In this document: piece after piece, positions 1 through 64,000 of the stretch
Position numbering within the stretch: the stretch's first letter is position 1
How the letters are laid out: each line of letters starts with the position of its first letter
IMG/VR virus record: IMGVR_UViG_3300028422_000919
Coordinates: 124,001-188,000 of that record
DNA length: 64,000 nucleotides
Direction: 5' to 3' (one strand)
DNA from: a virus
The notes under the pieces: model-generated
What the model saw: only the letters and a program-made list of their open reading frames with translations
Told to the model about the DNA's origin: nothing
The model's database searches: none
Translations under genes and position numbers: made by a program

Positions 1-375
1 CGGGTCCTTGTAGTCGTCCGGCGTCAGCAGTCGGCCGTAGTGGCGGACCTGACGGAGGCTCGCCAGGAACTGGACCTGGCCGAGATCGGCATTCAGCCAG
101 ATGACCCGGATGGGCAGGCCCAGTTCCTTGGCGATGGCGACCGCAGCCATCCTCGACTCCTTCGTGCCGAATGTGTTGTCGAGGACAAACTTGCGGTGTC
201 CTTCCCCGTACTTCTCCCGTAGGGATTGGTAGATGGGGGCTCCGGCCATGCCCAGAGAACCACCGAGGCTGTCTCGGTTGAGACGGCAGTAGCCCTGCTC
301 CACCAGGGACTTGCTGTAGGTGGTCTTCCCGCAGGCGGGAGGGCCCATAACGAGAACGATCTCACCATTGAACAT
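1..375 (-). CDS. P-loop kinase, polynucleotide-kinase-like (C-terminus beyond window)
   Basis: The gene is open at the window's left edge, so only the first 125 residues are visible. A Walker A loop (GPPACGKTT, near residues 11-19) is followed by LNRDS and, further on, VLDNTFGTKESR. This order is known from the 5'-kinase domain of T4 Pnk and related zeta-toxin-like kinases, where the NRD segment sits near the acceptor and the DNT..R segment carries the base. The likely role is phosphorylation of a nucleic-acid 5' end or a small substrate, which cannot be separated without the C-terminus. The ATG at 375 has a GGGAG eight bases upstream. It follows the next gene on the same strand by 11 bases and is probably served by the promoter near 1058-1083. 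Confidence 0.8.
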   Translation of the reverse strand, partial: MFNGEIVLVMGPPACGKTTYSKSLVEQGYCRLNRDSLGGSLGMAGAPIYQSLREKYGEGHRKFVLDNTFGTKESRMAAVAIAKELGLPIRVIWLNADLGQVQFLASLRQVRHYGRLLTPDDYKDP

Positions 376-386
376 GATGCACTCCC

Positions 387-1031
387 TCAGTTCAGGATTT
401 TGGGGAAAGTGATCTCCCCGGGCAAGTGGTCCCCCGTGAGCAGGTTCTTCGGGGGTAGGGGGTCGATGACAAACATGTCCGGGAACTGGCTGGCCAGGGA
501 TGTTACCAGCTCTTGAACATCGGGAAGATCGAGGACCCCCACAAGGTCCTCATGGCCCTCTGTGAGGGCCACAACGGCATGGAGCGTCTCTGTCTGGGGA
601 TCCCATTCCAGGGGGACACTCAAGTGTTCCCCCATATGGATGCAGACGGACAACCCTTCCTCCATGAAATTAGATGTGGTGAGGTAGCTGACCTTGGTCA
701 CGGAAGGCCACTCTTCGAGGGCCCTCAGGAACGGGGTTTGCTTGCATTCCCGTTCGAGGACACCGGCCATCTCGTTCAGCTCCCCCAACATCTTCCGTAG
801 ACTCAGCAGAACGGGCAACGTTCCGTCGGTGGCCGGGCGAATCAGCTCCGCCTCCAGCAGGTAACGTGCCATCTTCCCGATGGCGTACAGCGTCTCCGCC
901 CGGCTCACTGGTCGTAGGGAGGCGACGTCCAAGTTACCGATGGCCGTCCCGGTTTCTTTGACCTGGGAGAGAAGCCCGAGAGCCATCAAGCCCTCAGGGT
1001 TTTTGGGGGTGTAGCTAGGCTTATCGCTCAC
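387..1031 (-). CDS. Hypothetical protein, 214 aa
   Basis: Not recognised. The start is set at the GTG at 1031, which has GGAGG just upstream and lies about 27 bases below a copy of the phage promoter motif. A longer reading begins inside or above that promoter and is unlikely. The protein is mixed helical and strand, has no membrane segment, and contains PDVQELVTSLASQFPDMF near its end. It is probably co-transcribed with the P-loop kinase immediately downstream. Confidence 0.75.
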   Translation of the reverse strand: MSDKPSYTPKNPEGLMALGLLSQVKETGTAIGNLDVASLRPVSRAETLYAIGKMARYLLEAELIRPATDGTLPVLLSLRKMLGELNEMAGVLERECKQTPFLRALEEWPSVTKVSYLTTSNFMEEGLSVCIHMGEHLSVPLEWDPQTETLHAVVALTEGHEDLVGVLDLPDVQELVTSLASQFPDMFVIDPLPPKNLLTGDHLPGEITFPKILN

Positions 1032-1057
1032 GGGGCCTCCTTGTTTGCTCCGTCCCT

Positions 1058-1083
1058 GTACCCGAAACTGGTGCTTCGTTACC
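1058..1083 (-). promoter_or_regulatory. Phage promoter motif, GGTAAC-N15-GGTAC
   Basis: On the minus strand GGTAAC (1078-1083) is followed after 15 bases by GGTAC (1058-1062), a slight departure from the usual last block. It points into the gene starting at 1031. Confidence 0.5.
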
Positions 1084-1151
1084 AGCCACTCTACTCGCTC
1101 AAGCTCCAGTCCTAGCCTTCCACCAGTTCTCAAGATTTGGGTTGTAGGGCT

Positions 1152-1838
1152 TCATGGCTTGGGCTCCCCCAGCGGGATGACATGTTTCCAGCTCCGCTGA
1201 GTCTTCATGGCTTCCCGAGCCATCCGGTCCGCCTGAGTGTTCAGGAACGCCGGGGTATCCTCAGCCCCTCGATGTCCCTTGACCCACTGCACAATCAGCT
1301 TCAACTCAGCGTCTTCCACCAACTGGTAGCTCCGGTGCAGAAGGTCAAGGACCTGGATCTTCTTGGGGAGCTTGGATGCTCCCCCATTCCACCCATACAG
1401 CCTTGCCACATGTTGACTGTCTGTCTTCAGGACCAGGATGTTCGCTTTGCCCGTGTCGAAATTCGACACTGCTGTCCAAATGGCGGCAAACACGGCGGTC
1501 AGCTCAGCGTCGTTCGAGGATTTGACCCAAGGGGGGCACGGACCACACCGTAAGATTCGGGTGTTGCTGTCCCGTAGCCAGATTCCCCACCCCGCCCGGT
1601 GGGTGTCCGAATGCAGGCTGGCATCCGAATAGCCCGAGATAAAGACAGCACGATCCGGGTTGCGCTGTCGGTTGACCAGTTGGAGACGACGAACGTCTTC
1701 TGACGTGGGTTTCACAACACCCCTCCAGGTTGGGGGGTCGTTCGGCTCAGGCAAAGTGCGGAAAGTCTGGACTGTAGGAAGACCCCCCACTTCTTGTGGG
1801 TCCAAATCCTCCAGGATGTCTCCCCACATGTCTGTCAC
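1152..1838 (-). CDS. Ribonuclease HI-like protein
   Basis: This protein is expected to hydrolyse RNA in RNA-DNA hybrids, for example primers or host transcripts during phage replication. The RNase H fold residues are readable in order: the first Asp in GYSDASLH, Glu in SSNDAELTAV, Asp in LKTDSQHV, then the His of VKGHRGAE and a last Asp in TQADRMAREA. An N-terminal extension of about 65 residues precedes the fold and is not recognised. The start is uncertain: GTG at 1838 lies 11 bases after GGAGG, while TTG at 1847 is too close to it and ATG at 1829 is far. It is downstream of an unknown gene and probably shares the promoter at 2366-2391. Confidence 0.85.
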   Translation of the reverse strand: MTDMWGDILEDLDPQEVGGLPTVQTFRTLPEPNDPPTWRGVVKPTSEDVRRLQLVNRQRNPDRAVFISGYSDASLHSDTHRAGWGIWLRDSNTRILRCGPCPPWVKSSNDAELTAVFAAIWTAVSNFDTGKANILVLKTDSQHVARLYGWNGGASKLPKKIQVLDLLHRSYQLVEDAELKLIVQWVKGHRGAEDTPAFLNTQADRMAREAMKTQRSWKHVIPLGEPKP

Positions 1839-1940
1839 GATTTCCAAGTCCTCCAGCCGGGCGTTGCTGGTGAGGCAACTCTCAGGCCCTTCTGGTTCGC
1901 TGAGGGGTCCGGTACAAGGGGTTTTTTGGCAGGCTGGCTA

Positions 1941-2327
1941 TCAGTACCCGAGATCGGCGATGATGCTGTTCATGTCGAGTCCGTACTTCTGACAGACAGC
2001 CTCGAACCGGGCTTCCGTTTCGGGACTCTCGAACAGCGCCACCATGTTGCGGAACATCTTGGTGGCCCTCTCGACAGCCTTGGGATCTACGTAGACCCGA
2101 GTGTTGCCGCAGAGGTAGGGTTCCTGGCCCTTGACCACCTCGGGATTGGGGACTTCGGCCACCAGATAGGCTCCGGGCAGCCCGTTTTGGGTTACGCTGA
2201 CCACCAGGAAGGGGCGTTCCTCCATGATGATCACGTCGCCGGGGAAGATGGCGTCCGTGTCCAGGAACTCTCGCATGGCATCGGGGCTGCCGAAGACCTG
2301 CAGCATCTTGGTGAAATCGACCGACAT
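1941..2327 (-). CDS. Hypothetical protein, 128 aa
   Basis: Not recognised. The ATG at 2327 is preceded by GGAGGTCCC, a strong ribosome-binding site, and the phage promoter motif ends about 39 bases upstream. The protein is soluble, with a strand-rich middle (VIIMEERPFLVVSV) and a helical C-terminal third (ERATKMFRNMVALFE). It is the first gene of the short unit that also holds the RNase H gene. Confidence 0.75.
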   Translation of the reverse strand: MSVDFTKMLQVFGSPDAMREFLDTDAIFPGDVIIMEERPFLVVSVTQNGLPGAYLVAEVPNPEVVKGQEPYLCGNTRVYVDPKAVERATKMFRNMVALFESPETEARFEAVCQKYGLDMNSIIADLGY

Positions 2328-2365
2328 GGGACCTCCGTTTTGGTGCGCTCAAGGTTTCGTAACGC

Positions 2366-2391
2366 CTACCCGAAAAGGGGTAGGCGTTACC
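2366..2391 (-). promoter_or_regulatory. Phage promoter motif, GGTAAC-N15-GGTAG
   Basis: GGTAAC (2386-2391) and GGTAG (2366-2370) on the minus strand are separated by 15 bases. The spacer and right block form an inverted repeat (CTACCCGAAAAGGGGTAG on the plus strand), which could be an operator or the first hairpin of the transcript. Confidence 0.65.
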
Positions 2392-2395
2392 TGGT

Positions 2396-2503
2396 TTAGT
2401 TGCTGTCGGGGAAGAACTCCTCGATGAGAGTGTCCGCTTCGTACTCCAGCGAGAACACGGTCAGAGTGATCCCGTCTGGGGTGGTGTACTGCCCAAGGCT
2501 CAT
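2396..2503 (-). CDS. Small hypothetical protein, 35 aa
   Basis: A short acidic protein beginning MSLGQYTTPDG and ending EEFFPDSN. Its ATG overlaps the TGA of the gene before it (ATGA), indicating translational coupling. Its stop lies directly beside the promoter motif of the next unit. No family is recognised; the support is the overlap arrangement, the fit into the gap and the ribosome-binding context. Confidence 0.5.
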   Translation of the reverse strand: MSLGQYTTPDGITLTVFSLEYEADTLIEEFFPDSN

Positions 2504-2835
2504 CGGACCCCCCGAAGGTACTGTTGGATGTCCGTGCGGAAGCACGGGCCTCGGCTGGGCCCCACGGGGATCCCGTCCTTGACCTTGGCCTTCCGCAGAG
2601 CCACCTGGGGATGGATCTCGATGCGGGGGGAGAACCCCGGAACGGTCTGTCCATCCACCCGTTCGTCCGTGACGAACCGGGGACTGAACCGCCTGGTCCA
2701 GAAGGCACGCCACAGGGAGGTCAGGTTCTCCAGAGTCCCCTCGATGTTGAGGGCTCCGTTGGGGAACACGACCGGCTTGCAGCCATGCTTGTGGGACATG
2801 CGGATGATCTCGCTTCCGGTGATCTGGTTGTTCAT
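2500..2835 (-). CDS. Hypothetical basic protein, 111 aa
   Basis: Not recognised. The start is taken as the ATG at 2835 (MNNQITGSEIIRM), with an AGGGAG a few bases upstream and the phage promoter motif ending about 63 bases above it. The sequence is Arg/Lys-rich, with a central RRFSPRFVTDE segment, and looks soluble. It is translationally coupled to the 35-residue protein downstream. Confidence 0.7.
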   Translation of the reverse strand: MNNQITGSEIIRMSHKHGCKPVVFPNGALNIEGTLENLTSLWRAFWTRRFSPRFVTDERVDGQTVPGFSPRIEIHPQVALRKAKVKDGIPVGPSRGPCFRTDIQQYLRGVR

Positions 2836-2897
2836 AGCCCCAAGCTCCCTTGATCCTAAAGAGGATGTACTGAAGGGCACCCTCTAAGTTGCCCCAC

Positions 2898-2923
2898 CTA
2901 CTTGCTTCATCTCCGGTGTTACC
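2898..2923 (-). promoter_or_regulatory. Phage promoter motif, GGTAAC-N15-AGTAG
   Basis: GGTAAC at 2918-2923 and AGTAG at 2898-2902 on the minus strand, 15 bases apart, upstream of the gene starting at 2835. The 95 bases above it, up to 3018, show no further feature. Confidence 0.65.
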
Positions 2924-3018
2924 TGAAATCGGCGGCTGCGGCTCCCAGAAGGCCGCTACGTCACCCCAGCCTCTCTACACTGGGAAAACAAATACGGTCA
3001 GCACTGGCCTTTTTAGGT

Positions 3019-3891
3019 CTAATCAGGGGCAGTAAGGCCGGGGAGAACCCGGAAGTTTTGGGGCCCTACACGGGACTTGGTCACGGAGAAGGGCAATCCT
3101 TCCCCGTGAGACTCGAACACCTTGGCTATGGTTTGGGTGACCCTTTGCGGAACCTCTACGGCAGTCTCAGGAACCTCGAATGTCCAGAGGATTCGGGTGT
3201 TCATCGACTCCGCCAGGAGTTGTGGCTGGCGGTTCAGCCCAGGAACCTGAATATCCACCACTACCAGATCTGAAAAGTTTGCCTGGGAGATGAATTCCAG
3301 GCTCTCCTCCCGGTGCTGGAAGACCTGGCTAGAAGGGAACTCAAATCCCCAACGGCTCCGGAAGGTTTCAAGGGCCTGGCTCCGGTGTGGGACATGTAGG
3401 ATAACCCTGGCTCCGCCCAATGCGAAATCCCGGGCCATACGGAAAGCCAGGAGTGTCTTGCCGGATCTCCGCTTACCAGCGATCAGGGCGGCCTGCCCCC
3501 TCCCCCAGTCGAGCTTAGACAAGTCCGTAGTCATGTCCAAGGGCATGGTCCCAGGGTGGTAGCAGATGCCCTCTCCTGAGAGAGGCCCCTCCGTTGTAAG
3601 AGGGGTTGGGAGTTGTGCTAGCCCCGCAAAGACCCGGTACGCTTCCCAAAGCCAGTCCCGAAGTTCGGGGATGCTGGGGCACTCCAAGTGCAAGTCGATG
3701 CCAAAAACAACCCCTCTGGGACTACGGTGGTCCCCCTCCAGCAGATCCACCTCCCACTCCCCCCGTTTCTTCAGGGTCAGGGTGTATTTGCGGTTCAAAG
3801 TCTTGTAGTAGGTTCTCTCAGCGGGATCCTCGTGCCAGGCTCCCTCCGGGAAGATCTCATCTACCCAGAATCGAAGTGTCTTCAGTCCCAT
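3019..3891 (-). CDS. P-loop NTPase, 290 aa
   Basis: A Walker A motif (AGKRRSGKTLL, about residues 138-148) and a Walker B strand (DLVVVDIQV) identify a P-loop NTPase, with an N-terminal domain of about 130 residues that is not recognised. The single-domain RecA-like layout resembles small phage ATPases and nucleotide kinases; the substrate is unknown. The ATG at 3891 overlaps the TGA of the upstream gene. It is the last gene of an operon with the AAA+ ATPase and DUF4419 protein. It ends in TAG, and a TAA follows one codon later in the same frame, which matters because the phage carries a CUA-anticodon tRNA. Confidence 0.75.
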   Translation of the reverse strand: MGLKTLRFWVDEIFPEGAWHEDPAERTYYKTLNRKYTLTLKKRGEWEVDLLEGDHRSPRGVVFGIDLHLECPSIPELRDWLWEAYRVFAGLAQLPTPLTTEGPLSGEGICYHPGTMPLDMTTDLSKLDWGRGQAALIAGKRRSGKTLLAFRMARDFALGGARVILHVPHRSQALETFRSRWGFEFPSSQVFQHREESLEFISQANFSDLVVVDIQVPGLNRQPQLLAESMNTRILWTFEVPETAVEVPQRVTQTIAKVFESHGEGLPFSVTKSRVGPQNFRVLPGLTAPD

Positions 3892-4370
3892 CACCCCTCA
3901 CTGTCGAAGCGGCCCTCCCGCTCCTTGATGTGCTTGGGGCACAGGACAGCCACGTACCCCTGGAGGGTGACTTTCTCACCTGGCGCAGCACACTGTTCGC
4001 AGGTGCGGCTGGCTTCGAGAACCCCAGCGGACACAATGTCCTGGGCAATCTCGGGGAAATGACCACCAGGGTCAGGGTTATCCTGGATCCTCCCCATGCA
4101 GACCCCGTTGATGTACAGGAGGGTACCCCCCTCCCCTCCAGGTTCGGGGAAGTCGAGGTAGATGGTCAGGCGGCCGAATTTCTGTTTGATTTGGGCCACT
4201 ATGACATCTCGGCCATAAGCTCCAGACAAGCTGTCCAGCCGGGCCAAGATCCTCTCGACGATGGCGTTCCAACCAGGAGAAATCTCGATGCTACGACCTG
4301 AGGGGTAGCCGGAGAACAGCTTGGGGTATTCCTCCCGCAAACCGCACTCCCAAGCGAGTTGTTTGCTCAT
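3891..4370 (-). CDS. Zinc-ribbon hypothetical protein, 159 aa
   Basis: The C-terminal part holds CEQCAAPGE and then VLCPKHIK, a likely four-ligand zinc site. The N-terminal half is helical and the middle has a strand segment (FGRLTIYLDF). No function is known for the family. The start is the ATG at 4370 with GGAG upstream; the longer reading adds an unlikely Pro/Arg-rich lead. It overlaps the following gene by TGATG. Confidence 0.7.
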   Translation of the reverse strand: MSKQLAWECGLREEYPKLFSGYPSGRSIEISPGWNAIVERILARLDSLSGAYGRDVIVAQIKQKFGRLTIYLDFPEPGGEGGTLLYINGVCMGRIQDNPDPGGHFPEIAQDIVSAGVLEASRTCEQCAAPGEKVTLQGYVAVLCPKHIKEREGRFDSEG

Positions 4371-4411
4371 GGGGTCTCCAGGGGCCCTTAGGGGTTTCCG
4401 AAGTAAGAGCC

Positions 4412-5047
4412 TCAGGGGAGAAGGTGGAAGCCGAGCATATCCCATTTGGCCTGCTCGATGTACTGCACTTCTCCATTGGCCTGGAGGGTGATCCAGCCGC
4501 CGACGGGTACGTCGATTTCGGTTTCCACGTTCATTCCATCGATCGTCTGGTGAACGGTGCTAACTCGGTTGTTACCGGAGTCTACGTCCTCTTGAGTGAC
4601 CTGGTAGGCCTGCTGGGTGGTGTACTTTCGACGAACCCCTCGGAGGGCCATCACGATGGTTTTCTGTTGGAGGGGCGTCAGGTCATTGGCACTGACAAGA
4701 ACGTCGAGGGCGTCGTGGATAGAGTCCTCGGTTAGGGCTTGCCCGTAAGCTAGGGGTTGGTCTCCCCCGCCGGACTCGCATCCGTATACGTTGCCGGTGA
4801 GGTCCGTCATGGTGAAGTGACGAGTGCGGAGTACCTGGACGCCGTCGAATCCAGCCTCTACCAGAGCAGCCTTGACACCGTTGGCGGGGGCTTCCGGCAG
4901 GGGCACCCCGGTTTGGTACCCGGTGCCCTTGCTCCACCCACCCTTGACGTACAGGATAGGGTCAGAGGAGAGGTGGCCAATGGCTAGGGCCTCCTTCTGG
5001 TAGGTACCGGCTCGATCGAGAGGGAAATTGGCAGCAGTGATTTCCAT
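4412..5047 (-). CDS. Hypothetical protein, 211 aa
   Basis: Not recognised. The ATG at 5047 has AAGGGT upstream and sits five bases after the stop of the DUF4419 gene. The sequence is soluble, with a middle helical segment (DSIHDALDVLVSANDLTPLQ) and a strand-rich C-terminus. Its place between the DUF4419 protein and the Zn-ribbon protein suggests a shared function in this operon, but nothing in the sequence shows what it is. Confidence 0.7.
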   Translation of the reverse strand: MEITAANFPLDRAGTYQKEALAIGHLSSDPILYVKGGWSKGTGYQTGVPLPEAPANGVKAALVEAGFDGVQVLRTRHFTMTDLTGNVYGCESGGGDQPLAYGQALTEDSIHDALDVLVSANDLTPLQQKTIVMALRGVRRKYTTQQAYQVTQEDVDSGNNRVSTVHQTIDGMNVETEIDVPVGGWITLQANGEVQYIEQAKWDMLGFHLLP

Positions 5048-5052
5048 ACGGA

Positions 5053-6198
5053 TTACCCTTCCTGGCGGGCGACGGCCCACGAGAGCTGGGGGGTGATAGC
5101 CTGTTCCTCCACCTCGATGGCGGTGATTCCTCCGATGAAGGACATCGGGATCTCGGTGTCCAGGTACTCCCAGACGAAGGGTACGACGGATATGTGGGTC
5201 TGCTCAGAACCGGACTTCACATCGAAGCGGCTCGGTTTGTTCTGGTCGAACAGGGGGAACTTCCTACGAAGCACAGCCCGGAGACTCGGCTCACGGACCT
5301 GGATGCGGTCGAAGCTGTAGGTGCTGTTGGGGTCCCTCTCCATGCCGTCGTCTACCTCCATCACGTAGCCGACGAATGTGGCGGCCCATCCGCTGTAGGA
5401 ATCTCCACCCGATCCTCTGTAGTGCTTGTAGATCTGACTCCAGAAGGCCAGATCCGGCTGGGCTCCATTGTAGATGGCCTCAGCCTCCGTGGCGATCTTG
5501 GTGAGGACCGGCAGCAGAGCCGTGAAATAGTCCCCCAGGTGCTCGGGGAACACCTGGGAAAGCTGTTCAGCGGAGTTGACGACCTTGCGGTAGTCCTCTG
5601 GCTCTCCGAACAGCACGATGCGTGGGATGCCGCAGAGAGTCCTTACCCGGTAGTCATAGAAGGGTCTGGCAGCGTCCATGAACGTCACCAGGCTGGACAC
5701 CAGGGTCTCGTCGGTGTGGGTGCTCAGAGATGGCAGCATCCACTTCAGGATGCCGGACGGCACCCGAATCTGCAGCTCAGGCAGGAACAGGGCGATTGCT
5801 TCATTCCAGGGGGAATCCGGATTGCCGGGCCGCAACCCGTCGTGGAGGACCCGGATGACCTCCTTGCCGTGGGCGTTCGTGGTGAACAGCTCCCGGTATG
5901 CGTCCGGGTTCTGGTTGACGCATTCAGCCACCGTGGCGTTGACCAGAAACATCAACACCTCGGGGCGGATGCCGAAGGCGTGATGATCGGCGTAGGCCCG
6001 ATGCAGGGCCTGGAAGAACAGGCTGTGGGGTTTGACGTACTCGTTGACATTCAGAAGGTCACTTCGTGCAGCGGCCTCCAGGCGGAGATCCGGAAGGGCA
6101 GCCCGAAGCTGAGACTTGAGGTTCCTTCTCCTGGAAGGGACGGGAACCTCGGCGACATCCCCCGTGGAGATGTTGGCGACGATGAAAGATGAGGCCAT
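5053..6198 (-). CDS. DUF4419-family protein, 381 aa
   Basis: The protein follows the DUF4419 pattern over most of its length: a region around residue 70-110 with LHRAYADHHAF and a conserved ECVNQNPDAYRELF, a middle LSTHTDE followed by a transmembrane-free helical stretch, CGIPRIVLFGEPEDYRKVV, and a late AFWSQIYKHYRGSGGD with SGWAATFVGYV. DUF4419 is known mostly from fungi and some bacteria and has no assigned biochemical activity. The start is the ATG at 6198. It is directly downstream of an AAA+ ATPase and upstream of three small genes. Confidence 0.75.
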   Translation of the reverse strand: MASSFIVANISTGDVAEVPVPSRRRNLKSQLRAALPDLRLEAAARSDLLNVNEYVKPHSLFFQALHRAYADHHAFGIRPEVLMFLVNATVAECVNQNPDAYRELFTTNAHGKEVIRVLHDGLRPGNPDSPWNEAIALFLPELQIRVPSGILKWMLPSLSTHTDETLVSSLVTFMDAARPFYDYRVRTLCGIPRIVLFGEPEDYRKVVNSAEQLSQVFPEHLGDYFTALLPVLTKIATEAEAIYNGAQPDLAFWSQIYKHYRGSGGDSYSGWAATFVGYVMEVDDGMERDPNSTYSFDRIQVREPSLRAVLRRKFPLFDQNKPSRFDVKSGSEQTHISVVPFVWEYLDTEIPMSFIGGITAIEVEEQAITPQLSWAVARQEG

Positions 6199-6226
6199 GA
6201 CAGGCTCCTTCTGCCCTCGGGGCAGT

Positions 6227-7309
6227 TCACGCATTCTCTTGGGAGAGCTTGACGGCGGCGTACACGTCCGCCAAGGCCACGTCCTGCTCCCAGCCCGGAT
6301 CCCCCACACCACCCTTGGAGTGGTACAAGCTGACGGCCTGGTCACGAGTCAACTTGCCGATCTCGATACGGCGGGACAACCGTCCGGGACGTCGCATGGC
6401 TTCGTCGATCCGATCCAGCGGCTGGTTGGTCGAGCAGATCAGACGGATGTTCAGGGCCTCGCCCAGAAGCCCGTCCCCGATGTTCAAGGCCGAGGTGATC
6501 GAGGTCATCGAGACGGCCATCCGATCAGAGAGCATCTGGTCAGCATCCTCCAGAACCAGGATCATTGGCTCGTCGTCCTTGTTGGCCAAGAGCACGGGCA
6601 GCAGCTCGGGCTTGCCCATCTCTCCCACCATGTCCGGGGGGACCACCACGAACTGGCATTCCGGATTGTGGTGGATCAGCGCCCGAATCAGCCAGGTCTT
6701 CCCCGTCCCCGGAGGGCCATCCAGGATCGTGATGCGTCCGAAGGGGTCATCCCGGTTCAGCTCCTTGCAGACGAACTTGAAGGACTCGACCACTTCGGGA
6801 GTGTAGTTCTCCTCCACCAAGGGGGCGTCCACCCAAGCCAGCTTGCGGATCACGTATCCGTTGAACCCCCGCATGATGGCATGGATGTCGTTGCCAGGAT
6901 TTTCCTGGAATTCCTCGAACCGCACATGCTCTTCCTGCCATTCCGTCAGGATCCTGTCATTGTCCGGGTTCATCGTCAGGTACGAGACGGTGATCGGTTT
7001 GTCGTCGGCGCCGCCGCTGACCTGGAGAAACCCATCGGCCCACACCCAGACCTCATCGAAGTCCTTCTCGGAGTTGTCAATGACCGCATGCCCCCCGAAC
7101 GAGGCCAGGATGTCACGGAAGGCGTTCATCCCTTTGGGGACCTCCTGCATCCAGGTCCGGCCTCTCCCGGACCAGTACCTCTGCCGAATGGTCCTCCCGT
7201 GCTCCAGGGCATAAGCCATCAAGGCTCCCCGGAACAGGTCCGAATCCAGATCGATGGCCAGCCCAATGGCGGAGGGTGCAAGGTGATGAATCCAGGGGTA
7301 GGTCGGCAT
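6227..7309 (-). CDS. AAA+ ATPase, 360 aa
   Basis: An AAA+ module occupies the C-terminal half: Walker A LDGPPGTGKTWL, Walker B ILVLEDADQML, sensor-1 ICSTNQPLD, and an arginine-rich RRPGRLSRRIEIG box like the second-region-of-homology in membrane-remodelling and protease-type AAA proteins. The N-terminal 180 residues are unassigned and may bind the target. Its single AAA core suggests a hexamer that remodels a protein or complex. ATG 7309 is chosen because GAGG lies upstream and the phage promoter motif ends at 7363. It is the first gene of a five-gene unit with the DUF4419 protein. Confidence 0.85.
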   Translation of the reverse strand: MPTYPWIHHLAPSAIGLAIDLDSDLFRGALMAYALEHGRTIRQRYWSGRGRTWMQEVPKGMNAFRDILASFGGHAVIDNSEKDFDEVWVWADGFLQVSGGADDKPITVSYLTMNPDNDRILTEWQEEHVRFEEFQENPGNDIHAIMRGFNGYVIRKLAWVDAPLVEENYTPEVVESFKFVCKELNRDDPFGRITILDGPPGTGKTWLIRALIHHNPECQFVVVPPDMVGEMGKPELLPVLLANKDDEPMILVLEDADQMLSDRMAVSMTSITSALNIGDGLLGEALNIRLICSTNQPLDRIDEAMRRPGRLSRRIEIGKLTRDQAVSLYHSKGGVGDPGWEQDVALADVYAAVKLSQENA

Positions 7310-7337
7310 GTCACTCCTCAGTTTGGTTTCGGAAAGA

Positions 7338-7363
7338 CTACTCGAAAAGGGGATGGGGTTACC
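7338..7363 (-). promoter_or_regulatory. Phage promoter motif, GGTAAC-N15-AGTAG
   Basis: GGTAAC at 7358-7363 and AGTAG at 7338-7342 on the minus strand, 15 bases apart. It drives the AAA+/DUF4419 operon. Confidence 0.65.
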
Positions 7364-7373
7364 CTCCTCCCCC

Positions 7374-9425
7374 TTAGTTGGGCATGGGTTGTCCAAGAAC
7401 CTGGGTCCAGAAGTCGGAGAGGCCGATAACGGTGATGCTAGCCTTGCCCTCGGCGTTGAGCTGGCGGGCCTTGGTCGGCTTTCCCGATGTGGATGTGGGA
7501 TCGTCGCACACCAGGTAGTCGAGGCCCTTACCCACGCTGGACTTGAAGGTCCCTCCGAGCTGAGTCACGGCGTCCACCAGGTCCTTCTCCCGCTGCCCCC
7601 GGAACCCCGTAACGCAGAGGGTCTTGCCGGTGAGGGGGCCGACGATCTTCTTCTGGATGGTGACACCGTTGCCAAGGATCTTGGCGATCAGAGGCATCCG
7701 ATCCCAGAACCCCTGATAGAAGCTGGCGGCCTTCGTAGAGCCCACCCCCGGAATGGCGGCTACCTCTTGGGGGGTCATTTTCGCCATCTTGGAGAGGCTG
7801 TCGAAGCCCCCATCCACGATGGTCAGCGCCATGCTCCGGCCGATCAGGGGGATTCCGAGAGAGCCCACGAAGACGTCGAGAGGAAGGTTCTTGGTGGCGT
7901 GCAGGTTCTTGAATGCCTTGCCAGCCGTTCCACCCACCCTCACCCCGTTGGTGTACCGCAGGTCGGCAGCCTCGGCCGGGTCTACCTTGTACAGATCTGC
8001 GATGTCCTCCACCAGACCGGCGGAGATCAGGGCTTCGACCAGGGTGTCACCGAAGTGTAGGACCCCAATCTTCTTGATCCAGCGGGTGATCATGCCCTTG
8101 ATCTGAGCGGGGCAAGCGTCCCCGTTGCAGACTAGGTACTCACCATCCATGACCGTGGGGGACCCGCACTCAGGGCAGGTCTCGGGGGGCTCGAACACCT
8201 TGGCGTTGGGGTCCTGGGTATCCAGGAGGACCGTCTCGACAAAGGGGATCACGTCATTGCGCCGGCATACCAGAAGCCTATCCCCTGCAGCCAGGACCGA
8301 CTGACCCACAGCAGAGGCTAGGTCGTGGATGTTGCTGAGGTTGTGGAGGCTGGCCCGGCTCACAGTGGCCCCCGCTAGAAGAACCGGCTCGACGATGGCG
8401 ACAGGGGTAATCCGACCGGACTTACCGACCTGCCAGACGACCTCCTTGAGGGTAGTCTCCTTCTCCTCATGAGGGAACTTGAATGCGACGGCGCCCTTGG
8501 GGCCACGACCCTGGAGCCCCAGAGACTCCATCGTGGTGTCGTCGTCGAACTGGATGACGATGCCGTCGATGTCGTAGTCCAGCTTGGCCCGGAGGGTGTC
8601 TACGTAGAGTTGGTAGATGCTCTCGACTTCCGCCGTGGTCTTGACGACCTCATAGCGGGGGAGGATGAAGCCGGCCTTTTTGAGGGCGGCGAACTCGGCG
8701 CTTTTGCTCGGGAGGGGGCCGGAATCGGGAACCATCTGGAACATGACCACGGTCAGGTGCTTGCAGCCGTCGGCATCCGATTGGCGCTTCATTGTCCCAT
8801 TGGCCGTGTTCCGGGGATTGGACTGCCCAGGGAAGTACACATCGAAGTCATCGTGGGTGCAGATAACCTCGCCCCGGCAGAACCCCGTGAAGCTGGGAAA
8901 CACCTTGACCACGCCCTGCATGAGCTTGGCGTTGACAGTGATGTCCTCACCCGTCTCTCCATCCCCACGGGTGACCGCCTGGACGAACTGTCCGTTTTCA
9001 TAGCGGAAAGAGCAAGATGCTCCGTCCAGCTTGTCCATGACGATCAGGGGCTGGCCCCCTCGGTGTCCGCAGTCCTTCGCCCAACGGCGGAATTCTGGGA
9101 CTTCCTGGGCCTTGTTGAGTGAGCCCATTGGGATGCCGTGCTTGGTCTTCTGCCAGCCTGAGCTGACACTGGCTCCGATCTTGTTGAGCTGGGGATGGCT
9201 GGGGCTAATACGCCTCAGACCTTCGGTCAGCCCGTCGTAGTGGGCATCCGACATGAGGGGGTTGCCCCCGCCGTAGTAGGCGGAGTCCGCCCGGGACAGC
9301 AGATCAGCGACCTGAGCAGCGACCTGAGGCAACTCAGGATGGTTGGGAGGGGCTCCCAGCACAAGAGTTTCGAGCTGGGCATAGTCCCCCTGGGAGAGCA
9401 GGCTGGAGACTTGTTGGAGCATCAT
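7374..9425 (-). CDS. ligA: NAD+-dependent DNA ligase
   Basis: The enzyme seals nicks using NAD+, releasing AMP and NMN. All parts of a full-length bacterial LigA are present in 683 residues: the N-terminal Ia helices, the adenylation lysine in VMDKLDGAS (about residues 120-130), the following TRGDGETGED, an OB fold, a four-cysteine zinc finger (CPECGSP then CNGDACPAQ), helix-hairpin-helix segments, and a C-terminal BRCT domain (GKTLCVTGFRGQREK). Nothing catalytic appears missing. It has its own promoter motif 39 bases upstream. Its NMN product links it to the PncC-like amidase at 18534-19094 and its NAD+ use to the PARP-like protein at 25854-27683. Confidence 0.97.
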   Translation of the reverse strand: MMLQQVSSLLSQGDYAQLETLVLGAPPNHPELPQVAAQVADLLSRADSAYYGGGNPLMSDAHYDGLTEGLRRISPSHPQLNKIGASVSSGWQKTKHGIPMGSLNKAQEVPEFRRWAKDCGHRGGQPLIVMDKLDGASCSFRYENGQFVQAVTRGDGETGEDITVNAKLMQGVVKVFPSFTGFCRGEVICTHDDFDVYFPGQSNPRNTANGTMKRQSDADGCKHLTVVMFQMVPDSGPLPSKSAEFAALKKAGFILPRYEVVKTTAEVESIYQLYVDTLRAKLDYDIDGIVIQFDDDTTMESLGLQGRGPKGAVAFKFPHEEKETTLKEVVWQVGKSGRITPVAIVEPVLLAGATVSRASLHNLSNIHDLASAVGQSVLAAGDRLLVCRRNDVIPFVETVLLDTQDPNAKVFEPPETCPECGSPTVMDGEYLVCNGDACPAQIKGMITRWIKKIGVLHFGDTLVEALISAGLVEDIADLYKVDPAEAADLRYTNGVRVGGTAGKAFKNLHATKNLPLDVFVGSLGIPLIGRSMALTIVDGGFDSLSKMAKMTPQEVAAIPGVGSTKAASFYQGFWDRMPLIAKILGNGVTIQKKIVGPLTGKTLCVTGFRGQREKDLVDAVTQLGGTFKSSVGKGLDYLVCDDPTSTSGKPTKARQLNAEGKASITVIGLSDFWTQVLGQPMPN

Positions 9426-9463
9426 GGATTTCTCCCTTATCGGAATTTGGGTACACCCCCCGA

Positions 9464-9489
9464 TTACTCGTCGGGGAGGGGGTGTTACC
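9464..9489 (-). promoter_or_regulatory. Phage promoter motif, GGTAAC-N15-AGTAA
   Basis: GGTAAC at 9484-9489 and AGTAA at 9464-9468 on the minus strand, upstream of ligA. It overlaps the stop codon of the small gene at 9485. Confidence 0.6.
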
Positions 9490-9643
9490 GGGGGGTTTGC
9501 TCTTTCTGGGCCTGGACCAGGGTTTGTGCCGCCTCCTTGTACAGACGGGAGGCCTCTTCGAGGTTTCCGGCTGCTTCGGCCTTGGCGGCCTTCTCCATCA
9601 ACCTGGCGGCTTCAAGGTTGCCCTTCGACGTAATCTTGCCCAT
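9485..9643 (-). CDS. Small coiled-coil protein, 52 aa
   Basis: An Ala/Glu/Lys-rich single helix (ARLMEKAAKAEAAGNLEEAS) with a TPR-like spacing of small residues. The ATG at 9643 has GGAGGG upstream. It lies downstream of the CPBP protease gene and is likely co-transcribed with it. The function is unknown. Confidence 0.6.
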   Translation of the reverse strand: MGKITSKGNLEAARLMEKAAKAEAAGNLEEASRLYKEAAQTLVQAQKEQTPR

Positions 9644-9715
9644 AGCACCCTCCAGGGATCCCTGTTTGGGAACAGAAGTCTCCCTACTTGAGTCCTTCGT
9701 ACCCCTTTCCACCAC

Positions 9716-10588
9716 CTATCGACGGAAGGCGGCGAACACAGCGACCGTGGAAAAGATGAGGAAGTCGTACAGGAAATGAACCACCACGGCAGAAATCAAA
9801 CCGTATGTTACCACCATCCAGAAGAAGAACATCCCCAGGAACCAGGAGTTGATCCTGCCGAACAACCCTTGATACTTGTGGCCGTCCTGGTAGGTGGCAT
9901 TGCTCATTAGGATACCGGCACCAACAGTCCAGGAATACGGGTGGAATAGGTACCCCTCCAGGAATCCTAACGTCATCCAGTTCGCCAGAGGCCCGGCGAT
10001 GGCTTCGTACAGGAACTGGTAGTCCAGGCCGAACACGAGGCACACCCCAGCAAACAGGCCGAGGGCGAGGCCAGCGATTTTGTGGGCCCTCTCTCCAACA
10101 AGTAGCAAGATGACGGCGATGCCTACGAAGAACCACATCAAGCCGATCCAGATGTAGAGGAGTACGAGAGACCCGGCAATTCCCAGAAGCCAACGGCACC
10201 AACGGTAGTACACCTCTTCGGTGACCCCTGCCCGCAGGGACACCAGGAATCCTTCTTGCAAGATCGCCCCGGCAGAAAGGCGACCACCCAACCTTTTGGC
10301 TAGGAGCCGTTCCAGGGATGTCTGCCGCCGGCTGAGGAGCCGGGACACCACGTTGGTCCCGATGCCCCAGGCGAACAGCCCCAGGGCAGCCAGAAGCCAG
10401 TCCACCAACTCGCCACGGGCGACCCAGAACATGGGGTCATACAGGTCGAAGGGGATCACGTCGGGCCACAGGGCCTCAATAATGAATACGAGGCCACAGA
10501 CCACTACGATCCGAAAGATCCAGTCGGCCCATGTACGGTTTTCCTTGTTCAGGCGTTGGAAGAGTCGCTTCACGTGGATTCGATTCAT
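9716..10588 (-). CDS. CPBP-family intramembrane protease-like protein
   Basis: A hydrophobic protein of 290 residues with about six to eight predicted membrane helices. It carries the signature of the CPBP (CAAX protease and bacteriocin-processing) family: paired glutamates in AGVTEEVYYRWC, a later histidine in YQDGHKYQG, and a final histidine in AVVVHFLYDF. These are the metal-binding residues of Rce1-type glutamyl proteases. In bacteria such proteins mature peptides, give immunity to bacteriocins or act in abortive infection; which applies to a phage copy is open. ATG 10588 is preceded by AGGAGGTGA. The gene ends in TAG. Confidence 0.8.
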   Translation of the reverse strand: MNRIHVKRLFQRLNKENRTWADWIFRIVVVCGLVFIIEALWPDVIPFDLYDPMFWVARGELVDWLLAALGLFAWGIGTNVVSRLLSRRQTSLERLLAKRLGGRLSAGAILQEGFLVSLRAGVTEEVYYRWCRWLLGIAGSLVLLYIWIGLMWFFVGIAVILLLVGERAHKIAGLALGLFAGVCLVFGLDYQFLYEAIAGPLANWMTLGFLEGYLFHPYSWTVGAGILMSNATYQDGHKYQGLFGRINSWFLGMFFFWMVVTYGLISAVVVHFLYDFLIFSTVAVFAAFRR

Positions 10589-10614
10589 GGTGGGGTTCAC
10601 CTCCTGGTGTGCTG

Positions 10615-10640
10615 CTACCCGAGACTATCCGGGGGTTACC
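10615..10640 (-). promoter_or_regulatory. Phage promoter motif, GGTAAC-N15-GGTAG
   Basis: GGTAAC at 10635-10640 and GGTAG at 10615-10619 on the minus strand, upstream of the membrane protease gene. Confidence 0.65.
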
Positions 10641-10652
10641 ACCCTCTCGGAC

Positions 10653-11036
10653 TCAGGGGTTCAGATCCCCCGGCAGGAGGGGGATCGGGCCGTCGTAAGG
10701 GCGGACATCCTTGTGGTAAGCGCAGAGGAGAGGAGTGTCCACCTGCAAAGGTCCCCACCCGCAGGGAAGGCAACGGTGGACGCTGCCACTCGGGAGCATG
10801 ATGGCGTCGTTGACGCTGGTAGACCGCTGCTGGGGGCCGTCGGGCAGCTCGACCACCTCAGAGTTGATTGTCCAAGACATTCCGGTGTGGTTGGTCAACT
10901 CAAAAACCCTCCACACCTCGTCCGTCTTGACCTCGATGGTGCCAACGTGCTTGTAGTCGGCAGGGAACTGGAAACCCTCCCAAGCGCTTCGGCCGTGCTC
11001 GTCCTTCGCCTGGCAGTGGTACACCTTCACCTTCAT
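10653..11036 (-). CDS. Hypothetical protein, 127 aa
   Basis: Not recognised. MKVKVYHCQAKDEHGRSAW opens the protein, followed by a strand-rich middle and two cysteines in HRCLPCGWG that could bind metal. ATG 11036 has GAGGAACGAC upstream. It follows the gene at 11051-11335 after 14 bases and is probably the second gene of that unit. Confidence 0.7.
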   Translation of the reverse strand: MKVKVYHCQAKDEHGRSAWEGFQFPADYKHVGTIEVKTDEVWRVFELTNHTGMSWTINSEVVELPDGPQQRSTSVNDAIMLPSGSVHRCLPCGWGPLQVDTPLLCAYHKDVRPYDGPIPLLPGDLNP

Positions 11037-11050
11037 GTCGTTCCTCACGA

Positions 11051-11335
11051 TCAACGGGCGGGGGATAGCCCCCACAGAGCCAGCTCTTCGGCCTCGTTCT
11101 CGGTCCACCATCGGTGGAACTCTTCCTTCTGCTGATCTTCGATCTCCCTCTCCAGGTCATCGGGGACCTTGCCGGCACCGTACACCCACTGCTCGGGACT
11201 GGCCGGTACGTGACCCATGGCGGCGCAGATGGCGAACTCAAACCGGGGCGGTTTGCTCCGACCCAGGGCGGTTTGAATCACGTAGTATTCGTGGCGAAGC
11301 CGGCGGTATTCGGTCCGGATCTTGATGTGGCTCAT
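11051..11335 (-). CDS. Hypothetical protein, 94 aa
   Basis: Not recognised. It is Arg/Glu-rich and helical (EEFHRWWTENEAEELALW at the end). The ATG at 11335 follows GGAGGACACC, the leader type shared by several genes of this phage, 25 bases below a promoter motif. Confidence 0.7.
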   Translation of the reverse strand: MSHIKIRTEYRRLRHEYYVIQTALGRSKPPRFEFAICAAMGHVPASPEQWVYGAGKVPDDLEREIEDQQKEEFHRWWTENEAEELALWGLSPAR

Positions 11336-11359
11336 GGTGTCCTCCGTCGTCCGCATCGC

Positions 11360-11385
11360 CTACTTGCAGCTCCCTTGCCGTTACC
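11360..11385 (-). promoter_or_regulatory. Phage promoter motif, GGTAAC-N15-AGTAG
   Basis: GGTAAC at 11380-11385 and AGTAG at 11360-11364 on the minus strand. It serves the genes at 11051 and 10653 and is divergent from two plus-strand copies just to its right. Confidence 0.65.
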
Positions 11386-11473
11386 CAGAATCGACATCCT
11401 TTTCAGGGTGACGGTGCCAACCACATCGGAAAAGTTTTTCTGGGGTGGTGGTTGCCAATTTGTCGGCGGCCGA

Positions 11474-11499
11474 GGTAACGCTGGCCTCGGGGCAAGTAG
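11474..11499 (+). promoter_or_regulatory. Phage promoter motif, GGTAAC-N15-AGTAG (upstream copy)
   Basis: GGTAAC at 11474-11479 and AGTAG at 11495-11499 on the plus strand, the first of two tandem copies before the gene at 11620. Confidence 0.65.
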
Positions 11500-11566
11500 G
11501 TGAGGCGAACGTATGAATCTGACGCTTGCACGACAGAAGCGGGGTTCCTTTGAACGCCCCTAGCAG

Positions 11567-11592
11567 GGTAACTCGGTATCCCTAGCGAGTAG
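11567..11592 (+). promoter_or_regulatory. Phage promoter motif, GGTAAC-N15-AGTAG (proximal copy)
   Basis: GGTAAC at 11567-11572 and AGTAG at 11588-11592, ending 27 bases before the ATG at 11620. The doubled promoter suggests high or twice-timed expression of the following operon. Confidence 0.65.
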
Positions 11593-11619
11593 TTCTGGCC
11601 AAACCTAAAAGAGGTTAGC

Positions 11620-12813
11620 ATGTCACGTTACAACGCCCACATTCCCCTGAACCGGAATGACCTGGAAGTGCTGTCCTGGTATGCCGCTTGGACCCCCGAG
11701 ATCCACCAGGCCGACTGGCCGTCCCGTCGGCAATGGCAGCCGGGGTTCCGCTACATGGAAGATCTCTCCAATCCGGGATGGGCCGGCCACAAGAACTCGA
11801 TCGAGAACTCTGAGGCCCTGGCTTCGGCTGGCCCCGTGCTGAATGGTGAGTCCCCTACGGGCAAACGAGTCATCGCCAGGAGCTACGTACTGCCTAAGCT
11901 CCTGGCCTACGGTCTTGTTGAGGGATGCCTGTCTCGTGCCTGTCGCCTCACCGCTCGGGGTCGTGCCGCCCTGCTTTTTCACGGGTGGCCCTGCCCGGAC
12001 GTGTTCGAGAGCCACTGCCCGGAGATCTTCGACGCCCATTCGTTGAAGCCGATCAAGGGGATCAACGTCCACATCGACATCCAGGATGAAACCATGGGCC
12101 GCATCGGGCCGGAGTACAAGATCGAGCACGGGAGGCCCCTGCCCGACAACAAGACCACCTGGGGCATCATGCTGACCGAATACCAGGAAGATGGGTATCG
12201 GGGAAGAGGGACTCTCACCGGGTCCACCGCAGGGCTTCGGGTGACCACCGGCAACGGTATGTACTTGAACGGTTCTTTGCGAGAGCACCGTCAGGTCCTC
12301 TCCCTGACCGTAAGCGATGCTTACGAGCGGCAGGTGCTGGATGTGGCCCTGAGCTTTGAGCAACTGGCGGACCTCCTGGTCTCCCAGGGTGATGTTCCCG
12401 TCACCCTCAACTACTTCGTCGGCAAGGACGGGATGGCCTACAGCCGCCCCGCCCCGCCCCCGGTGTCGGTGTCCCGTCGGATGCAAGAACGGATCTCCCG
12501 AGGGACCCAGGACCTGTTGAACCGGATCGCCCGGATCCGGACGGCGGTCGACGGCAAGATGGGCAAGAAGCTCCAGTCCGAAGTCACGGGGCTCCTGGAT
12601 CTCGTCGAACGGGATGCGAAGGGGCTCGGGTCTTTCTCTGCTGAGCAGGCCATGGAAGAGATGTCCGCCTTGGCCGAGTCCTTGATGACGGTAGTGGCCG
12701 ACAGGGCTTCCTTCACGGGCGGCGACGCCCCGGGACTGCTTCTGAGGTCCCCCGAGAATCCCAGGCCGGTCACCACCCCCCTTCTGATCGAAGGGGAGGT
12801 TATCGAGGACTGA
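11620..12813 (+). CDS. Hypothetical protein, 397 aa
   Basis: Not recognised. The first 120 residues are helical and basic with a pattern (YVLPKLLAYGLVEGC, then LTARGRAALLF) that resembles a winged-helix 'read the end of the DNA-binding domain' segment, so a regulator is possible. A strand-rich middle follows, then a long helical segment (ERISRGTQDLLNRIARIRTA) and an acidic tail. It is the first gene of the plus-strand operon that ends with the pyrimidine-dimer glycosylase, downstream of two tandem promoters. Confidence 0.75.
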   Translation: MSRYNAHIPLNRNDLEVLSWYAAWTPEIHQADWPSRRQWQPGFRYMEDLSNPGWAGHKNSIENSEALASAGPVLNGESPTGKRVIARSYVLPKLLAYGLVEGCLSRACRLTARGRAALLFHGWPCPDVFESHCPEIFDAHSLKPIKGINVHIDIQDETMGRIGPEYKIEHGRPLPDNKTTWGIMLTEYQEDGYRGRGTLTGSTAGLRVTTGNGMYLNGSLREHRQVLSLTVSDAYERQVLDVALSFEQLADLLVSQGDVPVTLNYFVGKDGMAYSRPAPPPVSVSRRMQERISRGTQDLLNRIARIRTAVDGKMGKKLQSEVTGLLDLVERDAKGLGSFSAEQAMEEMSALAESLMTVVADRASFTGGDAPGLLLRSPENPRPVTTPLLIEGEVIED

Positions 12814-12860
12814 GCTGTTCCGAGCTGCAATGGTGGCGACCGAACAAGAGGCCACGTTTG

Positions 12861-13499
12861 ATGATCGGATTCACTCCGCCTATCTATGAGGAAGTCATCC
12901 CGGGGGTTAGGATGGCCGTGTTCACGGTCTCGGATACCCCTGGAAGTCAGTACGTCTACCGGAACAGGGATATCCAGTGGTTCCGGGAGTTGCTGTCCCT
13001 GTACGCTGACAACCCGAGACTGTCTCCCCTTCGGGGAGATGTGCATGTCACCAACTACCACGGGCTAGGGCCTCTCCGGGAGCACATGAGGTCCGTTGAA
13101 TCCCTAGCCCGTTGGTGGATCGGCCAAAAAGACGTGTACCCTTTCAGTTCTACGGGAGAAGGGGCCCTTATCCGAGTGGCCAAGAAGCGGCGCACATGGA
13201 GGATGCCGGGAGATCTGTTCGTGTTCGTGATGATCCTGGGATCGTCGTTGGCGACCGGAAAGTGGGGGTACAAGCCCTGCCCTCTCTACTCGTACTGGTA
13301 TCACGGGTTCCCCAGGAAGAACCGGAGGCGCCGCAAGTGGGAAGTGCGGCAGAGAGAGGAATGGGCCTACAAGGGGTGGGCCGCTCGTTTGGGCCGTGAG
13401 CCTCCTTGGCCCTACGAAACGGATCTCTACCGCAACGTGTACTCTCCCCTCACCGAGGAACACCGACAGTTCCGGCTGTTGTTGGAGAATGAAGTATGA
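12861..13499 (+). CDS. Hypothetical basic protein, 212 aa
   Basis: Not recognised. It is Arg/Trp/Tyr-rich with a strongly basic patch (PRKNRRRRKWEVRQREEW) suggestive of nucleic-acid binding, and one hydrophobic segment (DLFVFVMILGSSLATG) that is short for a membrane helix. ATG 12861 is used; AGAGG is upstream. The TGA overlaps the ATG of the glycosylase gene, so the two are coupled. Confidence 0.7.
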   Translation: MIGFTPPIYEEVIPGVRMAVFTVSDTPGSQYVYRNRDIQWFRELLSLYADNPRLSPLRGDVHVTNYHGLGPLREHMRSVESLARWWIGQKDVYPFSSTGEGALIRVAKKRRTWRMPGDLFVFVMILGSSLATGKWGYKPCPLYSYWYHGFPRKNRRRRKWEVRQREEWAYKGWAARLGREPPWPYETDLYRNVYSPLTEEHRQFRLLLENEV

Positions 13500-13966
13500 G
13501 GCTCTGGTCTGTACACCCTGAAAACCTAGACAAAGCAGGACTCGGCGCCGCCTGGCGTGAGGGGCTGCTTGCCCAGAATGTGCTGTCCCGACTGGCTGCG
13601 GGGGAGCAAAGGGTGGGTTACCAAAACCACTCCCAGCTCGAACGGTTCAAGCGTCTTCCAGATCCTTTGCAGGGAATCTGTGACTGGCTCTGGGGGGTTC
13701 AGCGGGAGGCGGCGGGGCGAGGCTACAAGTACAACCCCAGTCTGATCGTGAGGCCCCCACAAGGCATTCGGATGAAGGTCACCCAGGGGCAACTCAGCTA
13801 CGAATTGGGCTGGCTGAGAAGGAAGCTGGAAAAGCGGGACCCTGGCCGAATCCCATCGCTAGTCAGTACCCCTCACCCGATGTTCGATTTGGTCGAAGGG
13901 GTAGTGGCCTCTTGGGAGAAGGTGTCCTCTGAGAGGGACAAGGATCCGGTGAGGGGTGCTGACTAG
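13496..13966 (+). CDS. Pyrimidine-dimer DNA glycosylase (T4 endonuclease V family)
   Basis: The N-terminus follows the Pyr_excise family (T4 DenV and bacterial relatives): MRLWSVHPENLDKAGL, then WREGLLAQNVL, GYQNHSQLERFK and EAAGRGYKYNPS. Family members cut the glycosyl bond of UV-induced pyrimidine dimers and nick the backbone. In DenV the nucleophile is the alpha-amino group of residue 2 after Met removal; here residue 2 is Arg as in the bacterial branch, so the exact nucleophile needs care. Its length of 156 residues is close to the family's. It is coupled to the gene before it and meets the amidase gene tail to tail, sharing four bases, both ending in TAG. Confidence 0.9.
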   Translation: MRLWSVHPENLDKAGLGAAWREGLLAQNVLSRLAAGEQRVGYQNHSQLERFKRLPDPLQGICDWLWGVQREAAGRGYKYNPSLIVRPPQGIRMKVTQGQLSYELGWLRRKLEKRDPGRIPSLVSTPHPMFDLVEGVVASWEKVSSERDKDPVRGAD

Positions 13967-14943
13967 TCGAGGAAATTCTCGGCCTCCCTCCACCGGATCT
14001 CCGTGCAGCCGTCCTCCTTGAGGTGGTGGAGGGGCAGGATGCCATCCACCCGGCTCCCCGGCTTAGCGATCTGGCAGTGGGCGATGATCCCCTTCACGTT
14101 GGTCACCGGGTCCCCCGCCCCCAACCCACCAACCCGAAACGTCCTCCAATCCTCACAAGCCGTCAGCTCGATTCCTCGCAGCTCACAGTACCAGGGCAGG
14201 AACAGCTTCAGAGCTTCCCTCTGCTCCGGAGTCATCGACCAGCACTTCACCGTACCGTACTTCCTCTTCAGCGGGGGGACGCCGTCGTCCTTTCGGCCAA
14301 TTGCCATCTGGAGAGTCAGCTTCTCCTGACCCGGGGCTGGCGTGACGTTCCAGGAGAAGGGCCCGGCGATGTCGAGGCTGTCCGACTGCGAGTTGTGGTG
14401 GACGCAGTGGATGCCGTGGCGAAGACCCGGATCGAAGTGCTGGTAGATGGACCCATCCGTATCCATCGTGAACGTGGTCGAGCACCCTTTGGCATCGAGT
14501 ACCCTCTCCGTAGCATGGGCCAGAGACTTCTCGGACTTCATCTTCCTCTCCGCCCCACGGTGGAGGACCATCTGAATGGGCTGGCCCACTCGATTGCCGG
14601 TGTCATTCTTCTGGGAGGGGGCACCGTCGGGCTCCAGGTAGTTGATGACAGTGACCCCTGGAGGGGGCTGGAAAAAAACTCCGTTGATGATGACGCACCC
14701 CTTCGAGGTTTTGTCGCCATGCTTGACCTCGGCATGGTCATCAACCGGAGAATTGGCATTCTTGCGTGCCCACGCCTTCCACAGCTTGATGGACTTGGGC
14801 CCGAACCAGCCGTCCACCTCAGCACCGATCTTGGTCTGAAGGGGTTTGACCTCATCGGGTTCCCAGGAGCTGAGTCCGAGGTCGGAGAGGGAGAGGTTTG
14901 CCTGGGTGGCATACTTCTTGGAGTAGAGAGCCGACTGGGTCAT
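13963..14943 (-). CDS. Endolysin, N-acetylmuramoyl-L-alanine amidase
   Basis: The protein should cleave the amide between muramic acid and the peptide stem to release progeny. An N-terminal peptidoglycan-binding segment (about residues 15-65, with KIGAEVDGWFGPKSIKLW) is followed by an amidase_2 domain: first His in QMVLHRGAE, a central HCVHHNSQSDSLD, and a late AHCQIAKPGSR with the zinc His and a Lys. There is no signal peptide, so a holin should be needed. The start codon's GGAGG lies inside a nine-base-pair hairpin (14950-14975), suggesting control of translation. The neighbour upstream is a lysozyme-like lipoprotein, forming a lysis cassette. Confidence 0.9.
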   Translation of the reverse strand: MTQSALYSKKYATQANLSLSDLGLSSWEPDEVKPLQTKIGAEVDGWFGPKSIKLWKAWARKNANSPVDDHAEVKHGDKTSKGCVIINGVFFQPPPGVTVINYLEPDGAPSQKNDTGNRVGQPIQMVLHRGAERKMKSEKSLAHATERVLDAKGCSTTFTMDTDGSIYQHFDPGLRHGIHCVHHNSQSDSLDIAGPFSWNVTPAPGQEKLTLQMAIGRKDDGVPPLKRKYGTVKCWSMTPEQREALKLFLPWYCELRGIELTACEDWRTFRVGGLGAGDPVTNVKGIIAHCQIAKPGSRVDGILPLHHLKEDGCTEIRWREAENFLD

Positions 14944-14949
14944 AATGGA

Positions 14950-14975
14950 GCCTCCGCACATGTGGTTGCGGAGGC
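14950..14975 (-). promoter_or_regulatory. Hairpin masking the endolysin ribosome-binding site
   Basis: GCCTCCGCA and TGCGGAGGC form a perfect nine-base-pair stem with an eight-base loop. On the minus strand its 3' arm contains GGAGG, the ribosome-binding site of the amidase gene, six bases before the ATG. Folding would hide the site; ribosomes ending translation of the upstream gene at 14989 could open it. Confidence 0.55.
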
Positions 14976-14988
14976 ACTCTACCGGGTC

Positions 14989-15903
14989 CTACTGCATGGC
15001 GTCCGTGCGGCGGGATTCCAGCCGGGCGAGTTGCCATAGCTGAGCTTGCCAGGCTTTCCGCCATCGGCGGAGCCGTTGATAGTGCCTGGTTTCGTCGAAG
15101 CAACGCTCCGCCAGCATCATGGACTTCCGGTCCAGTTCCTTACGCCCAATCTGGAGAGCCCTGTTGCTGCTGATATGGGCCAGGTCCACCCCGTACTTGG
15201 TTTCGATCTCGGCCTGCCGTTTTTTGGGGAGTTTGCGGAGCTGCCGGCGGTAGCCCTTCGAGATGGATCCCCGAGCCGCACGGGCCTGACCGACCACCCA
15301 CGCCTTCTCGTCGCTGTACCCGCAGATCTGTTTGGCGACCTCCATCTGCTCCGACATGAAGGACAGGTAGGCTCTGACCGACTGGTGAGGGTTCTTCCGG
15401 TCAATTCCGTATCTCCCCTCCCACCAAGGCCACATCTGAACGAACCCGATGGCCTTCGGCTTCCCTTTGCGGGAGAATTTGTGATCTCCCTCTGCCCCAG
15501 ATTGAAGGCCACTTTCGAGGCACCCCGTCGCAAGGATGATCCCCCGCATGGAGTCAGGAAGAGGGAAATCTTCCTCGATCCGCAGAAGCTCCAGCAGGAC
15601 GTGGTAGGGAAGCCGCAGAGAGGGTCTCCCTCGTTCGCACTGGAGGGCCTGATCCAGAATGGCGGCCTCCAGAGGGGTCACCGATAGGACCTCAGGTTCC
15701 CCCAGCTCCATCGTTCTTTGGGAGGGGGGGTTCTCGTTGCTGATCTCAGCAACGCAGAGGCCGAGATCCAAGTCGGCCTCTGCGGTCGAGTATGCCGGAA
15801 TCTCAGGAGTCCCCACCTCCGGGGGTGGTGGCGTGATCTCCGTCGCTGGGTTCTGGCAACCGATCAGCGTCAGCAGAATCAGGGTCGTGAGCATCTTCCG
15901 CAT
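14989..15903 (-). CDS. Lysozyme-like transglycosylase lipoprotein
   Basis: A lipoprotein signal (MRKMLTTLILLTLIGCQ) with lipobox LIGC predicts anchoring to a membrane. A Pro-rich linker follows, and then a lysozyme-like domain with the probable catalytic Glu in ATGCLESGLQSGAEGD and a downstream KAIGFVQMWPWWEGRYG, typical of SLT/transglycosylase folds. The C-terminal 80 residues are very basic. The start is the ATG at 15903, nine bases after GGAGG; the gene begins inside the preceding gene, in another frame. It may digest peptidoglycan at entry or at lysis. It ends in TAG. Confidence 0.8.
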   Translation of the reverse strand: MRKMLTTLILLTLIGCQNPATEITPPPPEVGTPEIPAYSTAEADLDLGLCVAEISNENPPSQRTMELGEPEVLSVTPLEAAILDQALQCERGRPSLRLPYHVLLELLRIEEDFPLPDSMRGIILATGCLESGLQSGAEGDHKFSRKGKPKAIGFVQMWPWWEGRYGIDRKNPHQSVRAYLSFMSEQMEVAKQICGYSDEKAWVVGQARAARGSISKGYRRQLRKLPKKRQAEIETKYGVDLAHISSNRALQIGRKELDRKSMMLAERCFDETRHYQRLRRWRKAWQAQLWQLARLESRRTDAMQ

Positions 15904-16429
15904 GAACATCTTCCTCCACTGAGTCGAAGACCTGACTGAAACCCTCCCAGAGAACGCCAACGTGCGGCTTCCGCAGCATGTCCACAGGGTCCTCTTCAGG
16001 ATAGGCTTTCAGAACCTTCGCCGCCATCCCGGCCTTGAAGGCCCAGATCAGGTGGCGCTCGGTCAACAGCCAAGCCAGGACTCGTTTTTGCACCCCTTTT
16101 CGGGGTTCTCCGTTGGCCTCATAGTGGGCCAGTGTCTTGTTCAGCAGCTCTTCCGGCTGGTAGAGCCGTCCTGTATACAGCTCTGGGAACAGAGGTGTCC
16201 AGTTCCCTTCCTGGTAGTCCGAGGCCAAGTAGTTGGCTCCGTGGGCCAGCCAGTACACGTATTCGGGCTCGGGGAGGAGCTGGTCGAGGTTCGGCACCTG
16301 AGAGGGCTGGTAGCCTCCCTGGCGCCTCTTCGCCTCCAGCTTGGCCCTGACCTCCCGGCGTCGGTGAGTGTCCCTGAGAGCCCTTTCCTGACGCTTCTTG
16401 GTGGCATTCCTCTGCTTGTTCTTCGCCAT
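15803..16429 (-). CDS. Hypothetical protein, basic N-terminus and acidic C-terminus, 208 aa
   Basis: Not recognised. The first 35 residues are extremely basic (NATKKRQERALRDTHRRREV), a middle helical region follows, and the last 40 residues are acidic (DAHDPDSADADRLPEPSDGD). About 100 bases of its 3' end overlap, in a different frame, the signal peptide and linker of the lipoprotein gene, an arrangement seen in spanin pairs, although no membrane segment is evident here. ATG 16429 overlaps the stop of tmk. Confidence 0.7.
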   Translation of the reverse strand: MAKNKQRNATKKRQERALRDTHRRREVRAKLEAKRRQGGYQPSQVPNLDQLLPEPEYVYWLAHGANYLASDYQEGNWTPLFPELYTGRLYQPEELLNKTLAHYEANGEPRKGVQKRVLAWLLTERHLIWAFKAGMAAKVLKAYPEEDPVDMLRKPHVGVLWEGFSQVFDSVEEDVHAEDAHDPDSADADRLPEPSDGDHATTPGGGDS

Positions 16430-17109
16430 CAACTCACCTTTCCCTTGACGGCCGCCCAGATGGCATCGTGAGTTTCGTCACGAGACCCCGAGGCGTTGAT
16501 GACCAGCCGGAGGCAGCCGTCGGCCACCAGCCCCCCCAGGGGATCGTGGTCCGGGGCGGTCCCAGCGAGTGTTGGCCAGTTCTCTGCCCGCATGGTGTTG
16601 TCGGGGTCCACCAGTCTAAGATAGCGCTGGCGGTTCCTCTCCAGGATGTCGATCCTCTCGTAGACCTCTTTGTCAGACCCCCTCTTGCCAACCCGATCGA
16701 GACCTTCCTGGGGGTTGATGTCCAGATAGACGACCACGTTGGGTTTTGTCAACATCTGGCGGTGGATGTCGATGAGCCACCCCAGCGGCCAGTTCTCCTG
16801 CTGGTACACCAGTGTGGACAGGAACGACCGAACCGATACCACGGGGCGGCCCAGAGCCAAAGCGGGGGCCACGATAGCTTCCTGGAGAGCCATGCGGTCC
16901 GCCAAAAACAGGGGAGCGTGGCTAGCCTGGTACTCTCCCGATCGCAGCAATTCACGCAGCAGACGACCATGGGGTAGCTCTTCGCAGGGCTCCGCTACCC
17001 GAAGGGGGTCCAACCCGGCTTCGATGAGACGGGAGACCAGCATGTCAGCCTGGGTGTCCTTGCCGGACCCGTCAATCCCTTCCACGACTATCAGGGGGGC
17101 TTTGTTCAC
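16429..17109 (-). CDS. tmk: Thymidylate kinase
   Basis: The enzyme phosphorylates dTMP to dTDP for phage DNA synthesis. The P-loop VVEGIDGSGKDTQADML is near the N-terminus, followed by a DR-type motif (ADRMALQEAIV), VVSVRSFLSTLVYQ and the DINPQEGLDRVGKRG lid segment. At 226 residues it is near normal length. The usual LID arginines appear as KRGSDK. With tdk and the deoxynucleoside kinase it forms the phage's dNTP supply set. It is followed by an unknown gene with a TGA/ATG overlap. Confidence 0.92.
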   Translation of the reverse strand: MNKAPLIVVEGIDGSGKDTQADMLVSRLIEAGLDPLRVAEPCEELPHGRLLRELLRSGEYQASHAPLFLADRMALQEAIVAPALALGRPVVSVRSFLSTLVYQQENWPLGWLIDIHRQMLTKPNVVVYLDINPQEGLDRVGKRGSDKEVYERIDILERNRQRYLRLVDPDNTMRAENWPTLAGTAPDHDPLGGLVADGCLRLVINASGSRDETHDAIWAAVKGKVS

Positions 17110-17181
17110 GCTTTACCTCTTTGAGTGGTCTATCTTGAGGGTTTTCAGCTCAGAACCTGCATGATACCCTCGTGGATCATC

Positions 17182-17784
17182 TCACGGCCGCCCCGCCATG
17201 GTCTTGTCCTTCCACCAGCGGACCGCCTCTCCGAGCTTGGACTCGAACTCAATGGGAGTCAAGCCGGTTGGGGTGCCCCCGGACAGGCCGTAGTGGTTCG
17301 ATAGGAGGGTCCACGGCTGAATGGGCGGGACCTCGGAGGTGGGGGACGAGTTGACCGACACGATCTCCCATGTGGCGATGGTGTCCTCTCCGTCAGCCTC
17401 CAACACCTCCCGGTGGTACAGGACGATCTGGGCGCTCTTCGACGGCCCCTTGCTCCGGTTCTTGGCGACGGTGTACGTTCGGGGGTCTTCTCCCGGCCTC
17501 CGGGCTTCGTACCGGGTCTCCAGCTCGTCCCCGGGATCCAGGACGATGACCCCGCACCGGAATAGGTGGAGCTTGTCCTCAGGGACGGGGACTACGCAGA
17601 TCCCGTTGTGGGGCAAGTGGGGGAACTTGGTCTCGGACCCCTGGTACCCGGGGCCGGCGTTGTCCAGGTTGTCCCCGGCGATAGCACACAGCTCTTCGTC
17701 GGAGCAGGTCCAGTGAGTGAACCGGGACTCAGGAGTCTGCCGTTTGGCGAAACCCACAGCGATGAGAGGAAGGTTGGCGATCAT
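17182..17784 (-). CDS. DUF3228-like protein, 200 aa
   Basis: The middle and end resemble DUF3228: NGICVVPVPEDKLHLF, AQIVLYHREVLEADGED, TWEIVSVNSSPTSEVPP and LSNHYGLSGGTPTG match the order of conserved blocks in that family, whose function is unknown. The start is the ATG at 17784 with AGGGG eight bases upstream; an in-frame ATG at 17808 is an alternative. It sits between the UDG and tmk genes in a repair and nucleotide operon. The 108 bases above it hold no gene or promoter motif. Confidence 0.6.
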   Translation of the reverse strand: MIANLPLIAVGFAKRQTPESRFTHWTCSDEELCAIAGDNLDNAGPGYQGSETKFPHLPHNGICVVPVPEDKLHLFRCGVIVLDPGDELETRYEARRPGEDPRTYTVAKNRSKGPSKSAQIVLYHREVLEADGEDTIATWEIVSVNSSPTSEVPPIQPWTLLSNHYGLSGGTPTGLTPIEFESKLGEAVRWWKDKTMAGRP

Positions 17785-17892
17785 TTGATTACCCCTGTCG
17801 TCACCCATTTAGACCCCAGGGCTCGGCGCCGTGGGTCCGCTGGAGTCGGATCTCGAAGTCGTATCGATCAGGGTCAGATTCCTCGGTTTTTT

Positions 17893-18537
17893 TCAACCCA
17901 GGAGGGCTCCGATGTCGATACCCTCTTCCTTCTCTTGAACGACCTCACCTCGGGAGATGGCGAGCGCCATATCGAAGCGGACCTTGAAGTCGTCGTAGAT
18001 GCGGCGGGCTCGGATCTTGTCCTTCCGATCTCCCTTCAGCAGGCGCAGGAGGTAGCCAGGGTGGTAGGCCACCACCACCGGGATGCCCTCACCCGTCATG
18101 TGAGTCTGGAGGTTAGGGACCTCCTGGAGGCCCTGGACAGGGCCGTAGTGCCCGGTGCAAGACTGGGCTGCCGGACGGCCCAGGGTGACTACCACCTTGG
18201 GCTGGATGGCCTGGAGCTGGGCAGCGAGGTGCTGCCGACAGGCAGTGACCTCCTTGGTCTCGGGATCCCGGTTGTCGGGGGTCCGGCACTTGACTACGTT
18301 GGTGAGAAACACCTCACTCCGCTTGATCCCCGCATCCTTCAGGAGTCGGGTCAGAAGCTGCCCTGCGGGACCCACGAAAGGCTGGCCACTGAGGTCTTCC
18401 TCATTGCCGGGGCCCTCCCCAATGAGGACAATGCTGGCAGTTGAGGGGCCGTTCCCGGGAACGGGAAGGTGTCGCCTCTTGCATAGTTCGCAGGCTTCGC
18501 AGTCGGCAACGGTCTTGGCGATGGTTTCCAGGCTCAT
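17893..18537 (-). CDS. Family-4 uracil-DNA glycosylase
   Basis: The enzyme removes uracil from DNA. CEACELCKRR near residue 13 supplies the first Fe-S cysteines, and others lie in VVKCRTPDNRDP and VTACRQHLAAQL. The catalytic segment GEGPGNEEDLSGQPFVG, the tNVVKCRTP block and the later AYHPGYLLR are all in family-4 order. At 214 residues it has the usual length plus a short acidic tail. The start overlaps the TGA of the PncC-like gene (ATGA). Confidence 0.92.
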   Translation of the reverse strand: MSLETIAKTVADCEACELCKRRHLPVPGNGPSTASIVLIGEGPGNEEDLSGQPFVGPAGQLLTRLLKDAGIKRSEVFLTNVVKCRTPDNRDPETKEVTACRQHLAAQLQAIQPKVVVTLGRPAAQSCTGHYGPVQGLQEVPNLQTHMTGEGIPVVVAYHPGYLLRLLKGDRKDKIRARRIYDDFKVRFDMALAISRGEVVQEKEEGIDIGALLG

Positions 18538-19094
18538 GGGTCCTCGCAGAAGAAGTCATCGGGGTTGAGGCCCAGCGTCTGGGCCAAGAGGAGCAGCGCC
18601 CGCACGGTTACGAGTTGCTGCATCTCCTGTCGGGAGAGGGATGTGAGGCTATGCCCGCACACATCTGCTGTTGCGGTCTCCTGGTGGATAAAAAAAGCAG
18701 AGTTGATCCGGGTGTTCCATAGGCGAACCACGCAAATGTGGGCGTGAGGGCTCGTGACGCCCTGATCGGGATCGGGTTCGGCGTACCCCGTGGTGGCGAC
18801 GGCGATGTCCGCCTTGAACAGGCGGAGGCACCCTTCGGCCATCTCCAGAGCCACTCTTGGTGCCACGCAGTTGAAGGCAGCGGCGTGCTCCCGGTCCACC
18901 CCCAGAAGAGCCACCTTCTGATCGATATTGTAGGCGCACACCCCACCCACGAACGAATGGGAGGCCCCTGAGACAGAGCCCAGAGCCGCCTGGATGTTCC
19001 CTGCGGTCAGGGATTCTGCCGTGGCGATCGTGAACCCCTTGCTCCTTGCTTCGTTTTCGATGGCCTTCACCAGGCTCTGGATGTCTACGTCCAT
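18534..19094 (-). CDS. pncC: CinA C-terminal / PncC-type nicotinamide-nucleotide amidase
   Basis: This family deamidates NMN to nicotinate mononucleotide, returning the by-product of LigA to NAD+ synthesis. The sequence follows the family: ATAESLTAGNIQAALGS, SHSFVGGVCAYNIDQKVALLG, APRVALEMAEGCLRLF and VATTGYAEPDPD. Typical copies have ESCTGG and TGIAGP, so some active-site positions are substituted here (SLTAG, TGYAEP), and activity should be tested rather than assumed. At 186 residues it lacks the CinA N-terminal domain, like free-standing PncC. ATG 19094 has a short upstream site. It shares an operon with the UDG and tmk genes. Confidence 0.8.
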   Translation of the reverse strand: MDVDIQSLVKAIENEARSKGFTIATAESLTAGNIQAALGSVSGASHSFVGGVCAYNIDQKVALLGVDREHAAAFNCVAPRVALEMAEGCLRLFKADIAVATTGYAEPDPDQGVTSPHAHICVVRLWNTRINSAFFIHQETATADVCGHSLTSLSRQEMQQLVTVRALLLLAQTLGLNPDDFFCEDP

Positions 19095-19122
19095 GGGGTC
19101 TCTACCCTCCCGCTCAGAATCG

Positions 19123-19716
19123 TTACCCTTCGAGGCTTGGGCCGCAAACCCACATGTGCCAGGTTTCACCATCTCGCAGTCCGGTCAACCTGGAAAAAGG
19201 GGCGTTGTCCGGAAAGTATCCCTTGGGGAGCCCGAGGCAATCCTCCACCACTGTAGTCAGCTCTCCCGCACTCCTTCCTTCGTCGTCCAGGAACAGGGCT
19301 TTGCAGAGCATGACCCTTTCCCCAGAGATTGTGGTTGGGCGGAAGCACACGGAATCGACCTCCATGCCAGCTTCCGTCAGCGCATCGTATACCTGGTCCG
19401 CAGTCCGACGGCGGTTCTCGTTCTCGTCCTCGATCATGTTGTGGATCAGGAGGGGGAGAGACAGCCTCGGGGGGCTCCTGTTTACTGCATGGAGGCCGAA
19501 CTCGGTCACTTTCCAGGTGGAGTGCCACGCCTGGGGGACGCTTTCTAGCATCCCCGCCGACTCCAACTCTTCAATCAAGGGAAGCACCTTTTCGTCTTCG
19601 GGGCCTCCCCGCAGCTCGAAGGTCCCCGGGTTCTTACGGATCAGATCGAGGGCGGCTTCCGAAACCTGGAATGTGATGGTCACCTGCCGACGGCTTGGAT
19701 TGAACTCTCTTTTCAT
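19123..19716 (-). CDS. Hypothetical protein, 197 aa
   Basis: Not recognised. The N-terminal 100 residues look like a winged helix (VSEAALDLIRKNP, then LIEELESAGMLESV, then WKVTEFGLHAVN), so it may be a DNA-binding or transcription-related protein. It is the first gene of the 13.9-19.7 kb minus-strand operon. ATG 19716 lies about 62 bases below a promoter motif with a 16-base spacer. Confidence 0.7.
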   Translation of the reverse strand: MKREFNPSRRQVTITFQVSEAALDLIRKNPGTFELRGGPEDEKVLPLIEELESAGMLESVPQAWHSTWKVTEFGLHAVNRSPPRLSLPLLIHNMIEDENENRRRTADQVYDALTEAGMEVDSVCFRPTTISGERVMLCKALFLDDEGRSAGELTTVVEDCLGLPKGYFPDNAPFSRLTGLRDGETWHMWVCGPSLEG

Positions 19717-19777
19717 CGGGTATCTGTCCCTCTTTCTACTGGGGAGGGGCTTTTTCCGCCCCGTGTATCTACCGGGG

Positions 19778-19804
19778 TTACCCGAAATGCCTGGGTCCGT
19801 TACC
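19778..19804 (-). promoter_or_regulatory. Phage promoter motif, GGTAAC-N16-GGTAA
   Basis: GGTAAC at 19799-19804 and GGTAA at 19778-19782 on the minus strand, 16 bases apart, a weaker match. It would drive the operon from 19716 down to the endolysin. The divergent plus-strand glycosyltransferase gene shows no plus-strand copy. Confidence 0.45.
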
Positions 19805-19864
19805 AGGACGGTAGCGTCCCTATGCCCCTCCTGGAGTGCAAGCCTTAGCCTGGAGGTCACCCCG

Positions 19865-22846
19865 ATGAGCAGTCTTTTCCGCCACCTTCGGAGTCCCGGA
19901 ACCCTGAAAAGCCGACCCGCCCCTCTAGCCACCCCCACCCTCCCAGCTCCCCCGGTGAAACCCCAACGCTTGGCTTCCGTGTTCATCGCCACACACCACC
20001 GCCCAGAGCTGCTCAAGTTGTCCCTGGGGCAGTTTGCCCGAATGCCTGTCCCTCCGGGGTGGGCTGTGGAAATCCTGGTGTCCGGGGTCCCTGGAGACCC
20101 AGGGAAAGCAGTGGCTCTCCAGTTCCCGGGAGTTCAATACCTGGATAGCCCGACTGAGGTGGTCACCGACAAGATGAACCTTTGCCTCCAGGCAGCTCAG
20201 GGGGAACTGGCGATCCTAGGGGATGATGATGACATCCAACCCATGAACCGGATCTCGGAGTCTATCCGGGCCTTTGAAGAAGGGTTCGACTGGTCGGGGT
20301 CTGGGGATCTATGGTTCTACCACCCCGAGCCGGACCGCATGGTGTTCTGGTCAGGGCGGTCTTCCCGAGGGCTTGTGGGGACCAGCATGTCGTACAGCAT
20401 CACCATGCTCAGGCAGGCTGGGGGATGGCCCCGGAGGTCCAAGGGCAAAGACGGGGCATTGGCGTACCGGATGACCTCGTTGGGGGCCAAGTTCAAGGAT
20501 ATCTCCCTCACCGTCGGCCAGAGCCTGGTGGGAGTCCAGCACGGGAAGAACATCTGGCGAAGGCCCCCACTCGCCAAGGGGGCCAAAGAGACCCAGGGGA
20601 GGTTCCAGTTGGAGGGCCGGGGGACATTGGAAGAGTTGCAGGGGCAGCTCGACCCAACTGTGGTCTCAGCTTTGAAAGCGTTTCGCCAGACCCGGGCGGG
20701 GATCCCCCGAAATCAGAAGTCCCCAGACCTTCTTTGCACCGCTTCGATGGCCTCAATCCCTGGCCGAGAGGACCTGCTGAGGCAAGCTGTCCAGTCTCTC
20801 CTCCCCCAGGTGGACCACCTGAATGTCTATCTGAACGAGTATCCCGAGGTGCCCACCTTCTTGCAGGGCCACCCTCAGATCACGGTGGCCCGGAGCCAGG
20901 ATCACGGAAACAGGGGGGACGCCGGCAAGTTCTTTTGGTCGGCTGGCATCGAGGGATACCACTTCACCTGCGATGACGACATCGTGTACCCCCCGGACTA
21001 CGTCACCCGAGCGGTGAAGGCCGTTGAGCACTTCGGGCGTAGGGCGGTGCTCAGTTTCCACGGGACCATCCTCAGGGACAATCCGAAGGTCTACTACGAA
21101 GACCGGAAGGTCACCTACCACTGCCTCAGGCATGTCCCCCGAGACCATGCCGTGCATGTGGCGGGGACCGGGGTCATGGTCTACCACGCCAGCACGATCA
21201 AGGTGTCCCCAGACCTGTTCCGCCACCCCAACATGGCCGACATGTGGATGGCGAAGCACTGCCAGGAGTGCAGTATCCCTCAGGTTGTCGTTAACCACCC
21301 CGAAGGATGGATCAAAACTCACAGGGTGGTGGACACCATCTACTCCCGGTCTGCACGGTTGAAGGATGGATCGTTCATGGATTCGTCCGCCGTTCAGAAT
21401 CAGGTCGTCCGGGAAATTCCCTGGGTCCTGTTCCCGATCCCCCTTCCTCCCGCTGCCCGTTCAGGGGAGAAGAAGGTGGTTGTCACAGTGTTCACGTACA
21501 ACCGGCCCCACCAACTTCGTACCTTGCTCCAGGAGCTAAGGCTGGAAGCCCAGATGCCGGGGTTCAACGTGTCGGTACGGGTGTTCGACGATGCCTCTGA
21601 CATGGACAACTCGGAGGCCGAGAGAATCGCATCCTCGGAGGGATGGGAGTACCACAAGGCCTCTCAGAACCATGGTAAGAAGAAATTCTGGGAGTGGTAC
21701 ACCACTGCTCTACAAGGTCTCCGCAACACCCCCGCCGACTACTACGTGTTCCTGCCCGACGACGTGAGGTTGTGCTGCGGGTTCGTCAGCAGAGCCGTTC
21801 AGTCTTGGGAGGGCATTCGGGACCCCCGCAAAGCCACCTTGAACCTCATGGTGAATGAAGGCCGCCAGCACAAGGCGAACTGGACAGGGGTTCTCCCTTC
21901 CCGAAACGGCCGGGTATGGCACACCGGATGGGTGGATGGGTTGTTCATCTGCACTCGCAATACCCTGGAGGTGTTGGAGTTCCGCATCACCCCCCAGAAC
22001 AGGCCCTGGGAAACCCAGCCCCTCTTGGGGTCTGGGGTGGGGGCGGACATGAGCCGCAGGCTGCACCGGAAAGGGCACACGCTCTATCGGGTGGACCGCT
22101 CTCTGGTGGTCTCCTACCCCTTCAGCACGTCCAAGATGAACCCACAAGCCCGCAAGCAAGTCCCCCTGAAGACTATCCAGTACATCGACGAGCCCCAGAT
22201 CTCCGGTCAACGCCAGGTCGCTCGGGTAAGGGGTAGTCGGGACTACCTGATCGAGGTCATCCCTGGGGATCACGTCGGGCGTGCGTTGTCAACAGGAAAA
22301 TTCTATGAGGGGGAAATGCTGGCGGCAATCCGCCAGATGGGAGTCAAGGGGGTCTACGTGGACGTGGGGGCCTTTGTCGGCAGCCACACTACGTTCTTCG
22401 CCGGAGAGTGCCCCTCTTCGCACGTCATCGCCATCGAGCCCCAGGAGGTGGCCTACAGCCGATTGGTGGAGACCATCCGCCAGAATCGGCTGAACGCCAC
22501 TGCCATCCACGGTGCCATCCACGACGAATGGGCTAGGTGCTCCATCCAGAAACCCCCCTTGGGGAACTACGGCATGGCGAAGGTGGTGGAAGGGGGGAGG
22601 ATCCCCTGCTACGACCTGGACTCTCTTCTGGAGGGTCAGGAGATAGGGCTCATCAAGATTGATGTGGAGGGGAAAGAGATCAGTGTCCTGAAGAGTGCCC
22701 ACCAGACCATCGAGAGGTTCCGCCCCGTCATCATCACAGAGGCTCAGACGGAAGATGACCTCCGTTTGCTCAAAGAGGCACTTCCGGGATATGCCCCATC
22801 CAAGTCCTACAACTCCACCCCCACGTACATCTGGACCCCGAGCTGA
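19865..22846 (+). CDS. Triple glycosyltransferase fused to FkbM-type methyltransferase
   Basis: A 993-residue, four-domain protein. Domain 1 (about residues 40-250): GT-A fold with ASVFIATHHRPELLKLSL and metal-binding LGDDDDIQPMNR. Domain 2 (about 280-490): ASMASIPGREDLLRQAVQSL with FTCDDDIVYPPDYVTRAV. Domain 3 (about 535-770): VVTVFTYNRPHQLRTLLQEL with YVFLPDDVRLCCGFVSRAV. The last 200 residues form an FkbM-family SAM methyltransferase: YVDVGAFVGSHTTFF, VIAIEPQEVAYSRL and LIKIDVEGKEISVLK. FkbM enzymes methylate sugar hydroxyls. The protein may build and cap a glycan on phage DNA, virions or host surface. The start is the ATG at 19865 after GGAGG. Confidence 0.88.
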   Translation: MSSLFRHLRSPGTLKSRPAPLATPTLPAPPVKPQRLASVFIATHHRPELLKLSLGQFARMPVPPGWAVEILVSGVPGDPGKAVALQFPGVQYLDSPTEVVTDKMNLCLQAAQGELAILGDDDDIQPMNRISESIRAFEEGFDWSGSGDLWFYHPEPDRMVFWSGRSSRGLVGTSMSYSITMLRQAGGWPRRSKGKDGALAYRMTSLGAKFKDISLTVGQSLVGVQHGKNIWRRPPLAKGAKETQGRFQLEGRGTLEELQGQLDPTVVSALKAFRQTRAGIPRNQKSPDLLCTASMASIPGREDLLRQAVQSLLPQVDHLNVYLNEYPEVPTFLQGHPQITVARSQDHGNRGDAGKFFWSAGIEGYHFTCDDDIVYPPDYVTRAVKAVEHFGRRAVLSFHGTILRDNPKVYYEDRKVTYHCLRHVPRDHAVHVAGTGVMVYHASTIKVSPDLFRHPNMADMWMAKHCQECSIPQVVVNHPEGWIKTHRVVDTIYSRSARLKDGSFMDSSAVQNQVVREIPWVLFPIPLPPAARSGEKKVVVTVFTYNRPHQLRTLLQELRLEAQMPGFNVSVRVFDDASDMDNSEAERIASSEGWEYHKASQNHGKKKFWEWYTTALQGLRNTPADYYVFLPDDVRLCCGFVSRAVQSWEGIRDPRKATLNLMVNEGRQHKANWTGVLPSRNGRVWHTGWVDGLFICTRNTLEVLEFRITPQNRPWETQPLLGSGVGADMSRRLHRKGHTLYRVDRSLVVSYPFSTSKMNPQARKQVPLKTIQYIDEPQISGQRQVARVRGSRDYLIEVIPGDHVGRALSTGKFYEGEMLAAIRQMGVKGVYVDVGAFVGSHTTFFAGECPSSHVIAIEPQEVAYSRLVETIRQNRLNATAIHGAIHDEWARCSIQKPPLGNYGMAKVVEGGRIPCYDLDSLLEGQEIGLIKIDVEGKEISVLKSAHQTIERFRPVIITEAQTEDDLRLLKEALPGYAPSKSYNSTPTYIWTPS

Positions 22847-22848
22847 CC

Positions 22849-23619
22849 TTAGCCCCCAGAAGCGCAGCTCATCTTGTGGTGCCGGGTGACGGTTCCACAT
22901 TCCTTGCAAGGAGCCATCTCCTGGACGTCGGGACACCCCAGATCAGGGTAGTACGTCCTTCTCTCTTCGGGGTACCAGTGCCTGTTGGGGGTCCTCAGGA
23001 TGCCTCCAGCGGGCTTTGCTGCTTGCCTCCCCAGCATCCTCAGAGCCTTCCTGACGTGCTTGTCATGGAACCCCCCCGTGCTGCTGGCCGTCCTAAGGTG
23101 GACAGCCCTCAGCCTCCCAAAGTCGGAGTGATCGTCTAGGATGATGAACGGAGTTTCCAGCATCTCGGCCCGGGGCAGATGCGTCAGAAGCCACTGCTCG
23201 ATCTCCATCCCTCGTTGGATGTGGCCCGTCTGATCAGGGGTGTAGTCGAACCCCCCCCAGAGAATTCCTGTGACGGAGATGACCCTCTGGGGCTGCCGGA
23301 GGCCCCTCTGAGACAGAAGGTTCCTCAACTCCTCCAGAGTAAAGGACTTCCGCCACGTCGAGGACACAACGATCCGGGCACATGTCCGCTCGGCCAGGTC
23401 GTTGAGGTGTTTGACGTTCCTGGGATCGATGTCCGTCAGACCCTGCAAGTTGCAGTAGACATCCCGCACATTCCCGTTACGGGGCCGGCCGGCCAATTGC
23501 CACTGGTAGTAGGCCTCATCGCACTGCCGAGAGAGAGGCTTCCGAAAGGAAGACTTCCAGAACCGACGATTGTTCAGGACGCCGTCAATGTCCAGGAACA
23601 GGATGGGATCAGGTTGCAT
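22849..23619 (-). CDS. HAD-superfamily phosphatase-like protein
   Basis: A haloacid-dehalogenase core is readable: FLDIDGVLNNRRFW with the nucleophile and acid/base aspartates, VVSSTWRKSF as motif II, and FIILDDHSDFG as motif IV. This spacing matches the small HAD group of phage and RNA-repair-associated phosphatases. The C-terminal 50 residues hold CKECGTVTRHHKMSC, a likely zinc site. ATG 23619 follows a short upstream AAGG-like site. The gene ends tail to tail with the glycosyltransferase gene, three bases apart. Confidence 0.8.
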   Translation of the reverse strand: MQPDPILFLDIDGVLNNRRFWKSSFRKPLSRQCDEAYYQWQLAGRPRNGNVRDVYCNLQGLTDIDPRNVKHLNDLAERTCARIVVSSTWRKSFTLEELRNLLSQRGLRQPQRVISVTGILWGGFDYTPDQTGHIQRGMEIEQWLLTHLPRAEMLETPFIILDDHSDFGRLRAVHLRTASSTGGFHDKHVRKALRMLGRQAAKPAGGILRTPNRHWYPEERRTYYPDLGCPDVQEMAPCKECGTVTRHHKMSCASGG

Positions 23620-23628
23620 TGGGTTTCC

Positions 23629-23826
23629 TTAGACTAGCCCTAGTTCGATAGCCTTCTCTTCGGGGATGGCGATGGTGCCAGTTTCCCCGATTTCCGAGTC
23701 CTCGTCCAGGGAGGACTCTTCGGGATCGATGAGTTTGTAAAGGACCCACCCCTCCACATCCCCATCGGTCACTAGCATGGCATTGTCCCGGTGCTCCAAA
23801 ATTTCAACATCAATCTCCGCCAGCAT
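23629..23826 (-). CDS. Small acidic hypothetical protein, 65 aa
   Basis: Not recognised. A strand-rich, acidic protein (MLAEIDVEILEHRDNAMLV then EESSLDEDSEIGETG). The ATG at 23826 lies within the last codons of the preceding gene, about 17 bases before its stop, with AAGG upstream. Confidence 0.6.
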   Translation of the reverse strand: MLAEIDVEILEHRDNAMLVTDGDVEGWVLYKLIDPEESSLDEDSEIGETGTIAIPEEKAIELGLV

Positions 23827-24226
23827 CCTTGGTTTCCTCCTTGATGGCATCCCAGATCAGGTCGTCCGACCCTTTGAACTCGAACTCCAGATCTGTGTCC
23901 TCGCCTTCAATACCCACCAAAATAGCTGCGGCGATCCCTGCTAGTGTCAAAATAGCATCGGTGACGAACGCATGGACCTCCCGGAAGTCCAAAGTAGTCC
24001 GCTTGCGGACGGTGAGAGCGTGCCGGATGTCTTTTCTGGGCTGCTGCATCAATCGCAGTTGGGCAGCATTCCCTTCAATGCGGGCCTCCAGAGTGAACTG
24101 CCAAACTCTGGCAGCGATGGTCTCTACGCCCAAAAGCTCCCGACGAGACACTTCTGCTCCGGGGAGCTTTTCTTCCAGCAGCATCTCCACAGAGTCTGCG
24201 TCAATGGTGACAGGCCGATTGGTCAT
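23810..24226 (-). CDS. Hypothetical protein, 138 aa
   Basis: Not recognised. A helical protein with a basic region (QQPRKDIRHALTVRKRTT), one hydrophobic stretch (AILTLAGIAAAILVGI) that may be a membrane helix, and an acidic tail. ATG 24226 has GAGGG upstream. It follows a strong hairpin that closes the previous gene. Confidence 0.65.
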   Translation of the reverse strand: MTNRPVTIDADSVEMLLEEKLPGAEVSRRELLGVETIAARVWQFTLEARIEGNAAQLRLMQQPRKDIRHALTVRKRTTLDFREVHAFVTDAILTLAGIAAAILVGIEGEDTDLEFEFKGSDDLIWDAIKEETKDAGGD

Positions 24227-24240
24227 CAACCCTCGGGTTC

Positions 24241-24274
24241 CGGGAGCCCCCGCATTCGAGGGCGGGGGCTCCCG
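24241..24274 (-). terminator. GC-rich hairpin terminator
   Basis: A 13-base-pair perfect stem (GGGAGCCCCCGC with GCGGGGGCTCCC plus a closing C-G pair) around an eight-base loop, starting eight bases after the stop of the gene at 24282-25160 on the minus strand. It lacks a T run, so termination may be partial or need a factor. Confidence 0.6.
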
Positions 24275-24281
24275 GGGTTGG

Positions 24282-25160
24282 TTACCCCAGATTCACGATG
24301 ATGCCGTCGTTGCTCACGACGACCGTGAACTCGTCTCCCGGATTCCAGGTGTACCCGTTGTCCGTGTCGGGGTAGAAGGCGATCCGGCCGGAGCCCTGCC
24401 AGATCGTGTACTCCTTGCCTCCGTTGTCCTGGAACGACACCAGGGCGTGGGGGCGGCCGAGATCATCGTCGAATGCCACGTAGACCTTCGTGTTGCCGTC
24501 GATGATGTGGCCAAGGGAGCAGTAGGCGTCCACCACCTTACGAGGGAGGTAGAGACGGTTGTCCGAGCCCACCTTGACCGTCGGAAGCCCGATGCTCACG
24601 CTGGCAGGGGTCCGGGGGGCCGGAGGCTGAGCAGGCCACGGGCTGGCATCCCGGTTCGCCACATCGCTCTGGGTCTGGCCGGGGACCGGGACGTAGACCT
24701 CGAAGTCGTGGGCCAGTGCCGAGGCGGCATCCGGGCCGTACACGAACACGTCTCTGTTGGCCGGGGTCCGGTCGGGGAACAGTCCCTGAGTCTGGCGGTA
24801 GACCTGGACGGGCATGGCGCCGAGTCCGTTGCCGTCGTCGTACAGACCGAGGTTCCCCTGGAAGTAGTTGTCCCGGATGTACTCCCCCACCTGGGAGACT
24901 GCGAACCGGAGGTTCGGGTTGACCATGCGGAGGAACCGAGCGACTTCACCGGACGAGAAGCACTCGTTGTTGGCGATGAGGTGGCGGCACACGTTCACGG
25001 AGGCGTCACGCCAGCTATCCCCACCTTCCTTGACAGCCTCGTCCACCGTCCGGAAATCGGAGACGGTCGGGACGGAGTCCGCCGGGCTCGGGGCGAGCGG
25101 CTGGCTGGGCTGTCCGGTGGCGGAGGTCTGAGCAGCGGCGTTGGGATCGAAGTTCAACAT
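24282..25160 (-). CDS. Hypothetical two-domain protein, 292 aa
   Basis: Not recognised. A Pro/Ala-rich N-terminus leads to a helical domain (about residues 35-130, with DASVNVCRHLIANNECFSS), a linker, and a strand-rich C-terminal domain (DNRLYLPRKVVDAY, then TKVYVAFDDDLGRPHALVSF) with a loose SpoVT/AbrB look. It could be a structural or regulatory protein. The ATG at 25160 has GAGGAAGG upstream and a promoter motif 20 bases above. A strong hairpin follows the gene. Confidence 0.7.
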   Translation of the reverse strand: MLNFDPNAAAQTSATGQPSQPLAPSPADSVPTVSDFRTVDEAVKEGGDSWRDASVNVCRHLIANNECFSSGEVARFLRMVNPNLRFAVSQVGEYIRDNYFQGNLGLYDDGNGLGAMPVQVYRQTQGLFPDRTPANRDVFVYGPDAASALAHDFEVYVPVPGQTQSDVANRDASPWPAQPPAPRTPASVSIGLPTVKVGSDNRLYLPRKVVDAYCSLGHIIDGNTKVYVAFDDDLGRPHALVSFQDNGGKEYTIWQGSGRIAFYPDTDNGYTWNPGDEFTVVVSNDGIIVNLG

Positions 25161-25180
25161 GTTCACCTTCCTCTCTGGTG

Positions 25181-25206
25181 CTACCCGAGAAGCTGTTGCG
25201 GTTACC
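25181..25206 (-). promoter_or_regulatory. Phage promoter motif, GGTAAC-N15-GGTAG
   Basis: GGTAAC at 25201-25206 and GGTAG at 25181-25185 on the minus strand. The first block overlaps the stop codon of the upstream gene. Confidence 0.65.
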
Positions 25207-25753
25207 CGATACCGTGAAGATGCCGGAAGGCACCCAAATCCATACCTTGGAGCTGCTGGTAAGCGCTGACGATCTGCTCGACGGTCAAGGCTTCCCTCTC
25301 CACGAGATAGGCCAACACATCCGTGGCGTCGAAGGGATCCAGCTTATTGATGCGATCCCCGAAAGTCTGCTCCCTCATCACGCTGTTCTGGAGGAACAGC
25401 TCCACGAATCTCAGGATCTTACGCTCCCTCAGGTCCAGGTGACCTACCTCCCCGTAGGTGAGGTCAAAAGGGTCGTCGCCGTAACTACTGCCGGCATGGT
25501 AGAAGGGTTCAGTCACCCCCGCTAGACTCACCTGGTTCCAGTGGACGGCGTCAGATCTGAAAGTTCTCCGAGATACTCGGAACAAAAAGCCCGCCGCTAC
25601 CGTAGGTGAGCCAATCAGACCGGAACCGTTCTTGCGGTAGAGAGGGTTAGAGAACCCTTTACAAATTTCGTAAGTACCCTCTCGGAGGGCGGCATAACCC
25701 TCATTGATGGCGTCTACCTGGGTGCTGCTGTCGTAGGCAGGGATGCGTTCCAT
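25202..25753 (-). CDS. Hypothetical protein, 183 aa
   Basis: Not recognised. ATG 25753 is used because the longer GTG start at 25783 would lie six bases from the promoter block. It is soluble with a helical C-terminus (LDPFDATDVLAYLVERE, VEQIVSAYQQLQGMDL). It is monocistronic with its own promoter and follows the PARP-like gene. Confidence 0.7.
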   Translation of the reverse strand: MERIPAYDSSTQVDAINEGYAALREGTYEICKGFSNPLYRKNGSGLIGSPTVAAGFLFRVSRRTFRSDAVHWNQVSLAGVTEPFYHAGSSYGDDPFDLTYGEVGHLDLRERKILRFVELFLQNSVMREQTFGDRINKLDPFDATDVLAYLVEREALTVEQIVSAYQQLQGMDLGAFRHLHGIG

Positions 25754-25788
25754 AGCTACCACCCTAAAACCTTCGTTGTTCACAGGGG

Positions 25789-25814
25789 CTACTTACGTAG
25801 GCGAGGGTGTTACC
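25789..25814 (-). promoter_or_regulatory. Phage promoter motif, GGTAAC-N15-AGTAG
   Basis: GGTAAC at 25809-25814 and AGTAG at 25789-25793 on the minus strand, upstream of the gene starting at 25753. Confidence 0.65.
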
Positions 25815-25853
25815 CCAAAAACGACATTCCTTCGCCGGACGCCGGATCTGACC

Positions 25854-27683
25854 TCAGGTGAGCCAGTCGAACTCGACCACGTAGCGGATTCGCTGGTAGT
25901 CGGGGGAGAAGATGATGTGCTCATCGTTCTCTAGCCCGTGCCCGTTATCTCCACCGACCCCGAAGACCGAGTCGGACTGGACCTGGGCCCCGCCACACTG
26001 ACAGGTCGTGGCCCCACCCCGGTTACCGTAGGAGCGGTAGGTGCCCTGCATGTTGTTCGGGCGGTGGCACTTGACACAGCTCTGGGGAGGGCTGCTCCAG
26101 GAGCCCGTCGAAGGCGCCCGGTAGGCATGCCCCATGATCATGTCCGTGACGAACATGAAACATCCCCGGTTCTGGACCCCGCCCCCACCCCCGCCGCTGT
26201 AGTAGCCTCGCCCCGTGTAGCCGTAGCTCTTCCGCCAGTCGGTGGCGAAGTAGATACCGTGTCCGAAATTGGCCCCGGTGATCTGGGCTCCCGGCAAGCT
26301 CTGAGGGAGCCGGAAATTAGTCCCCATGATGGGGGCGATGTTGACCGGGCGGGTGCCGTGGATGCTCAGGATGACGTTCGCCTGGGCGTACTCATCGGAG
26401 AGACCCGCCAGGTCGGTCCGGCGAGGTTGGAGATTGCCCCGGAGGGAGAACTTACCCTGGACACGGGCACCAACCCTTTGAACTTCCGCCAGGAAGCGGG
26501 CGTCTCGATCGGGACGTTCCACAGCAAACAGAGAACGGACCTTGGGAGACTTGGATCCCATGTAACCGTGCCGGTTGTTGCTCATGTGGACGAAAGCATC
26601 CCAGAGCCACTTCCCCTCGGTCCCGTTCGGATCGATCCAGCGGAGCTGAGCGTTCAGCAGGGAATCCGGATCGATGGACTGGACCGGAGTTGTCGTCGTG
26701 AAGTCCTCGGTCGTCAGAGCGGTCTCGAAGGCGTCGAGGTCCGCCTGGAGGGACAGGAGGTTGCCTGAGTTCAGGATGGCCTGCTCGTCGGTCCATCCCG
26801 TCCGGGGGATAGGACGGGGAACCAGACTGTTGACCGTGGTCGAGATGGTCCGCAGAGCGGAGTCCTTGACCTGGGCGGCCACCAGGGCATCGTTGTCCCG
26901 GAAGTTGGTGCCCACGGCGGCCAGTCGCTGAAGGGCCGCCGGGATGAGCTGGTCTCGAACCTTCGAGATGGCCCGCATGGTCGGAGTCACACCGCTGGCC
27001 TGGGACAGGGAGCGGGTGTACGTCTGGGTGCCGCCGACGAGGTCCCTGGCGAGTTGGACGACCTCGGGCTGCCACGACTTCAGAGACTTGACCACAGCGG
27101 GGGCGGCCGTCTTGACCGGCGTGGGAGCAGGCATGGCGACCCCGGACCCGTCTTTGACGGTCAGCACGTCGGGGAGCCCCTTCTCACGAGTTGCTAGGTC
27201 CTGGATGAGATAGCCGTCTTTGCCAGCCTTGGCACACCACAGGTCGATGCCCCCGATGCTCTTGCACTCCAGACGGGCCAGGTTCTTGTCTCGGACCTGC
27301 CCAGCGAACCAGGAACGGGCCTGGTCGAGGGTGGCCCCCACGGTGAACTGGAAATCCTGGTAGGCCCCCGTCCAGGAGCCGTGCTCCCAGCTCTTCCCCG
27401 GACGGGAACGACCCCACTCGAAGTAGGCGTGGTACTGGCCCGTCTTCTTGTCCCGCACCACCCCGGCGTGGTAGCCCTTGGCGTTGTTCGCTTCCCCGAA
27501 CTGGTTGACGCACACCATGTCCACGAGCCCGATGTCGGGGTTGGGCATGGAACCGTTCAGGTACCCATTTTCGTCGATGGCGGGCTTTCCGACGTACTCG
27601 AAGTCGTCAGGAGAGCAGCCTGCGGGGAGCTGGCGCTTGCCCAACTTGTCGTTGGTCCCAGGTTTCTTGACGGCGATGGTCAT
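25854..27683 (-). CDS. WGR-domain PARP-like ADP-ribosyltransferase
   Basis: The protein should transfer ADP-ribose from NAD+ to a protein or nucleic-acid target. The N-terminal 130 residues contain a WGR-like domain (HAYFEWGRSRPG), the middle resembles the helical PARP regulatory domain, and the last 180 residues are a PARP catalytic domain. The His, Tyr and Glu of the H-Y-E signature are visible: SIHGTRPVN (near 443), GHGIYFATDWRKSYGYT (near 477) and NDEHIIFSPDY (near 587). Between them a zinc-ribbon-like insert (CVKCHRP ... CQCGG) replaces the usual loop and is unusual. At 609 residues it is complete. It has its own promoter. An ADP-ribosylglycohydrolase is encoded at 44722-45627. Confidence 0.9.
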   Translation of the reverse strand: MTIAVKKPGTNDKLGKRQLPAGCSPDDFEYVGKPAIDENGYLNGSMPNPDIGLVDMVCVNQFGEANNAKGYHAGVVRDKKTGQYHAYFEWGRSRPGKSWEHGSWTGAYQDFQFTVGATLDQARSWFAGQVRDKNLARLECKSIGGIDLWCAKAGKDGYLIQDLATREKGLPDVLTVKDGSGVAMPAPTPVKTAAPAVVKSLKSWQPEVVQLARDLVGGTQTYTRSLSQASGVTPTMRAISKVRDQLIPAALQRLAAVGTNFRDNDALVAAQVKDSALRTISTTVNSLVPRPIPRTGWTDEQAILNSGNLLSLQADLDAFETALTTEDFTTTTPVQSIDPDSLLNAQLRWIDPNGTEGKWLWDAFVHMSNNRHGYMGSKSPKVRSLFAVERPDRDARFLAEVQRVGARVQGKFSLRGNLQPRRTDLAGLSDEYAQANVILSIHGTRPVNIAPIMGTNFRLPQSLPGAQITGANFGHGIYFATDWRKSYGYTGRGYYSGGGGGGVQNRGCFMFVTDMIMGHAYRAPSTGSWSSPPQSCVKCHRPNNMQGTYRSYGNRGGATTCQCGGAQVQSDSVFGVGGDNGHGLENDEHIIFSPDYQRIRYVVEFDWLT

Positions 27684-27716
27684 ATAGTAGGTCCTCACAT
27701 TCAGTCTCAGAAAGGG

Positions 27717-27742
27717 CTACCCGATCTCAGCTCAGGGTTACC
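27717..27742 (-). promoter_or_regulatory. Phage promoter motif, GGTAAC-N15-GGTAG
   Basis: GGTAAC at 27737-27742 and GGTAG at 27717-27721 on the minus strand, upstream of the PARP-like gene. The first block covers the stop codon of the gene above. Confidence 0.65.
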
Positions 27743-28040
27743 TGATCTTCTCGGGGGACTTCTGGGCCTTGAATAGCTCGAACCGGAGACGGGCACGGGC
27801 GTTCAGAATGGCGATGTTGATGAGGGAGAGGCCGATTCGGGCGTCCGGGTTGTCCATCTCCGCCACCAGCTTTCGGAGGGTGGCCTCGGCCAGGACCGCA
27901 CATTCCTCAGCGGCCTGGAGATCCCCCGCATGGATATAGCGGTCGATCTCCGGGATTCCTACACGGTCTTCCAGGCGACTCTGGGCTTCGGTAGCCTGGG
28001 CAACCAGGATGGCGTCCCGCTCAATGTCCCCACGGGTCAT
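27738..28040 (-). CDS. Helical hypothetical protein, 100 aa
   Basis: Not recognised. Almost all helix (EECAVLAEATLRKLVAEMDN, NIAILNARARLRFELFKAQ). ATG 28040 follows GGAGGACACC in the shared GAACAACGGAGG leader. It has its own promoter motif. Confidence 0.7.
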   Translation of the reverse strand: MTRGDIERDAILVAQATEAQSRLEDRVGIPEIDRYIHAGDLQAAEECAVLAEATLRKLVAEMDNPDARIGLSLINIAILNARARLRFELFKAQKSPEKIR

Positions 28041-28063
28041 GGTGTCCTCCGTTGTTCGTCCCC

Positions 28064-28089
28064 CTACTCACCAGGTGAGGAAGGTTATC
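28064..28089 (-). promoter_or_regulatory. Phage promoter motif variant, GATAAC-N15-AGTAG
   Basis: GATAAC at 28084-28089 and AGTAG at 28064-28068 on the minus strand, upstream of the gene at 28040. Confidence 0.6.
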
Positions 28090-28345
28090 CGTTCTGAGAC
28101 CACCCTTGGGTTTCCTCGGAGGCTTCCGCCAGGGCTTCCTCAGCTTTGTCCACGAATTCCGCCCAGGTCTCCTGAGCGTACCCCTCGTAGCCGTCGCCAT
28201 TGTCGTCGAAGTCCTTCGTGAACTCGTCATGGCCCCAGGAGAAGTCCTCGGGGCTGTCACCCTGCTCGGGCACGTACCCATTGAGGTCTTGGAACGGGGT
28301 GAGACGGGAGCCGAACGATCCGAAGTTGCTGATATGCACGCTCAT
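28085..28345 (-). CDS. Acidic hypothetical protein, 86 aa
   Basis: Not recognised. It is Asp/Glu-rich (FDDNGDGYEGYAQETW) with a helical end (EEALAEASEETQGW). ATG 28345 follows GCGAACAACGGAGGACCCC, the shared leader. Small acidic proteins of this type can be DNA mimics, but no direct evidence is seen. Confidence 0.65.
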   Translation of the reverse strand: MSVHISNFGSFGSRLTPFQDLNGYVPEQGDSPEDFSWGHDEFTKDFDDNGDGYEGYAQETWAEFVDKAEEALAEASEETQGWSQNG

Positions 28346-28369
28346 GGGGTCCTCCGTTGTTCGCCTCAC

Positions 28370-28395
28370 CTACTTGCCAGGGAACCCGTGTTACC
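28370..28395 (-). promoter_or_regulatory. Phage promoter motif, GGTAAC-N15-AGTAG
   Basis: GGTAAC at 28390-28395 and AGTAG at 28370-28374 on the minus strand, upstream of the gene at 28345. Confidence 0.65.
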
Positions 28396-28416
28396 TGCTT
28401 GTACCTTACGGAAGAT

Positions 28417-28450
28417 TGAAGGGGGGTGGGGATTCCCCCACCCCCCTTCA
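28417..28450 (-). terminator. Strong hairpin, probable terminator
   Basis: A perfect 15-base-pair stem with a four-base loop (TGAAGGGGGGTGGGG against CCCCACCCCCCTTCA), ten bases after the stop of the gene at 28460. No T run follows, as with the hairpin at 24241. Confidence 0.6.
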
Positions 28451-28459
28451 CCTTTCGCC

Positions 28460-28972
28460 TTAGTTCTCGTACTTGGCCTTCAGGGAGGCGAGTTGTTCTC
28501 GCTCCCTCTTCTCCGCAGCTTCCTTCTGGCGGGCATCCTCTTCGGCCTGACGGGCTTCCTCGGCCATCTTCTCGGCTTCCGCCTTGGCCTTGATGTCCGC
28601 CAAAACCTCCGACTGGTCGAGCCAGAGGTAGGAGGTGGGAAACCGGAAGTAGTGCCGGTCGTCCCCGCAACACCCCCGGCCGCAGGCGGGGGCCTCGGCC
28701 TGGATTTCGACCTCGTCGCTGTTGATCTCGATGGTCTTGATATGGGGGCGATATTGGAACAGGTCCTGCCACTCGGGATCGGCGGCGTACCGCTTCCAGA
28801 AATAGCTCTGGGCCAGGTTCTCCATCACGTCCTTGCTCTCCACCAGCAGGTGGATCAGGCTTTCGGATAGGTTGCTTTCGACGTACTTCTGGAGGGTTTG
28901 GTACACCTTGCCGTTGGCGTCCTCCCAGTAGGTGTCACCGTGATCATTCGTCTTCTTGGTCAGCCCTAGCAT
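28460..28972 (-). CDS. Hypothetical protein with Cys cluster and coiled coil, 170 aa
   Basis: Not recognised. A cysteine cluster (PACGRGCCGDDRHYF) sits after a helical N-terminal half, and the C-terminal 60 residues are a charged coiled coil (EKMAEEARQAEEDARQKEAA). ATG 28972 overlaps the TGA of the Pth2-like gene. It is the last gene of a three-gene unit closed by a strong hairpin. Confidence 0.7.
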   Translation of the reverse strand: MLGLTKKTNDHGDTYWEDANGKVYQTLQKYVESNLSESLIHLLVESKDVMENLAQSYFWKRYAADPEWQDLFQYRPHIKTIEINSDEVEIQAEAPACGRGCCGDDRHYFRFPTSYLWLDQSEVLADIKAKAEAEKMAEEARQAEEDARQKEAAEKREREQLASLKAKYEN

Positions 28973-29277
28973 CACGCAGCCCTCCGATAGCAGTTGGAAG
29001 TCTTCCGCCCCAGGAGGGGCAGTTCCAGCCGGCCAGCGTCCGTGGCGAACGCCGTGGCCTCGTTGTTCAGGTCCGGCTCCCGCCAGAGGATAGTCCTGCC
29101 TTCCTTGGGGAGGCAGGCCATGAGATCGTCCTCGGAAGGAACAGCATACACGATAACCGTTCCTCGATGAGGGCCGTGAGCGTGGCACCACTCATCCATA
29201 GCGTGGATTGCCATCGCAGCACGTCTCCCTTCGGAGAGGTCAGTGCGGGTCACGAAGTAGAGACGGTTGGGAGCCAT
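28972..29277 (-). CDS. Peptidyl-tRNA hydrolase 2-like protein, 101 aa
   Basis: The layout follows the Pth2 fold: NRLYFVTRTDLSEGRRAAM with HAMDEW at the N-terminus, GTVIVYAVPSEDDLMACL in the middle, and ATDAGRLELPLLGRKTS near the end, matching the DAGRTQ region of Pth2. Pth2 releases tRNA from stalled peptides. The basic residues known to bind tRNA are only partly kept and the protein is short, so the activity is uncertain. It starts beside the TAG stop of the upstream gene and is coupled to the gene downstream. Confidence 0.6.
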   Translation of the reverse strand: MAPNRLYFVTRTDLSEGRRAAMAIHAMDEWCHAHGPHRGTVIVYAVPSEDDLMACLPKEGRTILWREPDLNNEATAFATDAGRLELPLLGRKTSNCYRRAA

Positions 29278-29712
29278 CTACGCTGCCTCCCCCTGCTTGG
29301 CCTGCTTCTCGGTCCACTCCTTGCGGAGACGGTCCTGGAGGTCAGCGGCAGTCCCGGACTGGACGGCCATGCGCCATTCCGTCATGTACTCCAAAGCGGT
29401 CCCCATAAGAGCCTTGCGGTCCACTCCGGAACCCTCGAAGTGCATGCCCACGAGTGCCACCACCCGAGACGAGGCTGGGAACGACCAATTGGACCAGCGG
29501 GTGTTCGGGCTCTCGGAAAGAGCCGGGTGACGACCCCGGAGGATGTGGTAGGCCAGCAGGTGTTCCCTGGCATCGGAACCCACCTCATTGGCCTCAGCCT
29601 TGAGGTGGTAGCGCTCCATGTGGGAAGTCTGCCGGGCTTCGTTGCGCTTCTGGCGGCCCTCGGCGGCGAGGGTCTTGATGGCGGTCTGGATCTTGGTCAG
29701 GTACGGCTTCAT
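29278..29712 (-). CDS. Hypothetical helical protein, 144 aa
   Basis: Not recognised. A basic, helical protein (EGRQKRNEARQTSHMERYH). It is first in its unit, 170 bases below the promoter at 29882-29907; the 150-base leader shows no open gene. It ends in TAG. Confidence 0.65.
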   Translation of the reverse strand: MKPYLTKIQTAIKTLAAEGRQKRNEARQTSHMERYHLKAEANEVGSDAREHLLAYHILRGRHPALSESPNTRWSNWSFPASSRVVALVGMHFEGSGVDRKALMGTALEYMTEWRMAVQSGTAADLQDRLRKEWTEKQAKQGEAA

Positions 29713-29881
29713 AGGGATTCTCCTTGTGGTTCGTTGTACCGTTTCTCGTCTCAGGAAAAGAGAAGCGGACGAACCGGAGGACCCCGGGGCCGTTGAACCT
29801 ACTCGTGGCGGAAAGCGTAACTCATGTTTAGAACCTATCCACGTTGGTGGGACGTGTCAAGCCCCCCCTGTCACACTAAAG

Positions 29882-29907
29882 CTACCCTATTCTCGGAAAT
29901 CGTTACC
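29882..29907 (-). promoter_or_regulatory. Phage promoter motif, GGTAAC-N15-GGTAG
   Basis: GGTAAC at 29902-29907 and GGTAG at 29882-29886 on the minus strand. The first block meets the TAG of the gene above. The leader to the next start is long (about 170 bases). Confidence 0.6.
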
Positions 29908-30728
29908 TACTCAGAATCGTTTTCCGCCACCACGAGGCCTCCTGCATAGCCCCGCTGGGCGTCCCCGTAAACCCGGTCGAGCCGGCCTTCATAGATGTCA
30001 GGACTCCCAGACAGGAACGCCTCAATGAACTCGGAAGTCGTGTGCCCGGCGATCCGAATCCAGACTTCTTCTCCCATCTGAATCGGGGCCATGACGGCCA
30101 AGCGCTGCTGGAGGGCGGCCTCCCGCAGCAACAGCCACTCCTGCTCGTCGATGCTGTGGCCAACCTTGCGGTGGAGGCGGGTGCCATAGAGTTCCACCCA
30201 TTCCGCCCGCATAAACCGAGACTGCCATTTGAAGATGCCCCGCATAACCTCTTTCAGATCCTTGTTGGAGGACCTGGCGATCTGCTCAGCGGAAAACACC
30301 ATCACGTCGTAGGAGGCCACCCCAGGACACTCGTCGCTGTAGGCAGCATGGGGGCAGTGGTCCGTGGCAGCGATCAGACGCAGACCCTCAGGGGGCTTGT
30401 CGCCCCCGCCGATGGCATCCCAAACCTGACCGAGGCTCGAAGCCTCCCAGAACTCTGCCGGGGGTCGTCCGTATCCGGGATCCCCCGGATAGTGGTGGTC
30501 CACGAAGTGGAGCGTTTCCTTGCCCGCCAGGGGGGAACACTCCACCCAGAGCTGCCCTTTCTCCACCTCGGGCCAGTCGGCTTGGTACATGTTGGAATAG
30601 GTGACGGGCTTGCCGTCCTTCTTCGCCCAGAGCACGTTCAGCCTCTTGCTAACGGCGAGTCGGGCGATGGCTTCCATCTCGGGGTCGATCACCCCCAAAA
30701 CGAGGGTGGCAGGCTTGTCAGTAAGCAT
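29907..30728 (-). CDS. DHH-phosphoesterase-like protein, 273 aa
   Basis: The middle holds LHFVDHHYPGDPGYG, the DHH motif of the RecJ/nanoRNase phosphoesterases, followed by LIAATDHCPHAAYSDE, which may supply the next metal-binding Asp/His. The usual N-terminal DxD motif is not clear, so the assignment is tentative. The C-terminal half is helical and unassigned. If correct it would degrade short nucleotides or signalling dinucleotides. It lies downstream of the PspA-like gene, with an 82-base gap, and could share its promoter. It ends in TAG. Confidence 0.45.
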   Translation of the reverse strand: MLTDKPATLVLGVIDPEMEAIARLAVSKRLNVLWAKKDGKPVTYSNMYQADWPEVEKGQLWVECSPLAGKETLHFVDHHYPGDPGYGRPPAEFWEASSLGQVWDAIGGGDKPPEGLRLIAATDHCPHAAYSDECPGVASYDVMVFSAEQIARSSNKDLKEVMRGIFKWQSRFMRAEWVELYGTRLHRKVGHSIDEQEWLLLREAALQQRLAVMAPIQMGEEVWIRIAGHTTSEFIEAFLSGSPDIYEGRLDRVYGDAQRGYAGGLVVAENDSE

Positions 30729-30810
30729 CCCGGTCTCTCTTCCAGCAGTTGAACCACCTTGTGACTCAACATAGGTGGTCTACCGTGTAGGCGGAAAGGG
30801 GGGGTACTGC

Positions 30811-31599
30811 TCAGAGGGTCTTGGCGGCGTTCACGTACTCCGCATCGGTGACCGAATCCTCCTCGATCCTTTGCCTCAAGGCGAGGAGGGAGGCCATCGG
30901 CTGAGGCTCGACGGGAATAGCGGCCACCATGTCGAATTCGGCGGCGAACTCCGACAGGGCATCCTGTTCCAGAACTTCGTGCTCGACCTCGGACATCACC
31001 CAGGCGTTGCCGGAGTTGGCCTCGGCGGCGACTCGGGTGCGGCCCTGGGCGTTGGTGATCTGCTCGTTGAGGCTCTTCTCCAGGTCGGAGAGCCCCTGCC
31101 CGTCCGGGTTGAACGTCAGCTCGGAAGCCATCTCCGAGAGCTTGGCCTGGGCGTTTGCCATTTCCGCCTGGGAGATCTTGCCCCTGACCGTTTCGATCTT
31201 CGTCATCGACTGCTTGACGAAGATGTCCCTCTGACGGGTGAGCTGCTGGAACTGCTCTTCGGCGGCCTGGAGCTGGCGCTCGTTCTCGGTGATGTTGGCC
31301 TGTACCATCTTGCGTTGGCCGGCGAGTTGGCCGGCAAGGGTGGCTTTGCCAGCCTTCATGAGGGCCTTGATTCGGATTACGAGTTGGGCTTCTTTGGCCC
31401 GATCGTCCTGAAGCTGAAGCTCCAGGCGGCGGCGGAAGGCATCCTGTTTCGCCAGATTCTGGTTGAACGTCGCCTGGTTCTTCTGAAACTCCTGGATGTG
31501 CGCATCCAGAAGGGCCTTCGGGTTCGACTTCTCGATCCCGCCGATGAACAGGCCGAGGAACCCTCGGATGAGTCGCATGATGCGTCGGAAGAAACTCAT
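30811..31599 (-). CDS. PspA/IM30 (ESCRT-III superfamily)-like protein
   Basis: The N-terminus has the amphipathic membrane-binding helix of PspA (SFFRRIMRLIRGFLGLF). It is followed by long antiparallel helices (QEFQKNQATFNQNLAKQ, LVIRIKALMKAGKATLAGQ, ITENERQLQAAEEQF), the helical hairpin typical of PspA/Vipp1. These proteins bind and remodel the inner membrane and keep the proton gradient under stress. At 262 residues it is slightly longer than bacterial PspA. Its own promoter is 61 bases upstream, and the TPM-domain membrane protein gene lies just above it. A role in membrane protection or remodelling during infection is inferred. Confidence 0.82.
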   Translation of the reverse strand: MSFFRRIMRLIRGFLGLFIGGIEKSNPKALLDAHIQEFQKNQATFNQNLAKQDAFRRRLELQLQDDRAKEAQLVIRIKALMKAGKATLAGQLAGQRKMVQANITENERQLQAAEEQFQQLTRQRDIFVKQSMTKIETVRGKISQAEMANAQAKLSEMASELTFNPDGQGLSDLEKSLNEQITNAQGRTRVAAEANSGNAWVMSEVEHEVLEQDALSEFAAEFDMVAAIPVEPQPMASLLALRQRIEEDSVTDAEYVNAAKTL

Positions 31600-31659
31600 G
31601 GATGTTCTCTCCTTGTCCCTTTTCAGTGATGGGCCCTAGCCGGGGCCGGGATGGAAGCT

Positions 31660-31685
31660 CTACCCGACCCCGGGTGATCGTTACC
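31660..31685 (-). promoter_or_regulatory. Phage promoter motif, GGTAAC-N15-GGTAG
   Basis: GGTAAC at 31680-31685 and GGTAG at 31660-31664 on the minus strand, upstream of the PspA-like gene. Confidence 0.65.
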
Positions 31686-31696
31686 TGGTTGGGGGT

Positions 31697-34318
31697 CTAC
31701 CAGCCGTCGGAACCACCGAAGCTGCCACCGCCCCCGCCGAAGCTGCTGGAGCTGCCCCAGGAGCTACCCCCGCCGAAGCTGCTGGTGCTGCCCCAGGAGC
31801 TGCCTCCTCCGAAGCTGCTGGTGCTGCTGTGGTACCTGGACCGGCGGCGACGGTCCTCTTCTTCCTGCCGCCGCCGACGGTGCCGGGCCTCCTCCTCCCG
31901 GCGGCGCTCTTCCTCCCGGCGGAGGCGGGCTTGCTCTTCCTCGTACCTCTGCCGGGCGGTGCGAACCAGGCGGTCCCACCCCTTCTCCTGGGAATCGAGG
32001 GACAGCAGGAGAGCAGCGTAGTCCACCAGACCCCGGCCGACGAGGGGTGCCTGGTAGCTGAGGTTGGCAGTTCCCCCGAATTCCCGGATCTTGTGGGCCT
32101 TGCTGGACCGCAGGGACTCCATCTGGCTCAGCTTCTTCTCGAAGGCAGCCTTGCGGCGGTCGAGGGTCTTGCAGTGGGCGCTTGCATCGTTGAAAGAGGC
32201 CTTGGCCTTCTCCCAGGACCGCTGGGCGTCGGAGAACAGCCGGCAGGCGTCCAGGTGCCGGTTGGCGGCCACAGCCTCCTCGGCGGAGGTAAACTCGATG
32301 GAAGCCCCAGACTGGGCGATTTCACCGGCCTCGATGTTCCGGTTGGCTTGGAGCATGTCCGTGTGGACCTGACGGGCGGAAGACACCGCCAAGTTGGCGG
32401 CTCGGAAAGCCAGGGCTGCGTTTTGACGTGCGTCCTCAGCACCCTTGCGAGCAGCGGCGATGCCACGGACGGCGGCCTGAATCTCAGCCACCTGCCCCCG
32501 CACCTTGCGATACAGGGTCTCTACCCTGTCGGCTTGTACCTGAAGGGCCTTGATGTCCTTGCTGGAGGCGGCTGTCTGGAGCATCGCTTGGAAGCGGTCT
32601 TCAGCACTCATGGCGGTGTCGAGGGTGACCTTCGGATCGTTCTTCGGGTCCACCCTGGTGTCGATGTCCTCGTACTGCGTGACCCGGGACTTCTCCACTC
32701 TCTGGATGATCTCGGAGACTTCCTGGATGCGAGCCAGGATGGCGGTCTCCATCTCGGCCAGCTCTTCCAGCCGCTTCAGGTAGGCCAGAGGATCCGCCCA
32801 GCGGACGGAGTTGATCGTCTGGTAGAAGGCGGCATCGGACTCGTCGTCTCCGTAGAGGGGGTGGTCATCCACCCAGGTGTTGGGCATACCAGCCGCCTCG
32901 CACATCTTGAACAGACGATCCATCGTGCGGTGCGGGAAGGCCTTCTCTGCTTCCTGCATCCGTGCCTCGGCGGCCCGCTTAAGAGTGTCCCAGCCCTCCT
33001 TGGCTTTCCGGAACGTATTCGCCTGCTCGGCGGCGAACTTGATTGGGTCCACGGTGATCTTGACGGTTTCCCCGCCGAACAAGTCGGACGAGTTGACTTC
33101 TGCGGTGTCCATCGAGAAAGGCTCGGCAAGGGCGGCCAAGGCATCCCGCAGAGGCTGAACCTTGAAGAAAGTGGCAGTCCTGCCTAGTTCCTCACAGCGG
33201 CGGACGTGCCGTTCCAACCCAAGGATGTTCATGTAGATGGTGTCGATGGAGGAAGTGACCCAGTCGTACAACTTGCGGGTCTCCCCCACTACGTCATCGA
33301 AGGCGACCAAGTCCTCACGGTCTTTGAAATGGAATTCGGTGTACTTGGCCTGAGCATGGGACAGCTTCTCGTCCCACTCCCTGAGTGCCGTCTCCAGGTT
33401 TTCCCGAAGCACGGTGAACAGGACAAAGCGGCGGTAGAGCAGCCGCAACAGGAACCCAAGGACAATTGGAAAAGCCAGGATCGCCAAAGTCAGCAGCAAG
33501 ATTTTGAGGATCAGAGCAAACTGGGCCTGCTGAACGGAGAGCCGCAATGGCTCCATGCTGGTGTTCAGCTCCTGGGTGGCCTGGATAAGGGTGTCGGGGT
33601 CCGTAGAGTCTTTCACCGCCAGGGCCTGCTGGTAGGCGGCCTCGTAGGCCCCCACTCCCGTCGAAGGGTGATGTTGACGGGCGGCCAGCAGGCCTTGGGC
33701 CTTCCCGAGCATCTCCAGATAGTTTGTTTGAGCGGCCCGGAATTTTCGGGCAGCGATCTGCACAGGGTCAATCTGCGGCCAGACCCGGGAGATAGCGGCC
33801 CGGAGGGTGTTGATGATTCCCCCCTTCAAATCCTGGGGGCTCTTCGCCACCTTCGGGATGAAGTATGCCTTCCGGTCAGAACTCTGGGTGGAATGGGGGT
33901 ACACGGCCCCCAACGTCTCCGGCATGGAGAATCCCACCTGGCAGAAATCTTTGCCCGAACGCCGGTAAAACGGCTTTCTGTCGCAGTCCGAGGACCAAGC
34001 CACGGTCAGGATCAGGAACCGCTCGGAGTCCAAACCCTGGCTGGCCCACTTGGTGGCGAACCCGTCCCCGAGGATGTGAGGCTCGATGCGGTAACCGTCC
34101 GAGTTGACCAGCACGACATAGCTGGGGATCGGCAGGGTGCGGGCGAACTCCTCTACGGCTTGGGCCTGGGGGATCCCAAACCCTGTGGGGAAGAACCCCT
34201 CCGGCGAGCTGTAGACGTGAACGCCCTGTTGGAACTCCGGGGTCGCCGGGGCCGCTTGGGCGAGGGGTGTGGCAGCCAATACGGCCAAGGCTAGGAAGCT
34301 CCGGATGAACCGTTTCAT
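31697..34318 (-). CDS. TPM-domain membrane protein with Gly/Ser-rich tail, 873 aa
   Basis: A signal peptide (FLALAVLAATPLAQA) precedes a TPM-like domain (residues about 45-190, with YVVLVNSDGYRIEP and RFLILTVAWSSD). One or two membrane helices near residue 265-295 (ILKILLLTLAILAFPIVLG) separate this periplasmic part from about 450 cytoplasmic residues of charged helices. The end is a repeated Gly/Ser/Phe/Trp tail (FGGGSSWGSTSSFGGG) like those of YgcG-type TPM proteins. It probably senses or organises the envelope with the PspA-like protein next to it. It ends in TAG. Confidence 0.75.
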   Translation of the reverse strand: MKRFIRSFLALAVLAATPLAQAAPATPEFQQGVHVYSSPEGFFPTGFGIPQAQAVEEFARTLPIPSYVVLVNSDGYRIEPHILGDGFATKWASQGLDSERFLILTVAWSSDCDRKPFYRRSGKDFCQVGFSMPETLGAVYPHSTQSSDRKAYFIPKVAKSPQDLKGGIINTLRAAISRVWPQIDPVQIAARKFRAAQTNYLEMLGKAQGLLAARQHHPSTGVGAYEAAYQQALAVKDSTDPDTLIQATQELNTSMEPLRLSVQQAQFALILKILLLTLAILAFPIVLGFLLRLLYRRFVLFTVLRENLETALREWDEKLSHAQAKYTEFHFKDREDLVAFDDVVGETRKLYDWVTSSIDTIYMNILGLERHVRRCEELGRTATFFKVQPLRDALAALAEPFSMDTAEVNSSDLFGGETVKITVDPIKFAAEQANTFRKAKEGWDTLKRAAEARMQEAEKAFPHRTMDRLFKMCEAAGMPNTWVDDHPLYGDDESDAAFYQTINSVRWADPLAYLKRLEELAEMETAILARIQEVSEIIQRVEKSRVTQYEDIDTRVDPKNDPKVTLDTAMSAEDRFQAMLQTAASSKDIKALQVQADRVETLYRKVRGQVAEIQAAVRGIAAARKGAEDARQNAALAFRAANLAVSSARQVHTDMLQANRNIEAGEIAQSGASIEFTSAEEAVAANRHLDACRLFSDAQRSWEKAKASFNDASAHCKTLDRRKAAFEKKLSQMESLRSSKAHKIREFGGTANLSYQAPLVGRGLVDYAALLLSLDSQEKGWDRLVRTARQRYEEEQARLRREEERRREEEARHRRRRQEEEDRRRRSRYHSSTSSFGGGSSWGSTSSFGGGSSWGSSSSFGGGGGSFGGSDGW
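31700..31830 (-). repeat. Coding repeat of the TPM protein tail
   Basis: Two to three imperfect copies of a unit encoding SSSFGGGSSWG-type residues (a 36-base period is visible between 31745 and 31820), ending in a run of glycines and GGSDGW. It is part of the coding region and not a CRISPR or integration repeat. Confidence 0.6.
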
Positions 34319-34358
34319 GATGCTTTCGTCCTTCGTTGAAGGGTAGTTCTCGGCCCCT

Positions 34359-34385
34359 CTACCCCAAAATAGATGTGCTGTTACC
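34359..34385 (-). promoter_or_regulatory. Phage promoter motif, GGTAAC-N16-GGTAG
   Basis: GGTAAC at 34380-34385 and GGTAG at 34359-34363 on the minus strand, 41 bases above the TPM gene and just below the tRNA. Confidence 0.6.
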
Positions 34386-34402
34386 TACTTGACGGAACGC
34401 AG

Positions 34403-34477
34403 TGCGCCCGGGGGGACTCGAACCCCCGCATCACCAAGTTTTAGAGACTCGGGCTCTAACCTCTGAGCTACGGGCGC
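34403..34477 (-). tRNA. tRNA with anticodon CUA (amber-reading, suppressor type)
   Basis: A complete cloverleaf: acceptor GCGCCCG/CGGGCGC, D arm GCTC/GAGC, T arm GGGGG-TTCGAGT-CCCCC, discriminator A, no encoded CCA. The anticodon stem CGAGT/ACTTG (one G-U pair, extended by C26-G44) encloses a seven-base loop CTCTAAA, which puts C-T-A at positions 34-36 after T33, so it reads UAG. The variable region is seven bases, longer than usual. It has its own promoter (34516-34542) and is isolated from other tRNAs. The charged amino acid cannot be read from the sequence. About a quarter of genes in the window end in TAG. Confidence 0.82.
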
Positions 34478-34481
34478 ATAC

Positions 34482-34498
34482 TGGGGCCTCGTGGCCCC
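34482..34498 (-). other. Hairpin just upstream of the tRNA
   Basis: GGGGCC and GGCCCC form a six-base-pair stem with a four-base loop, five bases before the 5' end of the mature tRNA, probably in the precursor leader. Confidence 0.45.
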
Positions 34499-34515
34499 GT
34501 CGTTGTTCGGGGGGA

Positions 34516-34542
34516 CTACTTCGGCACCCTCCTGCTGTTACC
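34516..34542 (-). promoter_or_regulatory. Phage promoter motif, GGTAAC-N16-AGTAG
   Basis: GGTAAC at 34537-34542 and AGTAG at 34516-34520 on the minus strand, about 40 bases before the tRNA. Nothing else is recognised between here and the response-regulator stop at 34657. Confidence 0.6.
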
Positions 34543-34656
34543 AGGCTTTCATCGAAAAGCCCTAACTAACCGAACAGGAAAGGTTATTCAATTTCCCGGG
34601 GGGTGCCTATGTAGAGGAGAGCCAACCAAAACTGGCGGCTGAGAGGGGAAAAGAGA

Positions 34657-35085
34657 TCAGGTGGGCTCTAGGCGGGGGAGTAGCACCACTCCCCCCCAGT
34701 ACCTCTTCATGGTGCGGAGGGCCGCCTCAGACAGAGGTTTCGCCACGTAGCTGTTCGCTCCCCCCTGATACCCTCGAAGGATGTCCGTATCGGACTTGCT
34801 GGCCGTCATGACGACCACGGGGATATGGCTCAACAGAGGGTCCTTGCGGATCTGGGCAAGAGCCTCATGTCCCCCCATCCTTGGCATCTTCAAATCCAGT
34901 AGGATCATGTCGGGCAGGGTTTTAGAGGGGTCCCTCAGCCTCTCCAGCAATTCCACTCCATCCTTGACCCTCTCCAGCTTGTTCGGACTCTGGCACTCGT
35001 CGAAGCTGTCAGCTATGAGCATCCAGTCTTCATCGTCATCTTCGGCAAAAAGAAGCAGCGGGTTGCGTTTTGAAGCTGTGAGCAT
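34657..35085 (-). CDS. Response regulator, single receiver domain
   Basis: A free-standing REC domain of 142 residues of the Rcp1 type. The acidic pocket (FAEDDDEDWML), phosphoacceptor Asp (ILLDLKMPRMGG), Thr (VVMTASKSD) and Lys (YVAKPLSE) are present, so it should be phosphorylated. There is no output domain. The ATG at 35085 is chosen over a longer start at 35118 that overlaps the kinase gene. It lies four bases downstream of a histidine kinase gene and is its likely partner. Confidence 0.92.
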   Translation of the reverse strand: MLTASKRNPLLLFAEDDDEDWMLIADSFDECQSPNKLERVKDGVELLERLRDPSKTLPDMILLDLKMPRMGGHEALAQIRKDPLLSHIPVVVMTASKSDTDILRGYQGGANSYVAKPLSEAALRTMKRYWGGVVLLPRLEPT

Positions 35086-35089
35086 GGGA

Positions 35090-36253
35090 TCAATCCACCT
35101 TTCTCTTTGGGAGGCCAACGTGGAACGTGGCCCCTTCTCCGGGCATAGCCTCGCAGTCGATCCAGCCTTGGTGACGATCTAGAATCTTCTTCACCAGTGC
35201 CAGACCGATGCCCGTGCCCGGATAGTCAAACCGGGTGTGAAGCCTCTCGAAGAGCTGGAACACCTTGTCTTTGAATGCCATGTCGAACCCGATCCCGTTG
35301 TCCGACACTGAAATCACCCAGTCCTCGTCGGTCTCCTGGGCGGTGAACTGGATCAAGGGCACCCTGTCGGGGTGCCGGAACTTGATGCTGTTGCTGATCA
35401 GGTTCTGAAGCACGGTCCGCATCTGGTAGCGGTCTGCCCAGACGGTAGGTAGGTCCTGTGCCAAAACCCGGGCATTGGCCTGTTCGATGGGGATGGCCAG
35501 GTCTTCCAGAATGCTGCGGAGGATCTTGTTGAGGTCCACTGCCTCAAAGGGGTCTTCCAGCCTCCCCACCCGGCTGTAGGACAGGAGGTCATCCATCAAC
35601 GACTGCATGCGCTCCGTGGCGTTCAACATCACGTCGATATATGACTGCCCCTTGTCGTCCAGCACTTCGGCGTACTTCTCCTTGAGCCTTTGGCCGAAGG
35701 CCCTCACTTTGAGCAGGGGTTCTCGGAGGTCATGGCTGGCAGCGTAAGCGAACTGACGTAGCTCATCGTTGGACAGTTGAAGCTCTTCCGTCCGGGCCCT
35801 CACTAGAGCTTCCAAATCCTGGACATTCCCTCGATGCTCCGTCACATCCCGTACCAGGACTAGGCACTCGTCCTCATGACTGCGGGCGAACCGAGCCTCG
35901 AACACGGAATTAGGATGATTGGGGACCTTGAACTCCCAGGTGATTACCTCTCCAGTGTCCATCGCTTGGAGGGCTTTATGCAGGGTGGCGTTTGCGAATT
36001 CCGGCCTGCCTACATCGAGAACCCGCCGGCCGATAACGTTCTGGTGATCCGCCAAGGGGGAGGCATTCAGCCCCGGCGCCATGTCGGCATAGAACCCTTC
36101 TCGGGTGATGATGCAGATCAGGTCGGGAGAGGCAATGCGGAGGGCATCCAGACGACCGGGATCATTGACTCGGCCGTAAGAGGGATCCTGCTGGCACCGA
36201 TTCAGAAACGGACAGCTCTTGCCCTGCAGGCACCAGTCGGGAGAACTGGACAT
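35090..36253 (-). CDS. Soluble PAS histidine kinase
   Basis: A full transmitter in 387 residues: a PAS-like sensor (about residues 40-145) after a Cys-rich N-terminus (WCLQGKSCPFLNRC), the H-box AASHDLREPLLKVRAFG, the N-box LQNLISNSIKFRH, the G1 box VSDNGIGFDM, the F box VFQLFERLHTRF and G2 box PGTGIGLALVKK. Nothing essential is missing, so it should autophosphorylate. It has no membrane helix, so the signal is probably cytoplasmic; the cysteines could bind metal or sense redox state. It is close to phytochrome-type kinases. It is encoded between two receiver proteins, one with a membrane helix. Confidence 0.93.
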   Translation of the reverse strand: MSSSPDWCLQGKSCPFLNRCQQDPSYGRVNDPGRLDALRIASPDLICIITREGFYADMAPGLNASPLADHQNVIGRRVLDVGRPEFANATLHKALQAMDTGEVITWEFKVPNHPNSVFEARFARSHEDECLVLVRDVTEHRGNVQDLEALVRARTEELQLSNDELRQFAYAASHDLREPLLKVRAFGQRLKEKYAEVLDDKGQSYIDVMLNATERMQSLMDDLLSYSRVGRLEDPFEAVDLNKILRSILEDLAIPIEQANARVLAQDLPTVWADRYQMRTVLQNLISNSIKFRHPDRVPLIQFTAQETDEDWVISVSDNGIGFDMAFKDKVFQLFERLHTRFDYPGTGIGLALVKKILDRHQGWIDCEAMPGEGATFHVGLPKRKVD

Positions 36254-36257
36254 GCCC

Positions 36258-37013
36258 TCACCCTACACTCTTGAGCGCCCGGATGGCTTCGACATCCACC
36301 ACCTGGACCAGGAGGGTTAGAAGAACCACGATGGTGATCAAACCCAGGAACAACATAACCGAAGCGACAGGGTGCAATGTGACCCATTCGGCCGTGTCCC
36401 GGACCCTATCCCAAGGGGTCTTCTTGATATTCTTGAGGATCTCTTCCTTTTGCTGGTCCAGCTTGACATCCAAGCGGCCGAACCCCTCTTTGAACTCGGA
36501 CCTCAGCTCACTTAGCTGAAAGGCAGTGCTGGTCTGAGCGGACGCACCCTCTCGGGTAAGGGATACTAGCTCCTGAACCTGGAGACCCACCCCTCCTGAT
36601 TCCGAGCCGTTTCGGATCTGCCTCTCATGTAGCCCGATGGCGTACAGGCAGGTCCGCTCCAGGAGGTCAGACGAGAAAGTCCCCTTCTCCAAGAATTCCG
36701 CCACCCCCGCCTCCAGAGCTTCATCCTGGAGACGGCGGTCCCCGTGGCTGGTGATAAGCACCACGGGGATGTGAAAATGCAGTCGCACCATCTCGGACAG
36801 CAGATCCATTCCGGACTGGTCGGGGAGACGATAGTCAAGGAGCATCACGTCGTAGCGGTGCTTCTTGACCTTCTCCAGGGCGGCGGCGGCGGTTTCGACG
36901 GCATCCACGCCAAACTTGGCCCGCTTGGAGTCATCGAGCAGGTCGATGACCAGCCGGGCGTCGTCCCGGTCGTCCTCAACCAACAGCACTCGAACAGTTG
37001 CGGGCGGGGGCAT
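36258..37013 (-). CDS. Membrane-anchored response regulator, receiver plus C-terminal helix
   Basis: An N-terminal REC domain (about residues 8-125): LLVEDDRDDARLV, MLLDYRLPDQSGMD, VVLITSHGD and EFLEKGTFS carry the conserved Asp, Thr/Ser and Lys. A coiled coil follows (EFKEGFGRLDVKLDQQKEE), and then a C-terminal membrane helix (VASVMLFLGLITIVVLLTLL). No known output domain is present. The regulator is therefore placed at the membrane, an unusual architecture. ATG 37013 has GGAGG eight bases upstream. It is the first gene of the three-gene two-component operon. Confidence 0.88.
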   Translation of the reverse strand: MPPPATVRVLLVEDDRDDARLVIDLLDDSKRAKFGVDAVETAAAALEKVKKHRYDVMLLDYRLPDQSGMDLLSEMVRLHFHIPVVLITSHGDRRLQDEALEAGVAEFLEKGTFSSDLLERTCLYAIGLHERQIRNGSESGGVGLQVQELVSLTREGASAQTSTAFQLSELRSEFKEGFGRLDVKLDQQKEEILKNIKKTPWDRVRDTAEWVTLHPVASVMLFLGLITIVVLLTLLVQVVDVEAIRALKSVG

Positions 37014-37160
37014 GTCTCGAACCTCCAAAAACAGCAGGACCCTCCTAAGTTGGGGCCGCTACCACGTATGGATTATCGAGCATCTACCATTCTCGGGGCC
37101 GACTTCACGATAGTGGTCCCTAGTCCCCCATCTTCTGGCCAGTGTTGTGATCCCTCACAG

Positions 37161-37478
37161 CTATTTCCGCAGCACGAGATCGAGAGATTCCTCAGTCAGA
37201 TCATCTCTACAGACAAGGTTCTGAAGCTCTCGACAGAGCCGGCGCCACCAATAGATGCGATCCCGATCCCCATAATCGCACATCCCCACGTCAATACGGG
37301 GGGACCCTTTCCGGCGTTTCCTGCAGTTGCAGTACCATACGGTACTCTTTTTGAGGCGACCGGGCTCTTCTGCCCGGAAGTTGGTCCCGTAGGCCACCCG
37401 AGTCCAGTCCCGTACTCGGCGTTCACAGATGCGAAGGGTGGCAGCCCTCCGGGCTGCTCTCTTTGATGTCTCTTCCAT
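37161..37478 (-). CDS. Basic hypothetical protein, 105 aa
   Basis: Not recognised. Arg/Cys-rich, with TVWYCNCRKRRKGS and DVGMCDYGDRDRIYWWRR, possibly a zinc-dependent nucleic-acid binder. ATG 37478 has GGAG upstream. It ends in TAG. Confidence 0.6.
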   Translation of the reverse strand: MEETSKRAARRAATLRICERRVRDWTRVAYGTNFRAEEPGRLKKSTVWYCNCRKRRKGSPRIDVGMCDYGDRDRIYWWRRLCRELQNLVCRDDLTEESLDLVLRK

Positions 37479-37574
37479 TGTTCTTCTCCGCATGCGGGCG
37501 CTACCCGCCCGGGTATGTTGGGATGCGGGGAGAGGGGTGAAGATGCTGGTCATGGACTTCTCTGTTCGGGTCAG

Positions 37575-37814
37575 TCAGCCGTTGGTCTCCAGGAGGGAGA
37601 TCAAGCCCGCCTTGTTCAGTTTGGAGTAGCCGGAGAGACCCTTGTCTCTGGCGGTGGCCTTCAGCTCTGGCATGGTCATTGACTCGAACCCGCCGTCCAC
37701 AGGCTTCGCCTTGGGCTTGGGGGGAGGGCCGATCGGAAGCTGGATGCCTGGACGTTCGGATCCGGGCCGCTGCTCCCGCCTGAGTTGTTCAAGATGTTCA
37801 GTCACCCAACACAT
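37575..37814 (-). CDS. Small protein with Rho_N/SAP-like C-terminal domain
   Basis: The last 38 residues (MPELKATARDKGLSGYSKLN and KAGLISLLE) match the helix-extended-loop-helix of Rho N-terminal and SAP domains, which bind RNA or DNA. The N-terminal half is Arg/Pro-rich. ATG 37814 follows AAAGGAG. Its promoter motif ends 32 bases upstream. Confidence 0.65.
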   Translation of the reverse strand: MCWVTEHLEQLRREQRPGSERPGIQLPIGPPPKPKAKPVDGGFESMTMPELKATARDKGLSGYSKLNKAGLISLLETNG

Positions 37815-37845
37815 AGGGAATGCTCCTTTGCCGGTTCTTCCGCAT

Positions 37846-37871
37846 CTACTCATTCCAACACTGCTGTTACT
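37846..37871 (-). promoter_or_regulatory. Phage promoter motif, AGTAAC-N15-AGTAG
   Basis: AGTAAC at 37866-37871 and AGTAG at 37846-37850 on the minus strand, upstream of the Rho_N-like gene. Confidence 0.6.
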
Positions 37872-37931
37872 CCATGATTGCATAACCCTGGAGGCCTATC
37901 CAGGTAACAGTCGGTTTCCGGGCCAACGGAA

Positions 37932-38031
37932 CCCATCGCCTCCGCAGGGGGTGGGTGGACTGCGGGGGCGGTCTCTGCCAGGTCACCGACCGCCCCGCTT
38001 CTTCGCAGGAAGCGGCCCAGATTGCGATGGG
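37932..38031 (+). other. Multi-stem structured element between divergent promoters
   Basis: An outer stem CCCATCGC (37932-37939) and GCGATGGG (38024-38031) encloses three adjacent hairpins: CCGCA/TGCGG, GGGCGGTC/GACCGCCC (37966-37973 with 37988-37995) and CGCTTC/GAAGCG with a seven-base loop TTCGCAG. The arrangement looks like a four-way junction and the region holds no protein gene. It could be a small RNA, a tRNA-like fold or an operator. The strand is not known and is given arbitrarily as plus. Confidence 0.35.
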
Positions 38032-38052
38032 GAAAGTGTTGTCGTAGGGACA

Positions 38053-38079
38053 GGTAACACCTTCCCCCCCCGCAAGTAG
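38053..38079 (+). promoter_or_regulatory. Phage promoter motif, GGTAAC-N16-AGTAG
   Basis: GGTAAC at 38053-38058 and AGTAG at 38075-38079 on the plus strand, 30 bases before the gene at 38110. Confidence 0.6.
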
Positions 38080-38109
38080 GGGATGCAGGACGAGCGAAGG
38101 AGAAACACA

Positions 38110-38532
38110 TTGAAGACCGACAACAAGATCCACACCACCTTGGCCGGGAACTTTGGAGCCAACTGCTCCGCCATCATGAGTGAGCAGGCCCCCTGCACCT
38201 TCGGGTTTGGGACCCTGTACAACTCGGACACCGAGTTCGGCAAACGGTACCTGGGCGTGGTGGTGGAATGCAAGATCCTCCCCAAGGACGAGCGGCGGCG
38301 CCCGGAGGACCTGCCGGAGAACTACACCCTCGCCGGGGTCACGGAGAAGTCGTGGGACATCTGGGACAACGTGTGGCTCAAGGTCCAAACCCACGCCGCC
38401 AACGGCGTGACCTCCCAGACCAAGTGGGTCTGGTGTGGGAACCGGCATGGCGGGGTCCAGGAGTACGCCAAGGTCGTTGCCCCGGTCCTGGCCGCCCTGG
38501 CCGTCCAGGAGTCCCGGGAGTCCGCTGAGTGA
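38110..38532 (+). CDS. Hypothetical protein, 140 aa (TTG start)
   Basis: Not recognised. The TTG at 38110 lies seven bases after AAGGAG and gives a protein that begins at the next methionine-free stretch (LKTDNKIHTTLAGNFGANCS); no ATG fits the leader. The protein has strand and helix segments with a Cys near the start. It is coupled to the small gene downstream. Confidence 0.6.
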   Translation: MKTDNKIHTTLAGNFGANCSAIMSEQAPCTFGFGTLYNSDTEFGKRYLGVVVECKILPKDERRRPEDLPENYTLAGVTEKSWDIWDNVWLKVQTHAANGVTSQTKWVWCGNRHGGVQEYAKVVAPVLAALAVQESRESAE

Positions 38533-38720
38533 CTCTTCCCCCGACCACTTGGGTCATGTCCCTCCGGCCTCGCCGGGGGGACACATACGAGGTTGCCCTG
38601 AAAGACTCTGGGCTGCAAGCCAATGTCCTTGCCTACCTCCAGACAGAGTTGGCTTCCCAGCCCGCCCTAGCCCTCTTTACAGCCGACCTGGCGGTCGAAG
38701 GACCCGATGCCGATGTGTGA
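38529..38720 (+). CDS. Small hypothetical protein, 63 aa
   Basis: Not recognised. The GTG at 38529 overlaps the stop of the gene before (GTGA). The C-terminal helix is LQANVLAYLQTELASQ. Its 3' end overlaps the next gene. The support is mainly positional. Confidence 0.4.
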   Translation: MTLPPTTWVMSLRPRRGDTYEVALKDSGLQANVLAYLQTELASQPALALFTADLAVEGPDADV

Positions 38721-39522
38721 CGAAAGCGACAAGAACGCCACCCCCGACGAGATCACCGTGGATGAGGGCTCGACTAGCCTGGACGACGTGTACATCTCCA
38801 CGGCACGACTCGTGGAGGACCTGTTCGTCGAGAACGACCGGATGACCCAGCTTCTGCACATCTACGAAGAAGCACGAGACAGCAGGTACGGCTGGTTCGA
38901 GACCGTGTACGAGATGATGGAGGCTCTGGGTTACCGCCGGGAGGCCCAGGACAACACGTACAACAACCCCAACGATCTCGATGACGACTTCGTGTACGAG
39001 GTCTGGGTGTCCCCCGACTGGAAAGGCGATTGGATCTACCGCACCGAGATGAACGATGACGGCTACATCCCGGAACCTGATCACCGCCCCGAGTGGGCTA
39101 AGCCCATCCTGGACGAGATGGACGAAGACGGAAACGAGACCCTGCCTCAACTGGTGGTGGTCTGCCACTACCACATCGGGGGGGACTCCAGGTACGAGGG
39201 CAACTACAACAGCCCGGTGCTGGGCTACTTCGAGGGCGACTACACGGTGCCCTTCGACCTGTGCCTCCAGTGGCATCTGGAGCCCTGCGAAGAAGACGAC
39301 GACGAAGCCGCCCAGTTCTTCGCCCAAAATGCCAACGAGGGGGGCTACCTGGACAGTAGTGAGGCCACCTACCATCTGGAGTCCAAGTACGGCATCGAGG
39401 TCGTCGTGGACGAAGACGGGAACTCAGTCCCGTTCAACCCGGAAAAGCGGGCATTCCTGGTCCAGAACGAGAACGGGCAGCGGTTCTGGGCGTACCCCGA
39501 CCGACACTATTTCGGGCAATGA
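38707..39522 (+). CDS. Large acidic hypothetical protein, 271 aa
   Basis: Not recognised. Very acidic throughout, with NPNDLDDDFVYEVWVSPDW and LEPCEEDDDEAAQFFA. It might be a DNA-mimic or anti-restriction type, but no known domain is seen. AAGGA is four bases before the ATG at 38707. It closes a unit before the next promoter motif. Confidence 0.65.
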   Translation: MPMCDESDKNATPDEITVDEGSTSLDDVYISTARLVEDLFVENDRMTQLLHIYEEARDSRYGWFETVYEMMEALGYRREAQDNTYNNPNDLDDDFVYEVWVSPDWKGDWIYRTEMNDDGYIPEPDHRPEWAKPILDEMDEDGNETLPQLVVVCHYHIGGDSRYEGNYNSPVLGYFEGDYTVPFDLCLQWHLEPCEEDDDEAAQFFAQNANEGGYLDSSEATYHLESKYGIEVVVDEDGNSVPFNPEKRAFLVQNENGQRFWAYPDRHYFGQ

Positions 39523-39524
39523 GG

Positions 39525-39550
39525 GGTAACCTGCCGTCCTCCCCGAGTAG
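39525..39550 (+). promoter_or_regulatory. Phage promoter motif, GGTAAC-N15-AGTAG
   Basis: GGTAAC at 39525-39530 and AGTAG at 39546-39550 on the plus strand. The shared leader GAACAACGGAGG lies between it and the ATG at 39575. It drives the CYTH/MBL operon. Confidence 0.7.
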
Positions 39551-39574
39551 TTGATGAGAACAACGGAGGCCACC

Positions 39575-39823
39575 ATGAACACGGAAACCACCCGTGGTGG
39601 CCTCCACCAGCCTGGCGTAGGAGTTCGATTACTTATGGCTTCCAAGTGGCCCCTTCAGATCAAAGTCGGCAAGACCCGGTTCAAGATCATGCACCCGGAA
39701 CAGGGTCGGCACCAGATCATCAACACCAAGACAGGTGAGGTGGTGGGACATCTGGTAGAGCACCAGGTGCCGTTCAACGGACTCAAGGTCGCAGCCCGGG
39801 AAGTCATCGAGCAGGTCGCATGA
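39575..39823 (+). CDS. Hypothetical protein, 82 aa
   Basis: Not recognised. A basic, mostly strand-rich protein (MASKWPLQIKVGKTRFKIMH). Its TGA overlaps the start of the CYTH gene. Confidence 0.65.
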   Translation: MNTETTRGGLHQPGVGVRLLMASKWPLQIKVGKTRFKIMHPEQGRHQIINTKTGEVVGHLVEHQVPFNGLKVAAREVIEQVA

Positions 39824-40287
39824 TGGGCATCGAGATCGAACGCAAATATCTCGTTGCCGACGACGGCTGGAAGCAGGAGCACGTCATCTCCCACCAGTCC
39901 ATTCGCCAGGGGTTCCTGTCCACGGACCCACTGCGGGTGGTCCGGGTGAGAGTTACCGAAGACCAGGGGTTCTTGACCGTCAAAGGGGCGGGCCATCTGT
40001 CCCGCCCCGAATACGAGTACGAGATCCCCACTGAGGATGCTGAAGCTCTCCTTCTGCTCTGCAAAGGGAAGATCATCCAGAAGACCCGCTGGACGCTGGT
40101 TTTCTCCGGCCGACACTGGGAGGTGGACGTATTCGAGGGCCAGCACGCAGGACTGGTCCTGGCTGAGACCGAAATGAAGGTCGAGAACGAGATCTTCAAG
40201 GTCCCTTCCTGGGCGGATCTGGATGTTACGATGTACCCCAGATACAAGAACATGAACCTCGCCTTGGAAGGGGAAGACATCCCATGA
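39820..40287 (+). CDS. CYTH-domain protein (triphosphate tunnel enzyme)
   Basis: The N-terminal EIERKYLVADDG (about residues 4-15) is the signature of CYTH enzymes, which form a tunnel binding triphosphates and Mg2+. Other charged strand motifs follow: VVRVRVTEDQGFLTVKG, RPEYEYEIPTEDAE and KTRWTLVFSGRHWEVDVFEG. Known members are class IV adenylate cyclases, thiamine-triphosphatases and inorganic triphosphatases, which this sequence alone does not separate. The length of 155 residues matches a stand-alone CYTH. It overlaps by four bases the gene for a metallo-beta-lactamase-fold protein, suggesting that the two handle one nucleotide substrate. Confidence 0.85.
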   Translation: MMGIEIERKYLVADDGWKQEHVISHQSIRQGFLSTDPLRVVRVRVTEDQGFLTVKGAGHLSRPEYEYEIPTEDAEALLLLCKGKIIQKTRWTLVFSGRHWEVDVFEGQHAGLVLAETEMKVENEIFKVPSWADLDVTMYPRYKNMNLALEGEDIP

Positions 40288-41096
40288 GCTTGACCATCAT
40301 CTCTCTCGGTCATGGAGGGGGCGTTCCTGTCTTCCCCTACGGGACCGCCGGCAACACCAACTTCGCTCTGGTCCCTGGGCGGCACGAAGGACCCGTGGTG
40401 GGCATCCTCCGGTCCAACCCCTACTGGCTCATCGACTGCGGGCCGGAAACCTTGATGAGGATCGCAGGGACGGGACAGATCCCGGAACCCATGGTTCAGA
40501 ACCTCCAGGGGGTCATTGTCACTCACTGCCATGGGGATCATTCTGGGGGGCTCTACGGTCTGGCTTGGAGGACTCACTTCATCGAAGAGAGGAAGGTCAA
40601 CCTGGTCTACCGGGAAGAGCTGATCCCGTTTTTGGAGGATCAGCTCATCGAGATCCAGTACCTGTCCGGAGACACCCCTCGGGTGCCCTGGACCTACTAC
40701 TGGGAGACCGTCGCCTGTTCTCCCACCCGGATATGGATGGACCTAGGGGATTTCAAGATCTGCTTTTTCAAGGTGGACCACAACATCCCCGGTTTTCCCA
40801 GCTTCGGAGTCGAGGTGCAGACCGTAGAGGGGGGCAGAGCTGTCTTCAGTGGAGACAGCGCCCACCCCATCGACGCCCACCGCTTCAGTGGTGCCGACGT
40901 GGTGTTCCACGATGTGCAGTTCTACACGAGCGACCCGAGGGTAGCCGTACACTGCCCATACGAGGCCCTGGAAACCGCTGTGAGCCCCGAGTTGCGGAAA
41001 AAGGTACACCTGGCCCATACCGGCCAGAAGCCGCCGGGGGCGGCCTTAGAGGCGTTCTCCTGGGCTTCTCTTGATACGATCGTAGTGGTGGATTAG
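40284..41096 (+). CDS. Metallo-beta-lactamase-fold hydrolase, RNase Z/Apyc1-like
   Basis: The zinc-binding motif THCHGDHSGG (about residues 78-87) is clear, with further ligands in FFKVDHNIPGFPSFG, AVFSGDSAH and VFHDVQFYTSD and a final HLAHTGQKPPG. The order and the 270-residue length match the tRNase Z-like branch that includes Apyc1, a phage phosphodiesterase that degrades cyclic pyrimidine signals of the Pycsar defence. RNase Z itself and other cyclic-nucleotide phosphodiesterases are alternatives. It is coupled to the CYTH gene upstream and ends in TAG. Confidence 0.85.
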   Translation: MSLTIISLGHGGGVPVFPYGTAGNTNFALVPGRHEGPVVGILRSNPYWLIDCGPETLMRIAGTGQIPEPMVQNLQGVIVTHCHGDHSGGLYGLAWRTHFIEERKVNLVYREELIPFLEDQLIEIQYLSGDTPRVPWTYYWETVACSPTRIWMDLGDFKICFFKVDHNIPGFPSFGVEVQTVEGGRAVFSGDSAHPIDAHRFSGADVVFHDVQFYTSDPRVAVHCPYEALETAVSPELRKKVHLAHTGQKPPGAALEAFSWASLDTIVVVD

Positions 41097-42682
41097 CGGG
41101 AGGAACCCGAACGGCTATTGCTGTCGGTGGTGAGGCGCCGGCTCAGAAGGTACGTGTCGGTGTCGTGCTTGTCCGACAGGTCCTCCAAGAAGTTGATCAT
41201 TCCGACCGTGAGCACATCGAGGCGTTCACCAAGGTCCAGCACCTGCTTGATGTTCCCCTTGAAATCCTGCTCAGCAGCCAACGCCTGATCGAAATTGTCC
41301 CCAGGAATCTCATCCCACTGCTTGATCCAAAACGCCGTCCACATGGCCTGCTGCTTGGGATCCACAGCATCGACACCGTACATGTCCACCAGCTTCTCAG
41401 CCAGGCCGTCGATCTGATCGTCCATCGCCTCATACAGGCGCTGGAACAGGAGATGATCCCCGTAGTAGCCCGTCCCCGAAGCGGTCCAGTGGCAGTTGAG
41501 AATGAAGTCACGAAGGGCTCGGAGCTGACTCAGGAGGCGCATCAAAGCCAACTGGGCTGAGGCTTTGCCAGCGGCATCGGCCTTTTTTCCCGCTGCTGGG
41601 GGAACTACCTGAGTGATTCGACCGTCATTTGTCCCTACCCACAAAGGGACTTGGTGCAGAGCGGGAATGCTGGAATGCAGGTTCCTCCGTCCGACAAGCC
41701 CCTTGAAAGCCCGCAGGCCAAACCGGGTGGCCTGCCCTGAAGAAATGTCAGCGTAGATGAACCACGCCTTGTGTGGCTGGACGTAACGGAACTTGTGCTG
41801 GGCCAACTCAATGACTTTGTTGTCTTTCATCATGGAGGGGGCCAGCTCCCGAATCTGGGACATCCCGAACTTGCGCTCGAACTCCGCTAGCGCTTTCATC
41901 TCTGGGGTCTCTTCGGGCTCTGGTCCCACATCGTCGAACAAAGTGAACCCATCCAGCATGGCCCTCTTCCCTACCGGCTCGACCACCCAGTCGTCCACAT
42001 CATCGAACCTATCGAGCTGGGGGCGAACCATCGTTGCCGCCTTGTTGTCGGCGTCCTTGTCGTCCCGAGCCGTGAATTCCTTGGACCATAGCTCCTCCCC
42101 TGAGTCACTGAACAGGTAGACTCGGTACTTCCCGCCCGCCGCCGCCTGCTTGGACACCCATTTTGAAGCCAGGGAGTAGACGTAGCTCTCCACCTCATCG
42201 GTGGAAACCCCTGCCTTGTCCGCCAAGCCGTGAACCTTCGAGTCAGGCACGGCTTTCCCCCCATACTCCCTCAGGAGGGCGTGGAGCTGATCCTTCAGAT
42301 CCTTAGGGATGGCGGCCTTCTTGTCGCACTTGCCGGCCTCCATCCTCTCCAGCTTATCGTAGTAGGCCGGATCTTCGGTGAGGTGGTCCCGAGCAATCTC
42401 CCGAGCAAGGGATGGATCATCCGTGTGCTCCATCTCGACCTTCTGCCCCTTGGCAACAGCTTTGGGATCGAAGTCGGAGGGCTTCTTTTTGTCAGAGAGT
42501 CCGCCAGGAATCTGGTCCTTAGCCGTTTTGAACTCGTGGGAAGGTTTCATCTTCTTGTAGATCCCCATCACATAGGCGTAGAAATCCTTGTCGGACTCTT
42601 TGCGGCCGTCATCCTTGGCAATTTCCACCGCTTTGGTCCACTTCTCTTCATCACGCCTCGTGTGGACCACGTTGCTGGGCAT
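41093..42682 (-). CDS. Fusion of DUF5661-type and ferritin-like domains, 529 aa
   Basis: The N-terminal third holds HTDDPSLAREIARDHLTEDP and YYDKLERMEAGK, the hallmark of DUF5661 proteins found in virions and phage genomes. The C-terminal 170 residues contain NCHWTASGTGYYGDHLLFQ and EAMDDQIDGLAEKLVDMYG, the four-helix ferritin/Dps-like pattern with His, Asp and Glu metal ligands. The middle has strand-rich regions with no assigned fold. It may be a structural or DNA-protecting protein. The ATG at 42682 overlaps the TAA of the upstream gene. Confidence 0.75.
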   Translation of the reverse strand: MPSNVVHTRRDEEKWTKAVEIAKDDGRKESDKDFYAYVMGIYKKMKPSHEFKTAKDQIPGGLSDKKKPSDFDPKAVAKGQKVEMEHTDDPSLAREIARDHLTEDPAYYDKLERMEAGKCDKKAAIPKDLKDQLHALLREYGGKAVPDSKVHGLADKAGVSTDEVESYVYSLASKWVSKQAAAGGKYRVYLFSDSGEELWSKEFTARDDKDADNKAATMVRPQLDRFDDVDDWVVEPVGKRAMLDGFTLFDDVGPEPEETPEMKALAEFERKFGMSQIRELAPSMMKDNKVIELAQHKFRYVQPHKAWFIYADISSGQATRFGLRAFKGLVGRRNLHSSIPALHQVPLWVGTNDGRITQVVPPAAGKKADAAGKASAQLALMRLLSQLRALRDFILNCHWTASGTGYYGDHLLFQRLYEAMDDQIDGLAEKLVDMYGVDAVDPKQQAMWTAFWIKQWDEIPGDNFDQALAAEQDFKGNIKQVLDLGERLDVLTVGMINFLEDLSDKHDTDTYLLSRRLTTDSNSRSGSSR

Positions 42683-43956
42683 TAGCGGATCTCCTTGTAT
42701 GTGAGGGTCGACAGGGCCTCTCCGGACCCCGTCACCAATCGGGCACACACCCACAACTCATCGGGCGTACCGTCATAGGCCGAAACCACAGGCACAGATT
42801 CGATTAGAGTACCCGAAACAGCATTGCCACGGGACTGAGCTCCCCCCCCAAGCACCCCGGAGCTGAGAACTAGAGAGCGGGCCCCATTGGGCAATCCGCT
42901 CCCGTTTACCCCCACCGCAATCTGGCTGCGGCTGTACTGGGCAATGGAATCCGCCCCTGGGACATCTGCCCAGACGGCAGCTCCTGTCCCACCGGGATTT
43001 AGCACCAAGCACCACAACAGGGCTTCGGTGTCCAGGTTGATGAAGCTATGCTCCAGAGCCCGGAGAGTGGCGTGGATGTTGGCGGCTTGAAGCCGGATAC
43101 CTAGAATGGTGGTGAGAGTGGTACTGGTCGCAGCCAACCCCGTTCCAGAGTCGGGCTGAGACCAAACCGATCGTTGGGCGCCAGGCTCATCCACGGCACC
43201 TTCCCGGTTTACTGCCGAACAGATCTGCATCAACTCTGTGGGGCCCGCAGTGGCCCCGGTGTTCTCGATTTCGTAGCGGACGGGGAGCTTCGGGGAACGG
43301 ATGTAGGGGAGAGTGTTCCCCCCCTGGTTGGCATGCTTGAACTCATGGACGTAGATGATCATCCCGTCGATGTCGAAGCCCATACGGACTCGCCCAACCC
43401 CCAACCATTGGAAATCGCACACCCAAATCTGGGTCTTGGTTAGATCCAGGGTGATACCGCTAGGCCCGGTTCCGTCAAGGGGATCCATGTTCCAGGAAGA
43501 CTGAGGGATGCGTTCGTAGGTGGTGGCCCCGGAGGCAACGGACCGGATGACCATTTCAGGGTCATCGTTATCCCTCACCTCCAAATACATCCCTTCGGCC
43601 CCATTGAAGTAGCCAACCTTCTGAGTCATATTGGCCTGGGGAGGCGCCATCAAAAAAGTGGCTAGGACAAGCTGACCCTGGGCTGCACGGTAAGAATAGA
43701 ATTCTTTGGACTGTCGGACTACACGGTCTCCGGCTGCCGCCGTCACTGCCAACCGCATGGTTCCCGAGCTAGGATGATATGTAGCCGTTCCGGCCCCCGC
43801 CACAGTGCCGTCCCAATACAGAGTACGATCTGCCGTGTCAAACAACGTCGAGAACTGGAGATGAGGATAGCTAACCCTCACCCGACTGAACGGGTCCAGG
43901 TTGGGGCCGTCAGAAATACCCACGTCCTCGGGGAAAGTGCTACCGGGATAACTCAT
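42682..43956 (-). CDS. Tail-appendage-like structural protein, 424 aa
   Basis: Strand-rich with Gly/Thr repeats, few charges in the middle and aromatic clusters (YSYRAAQGQLVLATF, VWVCDFQWLGVGRVRMGF-type). No exact family is recognised. The composition and its overlap with the next structural-looking gene suggest a virion appendage or baseplate protein. ATG 43956 overlaps the TGA of the upstream gene. Confidence 0.6.
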   Translation of the reverse strand: MSYPGSTFPEDVGISDGPNLDPFSRVRVSYPHLQFSTLFDTADRTLYWDGTVAGAGTATYHPSSGTMRLAVTAAAGDRVVRQSKEFYSYRAAQGQLVLATFLMAPPQANMTQKVGYFNGAEGMYLEVRDNDDPEMVIRSVASGATTYERIPQSSWNMDPLDGTGPSGITLDLTKTQIWVCDFQWLGVGRVRMGFDIDGMIIYVHEFKHANQGGNTLPYIRSPKLPVRYEIENTGATAGPTELMQICSAVNREGAVDEPGAQRSVWSQPDSGTGLAATSTTLTTILGIRLQAANIHATLRALEHSFINLDTEALLWCLVLNPGGTGAAVWADVPGADSIAQYSRSQIAVGVNGSGLPNGARSLVLSSGVLGGGAQSRGNAVSGTLIESVPVVSAYDGTPDELWVCARLVTGSGEALSTLTYKEIR

Positions 43957-44651
43957 GCCAGACTCCACTCAGTGCCGGAGAACACGAACTTGAGGGCTGC
44001 GTAGTTTCCGTTGATGACGATGCTACCAGCACCGTCAATAGTTTCTGCCCCGTCTGCGTTGATGGTGATGTTGTTGACCGTTGCGGTCCCGGTTTTGTCC
44101 TTGACAGTCACCACCCCAGTCGTATGGGTAGCTCCCGCAGGGAGGTTGACCACGAAAGGGACGGGGATTGCGGGATTGACCAGCACATACTCGTCCCCCA
44201 CCGCTACAGCATATGGGGTAACCAGAGCTTCCACGATGCTGGGGGACCCGGGGCTGAACGACTGATTCTCCCACCGGGAATGAGCGGCGCTGTATCGCAG
44301 GAACTGACCATCCGCAAGGGCAAGGGGGTACTGAACGTCTCCCAAATCCTCCAACAGGATCTCAGACGTGAGGGCCGACCCTAGGATGAACTGAGCGCTG
44401 ATCTCTCCCTGGTCGCATAGGCGGCGGATATCCCCAGACTCGAACGATCTGGCAACTGCTGTGCCGTAAGTCAGATCGATGGACCCACCGGCAGGGACGT
44501 AGAAGGGTTCTGGGGAGAGACCCCGGATCTCGGCAGCGGCCCGCAGGTCATCAAGCAGCAAGGAACTGCCCCGCACCGTACCTGCAAGGTACGGAGGGCT
44601 CGGCAGGGTCTTCCCAAGATGGATGAGCCGGAGTTGAATGCCTTCGGCCAT
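43953..44651 (-). CDS. Structural-type protein with beta-rich C-terminus, 232 aa
   Basis: The C-terminal 90 residues have the regular small strands of tail-fibre tips (GVVTVKDKTGTATVNNITIN, GAETIDGAGSIVINGNYAAL). The N-terminal half is not recognised. GGAGG precedes the ATG at 44651. It is coupled to the structural gene downstream, which together with the DUF5661 fusion forms a three-gene unit. Confidence 0.65.
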   Translation of the reverse strand: MAEGIQLRLIHLGKTLPSPPYLAGTVRGSSLLLDDLRAAAEIRGLSPEPFYVPAGGSIDLTYGTAVARSFESGDIRRLCDQGEISAQFILGSALTSEILLEDLGDVQYPLALADGQFLRYSAAHSRWENQSFSPGSPSIVEALVTPYAVAVGDEYVLVNPAIPVPFVVNLPAGATHTTGVVTVKDKTGTATVNNITINADGAETIDGAGSIVINGNYAALKFVFSGTEWSLA

Positions 44652-44721
44652 GCAGGTTTCCTCCACACCCGTCCCCCGGGTTGGTCTCTACCGACAGAGG
44701 CCTATAGGCGTTTGACCGGGC

Positions 44722-45627
44722 TTATGCGCCGAACAACTCTCCGATGAGGTCTTCTTCGCCCACTCCCGTCCACTTGGACGGGAACTTGGAGATCAGGGCT
44801 TCCCCCAGGTTCTTGAGGTAGTCGTAGCCGTAATCCCCATTCTCGGCACATCGGGAGAGGGTGTCGGGGATGTCATTCTCGATCTCCGAGCAGAAGAACA
44901 CGGCGGGGGCGGCAATAGCCGCAGAAGTGTCCACGTCCCCTGTGAGAGACACGATGTGCTTGAGAATAGCCGAGGCACTGTCGTAGCGTTGGATCGCCCC
45001 AATGGCCGCACGAACGTGCTGAAAGCCTTTCTCCTGAATGGGAGTAACCCAGCCATCTGCCCAACCCCATCCTGGAATCAGCTCTTCGATGTACGCTCCC
45101 GCATCCGCCTTGGGGCCGATGTGGTGGTATGTGTAGTGGGTGAGCAAAGCCGAGGCGGCAGCGGCCTCCAGCCCCGCCCTGGTGGCGTGCGTGAGACACC
45201 CCTGGAGGTAAGCGGCGTCAATGACTCCCTGCTCTTCCTTGAGCAATCCCAGGACCGGAGCCCGCATAGCGGCCCCCGACTTGTCACTGTAGGGACGGAT
45301 GCCCTTCAGAAACTCGGCCGGAGTTTGGACTCTCGCCAGAAAGTCGTAGAACGCCCCGGCGTATCCCTTGCGGGGGTCCCGTCGGAATGTGCTCAAAAAA
45401 GACTGGGCGATGTCACCCAAGCTCCAGGTGGACGGGAGTGGCTGCCGAAGCATCAACTCGGCCAACGCTACCTGCATCTGGGTGTCGTCCGAATATGTCC
45501 CGGGCTTCGTCTTCCACTTGGGGTGGCTCTGGAAGGTCCGAAGGTTGTTCCTCTTGGCGACGAATTTGGGGTCGGCATACTCGAAGCCGAAACCGTATCC
45601 GTCAAAAATCGCCGTATAGTGGAGCAC
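44722..45627 (-). CDS. ADP-ribosylglycohydrolase (DraG/ARH family)
   Basis: The family removes ADP-ribose from arginine, serine or other targets with two Mg ions. The ligand motifs are intact: YSDDTQMQVALAEL (about residues 45-58) and GDVDTSAAIAAPAVF near the end, with KSGAAMRAPVLGLL between and IFDGYGFGFEYADP at the start. At 301 residues it is a full domain. The GTG start at 45627 lies after AAAGGAG, and a promoter motif with a 16-base spacer is 33 bases upstream. It can reverse the PARP-like protein encoded at 25854-27683 or a host/defence transferase. It lies beside a kinase-vWA pair. Confidence 0.92.
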   Translation of the reverse strand: MLHYTAIFDGYGFGFEYADPKFVAKRNNLRTFQSHPKWKTKPGTYSDDTQMQVALAELMLRQPLPSTWSLGDIAQSFLSTFRRDPRKGYAGAFYDFLARVQTPAEFLKGIRPYSDKSGAAMRAPVLGLLKEEQGVIDAAYLQGCLTHATRAGLEAAAASALLTHYTYHHIGPKADAGAYIEELIPGWGWADGWVTPIQEKGFQHVRAAIGAIQRYDSASAILKHIVSLTGDVDTSAAIAAPAVFFCSEIENDIPDTLSRCAENGDYGYDYLKNLGEALISKFPSKWTGVGEEDLIGELFGA

Positions 45628-45659
45628 TCTTTGGACTCTCCTTTGATGGGGCAGCCTAT

Positions 45660-45686
45660 CTACCCGGGAATCCTACCCCCGTTACC
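45660..45686 (-). promoter_or_regulatory. Phage promoter motif, GGTAAC-N16-GGTAG
   Basis: GGTAAC at 45681-45686 and GGTAG at 45660-45664 on the minus strand, upstream of the ADP-ribosylglycohydrolase gene. Confidence 0.6.
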
Positions 45687-46851
45687 GGCTGAGGTCTCTA
45701 CGGCGGGGATCCGGCGGAGGGGCGCTCGGCCCACCCGGCACCATCGAGAGGGATGCGTGAACCGTCCCCAGGTTCTCGTCAGTGTACCGGGTGCCGGCCT
45801 GACGGGCGGAGAGAGCCTGGGTGAACGTGTCGTACTGACTGGTCACCTTGGCGACCGCCCCCAACATCACATCTACTACCCGACGCTGGTCGTGCAGCGG
45901 GAGGACATGATCCGATCCCAGAACCCGATTCCAGTACCCGTCGATATCGTAAGAACAGGATTTGACATAATAGTTGTGGTCTGCAGTGTGGGCCAGAACG
46001 GTGAACACTTCCCCCTTGCGCCGGAGGCAGGAGAACGTGTCCTTAGCCGTGTCCAGCTCCTCGTCTTTGCTGATCCCGACCCCCTGCAAACAGTAGCGGC
46101 TCGCCATGCTCTCGGCACCGGCCTCGTCGGTGATAAAGAACGTGAAGACGTGTTTGGCCGACCCAGTGTCCACGGCGTGCAGGAGCCAGTGGGCGACGAT
46201 CTCCGGGCTCTCTTCACCGTCCCCCCCACCCGAGGCCTCGGTGTTCAGGGCCTCCAAATGGTCGTCGAGAAGGGGTCCGCTGGCGAAGTCGATAACCTCG
46301 ATCACGTCACCGTACTTCACATCGCCGTATGTGATGAACAGGATCTGAAGGTCATCCCCCAGGAACTTCTGGGCCTCCCCGAACATCAACGGGAGGCGAC
46401 GGAAGATCTCGGGAACCCAGGACCGGATAGACCCAGTCACATCCACGACGACCTGGATGACGGCCTTAGCCGTGCTCTTAAGCGTCTTGCCGTGGGGCCT
46501 CCGGTTGAAGGAGTGCGGCGGCACCGGGACGTGGTTATGCTGCCAAACCACAGAAGCGGCAGGCTTAGGGGCGGGCTTCGGCGGCGCCTGAACGGCAGGG
46601 CTAGGGTTCCACGCCCTGGACGCCTGGTCCTTGACAGCCTTATCCTTGGCAGCCTTGTCTTTGCACCCCCAGCACAGATCACCGCTGTAGTTCACCTCCT
46701 TGCCACAGGAGCAGCGGTAAGTAGGGGCTGGGGTGCTATAACCTCTCCGGGCTCGGCTGTAATCAGTTCTGCTGTAGATATCCTCGCTGGAGTCACTCCG
46801 ATCACGATAGTCACGTCGGTCACTGCCGCCCCATCCAAAGGATCCACTCAT
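45682..46851 (-). CDS. Zinc-ribbon and von Willebrand A-domain protein
   Basis: The N-terminal region has CSCGKEVNYSGDLCWGC, a four-Cys zinc ribbon. A Pro-rich linker leads to a vWA domain (about residues 135-330) with the MIDAS signature VVDVTGSIRSW and an FITDEAGAE segment. vWA proteins coupled to Ser/Thr kinases occur in TerY-type and other regulatory systems. Here the gene overlaps the kinase gene by four bases (ATGA). Its partners are probably the kinase and a target bound by the metal site. Confidence 0.85.
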   Translation of the reverse strand: MSGSFGWGGSDRRDYRDRSDSSEDIYSRTDYSRARRGYSTPAPTYRCSCGKEVNYSGDLCWGCKDKAAKDKAVKDQASRAWNPSPAVQAPPKPAPKPAASVVWQHNHVPVPPHSFNRRPHGKTLKSTAKAVIQVVVDVTGSIRSWVPEIFRRLPLMFGEAQKFLGDDLQILFITYGDVKYGDVIEVIDFASGPLLDDHLEALNTEASGGGDGEESPEIVAHWLLHAVDTGSAKHVFTFFITDEAGAESMASRYCLQGVGISKDEELDTAKDTFSCLRRKGEVFTVLAHTADHNYYVKSCSYDIDGYWNRVLGSDHVLPLHDQRRVVDVMLGAVAKVTSQYDTFTQALSARQAGTRYTDENLGTVHASLSMVPGGPSAPPPDPRRRDLSR

Positions 46852-47642
46852 CGGTCCCTCCACTGCTCCTCGCAGCTCTCTCGCCCCCACACATCCATAC
46901 GGATGTGGTACAGCTCTCGCCGTACATCATCCGCCGAGGGGGGTCTCTTAGCCGGGTCTCGTGCAATCATCTGCTCCAACAGATCAGCCAGGGGCTCGAC
47001 CATGTCGGAAGGCACGGTTCCCTTGTGAATGTCTCCCCCGGCCAGGGCAATACCTACCTTGCCGACGGAGTAGATGTCCGACTCAGGAAGAGGTGGGAAC
47101 CCCTGCTGGAACTCAGGAGCCATGTAGCCAGGGGTTCCCCCTTTGGCCTTCGTCTTCTCATTGGGTTCTAGCGTTGCCATACCCAGGTCTACCAGGGTGA
47201 CCTGGTGATCCTCGATGTCGAGGATGGCGTTGGCCGGCTTGATGTCGCAGTGGACGATTCCGTGCCGGCGGTGCAGATAGTCCAGAGCACCCAAGACCCG
47301 ATCCAACACCCAGCAGATGTGCTCGTCCGCCACAGGACCCCGGGTTTCCAGGTGCTTGTCTAGGGGGGTCCCCGGAATGTAGCTCAGGACCATGATCTGG
47401 CCGATGTCTCCACCCACCTCGAAGTAGTCCAACAGGCTGGGGAACTGGAAGTGGCGGAGCTTCGCCAACAGCTCCGCCTCCTGGCGGAACATCCTGGTGA
47501 ACGGATCCTTGTGGGTCTTCTCCTGTTTGATGACCACAGGAAGACCCCTGCCGAGGATACAATGCCGCCCTAGATACACGTCTCCGAAAGCACCCCCTCC
47601 GAGCTTTTTACGAATCTCCCAGCTTCCGATGACGTGTCCCAT
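46848..47642 (-). CDS. Hanks-type serine/threonine protein kinase
   Basis: A whole kinase domain in 264 residues: the Gly loop KKLGGGAFGDVYLG, lysine in VVIKQEKTH, catalytic loop IVHCDIKPANAI, the DFG-equivalent VDLGMATLE (Asp kept, Phe to Leu), and the APE region YMAPEFQQGFPP. No membrane segment or sensor is attached. It should phosphorylate the vWA partner or host proteins. The ATG at 47642 has GGGGAG upstream. It is coupled to the vWA gene, and the gene at 47740 and CoaD-CoaE precede it. Confidence 0.93.
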   Translation of the reverse strand: MGHVIGSWEIRKKLGGGAFGDVYLGRHCILGRGLPVVIKQEKTHKDPFTRMFRQEAELLAKLRHFQFPSLLDYFEVGGDIGQIMVLSYIPGTPLDKHLETRGPVADEHICWVLDRVLGALDYLHRRHGIVHCDIKPANAILDIEDHQVTLVDLGMATLEPNEKTKAKGGTPGYMAPEFQQGFPPLPESDIYSVGKVGIALAGGDIHKGTVPSDMVEPLADLLEQMIARDPAKRPPSADDVRRELYHIRMDVWGRESCEEQWRDR

Positions 47643-47739
47643 CTCAACAACACTCCCCGAACAGCTTGCCCCGCACCCTGTCGTACCCGGAATGAACCCG
47701 TTCCCATCCTCCAGACGGCGGATGGCGTGGTGACTCAGC

Positions 47740-48210
47740 TCATGGAAAGGGGGACTTGTGGGATGTCCGGAAGTGGCGAGACCACAGCTCCCGGACAACT
47801 TCTGGGGGAGCATCCGTGGCGAGGCCCTGAGGCGAACAGCCCCTCCCACCCCCGTACCCGTACACATGGTACTTGCCCCAACGACCGAGGAACACACTTG
47901 CGTCCCACCAGAAATCCCAGAGGGGAGTCCCCTCAGAGTTCAGCTCCCCCGTGTCATAGTAGCAGAGTTCCACTCCACTCTTCCCCAACTCCCGAAACGG
48001 CTCAGGGGTGTCACCCCAGGAATCGGGATCGATATACACAGCCCCCTCATCCTGCATGAGCTGCCAATCTCCGGGCCAGCAGTCGTTGCCGGAGGCGGAC
48101 TTGGCGACTGCAGGGGCCATCCTGGTGAGCTGCCCCAGCAACTCACCCACCCGGGCTTCGGCCCTCTGACGGGTGGTGCGGGGTTCAGTTCCGAAAGTGA
48201 ACGTCTTCAT
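47740..48210 (-). CDS. Hypothetical protein, 156 aa
   Basis: Not recognised. It is Trp/Gly-rich in its second half (LWDFWWDASVFLGRWGKYHV) and soluble. Its ATG overlaps the TGA of CoaD-CoaE. It lies between the CoA gene and the kinase gene. Confidence 0.65.
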   Translation of the reverse strand: MKTFTFGTEPRTTRQRAEARVGELLGQLTRMAPAVAKSASGNDCWPGDWQLMQDEGAVYIDPDSWGDTPEPFRELGKSGVELCYYDTGELNSEGTPLWDFWWDASVFLGRWGKYHVYGYGGGRGCSPQGLATDAPPEVVRELWSRHFRTSHKSPFP

Positions 48211-49421
48211 ACGTCGTCGCCGGTCGCTTTGCCGTAGTAGGCGGGCAAACTGGGCATAGCCTCGTAGAGGCATGACCGTAGGTAGGGGTACCCGAGATCG
48301 TCCCAAATGCGGAAATACGGGATAACATTCCCGAACTTCTCCCTTTCGTTGAGGATCTGGATACGTCTGATCTTCTCATCCTCTGGTAGGTGTTGCTCGT
48401 CGAAGCGAGCCTGGGTGTTGGGGTCCACACCTCTTTTTGCCAAGAGTTTGCTTTGGTCTGAGTTTCGCACTACGATCACGTTGCCGTTGACCAAAGAGGC
48501 CATGTCATTCTCGACCAGGAGAGCCCACTCCAGGATGATGACCCCCGCCTTGTCCGCCAACCACTCCCGCATTTTCCGGAGGACGTGAGGCTTGGTCCTC
48601 GTGTGGATCTGCTTGAGCATGTCCGGGGTGATCTCCCCGCTAGAGATCTTGGCCTTGAGCACAGCCGTGTTGACATTGTCTCCAAGGGGCATCAACACAT
48701 CCTTGCCCACGAGGTCAGCGATATCGTCCCGGACCTTCTGAGCGCCTGGCGTGTCCTCCTCGTATAGGTCACGGATGCACTTATCGAGGTTCAGGTGGTG
48801 GGCGGGGATGCCGTCGAGCCTGAGCCTCTTCTCCAGCTCCTTCGCCACCCAGGTCTTGCCTGTCGCCACCCGACCGCAGATACCAACCATGAATTGGCGA
48901 TGCAGTTTGACCTCCAAGCGATGCTTCACTCGGAGTGGCACTAGATGACCGATATCGACGTGCCGCTGGGCCATAGCCTTGACCAAACTGGAGCTGACGT
49001 GAGCCCAGTCAGGATCCGGGTGGACGAACACCACCATGTCCTTGATGCCGGGCATGATCCGGTCGTGGTGGCCCATCTGAGACTCCTCGTAAGCACGGTC
49101 ACGAGCGTCCCTCACCCCCCGAAAAATCACGTCGATCCCCTCCCGGAGGACGACGTCCACCAGAAGGTCGTTGGACCCGATGACCCGCCATCTCCCCCGA
49201 CAATCACCCGGAAGGAAAGTCGAGAGAGCATGGGTGACATGAAGCATCCTCTCGTTCATCTCTAGGAGGTACTTGCCCGCCTTATCGTCGTTGTTTCCGA
49301 CCCAGACCACCAGCTCGTCGATGACGGGTGCCCCCGGATCGTACTTCCCGAGGCACTTCCGAATGATGTGCAGGTGCCCCCGGGTCACGGGGTCTCCCGA
49401 CAAAGCGAACAATCCACGCAC
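48207..49421 (-). CDS. Fused phosphopantetheine adenylyltransferase and dephospho-CoA kinase
   Basis: Residues about 1-195 are a PPAT (CoaD): nucleotide-binding SGDPVTRGHLHIIRKCLG, IDVIFRGVRDARDRAYEESQ and VSSSLVKAMAQRHVDIGHLV. Residues about 200-404 are a CoaE-type kinase: Walker A GICGRVATGKTWVAKELE, then VIILEWALLVENDM and LLAKRGVDPNTQ. The pair catalyses the last two steps of CoA synthesis; a fused form is known in animals (CoA synthase) but is not the usual bacterial form. The start is the GTG at 49421, placed by AAAGGAGG six bases upstream; the ATG at 49442 lies six bases from the promoter and is not used. It opens the kinase-vWA operon. Confidence 0.88.
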   Translation of the reverse strand: MRGLFALSGDPVTRGHLHIIRKCLGKYDPGAPVIDELVVWVGNNDDKAGKYLLEMNERMLHVTHALSTFLPGDCRGRWRVIGSNDLLVDVVLREGIDVIFRGVRDARDRAYEESQMGHHDRIMPGIKDMVVFVHPDPDWAHVSSSLVKAMAQRHVDIGHLVPLRVKHRLEVKLHRQFMVGICGRVATGKTWVAKELEKRLRLDGIPAHHLNLDKCIRDLYEEDTPGAQKVRDDIADLVGKDVLMPLGDNVNTAVLKAKISSGEITPDMLKQIHTRTKPHVLRKMREWLADKAGVIILEWALLVENDMASLVNGNVIVVRNSDQSKLLAKRGVDPNTQARFDEQHLPEDEKIRRIQILNEREKFGNVIPYFRIWDDLGYPYLRSCLYEAMPSLPAYYGKATGDDV

Positions 49422-49447
49422 GGAGAACCTCCTTTCGTCCATGACCC

Positions 49448-49473
49448 CTACCCGTTTTGGGTAGCTCGTTACC
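49448..49473 (-). promoter_or_regulatory. Phage promoter motif, GGTAAC-N15-GGTAG
   Basis: GGTAAC at 49468-49473 and GGTAG at 49448-49452 on the minus strand. The right block lies in an inverted repeat (CTACCCGTTTTGGGTAG on the plus strand), as at 2366. The plus-strand gene at 49514 shows no motif of its own. Confidence 0.65.
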
Positions 49474-49513
49474 CGTCCCTCGGGGGGTATGGTCCACCAC
49501 ACAGGAGGTCCCC

Positions 49514-50488
49514 ATGAGCAACCTGCGGCTGATTTCCGGAGGTCAGAACAAAGCCCCGGGGGGGTCCCCATCCCAAATCGCCAACATCAAAGGCATCGGG
49601 ATGGCCGACTACGTCTGGCCCGCCCAGGATGGGGGGATTTATTGGAGGAAGCGTCCCGTAGTCTTGATTAAGGGTGGCACTGTTCGGGACGCCTCCGATA
49701 CAGTCCCCATCATCGAGGTGTGGACTTTCGCCACGACGCTGCCAGGGGAATCCCCGGAGGTGAATGTCCTCAACCAGTACGCCCTGAACCCCTGCTACTA
49801 CCTTCCGGATCCGACCCGGCCCGAGGGATCTTTCCTCGTGTGCTGCGAGGTTAAGACCCTTGACGGAAACCCCACCGCCTCAAACTCCAGGGCCACATTG
49901 AGGGCCACCCATGAATCCGTGGGGGGACTGCAAGACTCTCTGGACCACCGAGGTTCGGCCTGGGGTTGGATTCAGGGGTATAGCCTGATCGATGCCAAAG
50001 GCAACGAGGTGACGTTCGAGATCAGCAACGAGGTGTTCGAGCACCACTTCGGAGCTTGCATCGACGCCGGCCTCATGATCATGGCGGGGGACCCGCTCTC
50101 TCTGGGGTTCTGGTCCTACACTCTGGGAGACCGGGGTTTCCCCGAGATCCTGGAGCCGGACCTCCCGAACCCCATCATCATGGGGGATCAGGTCATCCTC
50201 TCCCGGCATCTCCTGAGCAAAATCGCTCGGGACCGAGGACTCCGAGTCCTCTGGGACAGCACCATGCTGACCTACACGGATGAGTCCCTCGCTGAGTCTG
50301 AAGACCCCCTGGAGCTTCTGGATAGAGTCGAGGGAGCGTACCCATACCGAACCTGGAACCCCAACAGCCGGGAGTTCCAGATCTCCCACATCGCCGTCAG
50401 CGTTCCCCCGAACGCTGATCCCTATCACCAGGCCGCTAAGGTGTTGGCGGCTATCCACCATAAGGGCAACAATCGTGCCGCAGAATAG
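49514..50488 (+). CDS. Glutamine-synthetase-type II-like protein with altered metal site
   Basis: The order of blocks follows eukaryotic-type glutamine synthetase: MADYVWPAQDGGIYWRK (start of the fold), IIEVWTFATTLPGESPEVNV at the DGSST position, NPCYYLPDPTRPEGSFLVCC, then HFGACIDAGLMIMAGDPLS and GDQVILSRHLLSKIARDRG. In the family, glutamates in an E-Q-E motif and later glutamates bind the metals. Here the aligned segment reads WGWIQGYSL and the DGSST serines are also lost, so it is probably a non-catalytic GS-fold protein or one with a changed substrate. GGAGG precedes the ATG. It overlaps the next gene by 14 bases. Confidence 0.65.
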   Translation: MSNLRLISGGQNKAPGGSPSQIANIKGIGMADYVWPAQDGGIYWRKRPVVLIKGGTVRDASDTVPIIEVWTFATTLPGESPEVNVLNQYALNPCYYLPDPTRPEGSFLVCCEVKTLDGNPTASNSRATLRATHESVGGLQDSLDHRGSAWGWIQGYSLIDAKGNEVTFEISNEVFEHHFGACIDAGLMIMAGDPLSLGFWSYTLGDRGFPEILEPDLPNPIIMGDQVILSRHLLSKIARDRGLRVLWDSTMLTYTDESLAESEDPLELLDRVEGAYPYRTWNPNSREFQISHIAVSVPPNADPYHQAAKVLAAIHHKGNNRAAE

Positions 50489-51191
50489 CAAGGTCATCAT
50501 CGTCGAAGGGCTGATCGGAAGTGGGAAGACCACCCTCACCAGAGAGTTGGGTAGAGCCCTCGGACCCAATACCCTCACCCTGTTCGAGCCGGACGAAAAG
50601 GAGGGCAAGGAAGCCAGCAATCCTTACCTGGCCTCCTTCTACGGCGACGCCCCCCGCTGGGCATTCACTATGCAGGCACACCTCCTAGCAGAGCGGTTCC
50701 GCATGCACCTGCACGCACAGTGGCACGCTTTGCAGGGCCACGGGGACGCTGTCCTGGATCGGAGCTTCTATGGTGACACCGCCTTCGCCCACCTACAGCT
50801 CCAGCTCGGCCAGATGACTCAGCATGAGTTCGACACTTACTCCCGCCTCTACCACGCCATGACAGCCTCCGTCCTGCTACCTACCGTCTGCGTGCGGGTG
50901 CTCACCAGTCCGGAGATCTGCAACGAACGGGTCTCCCGCCGGATGACGGTTGAGACCGGCCGGAAATGCGAGACCGCCATTGACCTGGACTATCTACAGG
51001 GTCTCGACCGGGAGATCGACCACATGGTCGGTGTCCTCCGTTCCCAGGGTGTGACCGTGCTCGATGTCCCCTGGGATGAATCCCGACCAAAAGAGGAGGA
51101 CCGCAAAGAAGCGGTGAGCGCCCTGGTATCCCGTATCCAAGGGGTACTCCCCTTCAACTCGTTCCTGGACACCCACCGCCGGAGGATTTGA
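50475..51191 (+). CDS. Deoxynucleoside kinase
   Basis: The enzyme phosphorylates salvaged deoxynucleosides. The P-loop IVEGLIGSGKTTLTREL, the ERS/DRS segment VLDRSFYGDTAFAHL, and a lid with RRMTVETGRK follow the dNK/dCK/dGK family in 238 residues. The exact nucleoside cannot be told. The start is the GTG at 50475, eight bases after AAGGG. It is coupled to the glutamine-synthetase-like gene. A run of hairpins (51326-51502) follows. Confidence 0.85.
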   Translation: MPQNSKVIIVEGLIGSGKTTLTRELGRALGPNTLTLFEPDEKEGKEASNPYLASFYGDAPRWAFTMQAHLLAERFRMHLHAQWHALQGHGDAVLDRSFYGDTAFAHLQLQLGQMTQHEFDTYSRLYHAMTASVLLPTVCVRVLTSPEICNERVSRRMTVETGRKCETAIDLDYLQGLDREIDHMVGVLRSQGVTVLDVPWDESRPKEEDRKEAVSALVSRIQGVLPFNSFLDTHRRRI

Positions 51192-51325
51192 CACCACATA
51201 GGAGACGCTAACTCCTCCGTCCCACCTGCCACTAAACCCCTGTTTACCCCCAACCCCCATTGACCTCCCGTACTACGGGGGGTGCGGCCCCGATTTTGTA
51301 CTCCAACCCTGTTGCTAAAGAGCAG

Positions 51326-51502
51326 AAGTTGCGACATGCACATCGCAACTTTGCCTGGGCGTGAGAGTACTCACCCAGAGGGTGGGGCTTGGGCTCTTGG
51401 GACTTTGCGGGCGGTATAGCTGTGCCGGGTTGGGTCCGATTTCCGGACCCAACCCGGTGCTTCCCCAGATTCCCCCAAACTCCCCCAACTTGCTGTTGGG
51501 GG
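51326..51502 (+). terminator. Cluster of four hairpins between convergent genes
   Basis: The 375-base gap 51192-51567 holds no gene. It contains four hairpins in a row: AAGTTGCGA/TCGCAACTT (51326-51351), a bulged stem at 51355-51378 around GTGAG/CTCAC, a perfect 14-base-pair stem CCGGGTTGGGTCCG/CGGACCCAACCCGG (51425-51457), and CCCCCAAC/GTTGGGGG (51482-51502). The last two probably act as a two-way terminator; the first two are unexplained. Confidence 0.6.
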
Positions 51503-51567
51503 TGGAGAATGTCCTTCGGTAGCTTCGATAGTAGCGGTAGGAACGGGGGGTTGGGGCGGGTTTGATT

Positions 51568-53478
51568 CTACAAGGGCTCGAACGTGACCCTCAGACCCTG
51601 GGCCGCAGCCATCTTGATGAGGTCGAGAGGGTTGAGGCTGGTCGTCTGGGGCTGCCTCTCCTGTGTACCCTGAAGAGTGTCCAGGGTCTTCTGGAGGATG
51701 TCCAGGCGGGTGTTCAGGCGGGTGCTCATGCTGGAGAGATCCATCCCCACCCCCACCGTCTTATTGGAAGACAGCCCCGAAATGGAAACCTCGATGGCCT
51801 TCAGTTGATCGCCCACCTCGGACATGAGCACTTCGGGGGTCAGATCCTCGGAGTTGAGGGCCTGCACCTTCTGGTTGATGTTGCGGAGCCAGGTTCGGAT
51901 GTCCGTGGCGATGTTGCGGGAGGCCTCCACCTGATCGGAGACCTGCTTGATCACCGCCGCCGAGTGACGGCTGTGGATGTCCGCCAAAGACTCGTGGGCC
52001 CCCTTCATCTCCGAGGACACCACCCGGACGATTGCATCCGTGAGGGGGGTCAGGGCGGATTGGATGGTCTCGACCAGCTTGTCTCCATACTCCAGGAGCC
52101 CGGAGCGCTGGGACTTGAGCACCCCCTCGGTGACCAGATCGGCCATCACCGAGGACAGCTCCAGCATCCGCCCCTCGACGATACGGGTCACGGCCTCGAC
52201 GAACGACTCCCCCAGGTCAGGGATCTCCGGATCGGGGACATCCTGTTCCTCGATGGTGGGCTTTTCCTCGGGCTCCGGGGAGACATCCTTCGCAGGCACC
52301 CTTTCACTCAGCTCAGCCAGCAGAGCGACCTCCTCCGGATCCGGCTCACTCGGGGCCGGAAGCTGGAACTGGCGTGAGGGCATATCCGGGGGCAGCATCT
52401 GCTTCTTGGCCTTCTCCGAGGCGAGCGCCTGGACGTACTCGTCGATAGCGGCGGTGGATGTCCACCAACGCCTTCCCGCCAAGAACCCCTTAACCAGGCC
52501 GTTCTCAAGCAGATACTTGAGATCTCCGGGACAGGATACCTCCAGAGCCTTGCAGATCTTCCCCAGGTAGAACTGGAGCTGGTTGTGGGGGGAGACCTCA
52601 CGAGCCCAGTCCCCCAACACTTCCATCCTGCCTTGCACCACGTACTCGTGGGAGATGTGGCGCCCGAACACCTCGATCCCCATCCTCTTGATGTAGGTGC
52701 TCCCAGGGTACTCTCCGGTCCCCTCCTTCCATTCCTGCCAGATTCGGCGGGCCCAGCGGCGGACCGCCTTCTTGCGGACCTCGATGTTGCTCTCCCACTC
52801 CTCTCGGAGCGCTTTGACCTCCATCTGCACCAACTCCCCCAATGTCTCCGGCCAGTGGCACTCTCCCGAAGGCTTCGACAGCTCCTTCACTTGGGCTACG
52901 AGTTCGTTGGCGGACTCCGGGGTGGTGAGAGCCGGAGAATCCTCCACGAGGGCCCGGGCGGCCGACCGGATAGTATTCCCGTCGACAACGGGGGGCATCG
53001 GGGCGGTCCTCCCAAGCTGAAACCAACGACCCAACTCGTTCTGAGAGATCTTGGTGTTGGGGCCGAACTGGGCTCGCAGAAGCCCCCGGATCTCTCCTGG
53101 GCTGGGATCCCTTCCGGCCTTCCTCTGATCCTTGATGTAGTCGACAGCCGTGGTCTGTTTGTCACTGCTGCTGGGCTGCTTCCCCGACTTGCTGGGAGGG
53201 ATGAGCCCCTCGGCTCGCAACACCGGCTCGGCTTTGGCCCAACGACGAGAGACCCTCAGCACTTTGGCCCCTACCCGAGCGGCGGCGGAGTCCAGGTTGT
53301 TGGTGTTCAAGTCGGAGCAGGCGTCACCCAACAGCACGACCACGTCAGTTTGGGAAGGGATGTCCTTGACCGCTTGACGTAGATCGAAATGCTCCAGGAT
53401 CACGTTGTGCTCTCGAAGAGCTGCCATGTAGGCCTGGTTGGCGAAGATGGCCTCTCCGCCGACAACGGTGATGTTCAT
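51568..53478 (-). CDS. DUF2325-like N-terminal domain in a large helical protein, 636 aa
   Basis: Residues 1-95 resemble DUF2325 (MNITVVGGEAIFANQAYMAA, DVVVLLGDACSDLNTNN, VGAKVLRVSRRW). The rest is a helical, charged scaffold: a basic Trp-rich region (RRWARRIWQEWKEG), an acidic Pro/Glu linker, then long helices (VSDQVEASRNIATDIRTWL). The function is unknown; a partner-binding scaffold is plausible. GGAGG precedes the ATG at 53478, and a promoter motif with a 16-base spacer is 36 bases upstream. It ends in TAG. Confidence 0.65.
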   Translation of the reverse strand: MNITVVGGEAIFANQAYMAALREHNVILEHFDLRQAVKDIPSQTDVVVLLGDACSDLNTNNLDSAAARVGAKVLRVSRRWAKAEPVLRAEGLIPPSKSGKQPSSSDKQTTAVDYIKDQRKAGRDPSPGEIRGLLRAQFGPNTKISQNELGRWFQLGRTAPMPPVVDGNTIRSAARALVEDSPALTTPESANELVAQVKELSKPSGECHWPETLGELVQMEVKALREEWESNIEVRKKAVRRWARRIWQEWKEGTGEYPGSTYIKRMGIEVFGRHISHEYVVQGRMEVLGDWAREVSPHNQLQFYLGKICKALEVSCPGDLKYLLENGLVKGFLAGRRWWTSTAAIDEYVQALASEKAKKQMLPPDMPSRQFQLPAPSEPDPEEVALLAELSERVPAKDVSPEPEEKPTIEEQDVPDPEIPDLGESFVEAVTRIVEGRMLELSSVMADLVTEGVLKSQRSGLLEYGDKLVETIQSALTPLTDAIVRVVSSEMKGAHESLADIHSRHSAAVIKQVSDQVEASRNIATDIRTWLRNINQKVQALNSEDLTPEVLMSEVGDQLKAIEVSISGLSSNKTVGVGMDLSSMSTRLNTRLDILQKTLDTLQGTQERQPQTTSLNPLDLIKMAAAQGLRVTFEPL

Positions 53479-53513
53479 TCGGCCTCCCTTGGGGGGGTGT
53501 ACGTTCTCAGGCA

Positions 53514-53540
53514 CTACCCTTTTTGGGCCGAGATGTTACC
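53514..53540 (-). promoter_or_regulatory. Phage promoter motif, GGTAAC-N16-GGTAG
   Basis: GGTAAC at 53535-53540 and GGTAG at 53514-53518 on the minus strand, upstream of the DUF2325-like gene. Confidence 0.6.
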
Positions 53541-53562
53541 GGGGGGCCTCCCCCGCTCCTAC

Positions 53563-54051
53563 CTACACACGCTTGTTGCCATGACGGTAAGGGCGCTGGA
53601 GATTGAAGGCGTGCTTCTGGGCCATGATGGACTGCATGTCGATACCAACTCGGCCGCAGTAGTCCAGGATACGGATGACCACGTCGGCCAACTCGGTGGG
53701 GACTCCCTCGGGTTTGTCGGGCTTGCTTTCGTTGAAATAGGTCTCGGTGACATCGTGGCCGTTTCGCCACTCTTCGTAGGCCTCACTCACTTCAGAGGTG
53801 AACAGGGCGCAGAAGTCCCCGAATGTGCGGTCATCCCGGTCCCACCAACCCTTGTCCTGGGCATACTGGTGGATGACCCCCTGCCAGTCCCGGATGGTCT
53901 GGGGGTCTTGCAGCCCCACCTGCTTTTCGAGATCTCCGTACTCCTTTTCGATGGAGTCGAGAAGGCCCAGGGCGGCCCCCCGGATGTCCCCGGAATCCAC
54001 ACCGATAGCCACAGCCCGCTTGAGGCTACGAGCGGCATCCAAATCGATCAT
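53563..54051 (-). CDS. MazG-like NTP pyrophosphohydrolase
   Basis: An all-helical protein whose second half shows the MazG metal-binding pattern: FTSEVSEAYEEWRNG with the EExxE-type motif, GVPTELADVVIRILDYC with the second pair of acidic ligands, and NLQRPYRHGNKRV at the end as in phage MazG proteins. It should hydrolyse dNTPs or alarmone-type nucleotides. The start overlaps the stop of tdk. At 162 residues it has an extra N-terminal helix. It ends in TAG. Confidence 0.85.
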   Translation of the reverse strand: MIDLDAARSLKRAVAIGVDSGDIRGAALGLLDSIEKEYGDLEKQVGLQDPQTIRDWQGVIHQYAQDKGWWDRDDRTFGDFCALFTSEVSEAYEEWRNGHDVTETYFNESKPDKPEGVPTELADVVIRILDYCGRVGIDMQSIMAQKHAFNLQRPYRHGNKRV

Positions 54052-54605
54052 ACCTTGTCTCCCTTGTGGTAGCAGGCCCGGCACCGAGCCTCGTACTGAT
54101 CAGCCCCCACCTCGACCACATTGGAAGTCCCCGATTTCCGATAGCTTCGAGTAGCGTCACCGCCGCAGATCATGCAGACGGCGTGGAGCTTCGTCACGTA
54201 GTCGGCCCTGACAATCAGATCCGCCATCGGGCCGAACGGCTTCCCGAAAGCGTCCATGTCCAGCCCAGCGACGATCACCCTCTTACCCTCATTGGCGAGA
54301 GCATCCACCACGGCCACGATGCCGGGGGAGAAGAACTGGGCTTCGTCGATGGCGACAACGTCACAGTCCTCGTAGCAGTGCCCCGAGAGTTGAGTGACAT
54401 TGTCCACGGGGATACAGGGGACCTCTCCTTTAACATGGGTGACGACAGCGTGAGTGGCATAGCGGTCGTCGATGGACGGCTTGAGCACCTTGACGGTCTG
54501 CTTGGCGTACTCGGCTCGGCGGATCCGGCGAATCAGCTCTTCGGTCTTGCCGGAGAACATGCAGCCGCAGATTACCTCGACCTGTCCCTTGACGTTTCGT
54601 GGCAT
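54048..54605 (-). CDS. tdk: Thymidine kinase
   Basis: A type II thymidine kinase of 185 residues: the P-loop EVICGCMFSGKTEELIRRIR, the DEAQFF motif (VVAIDEAQFFSPG), the lasso near VTKLHAVCMICGGDAT, and a structural zinc site (CMIC and CRAC). It salvages thymidine to dTMP, which Tmk then raises to dTDP. The ATG at 54605 follows a GGAGG-like site. It is translationally coupled to the MazG gene. Confidence 0.96.
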   Translation of the reverse strand: MPRNVKGQVEVICGCMFSGKTEELIRRIRRAEYAKQTVKVLKPSIDDRYATHAVVTHVKGEVPCIPVDNVTQLSGHCYEDCDVVAIDEAQFFSPGIVAVVDALANEGKRVIVAGLDMDAFGKPFGPMADLIVRADYVTKLHAVCMICGGDATRSYRKSGTSNVVEVGADQYEARCRACYHKGDKV

Positions 54606-54677
54606 GTGGCCCTCCTGGTGTTTTGCCAGGGGGACCTTACCCTTAATGGACCTGCCAGATACGGGGGTCCTGCTCGT

Positions 54678-55163
54678 TTAGGATCTCCCCCAGCGTACAG
54701 GATCCGGGTGGAGGTAGTCGTGCGTGCAGTTCCCCCGGGATAGGTACACGGCAGCGAGCCTCTTGCGGGCCTCAACTCCCCGGGGGTCATACACCAGGGG
54801 GACCAGCTTTTTGCGCCAGGACCGGAGCTTCTGCCCAAGGTCCCGGATGGCGTAACTGTCCTGGGCGTCTGCCACCGCCATGATGGCTTGGCGAGCCACC
54901 TCAGCCAGGGCGGCGGGGAGTCCCCCGTACAGGTTCCCCGTGTCCAGGGCCTGGGCTTCTTCTGCGAATGCCTCAATGGTTAGCAGGTGCTTGCGGATGC
55001 AGTCACTGCAGTAGTGGTGCTGGAGATGGTCTTCCAACAACAAGAGCTGCTTGGCGATCTCACGGAGATTAAACGCCGGGTGCATCAAGTTAAGGCGGTC
55101 CCCGCTCGCCCTCCGGAACTGGTGGGCGGCGAGGCGTCTCTCAGTCTGGTGATTTCGGGGCAC
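54678..55163 (-). CDS. Hypothetical helical protein with Cys pair, 161 aa
   Basis: Not assigned, although the segment HHYCSDCIRKHLLTIEAFAE is found in a widespread phage protein family of unknown role. The protein is nearly all helix. The start is the GTG at 55163, eight bases after GGAGG; an internal ATG at 55085 is an alternative. Confidence 0.65.
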   Translation of the reverse strand: MPRNHQTERRLAAHQFRRASGDRLNLMHPAFNLREIAKQLLLLEDHLQHHYCSDCIRKHLLTIEAFAEEAQALDTGNLYGGLPAALAEVARQAIMAVADAQDSYAIRDLGQKLRSWRKKLVPLVYDPRGVEARKRLAAVYLSRGNCTHDYLHPDPVRWGRS

Positions 55164-55211
55164 GGCGGCGTCCTCCACAAGGGTCCCACCCTGAGCAAGG
55201 GGATAGGAGGA

Positions 55212-55841
55212 CTACCGTTTGAGGCCTTCGGCCACTGCCTGAGCGGCTTCCACCTGGTCAACCTTGCGGATCCGCTCAGCTCCCTGTTCGAGGTTGTGCA
55301 GCATCTTCTTCCGGACGGAGTCCAGCTTCATGTTCCCCTCTGCGGTCATCAATCCGGTGTCCCGGTCCTGGCGCCGACTTGTCAGCCCCAAAGCCCCCGG
55401 TTTGATGGCTTTGACCAGTTCGGGGTCCATCGACTTGATGGCGATGTCCCACTGCCACTCGACGAACGTGCTGCCGTCGATCAGGATAGGGGGTGTGATG
55501 GCTTTCATCTCCCGGAAGAGCGTCATCCCTGCCCGAGTCCTCAGCTCCATGTCCAGGTAGCTCAGGGGTCGGGAGACAGCAGTACCCTCGAAGTCGATGC
55601 GGAACCGGATGCCAACTCGGTGGTCCCCAGCGATGATGTCGGGGTGCTCCAGCACCCCCCAGCCGTGGGCAACCACCTCCAGGTCATCCGTCTCGATGAG
55701 ACGGTGGATAACCTCCTGCTCATCCTCCGACATGGGGACGTACAGCCCATGAGGGTTCAGCCCTCCAAAAGGGTTTTTGCCGTCCAACATGGGTAGAGGG
55801 TTGAACTGCCCGTGTTGGGGGGTCCACTTTTTGCCGTTCAT
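55212..55841 (-). CDS. Hypothetical protein, 209 aa
   Basis: Not recognised. It begins MNGKKWTPQHGQFNPLPML and contains a strand-rich middle (EVVAHGWGVLEHPD, VGIRFRIDFEG). Its ATG overlaps the stop of the cold-shock-type gene (ATGA). It ends in TAG. Confidence 0.65.
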   Translation of the reverse strand: MNGKKWTPQHGQFNPLPMLDGKNPFGGLNPHGLYVPMSEDEQEVIHRLIETDDLEVVAHGWGVLEHPDIIAGDHRVGIRFRIDFEGTAVSRPLSYLDMELRTRAGMTLFREMKAITPPILIDGSTFVEWQWDIAIKSMDPELVKAIKPGALGLTSRRQDRDTGLMTAEGNMKLDSVRKKMLHNLEQGAERIRKVDQVEAAQAVAEGLKR

Positions 55842-56329
55842 CCGCACACCTTCACATGGCAAGCTCGGGGGCGACCCTGACGGGTGCCGCCGTAGAACAT
55901 GATAGCCTGGCCCACAGTTGGGATGCGCCCATCCAAGATCTCGGACTTGTGCAGATGGTAGCTCAAGCCGTCGTCCCCTTTGGCAAACCCATACCCTCGA
56001 TGGCCGTCGAACGTGTCCACCTTCCCCTGGATGACCCGGATGGGTTCCAGCCGGGTGACCAGGTCGGCCCGAGGGGCCTTCCCAGGATCTACGGAGGACA
56101 GGTCCACTTCGACATCCACCAGCTCCCCCAAGATGGGGGGAGGGGTTGAGTTCACCCAGGAACAGCCCTCAGAGGGACAGTGCATGCAACGCTGCTCCCC
56201 CTCGGCCTTCCCCGAACGGAAAGACCCAAGGTGGAAGAACACCTCCTGACCAGTCTCCGGGTGCTTACAGAACCCGAACAACTTCGAGGGGATGTACTTG
56301 TGGACCCGCATCTTTACGGTCTGTGACAC
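55838..56329 (-). CDS. Cold-shock-domain-like protein, probably two CSDs
   Basis: The C-terminal half matches a cold-shock fold: GKVDTFDGHRGYGFAKGDDG then LSYHLHKSEILDGRIPTVGQ, with the RNP1-like GYGFA and an HLH strand. The N-terminal half looks like a diverged second CSD (SKLFGFCKHPETGQEVFFHL) with a Cys-rich insert (CMHCPSEGC). These bind single-stranded nucleic acid and may regulate RNA. The GTG at 56329 is used because GGAGG is seven bases upstream; ATG at 56335 is too close to it. Confidence 0.75.
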   Translation of the reverse strand: MSQTVKMRVHKYIPSKLFGFCKHPETGQEVFFHLGSFRSGKAEGEQRCMHCPSEGCSWVNSTPPPILGELVDVEVDLSSVDPGKAPRADLVTRLEPIRVIQGKVDTFDGHRGYGFAKGDDGLSYHLHKSEILDGRIPTVGQAIMFYGGTRQGRPRACHVKVCG

Positions 56330-56342
56330 GGGCATCCCTCCG

Positions 56343-56771
56343 TCAGCCCCTAGCGGCCAAAATGGCGTCGATGACGGCCTGCTTGTTCGCCAGCTTGTCA
56401 GGGCGCTCGATGCCCTCATCCATCGCCATCTCGTTCAGATCCCGACGGGACATGTCCAGGGTCGGGACCCCGTCTTCAACGGTCGGAATGGGGAGGGGCG
56501 CAGGCACCGGCTCTTCCTCGACCACCGGCTCTTCCTCGACCACCGGCTCTTCCTCGACCACCGGCTCTTTCTCGAAGATGGGATCAGGGTCCACATTATC
56601 CAGGGGATACGGGCTTTCCTCCACCTCAGGCATCGCCTTCAGAGCTTCTGCGACATTGGCCGGCTCCGCCGGACCTTCGGCGGTGTGGTAGTGGGTCCCC
56701 CGAAAGGTGGGGTGGTCCCTCTTGATCTTCCGCATTCGGGCAAACGGGGGCATGTAGGGGTTGTTACTCAT
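56343..56771 (-). CDS. Acidic repeat protein with HeH/SAP-like C-terminus
   Basis: The middle contains EPVVEEEPVVEEEPVVEE, an 18-base repeat in three copies. The C-terminal 35 residues (RRDLNEMAMDEGIERPDKL with KQAVIDAILAA) resemble helix-extended-loop-helix/SAP modules that bind nucleic acid. ATG 56771 follows AGGAGAACTG. It belongs to a family of three such proteins in this phage. Confidence 0.65.
   Translation of the reverse strand: MSNNPYMPPFARMRKIKRDHPTFRGTHYHTAEGPAEPANVAEALKAMPEVEESPYPLDNVDPDPIFEKEPVVEEEPVVEEEPVVEEEPVPAPLPIPTVEDGVPTLDMSRRDLNEMAMDEGIERPDKLANKQAVIDAILAARG
56505..56570 (-). repeat. 18-base tandem repeat inside the acidic protein gene
   Basis: About three and a half copies of an 18-base unit (CACCGGCTCTTCCTCGAC on the plus strand), encoding a repeated EPVVEE stretch on the minus strand. 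It is coding and not a CRISPR array. Confidence 0.8.
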
Positions 56772-56787
56772 TGTTTCAGTTCTCCTT

Positions 56788-57165
56788 TCAGGAAAGCAAG
56801 CCCTTGATGAATCCACCAAGGACATCTCCAAGGACGTGGCCGACCTTCGTCATGAAATCCTTGGCTGCCGACTTCCGGCCGGCTTCAGCGTTCTGGAAGT
56901 GGGCCAGGATATCCGACCCTGTCGCCAGGTCTGCCCACTCGGGGACTTCGTCCCCTCCGTCTAGCAAGTTAGTGATAGCCTCCACGGCCATATGGAGGCC
57001 CTGCAAGCCGTAGGCGGCCACCCCCTCAGAGAGGAGAGAGAGGATTGCTTTCTGCCAAGACTCAGAGGATTCCGCTCCAATGCCTACCAGCTCACCCTCC
57101 AATTTCTTGACACCCCACTCCCCCAGAACGGGAAGCAGGCTCTCCAGCATCTTGCCGAAGTCCAT
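56788..57165 (-). CDS. Hypothetical helical protein, 125 aa
   Basis: Not recognised. An amphipathic start (MLESLLPVLGEWGVKKLEG) and a C-terminal helical end (VGHVLGDVLGGFIKGLLS) suggest peripheral membrane contact. The second ATG (57165) is used, six bases after GGAGG. It lies beside a lipoprotein and a holin-like gene. Confidence 0.6.
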   Translation of the reverse strand: MDFGKMLESLLPVLGEWGVKKLEGELVGIGAESSESWQKAILSLLSEGVAAYGLQGLHMAVEAITNLLDGGDEVPEWADLATGSDILAHFQNAEAGRKSAAKDFMTKVGHVLGDVLGGFIKGLLS

Positions 57166-57518
57166 CATCGACCTCCCGGGCACAACGTCTCTGCGACAGG
57201 AATCTCTGGGGGTGTCTCAGAGGGGCGTTCGGCCACCATCCCCGCATTGAAGAGGGCCATGGCAGTGTGCCACGGGGCCCTCGTCTTGGCGGTGAGGGCC
57301 GTTTTGGCGGCCTTCTCACACTGGGGGTCGTCAAACTTCCTCTCAGTGCATGTGCAGTGCTGAGGAAGGGACCACTCCAGATAGCGGGCCTGCTCCACCG
57401 CTGCCTGAGTGTACCATGTCATCTCTGCCCTGTAGACATTAGCCTCACGGACGATGGTGGGGGTACAGCCATTCAAGGTCAGGAGGACGAGAAGAAAAAC
57501 AGCCAAGCCTCGGATCAC
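57165..57518 (-). CDS. Lipoprotein, 117 aa, possible spanin
   Basis: The N-terminus MIRGLAVFLLVLLTLNGC is a lipoprotein signal with lipobox LNGC. The mature part has Cys pairs (HCTCTERKF). Together with the two-helix membrane protein upstream it might be part of a lysis system, although a spanin's typical coiled coil is not strong. The start ATG overlaps the stop of the holin-like gene. Confidence 0.65.
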   Translation of the reverse strand: MIRGLAVFLLVLLTLNGCTPTIVREANVYRAEMTWYTQAAVEQARYLEWSLPQHCTCTERKFDDPQCEKAAKTALTAKTRAPWHTAMALFNAGMVAERPSETPPEIPVAETLCPGGR

Positions 57519-57886
57519 TGGTCACCTCTCTCTGGGGACTGCACCGGCGCTTCCGCCTTGGATTCCGTCTTCCGCAGCTCCGCCCCCTTGGGGATCACGA
57601 TACCCTGACCAGCATCGGCGGCGATCCTAGCGAGCCCCAGATACTTGTCGAGGCTGGCCTGCCCGATGATGTAGCCTGCCTCGACGAACCCTACGATGGT
57701 GGTAGCGAACAGGACGATGGATCCGAGCATCAAGTCGATGTCTCCGTCCTTCATCCCCATGATCACCACGATGGAGATGATGATCTTCCATGTGCTCTCG
57801 GCCACCAGGAAGGCGATGAACTTGCGACTCTGCAACGGAGTCTTAACAACTTCGCTCTTGACCTCGACCTCCTCATCGAGTCCCAT
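57515..57886 (-). CDS. Two-helix membrane protein, holin-like
   Basis: Two membrane helices (about residues 30-48 WKIIISIVVIMG and 52-75 LMLGSIVLFATTIVGFVEAGYIIG with GMKDG between them) and charged ends fit a class II holin of 123 residues. It is followed by a lipoprotein gene. The location is far from the endolysin at 14 kb, so the pairing is by inference. TAATG overlap with the upstream gene. Confidence 0.55.
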   Translation of the reverse strand: MGLDEEVEVKSEVVKTPLQSRKFIAFLVAESTWKIIISIVVIMGMKDGDIDLMLGSIVLFATTIVGFVEAGYIIGQASLDKYLGLARIAADAGQGIVIPKGAELRKTESKAEAPVQSPERGDQ

Positions 57887-58200
57887 TAGTTGCCTCCAAT
57901 TCGGGTCCCACCTCGGGGACCTGTGGTGTGAATACCTGCCCTATTCCAGTTGTTCTGGATGCGGTCCGAGTACACTTTGCCATCCGTTGTGGCAGAAGCT
58001 GTCAGGGCGAACTTATACAGGGGAGATACCCTCTCCTGATCCTCGGCGGATAGGTTTGGGTAGAGACGGAGGTAGGAATCCCGAGCCGCTCGGATGCGGG
58101 TTAGGAAGTCCTGAATGTAGTCGTTGGGGAGAAGAGGTCGCCCTGCTTCATCACTCTCCAGCAGGTTCTGACCTACCTCATCAATCCACCACTCTCCCAT
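57886..58200 (-). CDS. Hypothetical protein, 104 aa
   Basis: Not recognised. Helical in its first part (QDFLTRIRAARDSYLRLYP), with a Gly-rich C-terminus. It is coupled to the holin-like gene. Confidence 0.6.
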   Translation of the reverse strand: MGEWWIDEVGQNLLESDEAGRPLLPNDYIQDFLTRIRAARDSYLRLYPNLSAEDQERVSPLYKFALTASATTDGKVYSDRIQNNWNRAGIHTTGPRGGTRIGGN

Positions 58201-58255
58201 CCTGATCCTCCGGGCAAAGTCTTCACCTCTGCCCGGTTATAGGAGGGAAAACGGC

Positions 58256-59044
58256 TCAGTCGTCGGAGATCAGGGACAAAATGTCAAGCTCAGAGTCGTC
58301 CTCCGGTTCAGAGGGGGCTTTCACCTCAGCAAGGTCCACCTCTGTTTTCGCCTTGGCGGCAAGAGCAGCCATCCCCCCCATCCCCCCCTTCATTCGGAGA
58401 ACTGGGGACTTCGGTTTGGAGACCTCGAATTCCACAACAGTGGCCTTGCCGAGGGCGGGGGACAGCTTGACCCTCTTGGGCTTCTCCTCCTCCGGTTGAT
58501 AGGGCTGAAGCTCTCCCACTTCAGGGATGACAGCCACACCATTCAGCTCTGCCGGCTCTCCGAGCTTGGCCACATTCAGGAGGGAGGGCTGAGCCTTCGC
58601 CTGGTGGATGGCCTCCATGAGAGCCGTCTTGCTACGGCCGAAAGAGGCCGGGTCAATCCCTAGGTCTTGGGCCTCCAGACGAAGCTGGTCAAGCGGGGGG
58701 AGGTTCGAGCGCCAAGACCGCCTGGCGGTGGCAGATGGGGGGTTGGGGACCGGAGAAGGACTAGACCCCTGATACGTGACCACCAGGTCAATGTTCCCCT
58801 GGTCGCTCACGTCGATGGATGGGGTCCCCCGCCGATTCAACCTGGACATGGCAGCTACGGCCACCACTGCCGACAGTGGGTTCTGGTCGATGGCCGAGCG
58901 GGCTTCTTGCTGCGCTTCCAGCAGTTCCTTCCGGGCTGCCATCAAGCGGTCGTACACCGAACCCTCGAACGCTCCTGACTGGGTGGAAAGCAATGACTGT
59001 GCCCAGCTATCATCCAGAGGTTCCCGGTGCTTTTTTCCGATCAT
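58256..59044 (-). CDS. Hypothetical protein with SAP/Rho_N-like segment, 262 aa
   Basis: A helical N-terminus (DRLMAARKELLEAQQEARSA), a Pro/Ser linker, and a segment LDQLRLEAQDLGIDPASFG then KTALMEAIHQAK that looks like a SAP/Rho_N helix-loop-helix; a basic and acidic tail follows. ATG 59044 opens the minus-strand unit from 59.0 to 53.5 kb, for which no GGTAAC motif is found. Confidence 0.65.
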   Translation of the reverse strand: MIGKKHREPLDDSWAQSLLSTQSGAFEGSVYDRLMAARKELLEAQQEARSAIDQNPLSAVVAVAAMSRLNRRGTPSIDVSDQGNIDLVVTYQGSSPSPVPNPPSATARRSWRSNLPPLDQLRLEAQDLGIDPASFGRSKTALMEAIHQAKAQPSLLNVAKLGEPAELNGVAVIPEVGELQPYQPEEEKPKRVKLSPALGKATVVEFEVSKPKSPVLRMKGGMGGMAALAAKAKTEVDLAEVKAPSEPEDDSELDILSLISDD

Positions 59045-59063
59045 CGGCTTGGTCCCTTAAGCT

Positions 59064-59178
59064 CGAAAGTTTCCGTCTTGGCTCTCAGCCTCTACCCTAC
59101 CAGCCGAGCCGCAGCACCCCCTGGGCCAGCTCGAAACTTTGCACCCCCGAAACTTCGGGGTCAAATGTGAAACTTTCC
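59064..59178. repeat. GAAACTT repeats between divergent genes
   Basis: Four copies of GAAACTTT or GAAACTTC occur within 115 bases: inverted at 59064-59074, direct at 59132-59140, within the hairpin CCCCGAAACTTCGGGG at 59145-59160, and at 59168-59178. They lie between the minus unit starting at 59044 and the plus promoter at 59180, and may be binding sites for a regulator of both. Confidence 0.5.
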
Positions 59179-59179
59179 A

Positions 59180-59205
59180 GGTAACCCCAGGCTCCAGGAA
59201 AGTAG
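59180..59205 (+). promoter_or_regulatory. Phage promoter motif, GGTAAC-N15-AGTAG
   Basis: GGTAAC at 59180-59185 and AGTAG at 59201-59205 on the plus strand. The shared GCGAACAACGGAGGACCCC leader follows, directly before the ATG at 59229. Confidence 0.7.
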
Positions 59206-59228
59206 GTGGGCGAACAACGGAGGACCCC

Positions 59229-59621
59229 ATGCTGAGCAGAACCGAAATCGAAGCCCTCATGACCGAGAAGTCCATCCTGGCCGAGAAGGCCCAGCTCTCC
59301 AATGTGGATCTCGACCGCTTGGGCGAAATCCATCTGGTGCTGGACTCCCTCCCCGAGCTGACGATGGACATGCTTGGTCTTCTGAACCAAGACCTCTGCG
59401 ACGTGGAGGTTGATGTGGAGGAGGACGACGACGAGTTCACCGAAGCGGAGCCGAAGATCTCGGTCCAGGTGACAGACGGCGTGCTCACCTCGGTCTGGAT
59501 GGGCTACGCCGATGCCCCCCCGTGGGTCCAGGACATGGTGGACCGCCAATTCGAGGCGGAGTATGAGGTCACCGCCGAGGCCCGCTCCGAGCGCCAGCAG
59601 CTCTACGGGGGGCACTACTAG
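59229..59621 (+). CDS. Acidic hypothetical protein, 130 aa
   Basis: Not recognised. Acidic, with helices at both ends (EKSILAEKAQLSNVDLDRLG; APPWVQDMVDRQFEAEYEV) and a DVEEDDDEFTEAE middle. The stop is TAG followed at once by TAA in frame, a double stop of interest beside the CUA-anticodon tRNA. Confidence 0.7.
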   Translation: MLSRTEIEALMTEKSILAEKAQLSNVDLDRLGEIHLVLDSLPELTMDMLGLLNQDLCDVEVDVEEDDDEFTEAEPKISVQVTDGVLTSVWMGYADAPPWVQDMVDRQFEAEYEVTAEARSERQQLYGGHY

Positions 59622-59691
59622 TAACGTCTGCCAAATCGAGGGGGGGGGGTCACCCCCAGCAATGGCGGGCCACCCTCAAAAAGGTGCTGAG

Positions 59692-60591
59692 ATGACTCGA
59701 TTCGTCTCTGTCCGAGTTCCCGCTTCAGGTACCCCCACTCTGCTCGACCTAGATGTTCCCGAAGACATCTTCGTGTCCCCGGGAGACCTAACGGGGACCT
59801 TCGGTGTTCCTGCGGATACGAGCTGTTCATGGGATCCCGATTCTGCGGAGGATGTGGGACCCCAACCAGCTCGGAGGTCATCCGGGTATCTAAAAGGTCA
59901 CCTCGACACTTCGGAGGACCTCTTGAAGAAATCCCTACTTGATGAAAAGCTCCTTGCCTTCTGCGACCTGGAGACCACTGGACTGCACCCCGACATCAAC
60001 GAGATCATCTCGATCGCCGGGCAGAAGTACACCCGTGCAGGTGAGCTGGTTGAGGAGATCGAGTTCAAAATCCAGTTCAACCACATCACCGAACCTCCCC
60101 CCTATGCGGGAGCCGTCTGGCCTGGCCCGAAACCTTTCTCCGTCGAGGACTGGAAGGAGGGTGTGGACTTCGCCCTCAAGCTGAACGGCTACCGGGAAGA
60201 GGACTGGGAGAACGCCATCCCCCTTCGGGAAGCCATCAAGCGGATCATGACGTTCCTGAATGGCTGCGTGATTGTGGGGCACAACCCACACTTCGACCGG
60301 GAGTTCATCGCCACGAAGGCCAAGCGCCTCGGGTTCAAGGACAAGCTCCCTTACCACAAGATCGACACCGTCACCCTGGCCTACGAGCACCTGGCCCCCC
60401 TCGGTTTGGGGTACCTGTCCCTGTCGAGACCGGGAGGGGTCTGCGACTTCTTGGGCATCCCCATCACCCAGGCTCATGAGGCCCTAGACGACGTGAGGCG
60501 GACCGCTCAGGCGTTCTTCAAGATGGACCGGGCAACATGGGCCCAGCGGCTCTGGTGGGCACTCCGGTGGAACATGAAGCACCGCCAGTAG
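59692..60591 (+). CDS. DnaQ-like 3'-5' exonuclease
   Basis: A DEDD exonuclease core: FCDLETTGLHPDINEIIS (first Asp and Glu), VGHNPHFDREFIATKAKR (Asp), and QAHEALDDVRRTAQAFFK (His and Asp of a DEDDh-type site). The first 90 residues are a separate, unassigned, acidic region. It may proofread or degrade DNA or RNA. ATG 59692 lies after AAGGTG. The stop is TAG; reading through would add seven codons before TGA. It is followed by the methyltransferase gene. Confidence 0.88.
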   Translation: MTRFVSVRVPASGTPTLLDLDVPEDIFVSPGDLTGTFGVPADTSCSWDPDSAEDVGPQPARRSSGYLKGHLDTSEDLLKKSLLDEKLLAFCDLETTGLHPDINEIISIAGQKYTRAGELVEEIEFKIQFNHITEPPPYAGAVWPGPKPFSVEDWKEGVDFALKLNGYREEDWENAIPLREAIKRIMTFLNGCVIVGHNPHFDREFIATKAKRLGFKDKLPYHKIDTVTLAYEHLAPLGLGYLSLSRPGGVCDFLGIPITQAHEALDDVRRTAQAFFKMDRATWAQRLWWALRWNMKHRQ

Positions 60592-60611
60592 ATGCCAAAA
60601 AGAACAAACTC

Positions 60612-62030
60612 ATGACTGATCTGCTTCCATACACCACTATTTCCGCTGTTGTCTCCAACCGGAATGCCGCCGTCTCCAAAGCCCGAGAGGCTGCTGATAT
60701 GATTGCAGCAGGACTCCTATTGGCAGAGGAGGCTCAAACCCTGGCCCAACAAGCTCACGGGGCGACTACGTTCACACTGGCCGATCATTCCCGCCGAGAG
60801 GCTTACCAGAAGCTATTCCAGTCTTTCGACGCTGACCAATCTGTGGAGTGTTTCCGCCAGCAGACCGACGCCCGCACATGGATGAACCTTATCACCCTAA
60901 CGGGTATGAACGCCCTCATGGACAAAACCGCCAAAGATGAACTCTATGCGGGGCTGTGCGGGGCTGTCCCCGAAATCACCGAGGACAACATCGAGGCCAC
61001 GTTTTTGCACCTAGTGGGAGACGCCAAACTCATCTTCCAACGGGGGCTGGCACGAGCCTTCAGCGGCCTGGACCGCCGGTTCAAGAGCCACGGCGCCTTC
61101 AAGTTGGGATCCCGGATCATCCTAACCAACGTCTTCGACGACTGGGGAGGGTGGAACTACCACACCCGCATGGAAGACACCATGGCCGACATCGAACGGG
61201 TGTTCGCCGTGCTGGACGGCAACAAGATTCCGGACCCGGGAGCCCTCACCCGAGCCATCCGGAAAGACCGCCAGGGTGGCTGGTACCCCCGACAGTCCGT
61301 TACGGAGACCCCTTACTTCCGAGTGATGTGCTACAAGAACGGCAATGCCCACTTGTGGTTCCAGCGGGACGACCTGGTCGAGAAAGCCAATCAGGTCCTG
61401 GCGGAATACTATGGCGAGGTGCTTCCTGACGGCGTACCCGACGACATGCCGGTCTCTGATATCAAGACCAAGTCGGGTGCCTTGTGCAAAGACCTGGCGT
61501 TCTACCCGACCCCTGACGCTGTCGTGAACACCATCCTTAGCCAGAGCGGCGTTTTCCTGACCGATGACTCTGTAATCCTGGAGCCTTCGGCAGGTACGGG
61601 GAACCTCGTGCGGGGCGTCCTGTCCAAGAACATACGTCGAGTGGATGCTGTCGAAATTCATCCGGACCGTGTGCGGGCTCTGAAGGCCATTGATGACCCA
61701 CGGCTAAACGTCTTGGAGGCGAATTTCCTGCGGATGGGGGCCCGCCAGGATTACACCCACGTCTTCATGAACCCTCCCTTCTACGGCACCCACTGGATGG
61801 AGCACGTCACCCACGCTTTTGATTTCCTGGTTCCCGGGGGAACCCTCGTTGCTATTCTCCCCATCTCTGCCGAATTGGGGACATCAACGAAACACCAGAC
61901 GTTTCGTAAGTGGGCGGCCGCCCATACTGGATGGGATGACCTTCGATTCACAGATCTCCCTGCCGAATCGTTCAAGGATTCCGGCACCCGAGTCAACACC
62001 GTGTTCTTGGTTCTCCACAAAAAAAGGTAA
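60612..62030 (+). CDS. DUF4942-type N6-adenine DNA methyltransferase
   Basis: The N-terminal 270 residues match DUF4942, a domain that precedes adenine methyltransferases in phages and plasmids (SFDADQSVECFRQQTDAR, LKLGSRIILTN-type and VFDDWGGWNYH region). The C-terminal part holds the SAM motif LEPSAGTGNLVRGVL and catalytic VFMNPPFYG. It probably methylates adenine to protect phage DNA from restriction. No partner nuclease is next to it. The start ATG at 60612 has only a weak upstream site. Confidence 0.85.
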   Translation: MTDLLPYTTISAVVSNRNAAVSKAREAADMIAAGLLLAEEAQTLAQQAHGATTFTLADHSRREAYQKLFQSFDADQSVECFRQQTDARTWMNLITLTGMNALMDKTAKDELYAGLCGAVPEITEDNIEATFLHLVGDAKLIFQRGLARAFSGLDRRFKSHGAFKLGSRIILTNVFDDWGGWNYHTRMEDTMADIERVFAVLDGNKIPDPGALTRAIRKDRQGGWYPRQSVTETPYFRVMCYKNGNAHLWFQRDDLVEKANQVLAEYYGEVLPDGVPDDMPVSDIKTKSGALCKDLAFYPTPDAVVNTILSQSGVFLTDDSVILEPSAGTGNLVRGVLSKNIRRVDAVEIHPDRVRALKAIDDPRLNVLEANFLRMGARQDYTHVFMNPPFYGTHWMEHVTHAFDFLVPGGTLVAILPISAELGTSTKHQTFRKWAAAHTGWDDLRFTDLPAESFKDSGTRVNTVFLVLHKKR

Positions 62031-62051
62031 TCCCAACGCATATGTAAGTAG
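62026..62051 (+). promoter_or_regulatory. Phage promoter motif variant, GGTAAT-N15-AGTAG
   Basis: GGTAAT at 62026-62031 and AGTAG at 62047-62051 on the plus strand, 25 bases before the ATG at 62076; the first block overlaps the stop of the methyltransferase gene. Confidence 0.6.
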
Positions 62052-62075
62052 TGCTGGGATGGTAAGGAGAACGCC

Positions 62076-62330
62076 ATGAGAGAGAAAACGCAGTTAGTCG
62101 CCACCATCCTGATTTTTTTGGCTCTATGTGTGGCTTGGTTCTTCTTCTACGTGAAGCCGGCTGAGGATCATCGCAATAAGGTGTGGAGCTGCATGGCCGA
62201 ATTGCCGAACATGCCTCGTTTCGAGGCATACAAGGCCTGCCACAATGACAATATCGGTCAGGCCGGTCTCCTCATTGGTTTTTTCGACCCACCCATCCCC
62301 GTCGGCTACCACCCGCCCCGTCGTCGTTAG
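62076..62330 (+). CDS. Small single-helix membrane protein, 84 aa
   Basis: One N-terminal membrane helix (TILIFLALCVAWFFFYV) with a short polar tail that contains two cysteines. The function is unknown; it may be a superinfection or lysis-related membrane protein. It has its own promoter and ends in TAG, tail to tail with the structural gene. Confidence 0.6.
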   Translation: MREKTQLVATILIFLALCVAWFFFYVKPAEDHRNKVWSCMAELPNMPRFEAYKACHNDNIGQAGLLIGFFDPPIPVGYHPPRRR

Positions 62331-64000
62331 ACCCCGTCGATGTACGCCAGGTAGATGGCGGAGATATCCACCACCACGGCATCCCCACCATATGTGTCCG
62401 CCCCCGCCCCCGCCGCCCTTTTGACCGTGATATAGAGAATGTCCCCATGCCCACCGGCTCGGCGAGCCCTCGCCTGAGAGATCTTCAGGACGAACTCACT
62501 ATCCACCTCTTGCCGGGCAACCCCCGGGGTTGCGGTCACCACGGGAAGACTCTGCTCATTCGGATGGGGGATTCCTGGGTTAGCGAAACCCAGTACCTCT
62601 CCGCTTGCCACGAAAGTCCAGTATACGGTCCACTCAACGTTGCCTACAGTGGCGTCGGAAGGACACCATTTCCACGAAATTCTGATAGGGGTGGAAGTGT
62701 CCGTATTCTCGGGAAGAGTGCCTGACCGAGTCACCCGGGAGTCGAACCCTGCTCGGAAGTTGTTCTCAACCGTAGGTGCGGCGATATTCATAGAGACCCA
62801 GATGTTCTGGTCAGTCGGAGCGGTGCCGAACCCTACCACCTTCCCGAACTCCCCCAGTGCCCAAGGCAGCGATTCCTCCACCCGAGCCAGCCCATCCATC
62901 TCTCGAAGGCCGTTCTCGTCAAACCGAGTCCTGGTGGGGACCATCTTGATGAGGTCTACGATGGGAGATGTGGCGATGGGAGCAGTGATGCGGAACCGCA
63001 CCCAGTACAGGTCTACCCCCAGAGCCATCGGGTCATTAGCCACCCAGAGAGGTGGCATGTTTCTGTCGAACCTCAGGTGTTCCCCTCCGTTGAGGTTCTG
63101 CCACAGATCCATCGCCTGGGGGATAAACGGTGACTCTTCCTCGGTCACCATGAACGTAAAGGCCGTCCAGGCTCCGCCGTCCCAATATTCTGCCTCCACC
63201 GTCCCGCCCCCCAGGGCCATCACCTGAGAGATAGGGGAGAATTCCAGGCCGTAGAAAGGAAACCCACCGTCAAGCTGCCATCCCACGTAGAGGGACGTGT
63301 CGACATTCGTGTTGGGAAACACGGTGACTGGGGAACCCTCAGTTACCGCAGCCACCGACACGTCTGCGAATGCCGTCCCATCCCAGGTGAATGCTCGAAC
63401 TCCAAGGGTTGTCACGTCCCCTTGGCCCGTGACCAGCTCTCGGCCGATGCCAGGGGTACCAACATGTAGGGCCGACCAGACGGTGAGGGACGGGTCGATT
63501 CCCGCTCCGGAGCGGTCGCCATATCCCGTAATCTTGGAGTAATCCTCGGCCCTTACCCTCTCGGCATCCAAGGTAACCCCGTGCAGAACAATATATCCGT
63601 TGATGTCCTCCTGCAGTACATCGAGGGCTGCTGAAACGGTATGTATCCGACTTACACCATTAGCTACGATAACCCCTCCTCCAACCCCCGTGTGCATCAC
63701 TGCCGTCGTTGCCCCCAACACAAATGCACCTTCCCCCCTAATCTCACCCCCGTTTTCGACATACAACGCCGAAGCACACCCTTCCATAGAAGTAGACGAA
63801 AATGCAGAGAAAGCTCCCGCCCCAATAGACTCAAGAGGGTGAATCACCGCACGGTTTACCAGGCCGTGGTTTATGACGGTAGACGCTGGTTGTGCCCGTA
63901 GGCCGTAGGAAATGCCGTCGTTAATCAACCCGTGGCGGACGTACAAGATCGAGCCGTCTTTCGCCGTAGCAGCACCAAACCCCCCCAAAAACACCACACT
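62327..64000 (-). CDS. Tail-appendage-like structural protein (5' part beyond window)
   Basis: At least 557 residues are visible; the start lies beyond the window. The N-terminal visible part has repeating short strands (VNRAVIHPLESIGAGAFS, ALYVENGGEIRGEGAF, IHTVSAALDVLQED) like a beta-helix, followed by strand-rich domains. It is likely a tail fibre or spike. It is similar in composition to the genes at 42682 and 43953. Confidence 0.65.
   Translation of the reverse strand, partial: SVVFLGGFGAATAKDGSILYVRHGLINDGISYGLRAQPASTVINHGLVNRAVIHPLESIGAGAFSAFSSTSMEGCASALYVENGGEIRGEGAFVLGATTAVMHTGVGGGVIVANGVSRIHTVSAALDVLQEDINGYIVLHGVTLDAERVRAEDYSKITGYGDRSGAGIDPSLTVWSALHVGTPGIGRELVTGQGDVTTLGVRAFTWDGTAFADVSVAAVTEGSPVTVFPNTNVDTSLYVGWQLDGGFPFYGLEFSPISQVMALGGGTVEAEYWDGGAWTAFTFMVTEEESPFIPQAMDLWQNLNGGEHLRFDRNMPPLWVANDPMALGVDLYWVRFRITAPIATSPIVDLIKMVPTRTRFDENGLREMDGLARVEESLPWALGEFGKVVGFGTAPTDQNIWVSMNIAAPTVENNFRAGFDSRVTRSGTLPENTDTSTPIRISWKWCPSDATVGNVEWTVYWTFVASGEVLGFANPGIPHPNEQSLPVVTATPGVARQEVDSEFVLKISQARARRAGGHGDILYITVKRAAGAGADTYGGDAVVVDISAIYLAYIDGV

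Follow-up and report, generated by a model that had tools for sequence, protein, structure and literature searches.

Gene and genomic context

The window, the whole 64,000-nucleotide stretch of DNA that was analyzed, comprises bases 124001-188000 of a source record of 402,383 bases. The record was confirmed to be a tailed phage by its PHROGs matches to the terminase large subunit, DNA polymerase, helicase, RIIA, and GroEL. Pfam searches of the record gave no match for a terminase or a T4-type capsid; the terminase was later identified with PHROGs. The gene described here is a single intact ORF of 993 codons plus a stop codon, without interruption, and is preceded by a ribosome-binding site (Table 1). 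Its reading frame remains open further upstream, to a TTG at position 19046; we consider the ATG at 19865 the better start because the upstream extension overlaps a plausible minus-strand gene that ends at 19123. The maximum hydropathy of the protein over 19 residues is 0.96, which indicates that it has no membrane segment.

An earlier note on this DNA had described the gene as the lone plus-strand gene between two minus-strand blocks, and in the codon-usage gene call it is indeed the sole plus-strand gene between 13966 and 38083, with genes on the minus strand alone to either side of it from 13963 to 37883. The terminase gene is located about 200 kb away, which places the gene outside the head operon, and its neighbors include nucleotide and DNA-repair genes (thymidylate kinase, UDG-family, and DNA ligase).

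Table 1. Location of the fusion gene, its predicted domains, and selected neighboring features (window coordinates).
Feature	Position	Strand	Residues	Evidence or remark
Ribosome-binding site, GGAGGT	19852-19857	+		Read directly; 7 nt 5' of the ATG at 19865
Whole gene, GT-A / GT45 / GT-A / FkbM fusion	19865-22846	+	993 aa	No transmembrane segment
D1, GT2-type GT-A, DDDD site	19967-20650	+	~35-262	Pfam PF00535, alignment, model
D2, GT45 (KfiA / heparosan synthase alpha-GlcNAc-transferase kind), CDDDIVYP site	20720-21400	+	~286-510	PDB homology
D3, predicted divergent GT-A, PDDV site and SGVG motif	21470-22231	+	~536-789	28-sequence alignment, model
D4, FkbM methyltransferase, SAM motif DVGAFVGSHT intact	22250-22843	+	~796-993	TIGR01444, PF05050, alignment
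HAD_SAK_2 protein (HAD domain, RNA-repair proteins)	22849-23619	-		Convergent with the 993-aa gene
Protein with C-terminal PARP catalytic domain	25854-27698	-	614 aa	
PspA/IM30-family protein	30811-31599	-		
tRNA, CTA anticodon	34402-34477	-		ARAGORN, Pyl; Rfam tRNA, 60.8 bits
PAS-histidine kinase	35090-37028	-		Response regulator gene adjoins

Domain composition of the 993-aa protein

The proposal that the protein is a fusion of three GT-A glycosyltransferase domains and a FkbM methyltransferase was borne out by Pfam, NCBIfam, PDB homology, and structural models. A D-x-D-type site had been claimed for each glycosyltransferase; D1 (GDDDDIQP) and D2 (CDDDIVYP) contain one, whereas the corresponding site of D3 (LPDDVRL) is a DD pair and not a DxD motif.

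D1 matched PF00535 (Glycos_transf_2) with 32.9 bits, above the gathering cut-off of 23.3; its match to the NCBIfam glycosyltransferase model TIGR04440 reached 37.1 bits, under the cut-off of 70. In an alignment of five copies of D1, the DDDD, GK[DE], and QHxxN[IL]W motifs are conserved. The D1 model (pLDDT 87.6) has a GT-A fold, and its best Foldseek match was the fucosyltransferase WrtF (1.7e-11), followed by AvpGT and SpsA. This type of domain is common to the window and three other large phage contigs.

The homology of D2 to the GlcNAc-transferase of PmHS2 (PDB 8vh7, 2.5e-30) and to KfiA (5z8b, 2e-16) spans the full domain. The DDD, a downstream H, and the D of MAD are conserved in the alignments, and the CDDDI(V/I)YP site is intact. 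Judged by its sequence and motif, D2 is a member of GT45; this is the strongest identification among the modules, and it had been overlooked in the earlier note.

The D3 sequence of the window alone had no match to the family models. Its relatives matched PF00535 with 27-34 bits, and one of them matched GNT-I under the cut-off. The model built on an alignment of 28 sequences, in which the SGVG motif is conserved, has a pLDDT of 92.9 and a GT-A fold; in Foldseek it matched POMGnT1/GnT-I (GT13) and SpsA (GT2) with values of 1e-10 to 4e-9. This confident model predicts that D3 is a divergent GT-A domain, GT2/GT13-like.

D4 matched TIGR01444 with 82.2 bits against a cut-off of 37.7 (4.7e-23), and PF05050 with 1.6e-13, above the cut-off. 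All four modules keep their catalytic or cofactor motifs. The domain anatomy thus lends good support to the predicted assembly line with an O-methylation step in one chain.

Related multi-module proteins in large phages

The alignments of D1 and D3 were scanned across 2.9 million viral contigs from IMG/VR. In this search, which was built on short peptide patterns, multi-module fusions containing D1 were found in four contigs, including the window. The module orders of the other three proteins, as read by profile search and Pfam, are D1-D3-GT2-D2-FkbM (L008, 1304 aa), D3'-D1-D3-D2-D1' (L023, 1225 aa), and D3'-D1-GT2-GT-methyltransferase (L022, 1328 aa); the last has no GT45. L008 matches all four modules of the window protein with 38-46% identity. 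In the N-terminal D3' of L022 and L023, the DD pair is gone (FLHSG, FLPET); this domain is probably non-catalytic and may have been retained as a scaffold or binding domain. The loci are orthologous: orthologs of the window's DNA ligase, thymidylate kinase, UDG-family, or 24282-25166 genes are located near the related fusions. An assembly or frame artifact, or chance, was ruled out as the origin of the fusion, given homologous fusions in independent contigs and the retention of every module's motifs.

We calculated trees in which the sequences from the window, L008, and L023 were forced into one clade. This constraint was not rejected for D2 (p=0.14) and was weakly rejected for D3 (p=0.022); given the latter, the idea that a single ancestral set of modules was simply reshuffled is unsupported. 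Because the trees do not establish a single clade for either D2 or D3, replacement of modules, perhaps including D3, is likely to have occurred besides their reordering.

In the phage of L022 (435 kb), genes for GDP-mannose 4,6-dehydratase and GDP-fucose synthase adjoin the multi-glycosyltransferase gene (L170:7352-9378, minus strand); the former exceeds its cut-off, and the latter scores 476 bits against a cut-off of 500. Additional GT2 genes adjoin the multi-glycosyltransferase gene of another related large phage. These neighbors tie the fusion locus to sugar metabolism and glycans. Considered together with the WrtF fold match, the GDP-fucose genes allow the reasonable guess, but only a guess, that D1 acts as a fucosyltransferase. 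Near the multi-glycosyltransferase gene of the L023 phage there is also a fusion of Radical SAM and methyltransferase domains (L168:8816-10372, minus strand).

GT45 and D3 in other phages and in bacteria

The scan with the GT45 alignment found 327 viral stretches and 46 stretches in a set of bacterial and archaeal genomes with each species represented once; the two counts are only roughly comparable, as the scan patterns differ slightly. Such assembly lines had been called rare in phages, which holds for the D1-containing fusions with their four IMG/VR contigs but not for the GT45 module. We retrieved 80 of the viral stretches. At 65% identity there were 39 GT45 clusters, two of them being the proteins of the window and of L008. 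Terminase, portal, capsid, protease, or scaffold genes were present within the retrieved flank for 17 of the 39 clusters; these 17 are not independent, as several share a related head module and they belong partly to one lineage. In ten clusters, the portal gene starts 32-158 nt 3' of the GT45 gene; in one, it ends 4 nt 5' of it. In many uncultivated phages, the D3 gene adjoins the GT45 gene or is fused to it. Among the individual stretches, L053, L046, L051, L077, L084, and others have GT45 between terminase and portal, often with the D3 gene just 5' of it. GT45, with or without D3, is thus a putative glycosylation module of head operons that would be widespread in uncultivated phages.

The tblastn searches of 50,697 deposited phages gave no match for the window's D3, for one further phage D3, or for three GT45 proteins from phages. 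The full 993-aa protein matched only FkbM domains among phages.

Among bacteria, FkbM-GT45 fusions of Sinorhizobium adjoin KpsM, KpsT-like, and KpsE-type capsule-export genes. An FkbM-GT45 protein from IMG/VR (L028) is nearly the same as the Sinorhizobium capsule protein in the tree; this stretch is possibly bacterial DNA classed as viral.

Comparison with known systems

KfiA and PmHS2 make heparosan. Over the whole domain, D2 resembles two GlcNAc-transferases, KfiA from E. coli K5 and the corresponding half of Pasteurella heparosan synthase 2, including their DDD, H, and D residues. In contrast to the heparosan synthase, D2 is not joined to a GT2 glucuronosyltransferase; it is located between two other GT-A domains, together with FkbM, in a phage. 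PmHS2 aligns with residues 286-495 only, and a GT2 beta-glucuronosyltransferase partner of the PmHS2/KfiC type is absent by sequence. With the GlcA-transferase half missing from its sequence, the 993-aa protein as a whole is not a heparosan synthase.

Virion glycosylation is known mainly from mycobacteriophages. Phage Corndog carries an O-methyltransferase gene and three glycosyltransferase genes between portal and protease (PMC4351075). Glycosylated proteins were reported for Che8, Corndog, and Myrna, and the capsid of Che8 is reported to be glycosylated (PMC12363180, PMC11256854). Che8 gp108 is a fusion of GT2 and a TylF-type O-methyltransferase, and the Che8 glycosyltransferase genes are located away from the head genes, close to the genome end. 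The window protein and these sets (Che8 gp108-110, Corndog gp35-38) likewise combine several glycosyltransferases with an O-methyltransferase in a phage; however, the Che8 proteins have only weak profile similarity to D1-D3. The mycobacteriophage methyltransferase is of the TylF type and the genes are mostly separate, whereas the window encodes FkbM and all modules in one chain. A position in the head operon is a feature of some virion-glycosylation gene sets, though not of Che8, and it is not seen for the window gene. By analogy, the 993-aa protein resembles the virion-glycosylation gene sets of phages and would be a putative member.

The FkbM-GT45-GT capsule protein of Sinorhizobium pSymB (L003, L004) also has FkbM and GT45 in one chain, and its GT45 is 48% identical to D2. 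It differs from the window protein in that FkbM is N-terminal, D1 and D3 are absent, and the gene is part of an ABC-export capsule cluster. No described phage enzyme with the architecture of the window protein was found in the databases and literature searched, and the literature search on FkbM in phages returned nothing relevant.

Proposed function and alternatives

We favor the interpretation that the protein is a soluble multi-step enzyme that decorates a protein of the virion with an O-methylated oligosaccharide, which we regard as plausible, if slightly short of probable. In the cytoplasm, the three GT-A transferases would extend an acceptor in turn: D1 would probably add a hexose or deoxyhexose, D2 would probably perform a GT45 alpha-GlcNAc-type transfer from UDP-GlcNAc, and D3 would contribute a GT2/GT13-like transfer. 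Two or three sugars may be transferred successively, and the FkbM domain would O-methylate a sugar hydroxyl as a cap or mark on the chain. Most likely, the chain would be built on one of the proteins that form the phage particle itself, giving a lineage-specific virion glycan; as a surface coat it could alter recognition or stability.

The earlier note had named DNA, virions, and the host surface as possible acceptors. A virion protein appears the most likely of these because smaller phages carry their GT45 and D3 genes in head operons (the 17 head-linked clusters above), because the best phage precedents, Corndog and Che8, pair glycosyltransferases with O-methyltransferases, and because the usual partners of the alternatives are missing from the record. 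Several observations count against it. The gene is far from the terminase, among nucleotide and DNA-repair genes; this distance does not exclude a virion acceptor, since the Che8 glycosyltransferase genes are also away from the head genes. The partly shared lineage of the head-linked GT45 phages means that these are fewer than seventeen independent cases. In addition, the Sinorhizobium fusions beside capsule-export genes suggest, by analogy, that the same kinds of modules can also serve surface polysaccharides.

The main rival is modification of the host surface, which we consider rather unlikely. The enzyme would build or alter a lipid-linked or polymeric glycan such as capsule or O-antigen, terminated by FkbM, and block superinfection or adsorption to debris. 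Bacterial GT45 homologs make capsule, as the Sinorhizobium gene order and the heparosan enzymes KfiA and PmHS2 illustrate, and a survey of jumbo phages proposed that their glycosyltransferase clusters alter host polysaccharide (PMC7824862). However, among the families tested, GtrA, the Polysacc_synt flippase, NDP-sugar epimerase, and NTP_transferase were all absent from the 402-kb record, so that Gtr-type serotype conversion would lack its flippase gene; the 993-aa protein has no membrane segment, and in small phages GT45 is associated with head genes, not with lysogeny or export genes. A chain polymerase, in which D2 and D3 alternate as in heparosan synthase and FkbM sets the chain length, is quite unlikely: many phages have D3 and GT45 as neighbors or in one protein, as in the KfiA/KfiC pair or PmHS2, but neither D1 nor D3 has a sequence match to the GlcA-transferase half of PmHS2.

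We regard it as very unlikely that the target is a host or phage protein or a small molecule unrelated to the particle, modified for counter-defense or takeover. Genes for PARP-domain, HAD/RNA-repair-type, and histidine-kinase proteins do occur in the surrounding stretch, but no match to a defense family was found, and three successive transferases plus a methylase exceed the needs of simple inactivation. The decoration of DNA, in which a hypermodified base is glycosylated and the sugar then methylated to resist restriction, seems highly improbable. It would fit the neighboring nucleotide and DNA enzymes, and virus glycosyltransferases that hypermodify DNA exist, according to the work of Pyle 2024 as cited in PMC12619734. 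DNA glycosylation becomes less likely because neither the record nor two of the three related contigs yielded a hydroxymethylase with the thymidylate-synthase fold, although another route of hydroxylation is possible; and no module resembles a DNA glucosyltransferase among the PDB matches listed.

Beyond the window, a broader and more tentative possibility is that this lineage of large phages keeps a modular assembly-line protein at a conserved locus, whose modules are reordered, duplicated, and replaced to give each phage its own O-methylated oligosaccharide coat on the virion, and that heparosan-type GT45 enzymes, for which tblastn found no match in deposited phages, are common coating tools in uncultivated phages. 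If so, module order in one polypeptide would make the glycan diversity of phages readable and testable. Virion glycosylation would then be widespread in uncultivated phages, with an enzyme set different from that of the mycobacteriophages. The proteins would also offer compact multi-step enzymes, combining GlcNAc-transferase and O-methyltransferase, for glycan synthesis.

Other genes in the neighborhood

The minus-strand genes 3' of the fusion gene include those for the HAD_SAK_2, PARP-domain, and PspA/IM30-family proteins (Table 1). The tRNA with a CTA anticodon is possibly an amber suppressor. It raised the idea of a genome with recoded TAG, which is unsupported, as TAG is the stop codon in 77 of the 372 called genes. 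This phage also encodes a two-component pair, formed by the PAS-histidine kinase and the response regulator.

Follow-up and report, generated by a model that had tools for sequence, protein, structure and literature searches.

A PspA-family protein beside a putative TPM-fold membrane protein in a huge phage

Described TPM and PspA systems and the phage locus

PspA takes its name from its induction by phage and, to our knowledge, PspA encoded by phages has hardly been studied. In bacteria, a TPM protein is a conserved partner of PspA, and such partners may act as phosphatase or as assembly factor (PMC11237479). In particular, a two-hybrid test showed YdjH of B. subtilis to interact with PspA, the membrane foci of PspA are lost without YdjH, and YdjH was proposed as the membrane anchor of PspA (PMC8581546); the initial annotation's placement of both protein types at the envelope agrees with a partnership, and a likely anchoring role, already documented in bacteria (PMC11237479, PMC8581546). 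The B. subtilis operon was also reported to be activated by infection with phage SPP1 (PMC11153139). In phages, a pspA-like gene is already known, having been mentioned beside terD in a preprint on gut (Jug) huge phages (PMC12363816), and the Ter operons of jumbo phages were proposed to form sub-membrane structures from TelA and a vWA protein, in a survey from which the words TPM, PspA, and LemA are all absent (PMC7824862). In the literature we found no phage reported to carry PspA and TPM as a pair.

The pair described here lies in the window, a stretch of 64,000 nucleotides that corresponds to positions 124001-188000 in a virus record of 402,383 bases (a 402-kb huge phage; identifier given as IMGVR_UViG_3300027985_000918). 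Both open reading frames are on the minus strand with ATG starts: the gene of a 262-aa PspA/IM30 family protein (30811..31599) lies 97 bp downstream of that of an 873-aa protein (31697..34318), and the GC content is even across the two. The phage setting assumed at the outset was supported by the 402-kb virus record, by its large terminase (right part of the record, L019:7059-9056), and by related huge phages; a NAD-dependent DNA ligase, a thymidine kinase, and further genes usual for large phages lie within the window. A second huge phage with the pair (IMGVR_UViG_3300009031_000221, 536 kb; hereafter G017) carries it at locus L085.

Like the YdjH-type partner (PMC11237479), the 873-aa product is a putative TPM-fold membrane protein with a low-complexity/coiled-coil part, encoded next to pspA. 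However, compared with pspA-ydjGHI, the pair is phage-encoded, the predicted cytoplasmic arm is much larger, the TPM domain appears diverged beyond profiles, and the SPFH (band-7) partner was not found; the PF01145 (SPFH) profile matched nothing in the window's phage or G017, whereas it matched in 14/14 control genomes. The protein also resembles TPM proteins of the YgcG type (PF04536), which may or may not be accompanied by LemA and include those of other huge phages, in its predicted signal peptide, TPM fold, transmembrane segment, and Ser/Gly tail ending in W, but it lacks the canonical motifs NNG and GxGxE, and PspA instead of LemA is encoded beside it (no LemA was found in the window's phage or G017). 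The gut Jug phages share a pspA-like gene and a similarly huge genome, but there the neighbour is TerD and TPM is unmentioned (PMC12363816), whereas TerD (PF02342) gave no match in either PspA-TPM phage. Similarly, the Ter operons of jumbo phages offer a proposed sub-membrane protective structure and a vWA protein, one of which lies near the G017 pair, but our phages lack TerD, and the Ter system as it was described includes neither PspA nor TPM (PMC7824862).

The PspA-family protein and its putative TPM-fold neighbour

The initial annotation called the 262-aa product PspA-like, and this was upheld by the PF04012 (PspA_IM30) profile, which matched at E 2.9e-11 and 43.8 bits, above the curated cut-off of 33.9, with residues 4-214 of 262 aligned to profile positions 3-206 of 220 (nearly the whole model). 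By this family membership, the protein is assigned to the ESCRT-III superfamily. The membrane-binding helix that had been noted was recovered by calculation as a predicted amphipathic, cationic N-terminus (residues 2-19; hydrophobic moment 0.69, charge +4), compared with a moment of 0.51 and a charge of 0 for the helix of E. coli PspA. No PHROG family matched the protein better than E 0.05, and neither the PspA of the window nor that of G017 had a tblastn match among 50,697 phage records.

The 873-aa protein begins with a signal-peptide-like stretch (about residues 1-24), followed by the putative TPM-fold domain (about 25-190), a single hydrophobic stretch near 260-301, and, past this, a helical arm (about 300-820), an Arg-rich part, and a Ser/Gly tail ending in W. 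Thus, the Gly/Ser tail of the initial annotation is present; of the exported protein with membrane helices, the export part agrees with the signal-peptide-like start, and hydropathy gives one hydrophobic stretch that is possibly a hairpin. In the G017 homologue it is a single segment.

Sequence profiles did not recover the TPM-like domain that had been proposed. The protein had no significant match in Pfam, PHROG, or NCBIfam; the PF04536 (TPM) profile found nothing in the window's phage, with matches in 10/14 control genomes; and in hhalign comparison with nine TPM sequences, the window N-terminus ranked only 43 among 303 proteins of the phage. Because a profile match is lacking, we call the protein TPM-fold and not a member of PF04536.

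Structure prediction was more favourable, by way of the homologue. The domain of the G017 protein was modelled without templates and with the window row as sole other sequence, which gave a helix-strand-helix-strand-strand-helix order at a mean pLDDT of 59. When this model was compared with solved chains (VIA), ranks 1-14 were all TPM-type, with Z from 11.3 to 6.7, and the first unrelated folds followed at Z 5.3 or less. These matches include 5anp, 7tbr, 2kw7, 8c7i Psb32, BA42, AtTLP18.3, and cg2496, as well as a subunit of the mycobacterial respiratory supercomplex and LMTP1, both of which we take to be TPM-type. Foldseek alone was weaker (best E 0.013), yet placed a TPM domain at rank 1, and in a viral structure library a COG1512 phage protein stood at rank 1 and a protein named TPM at rank 4. 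A single-sequence model of the window's own N-terminus was uninformative and had no TPM-type match. These results support a TPM fold in the homologous G017 domain, as a low-confidence model, and it is through the homologue's domain, not the window's own, that the suggestion of a TPM-like domain was sustained (Z 11.3 versus 5.3).

When the full-length profile was aligned with eight phage TPM proteins, colinear matches were obtained in three regions: the N-terminus (E 0.003), the part just after the transmembrane segment (E 0.015), and the C-terminal arm and tail (E 2e-14, a value inflated by low complexity). The motifs W..G..G.NNG and G.G.E, invariant in four phage TPM proteins, do not occur in the window protein, which keeps only the W..(x)G part (KWASQG). 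As judged from sequence, the putative TPM domain is diverged beyond profile recognition.

At least four further published records of huge phages encode canonical TPM proteins: LR745208 (485 kb), LR745206 (635 kb), LR756504 (636 kb), and LR756501 (735 kb). The TPM proteins of these other huge phages show the order signal peptide, TPM, transmembrane segment, helical arm, and Ser/Gly tail; those of the last three records are 538-744 aa long, with a long arm and a tail ending in W. A LemA gene lies just upstream of the TPM gene in LR745206, and a weakly LemA-like neighbour was seen in LR745208. A scan of IMG/VR yielded 24 TPM contigs, not all of which are counted as phage genes because some are short or possibly contain host DNA. 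The 'phage' record CAKLQH020000003, also with a TPM gene, was set aside as likely bacterial DNA, with ordinary bacterial genes around.

A second huge phage with the pair

A terminase profile gave 57 related loci, and the contigs concerned were searched for homologues. One clear homologue of the 873-aa protein was obtained, in G017, with 29% identity over 840 aligned positions (E 1e-98), and the predicted cytoplasmic arm (about 550 aa) is partly conserved between the two phages. The G017 PspA is 39% identical to that of the window and is encoded about 1 kb from the TPM gene on the opposite strand; PF04012 itself did not match this homologue. The search for the same pair in other phages, as the initial annotation had advised, thus returned one further phage, in which both homologues again lie close together. 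A third gene is common to both clusters: the 170-aa Cys-motif protein of the window (28460..28972, minus strand; motif CGRGCCGDD) has relatives at L085 of G017 by tblastn, was matched solely in G017 among 45 related records, and is matched by neither Pfam nor NCBIfam.

When viral contigs were scanned by profile and motif, the pair proteins were recovered solely from these two phages, and a scan with W..DHPL.GDD, a conserved motif of the predicted cytoplasmic part, gave no relative beyond them. Single-protein pattern scans and tblastn over viral contigs, phages, plasmids, and species genomes, which depend on short, nearly exact peptides and may overlook more distant relatives, returned the phage itself only, and a two-row profile scan of species genomes gave no relative. 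The pair is sporadic among related phages, although these absences are soft because many of the records concerned are fragmentary. The two PspA-TPM phages do not form a sister pair in the terminase tree, where each groups with other phages; either the pair was lost many times or it moved between phages.

Two further observations concern related genes. A vWA-domain protein (PF13519; 812-829 aa) is 50% identical between the two phages, with its gene at L017:11063-13552 (minus strand) in the window's phage, about 160 kb off the pair, and at L085:12018-14456 (plus strand) in G017, close to the TPM gene. In the related 512-kb phage G048, the region L086:4742-9350 (minus strand) encodes a 345-aa protein with transmembrane segments, part of which weakly resembles PspA (PF04012 E 2e-5, below the cut-off), next to genes for a substrate-binding/OmpA-like protein and for the permease and ATPase of an ABC transporter.

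Possible roles of the pair and neighbouring genes

We proposed, with moderate confidence, that the pair is a phage version of the TPM-PspA envelope module of bacteria, in which the 873-aa protein would anchor and regulate a PspA coat and this coat would keep the inner membrane sound or remodel it during infection. Because the protein has a predicted signal peptide and one transmembrane segment, it would be exported and cross the inner membrane by one transmembrane helix, with the TPM-fold domain on the outer side and the long helical arm and low-complexity tail in the cytoplasm. It would anchor the phage PspA to the membrane and regulate it. The phage PspA would bind the inner leaflet through its amphipathic helix and polymerise like ESCRT-III, and the pair may seal or stabilise the inner membrane, and with it the proton-motive force, during a long infection in which the huge phage would keep its host alive. 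Since SPFH was not detected in either phage, the large arm may replace it, or a host SPFH protein may serve. The basis for this reading is the PF04012 match, the TPM fold of the homologue, the conservation in two phages, the shared third gene, the like architecture of TPM proteins in other huge phages, and the bacterial precedent, including the activation reported on SPP1 infection; counting against it are the failure of profiles on the TPM domain, the pLDDT of 59, the opposite strands in G017, the absence of SPFH, and the restriction to two phages. As to purpose, we rank membrane upkeep in a long infection first, the exclusion of rivals second, and the shaping of membrane for the phage's own structures third. 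As to the initial annotation's suggestions of protection against pore-forming abortive-infection proteins and of delayed lysis, no lysis or defence genes were tied to the pair, and PADLOC matched neither PspA nor the 873-aa protein.

Superinfection exclusion, unlikely in itself, is the best placed of the alternatives: a TPM-PspA coat, perhaps with the vWA protein, would alter the inner membrane against DNA delivery by rival phages, as a sub-membrane barrier comparable to the Ter proposal, and would protect the host during pseudolysogeny. The vWA protein common to both phages and its position near the TPM gene in G017 are consistent with this, as are the TelA and vWA structures proposed for jumbo phages (PMC7824862) and the pspA-like gene next to terD in gut huge phages (PMC12363816); however, TerD is absent from both phages, and the vWA gene of the window's phage lies far from the pair. 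Next in probability, and rather doubtful, is a membrane-remodelling machine of the phage's own, in which the ESCRT-III-family PspA and a TPM anchor that has diverged, perhaps joined by the Cys-motif protein, would make a phage-specific membrane structure or barrier and not merely copy host repair.

Third, and improbable, the pair may be unrelated passengers, two host-derived envelope genes adjoining by chance and having no joint function. The sporadic distribution and the opposite strands in G017 would fit, but both genes are intact and close, together with a third shared gene, in phages of separate terminase groups, and the same association is known in bacteria. Somewhat lower still we place construction in lieu of maintenance, by which the pair would bend or scaffold host membrane for phage replication or virion-assembly sites; PspA belongs to the ESCRT-III superfamily (PMC8281802) and forms tubular assemblies (PMC11746142), and the arm is unusually large and partly conserved, but related phages manage without the sporadic pair, and no link to structural genes was seen. 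Very unlikely is a counter-defence role, in which the phage PspA would replace host PspA as the conjugation partner of a CBASS cyclase and keep the cyclase inactive, since, although in a Bacillus test system PspA was the exclusive linkage partner of a CBASS cyclase, which according to the authors' proposal is thereby held inactive until infection (PMC11153139), the conserved TPM partner is left unexplained, the window has no CBASS link, and cyclase-PspA linkage was shown for one system only.

Taken together, the results suggest that some giant phages maintain or reshape the host inner membrane during infection. A compact phage pair with no detectable SPFH makes the TPM-PspA link directly testable, and the presence of TPM in several distant huge phages, beside PspA or LemA-like genes, points to envelope care as a recurring theme of very large phages.

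Several neighbouring genes were also recorded. A tRNA reading a stop codon adjoins the TPM gene in both phages, at 34402-34477 (minus strand; anticodon CUA) in the window and at L085:6474-6563 (minus strand; anticodon UUA) in G017; both TPM genes end in TAG, which is the stop in 76/386 called genes of the window's phage, and the other 29 tRNAs of this phage are grouped in two arrays, one at about 9-14 kb and one at about 46-57 kb. Readthrough of the TPM gene by the adjoining suppressor tRNA is unsupported, because the extension peptides of the two phages are dissimilar. Directly upstream of the pair, at 34657-37028 (minus strand), lies a two-component set of a response regulator, a PAS-histidine kinase, and a second response regulator whose C-terminal part has a hydrophobic segment; we rejected it as a Psp regulator, as it has no counterpart in 17 kb around the G017 pair. 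Downstream of PspA, a 273-aa protein (29907-30728, minus strand) carries a DHH-like motif (VDHHYPGD) and has no Pfam match, and a 609-614-aa protein (25854-27683, minus strand) has a PARP catalytic domain (PF00644) at its C-terminus. Finally, the product of 46848-47642 (minus strand) matches many PADLOC kinase models (mad6, PD-T4-6) and is likely a phage-carried Ser/Thr protein kinase.

What the first reader, a model, noticed from the sequence alone, without database searches (positions are those of the whole stretch)
34403..34477. tRNA reading the amber codon UAG beside many TAG-ending genes
The cloverleaf puts C-T-A in the anticodon after T33. At least 16 genes in this window end in TAG, including ones ending at 3019, 9716, 14989, 29907, 31697, 51568, 53563, 55212 and 59621, so wholesale recoding is unlikely; instead the tRNA could cause regulated readthrough or serve only part of the cycle. 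Two TAG stops have a second in-frame stop close behind (TAG-TAA at 59619-59624; TAG-ACC-TAA at 3021-3013), as if guarded against readthrough. Amber-suppressor tRNAs with recoding are known in some gut phages, but this phage is GC-rich and its TAG genes look intact.
Basis: partly seen in the sequence, partly recalled or inferred. Interest (0 to 1): 0.85.

Follow-up and report, generated by a model that had tools for sequence, protein, structure and literature searches.

The report
Phage amber tRNA paired with amber-gated enzyme
A giant standard-code phage carries a tRNA that reads the stop codon UAG, and comparison with many other viruses suggests that such tRNAs switch on one nearby gene, a peptidyl-tRNA hydrolase whose coding sequence is interrupted by exactly that stop codon.

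Summary
The tRNA is real: 34403-34477, minus strand, 60.8 bits, loop CUCUAAA, anticodon CUA. The window lies in a 402-kb phage record using the standard code. TAG ends 65 of 358 genes, and no conserved gene contains an in-frame TAG, so the genome is not recoded. Its stops are not convincingly guarded.

The tRNA is not unique. In 52 of 120 such loci a peptidyl-tRNA hydrolase 2 (Pth2)-like gene lies on the same strand, mostly within 1 kb; control loci with an Arg-UCU tRNA have 0 of 120. Many of these genes carry an in-frame TAG soon after the start codon, e.g. M-K-UAG-Pth2. Over all data, 41 sequence clusters are interrupted by TAG and none by TAA or TGA. I conclude that these tRNAs express an amber-gated Pth2.

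The window's phage has the same pair. Its only Pth2 gene (28972-29277, predicted Pth2 fold) follows directly and in frame after the TAG (29278-29280) of an N-terminal partner; elsewhere the two are one protein. An ATG and ribosome-binding site after this TAG leave ordinary initiation possible. Charging, readthrough and activity are untested.

The parts
34403..34477 (-). tRNA gene, anticodon CUA (reads UAG), loop CUCUAAA, discriminator A73, 3' CCA not encoded, 7-nt variable loop
   Evidence: ARAGORN, Rfam RF00005 60.8 bits, fold; nearest tRNA bodies Arg(UCU)/Lys(CUU) and phage amber tRNAs
29278..29712 (-). N-terminal partner gene (144 aa) ending in TAG; its start aligns with the N-domain of one-piece N-domain-Pth2 proteins of other amber-tRNA phages
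   Evidence: gene; profile match of both halves across the TAG 3.7e-7 (Z=1000), N half alone 0.0017; sequence
29278..29280 (-). amber codon TAG, in frame between the N-terminal partner and the Pth2-like domain; proposed target of the tRNA
   Evidence: sequence; L136 has the same junction with no start codon in the next 28 codons
28972..29277 (-). Pth2-like gene (101 aa), only such gene found in the record; AF2 model pLDDT 87.8, best PDB matches all Pth2
   Evidence: family HMM E 2.4e-7; model; Foldseek; family profile matches Pth2 2zv3 at 3.7e-9; Pfam alone gives no hit
29286..29293 (-). Shine-Dalgarno-like GGGGGAGG 8 nt before the ATG that follows the TAG; allows ordinary initiation of Pth2
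   Evidence: sequence
34482..34499 (-). 7-bp G+C-rich hairpin just 5' of the tRNA (leader)
   Evidence: seen as a terminator-like stem on the + strand

Best explanation
The gene encodes a genuine amber-decoding tRNA of a standard-code phage. It belongs to a widespread virus-borne pairing: a CUA tRNA together with a Pth2-like peptidyl-tRNA hydrolase gene whose reading frame is interrupted by UAG, usually at codon 3-5, or at the junction with an N-terminal domain. Shown by sequence: the tRNA, the linkage, the same-strand rule, the exclusive use of TAG, and selection on the interrupted frame. Inferred: the tRNA is charged, competes with release factor 1 at that UAG, and thereby gates synthesis of the hydrolase, so that the enzyme appears only when the phage's own tRNA has accumulated. 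The enzyme would then recycle peptidyl- or N-acylated tRNAs during infection. In this window the amber codon at 29278-29280 would be read to fuse the 144-residue partner to Pth2. Other TAG stops would suffer only low readthrough, which is tolerated.
For: Amber tRNAs with this D-arm and loop: at least 120 viral contigs versus 6 of 84,980 prokaryote genomes; 124 of the 126 loci confirmed CUA by ARAGORN. Pth2-like gene in 52/120 amber-tRNA loci, all same strand, versus 0/120 Arg(UCU) control loci. Protein-first sample: 31 distinct Pth2 genes interrupted by TAG, 0 by TAA/TGA, 24 with a CUA tRNA in the fetched stretch; genes with a normal start have one in 2 of 10, p 0.002. All data: 41 TAG-interrupted clusters of 73, none by other stops; 93/93 CUA tRNAs on the strand of the Pth2 gene. 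Close relatives of interrupted genes differ mainly at third positions, e.g. 27 third-position differences versus 7 and 2, so they are not pseudogenes. In genes at large, an ATG within 5 codons before a 5' in-frame stop occurs with all three stops about equally. Family is Pth2: Pfam PF01981 up to 42 bits, PDB profile 3.7e-9, fold of the window's protein. In the window, TAG precedes the Pth2 domain at the conserved distance, and one-piece homologues align across it.
Against: In this phage an ATG with a good ribosome-binding site directly follows the TAG, so Pth2 can be made without readthrough; several other phages have the two genes split with TGA or TAA. tRNA and Pth2 are about 5 kb apart here, further than usual. 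The N-domain match in the window is weak (0.0017 alone). About a third of clusters (23/73) have a CUA tRNA beside a Pth2 with a normal start, so gating is not universal, and 68 of 120 amber-tRNA loci show no Pth2 in the fetched stretch. The two samples overlap and contain related contigs. No expression, charging or protein data.
Confidence: 0.62

Rival explanations
1. In this phage the amber tRNA and the Pth2 gene are linked by ancestry only. Pth2 is translated from its own ATG by ordinary coupling after the TAG stop of the upstream gene, and the tRNA gives non-specific low-level readthrough or has another target.
For: TAG-ATG junction with GGGGGAGG 8 nt upstream; split-gene forms ending in TGA or TAA in other phages; tRNA 5 kb away; TAG used freely as stop (65/358).
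Against: L136 has the same junction with no start codon before the domain; the amber sits at the conserved distance from the domain; the tRNA has been kept intact.
Confidence: 0.4
2. Whole-genome or partial recoding of UAG to an amino acid, as in code-15 gut phages.
For: Presence of a CUA tRNA.
Against: No TAG inside about 98,000 aligned residues except at one true gene end; TAG stops swap with TGA/TAA in orthologues; gaps after in-frame TAG stops have negative coding scores; no release factor gene.
Confidence: 0.02
3. A neutral or decaying relic: a captured Arg or Lys tRNA whose anticodon drifted to CUA, without function.
For: Body resembles Arg(UCU)/Lys(CUU) tRNAs; no CCA encoded; 7-nt variable loop.
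Against: Intact stems at 60.8 bits; loop CUCUAAA in 127 of 130 distinct amber tRNAs (the search pattern required it for one per locus, but most second copies show it too); strong linkage to TAG-interrupted Pth2 in many viruses.
Confidence: 0.08
4. Decoy or anti-defence tRNA: its value is to resist or absorb tRNA-cutting defences, with decoding of UAG a side effect.
For: Phage tRNAs evade tRNA-targeting defences (PMC11555353, abstract); pairs of dissimilar amber tRNAs in about 20 contigs.
Against: Does not explain why only TAG, never TAA/TGA, interrupts the neighbouring Pth2 genes.
Confidence: 0.1

Closest known systems
Xanthomonas phage XacN1 tRNA-Sup pair (PMC5852040)
   Same: Jumbo phage of about 400 kb, standard code, CUA tRNAs with identical loop, one of them 61/76 positions identical to ours; also encodes a peptidyl-tRNA hydrolase
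   Different: Authors found no readthrough target among 18 amber stops; two adjacent CUA tRNAs in a tRNA-rich region; its Pth-like hit lies in an open frame of 283 aa without internal stops, far from the tRNAs
Suppressor tRNAs of UAG-recoded gut phages (code 15: crAss-like, Lak; PMC10879173, PMC9523058)
   Same: Phage-encoded CUA tRNA decoding UAG
   Different: There many genes contain TAG; here no recoding, and the inferred target is one gene
Pth2 (PTH2, PF01981) of archaea and eukaryotes
   Same: Fold and sequence profile
   Different: Short viral form; the lysine-containing GKGK motif of the known enzymes (own knowledge) appears replaced by PGYQ-like residues; gene interrupted by an amber codon; activity untested
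Agrobacterium phage Atu_ph07 (PMC6102473)
   Same: Stop-decoding tRNA (opal, UCA) in a jumbo phage that also has two putative Pth genes
   Different: Opal rather than amber; linkage and gene starts not examined

Membership tests
Functional tRNA with CUA anticodon | Complete cloverleaf, U33, CUA at 34-36 | tested here: met
Functional tRNA with CUA anticodon | Transcribed, matured, aminoacylated | not testable with these tools
   sequence only; a CCA-adding enzyme homologue is encoded at 320067-321203 of the record
UAG-recoded (code 15) phage | Conserved genes with in-frame TAG | tested here: not met
Amber tRNA + Pth2 pairing | CUA tRNA and Pth2-like gene on the same strand of one phage | tested here: met
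   window 34403-34477 and 28972-29277, both minus
Amber tRNA + Pth2 pairing | In-frame TAG just upstream of the Pth2 domain | tested here: met
   TAG 29278-29280
Amber tRNA + Pth2 pairing | No alternative start between TAG and domain (readthrough obligatory) | tested here: not met
   ATG at 29275-29277 with SD. Met in 41 clusters elsewhere
Pth2 | Pth2 fold / profile | tested here: met
   Foldseek, profile; Pfam on this member alone negative
Pth2 | Peptidyl-tRNA hydrolase activity, catalytic residues | not tested
   motif differences noted only by eye
Pyrrolysine system (ARAGORN label tRNA-Pyl) | PylS-type synthetase | tested here: not met
   no tRNA-synt_2d hit in the record; the label reflects the anticodon only

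The most novel reading that the evidence does not exclude
Large standard-code phages widely carry a dedicated one-gene genetic-code switch: a suppressor tRNA whose purpose is to read an amber codon placed at the start of a peptidyl-tRNA hydrolase gene, making the enzyme (itself acting on tRNAs) conditional on the phage's own tRNA. The short leader ending in UAG may also act as a sensor of termination or peptidyl-tRNA drop-off.
Probability: 0.5. Interest if true: 0.92.

Novelty: new variant of a known kind. Interest (0 to 1): 0.84.

Why it matters
Amber tRNAs in phages that do not recode have been an unexplained oddity, for example in XacN1. A specific, conserved, amber-interrupted target beside the tRNA would explain a large share of them, reveal a new way for viruses to gate a gene by tRNA supply, and can be tested with a simple reporter. 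It also means gene callers truncate or miss these hydrolases in many virus genomes.

Tried and rejected
Recoding tests: the first tblastn with all six-frame ORFs gave spurious stops from non-coding frames and was redone with called genes. In-frame adjacency of genes after TAG stops looked enriched (9/33 versus 5/83, p 0.003), but the gaps have negative coding scores; of the two pairs that could be checked in relative G001, one has TGA and the other a different neighbour, so this was not taken as readthrough. A further in-frame pair with no gap (29278/28972) turned out to be the Pth2 junction. The first amber-tRNA pattern was off by one base and fetched mostly Arg(UCU) tRNAs. Terminase relatives: G001 is a fragment that does not cover the tRNA region, so its lack of tRNAs says nothing; LR745208 and Tunturi_5 have no CUA tRNA. 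TAG-stop avoidance: carriers overall slightly depleted (logit -0.40, 95% -0.66 to -0.15), but only at low GC; none at GC like this phage. No RF-1-domain or PylS-type gene. No HDV-like or other convincing Rfam element at the tRNA.

Full report
Check of the observation. The tRNA is present as described: ARAGORN calls 34402-34477 minus, anticodon CTA; the Rfam tRNA model gives 60.8 bits against a cut-off of 29; the fold is stable. The window is bases 124001-188000 of a 402,383-base virus record with about 30 tRNAs, all others on the plus strand and mostly in clusters at 9-14 and 46-49 kb; the CUA tRNA is alone and on the minus strand. Bases 36-38, AAA, fit the known MiaA recognition rule (own knowledge). 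Its body is closest to Arg(UCU) and Lys(CUU) tRNAs and to other phage amber tRNAs, including XacN1's, 61 of 76 positions. The amino acid is unknown; A73 with U35 would permit lysine (inference).

Not recoded. With a home-made codon-usage gene caller, 358 genes end in TGA 227, TAA 66, TAG 65. Genes of two relatives aligned over about 98,000 residues show one TAG inside an alignment, and that is a true gene end. Of 18 TAG-ended genes with orthologues in G001, 10 end there with TGA or TAA, most at the same place. So TAG is an ordinary stop in most genes. The guard hypothesis fails.

Not alone. ARAGORN confirms CUA in 124 of the 126 loci, and local reading frames are long under the standard code in most. 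Around 20 contigs have two amber tRNAs, mostly adjacent and dissimilar.

The neighbour. Clustering proteins around these tRNAs gave one dominant family, in 39 of 120 loci, always on the tRNA's strand. Pfam names it PTH2, up to 42 bits, and a profile of 20 members matches solved archaeal and human Pth2. A family HMM finds it in 52/120 amber-tRNA loci and 0/120 loci chosen by an Arg(UCU) tRNA pattern of the same form. The control set contains more small contigs and prophages, so the contrast is partly one of phage type.

The amber codon in the gene. Many of these Pth2 frames have no start codon before the conserved domain. Instead there is an ATG, often with a ribosome-binding site, a few codons and then TAG: MS*IKSGDKLYIVTRAD, MCL*VKEGDKLYVITRAD, MKDT*SKLIVITRRD. 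A second sample found by protein similarity rather than by tRNA gave 31 distinct TAG-interrupted genes and none interrupted by TAA or TGA; 24 have a CUA tRNA within the fetched stretch, several of the rest being cut by contig ends; normal-start genes have one in 2 of 10. This sample overlaps the first and is one family, so counts are not independent events. Over both, 73 clusters at 85% identity hold 41 interrupted by TAG, 0 by other stops, and all 93 CUA tRNAs lie on the gene's strand. Substitutions between close interrupted copies fall mainly in third positions, so the genes are under selection. The GenBank records LR756500, LR756501 and LR756504, huge metagenomic phages, show the interrupted form too; LR756500 duplicates an IMG/VR entry.

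The window. The record's only Pth2 hit is 28972-29277 minus. Pfam alone misses it, but the AlphaFold2 model (pLDDT 87.8) has Pth2 structures as its confident PDB matches. It begins directly after, and in frame with, the TAG of the 144-residue gene 29278-29712. One-piece proteins in other amber-tRNA phages (L154, L126, L149, L173, L183) have an N-domain joined to Pth2, and their profile matches both halves of ours across the TAG, weakly for each half. Contig L136 has the same junction without a start codon after the TAG, so readthrough would be needed there. In ours, ATG and GGGGGAGG permit ordinary initiation, so the local case is suggestive, not proven.

Mechanism. Best reading: the tRNA decodes the amber codon and gates Pth2. 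Why gate it is speculation: timing by tRNA accumulation, or sensing of termination, since short leader frames ending in a stop favour peptidyl-tRNA drop-off (own knowledge of lambda bar minigenes). Pth activity has also been described as reversing the action of a tRNA-acetylating toxin (PMC9241777, title and abstract), so an anti-toxin role is possible.

Novelty. XacN1's authors looked for readthrough targets of CUA tRNAs and found none. Literature searches of the held library found no description of the tRNA-Pth2 pairing or of amber-interrupted Pth2. Subscription papers and preprints are not held, so priority is not established.

Noticed in passing
G000:C1 (window record) 10120-10260, 48650-48783, 48784-48920, about 48980-49120; also at 49140 and 49315: Several tRNA genes carry inserts of about 60-75 nt ending in conserved A(G)CCTACA(A/C)GC with paired GCTC/GAGC and GAC/GTC arms; not found in relatives LR745208 or Tunturi_5, and the one other viral-contig match is not in a tRNA.
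   Followed up: partly
L034, L118 (XacN1), L120, L123, L142, L177, L209, L217, L234 and others: About 20 viral contigs carry two amber tRNAs, mostly adjacent and mutually dissimilar, with different discriminator bases.
   Followed up: partly
L084:7177-7701 (LR745208): The relative has a Pth2-like gene with a normal start and, about 36 nt downstream, a weak tRNA-like match with anticodon UUA (ochre).
   Followed up: partly
viral loci L120-L239 versus L246-L365: AT-rich carriers of amber tRNAs use TAG as a stop much less often than controls (16/334 versus 60/414 genes at GC below 40%); no difference at high GC.
   Followed up: partly
window record, 9 gene pairs listed: TAG-ended genes are unusually often followed by the next gene in the same frame without a further stop (9/33 versus 5/83, p 0.003, post hoc); unexplained.
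   Followed up: partly
window 34657-36253: Response regulator and PAS-histidine kinase genes directly upstream of the tRNA on its strand.
   Followed up: no
window 25854-27683; record 27212-30723: PARP-domain protein in the window; NAD synthase, nicotinamidase-like and nicotinate phosphoribosyltransferase genes elsewhere in the record suggest NAD metabolism.
   Followed up: no
record 385053-389531: Ribonucleotide reductase of 1492 aa with a large inserted stretch resembling an intein/homing-endonuclease region.
   Followed up: no
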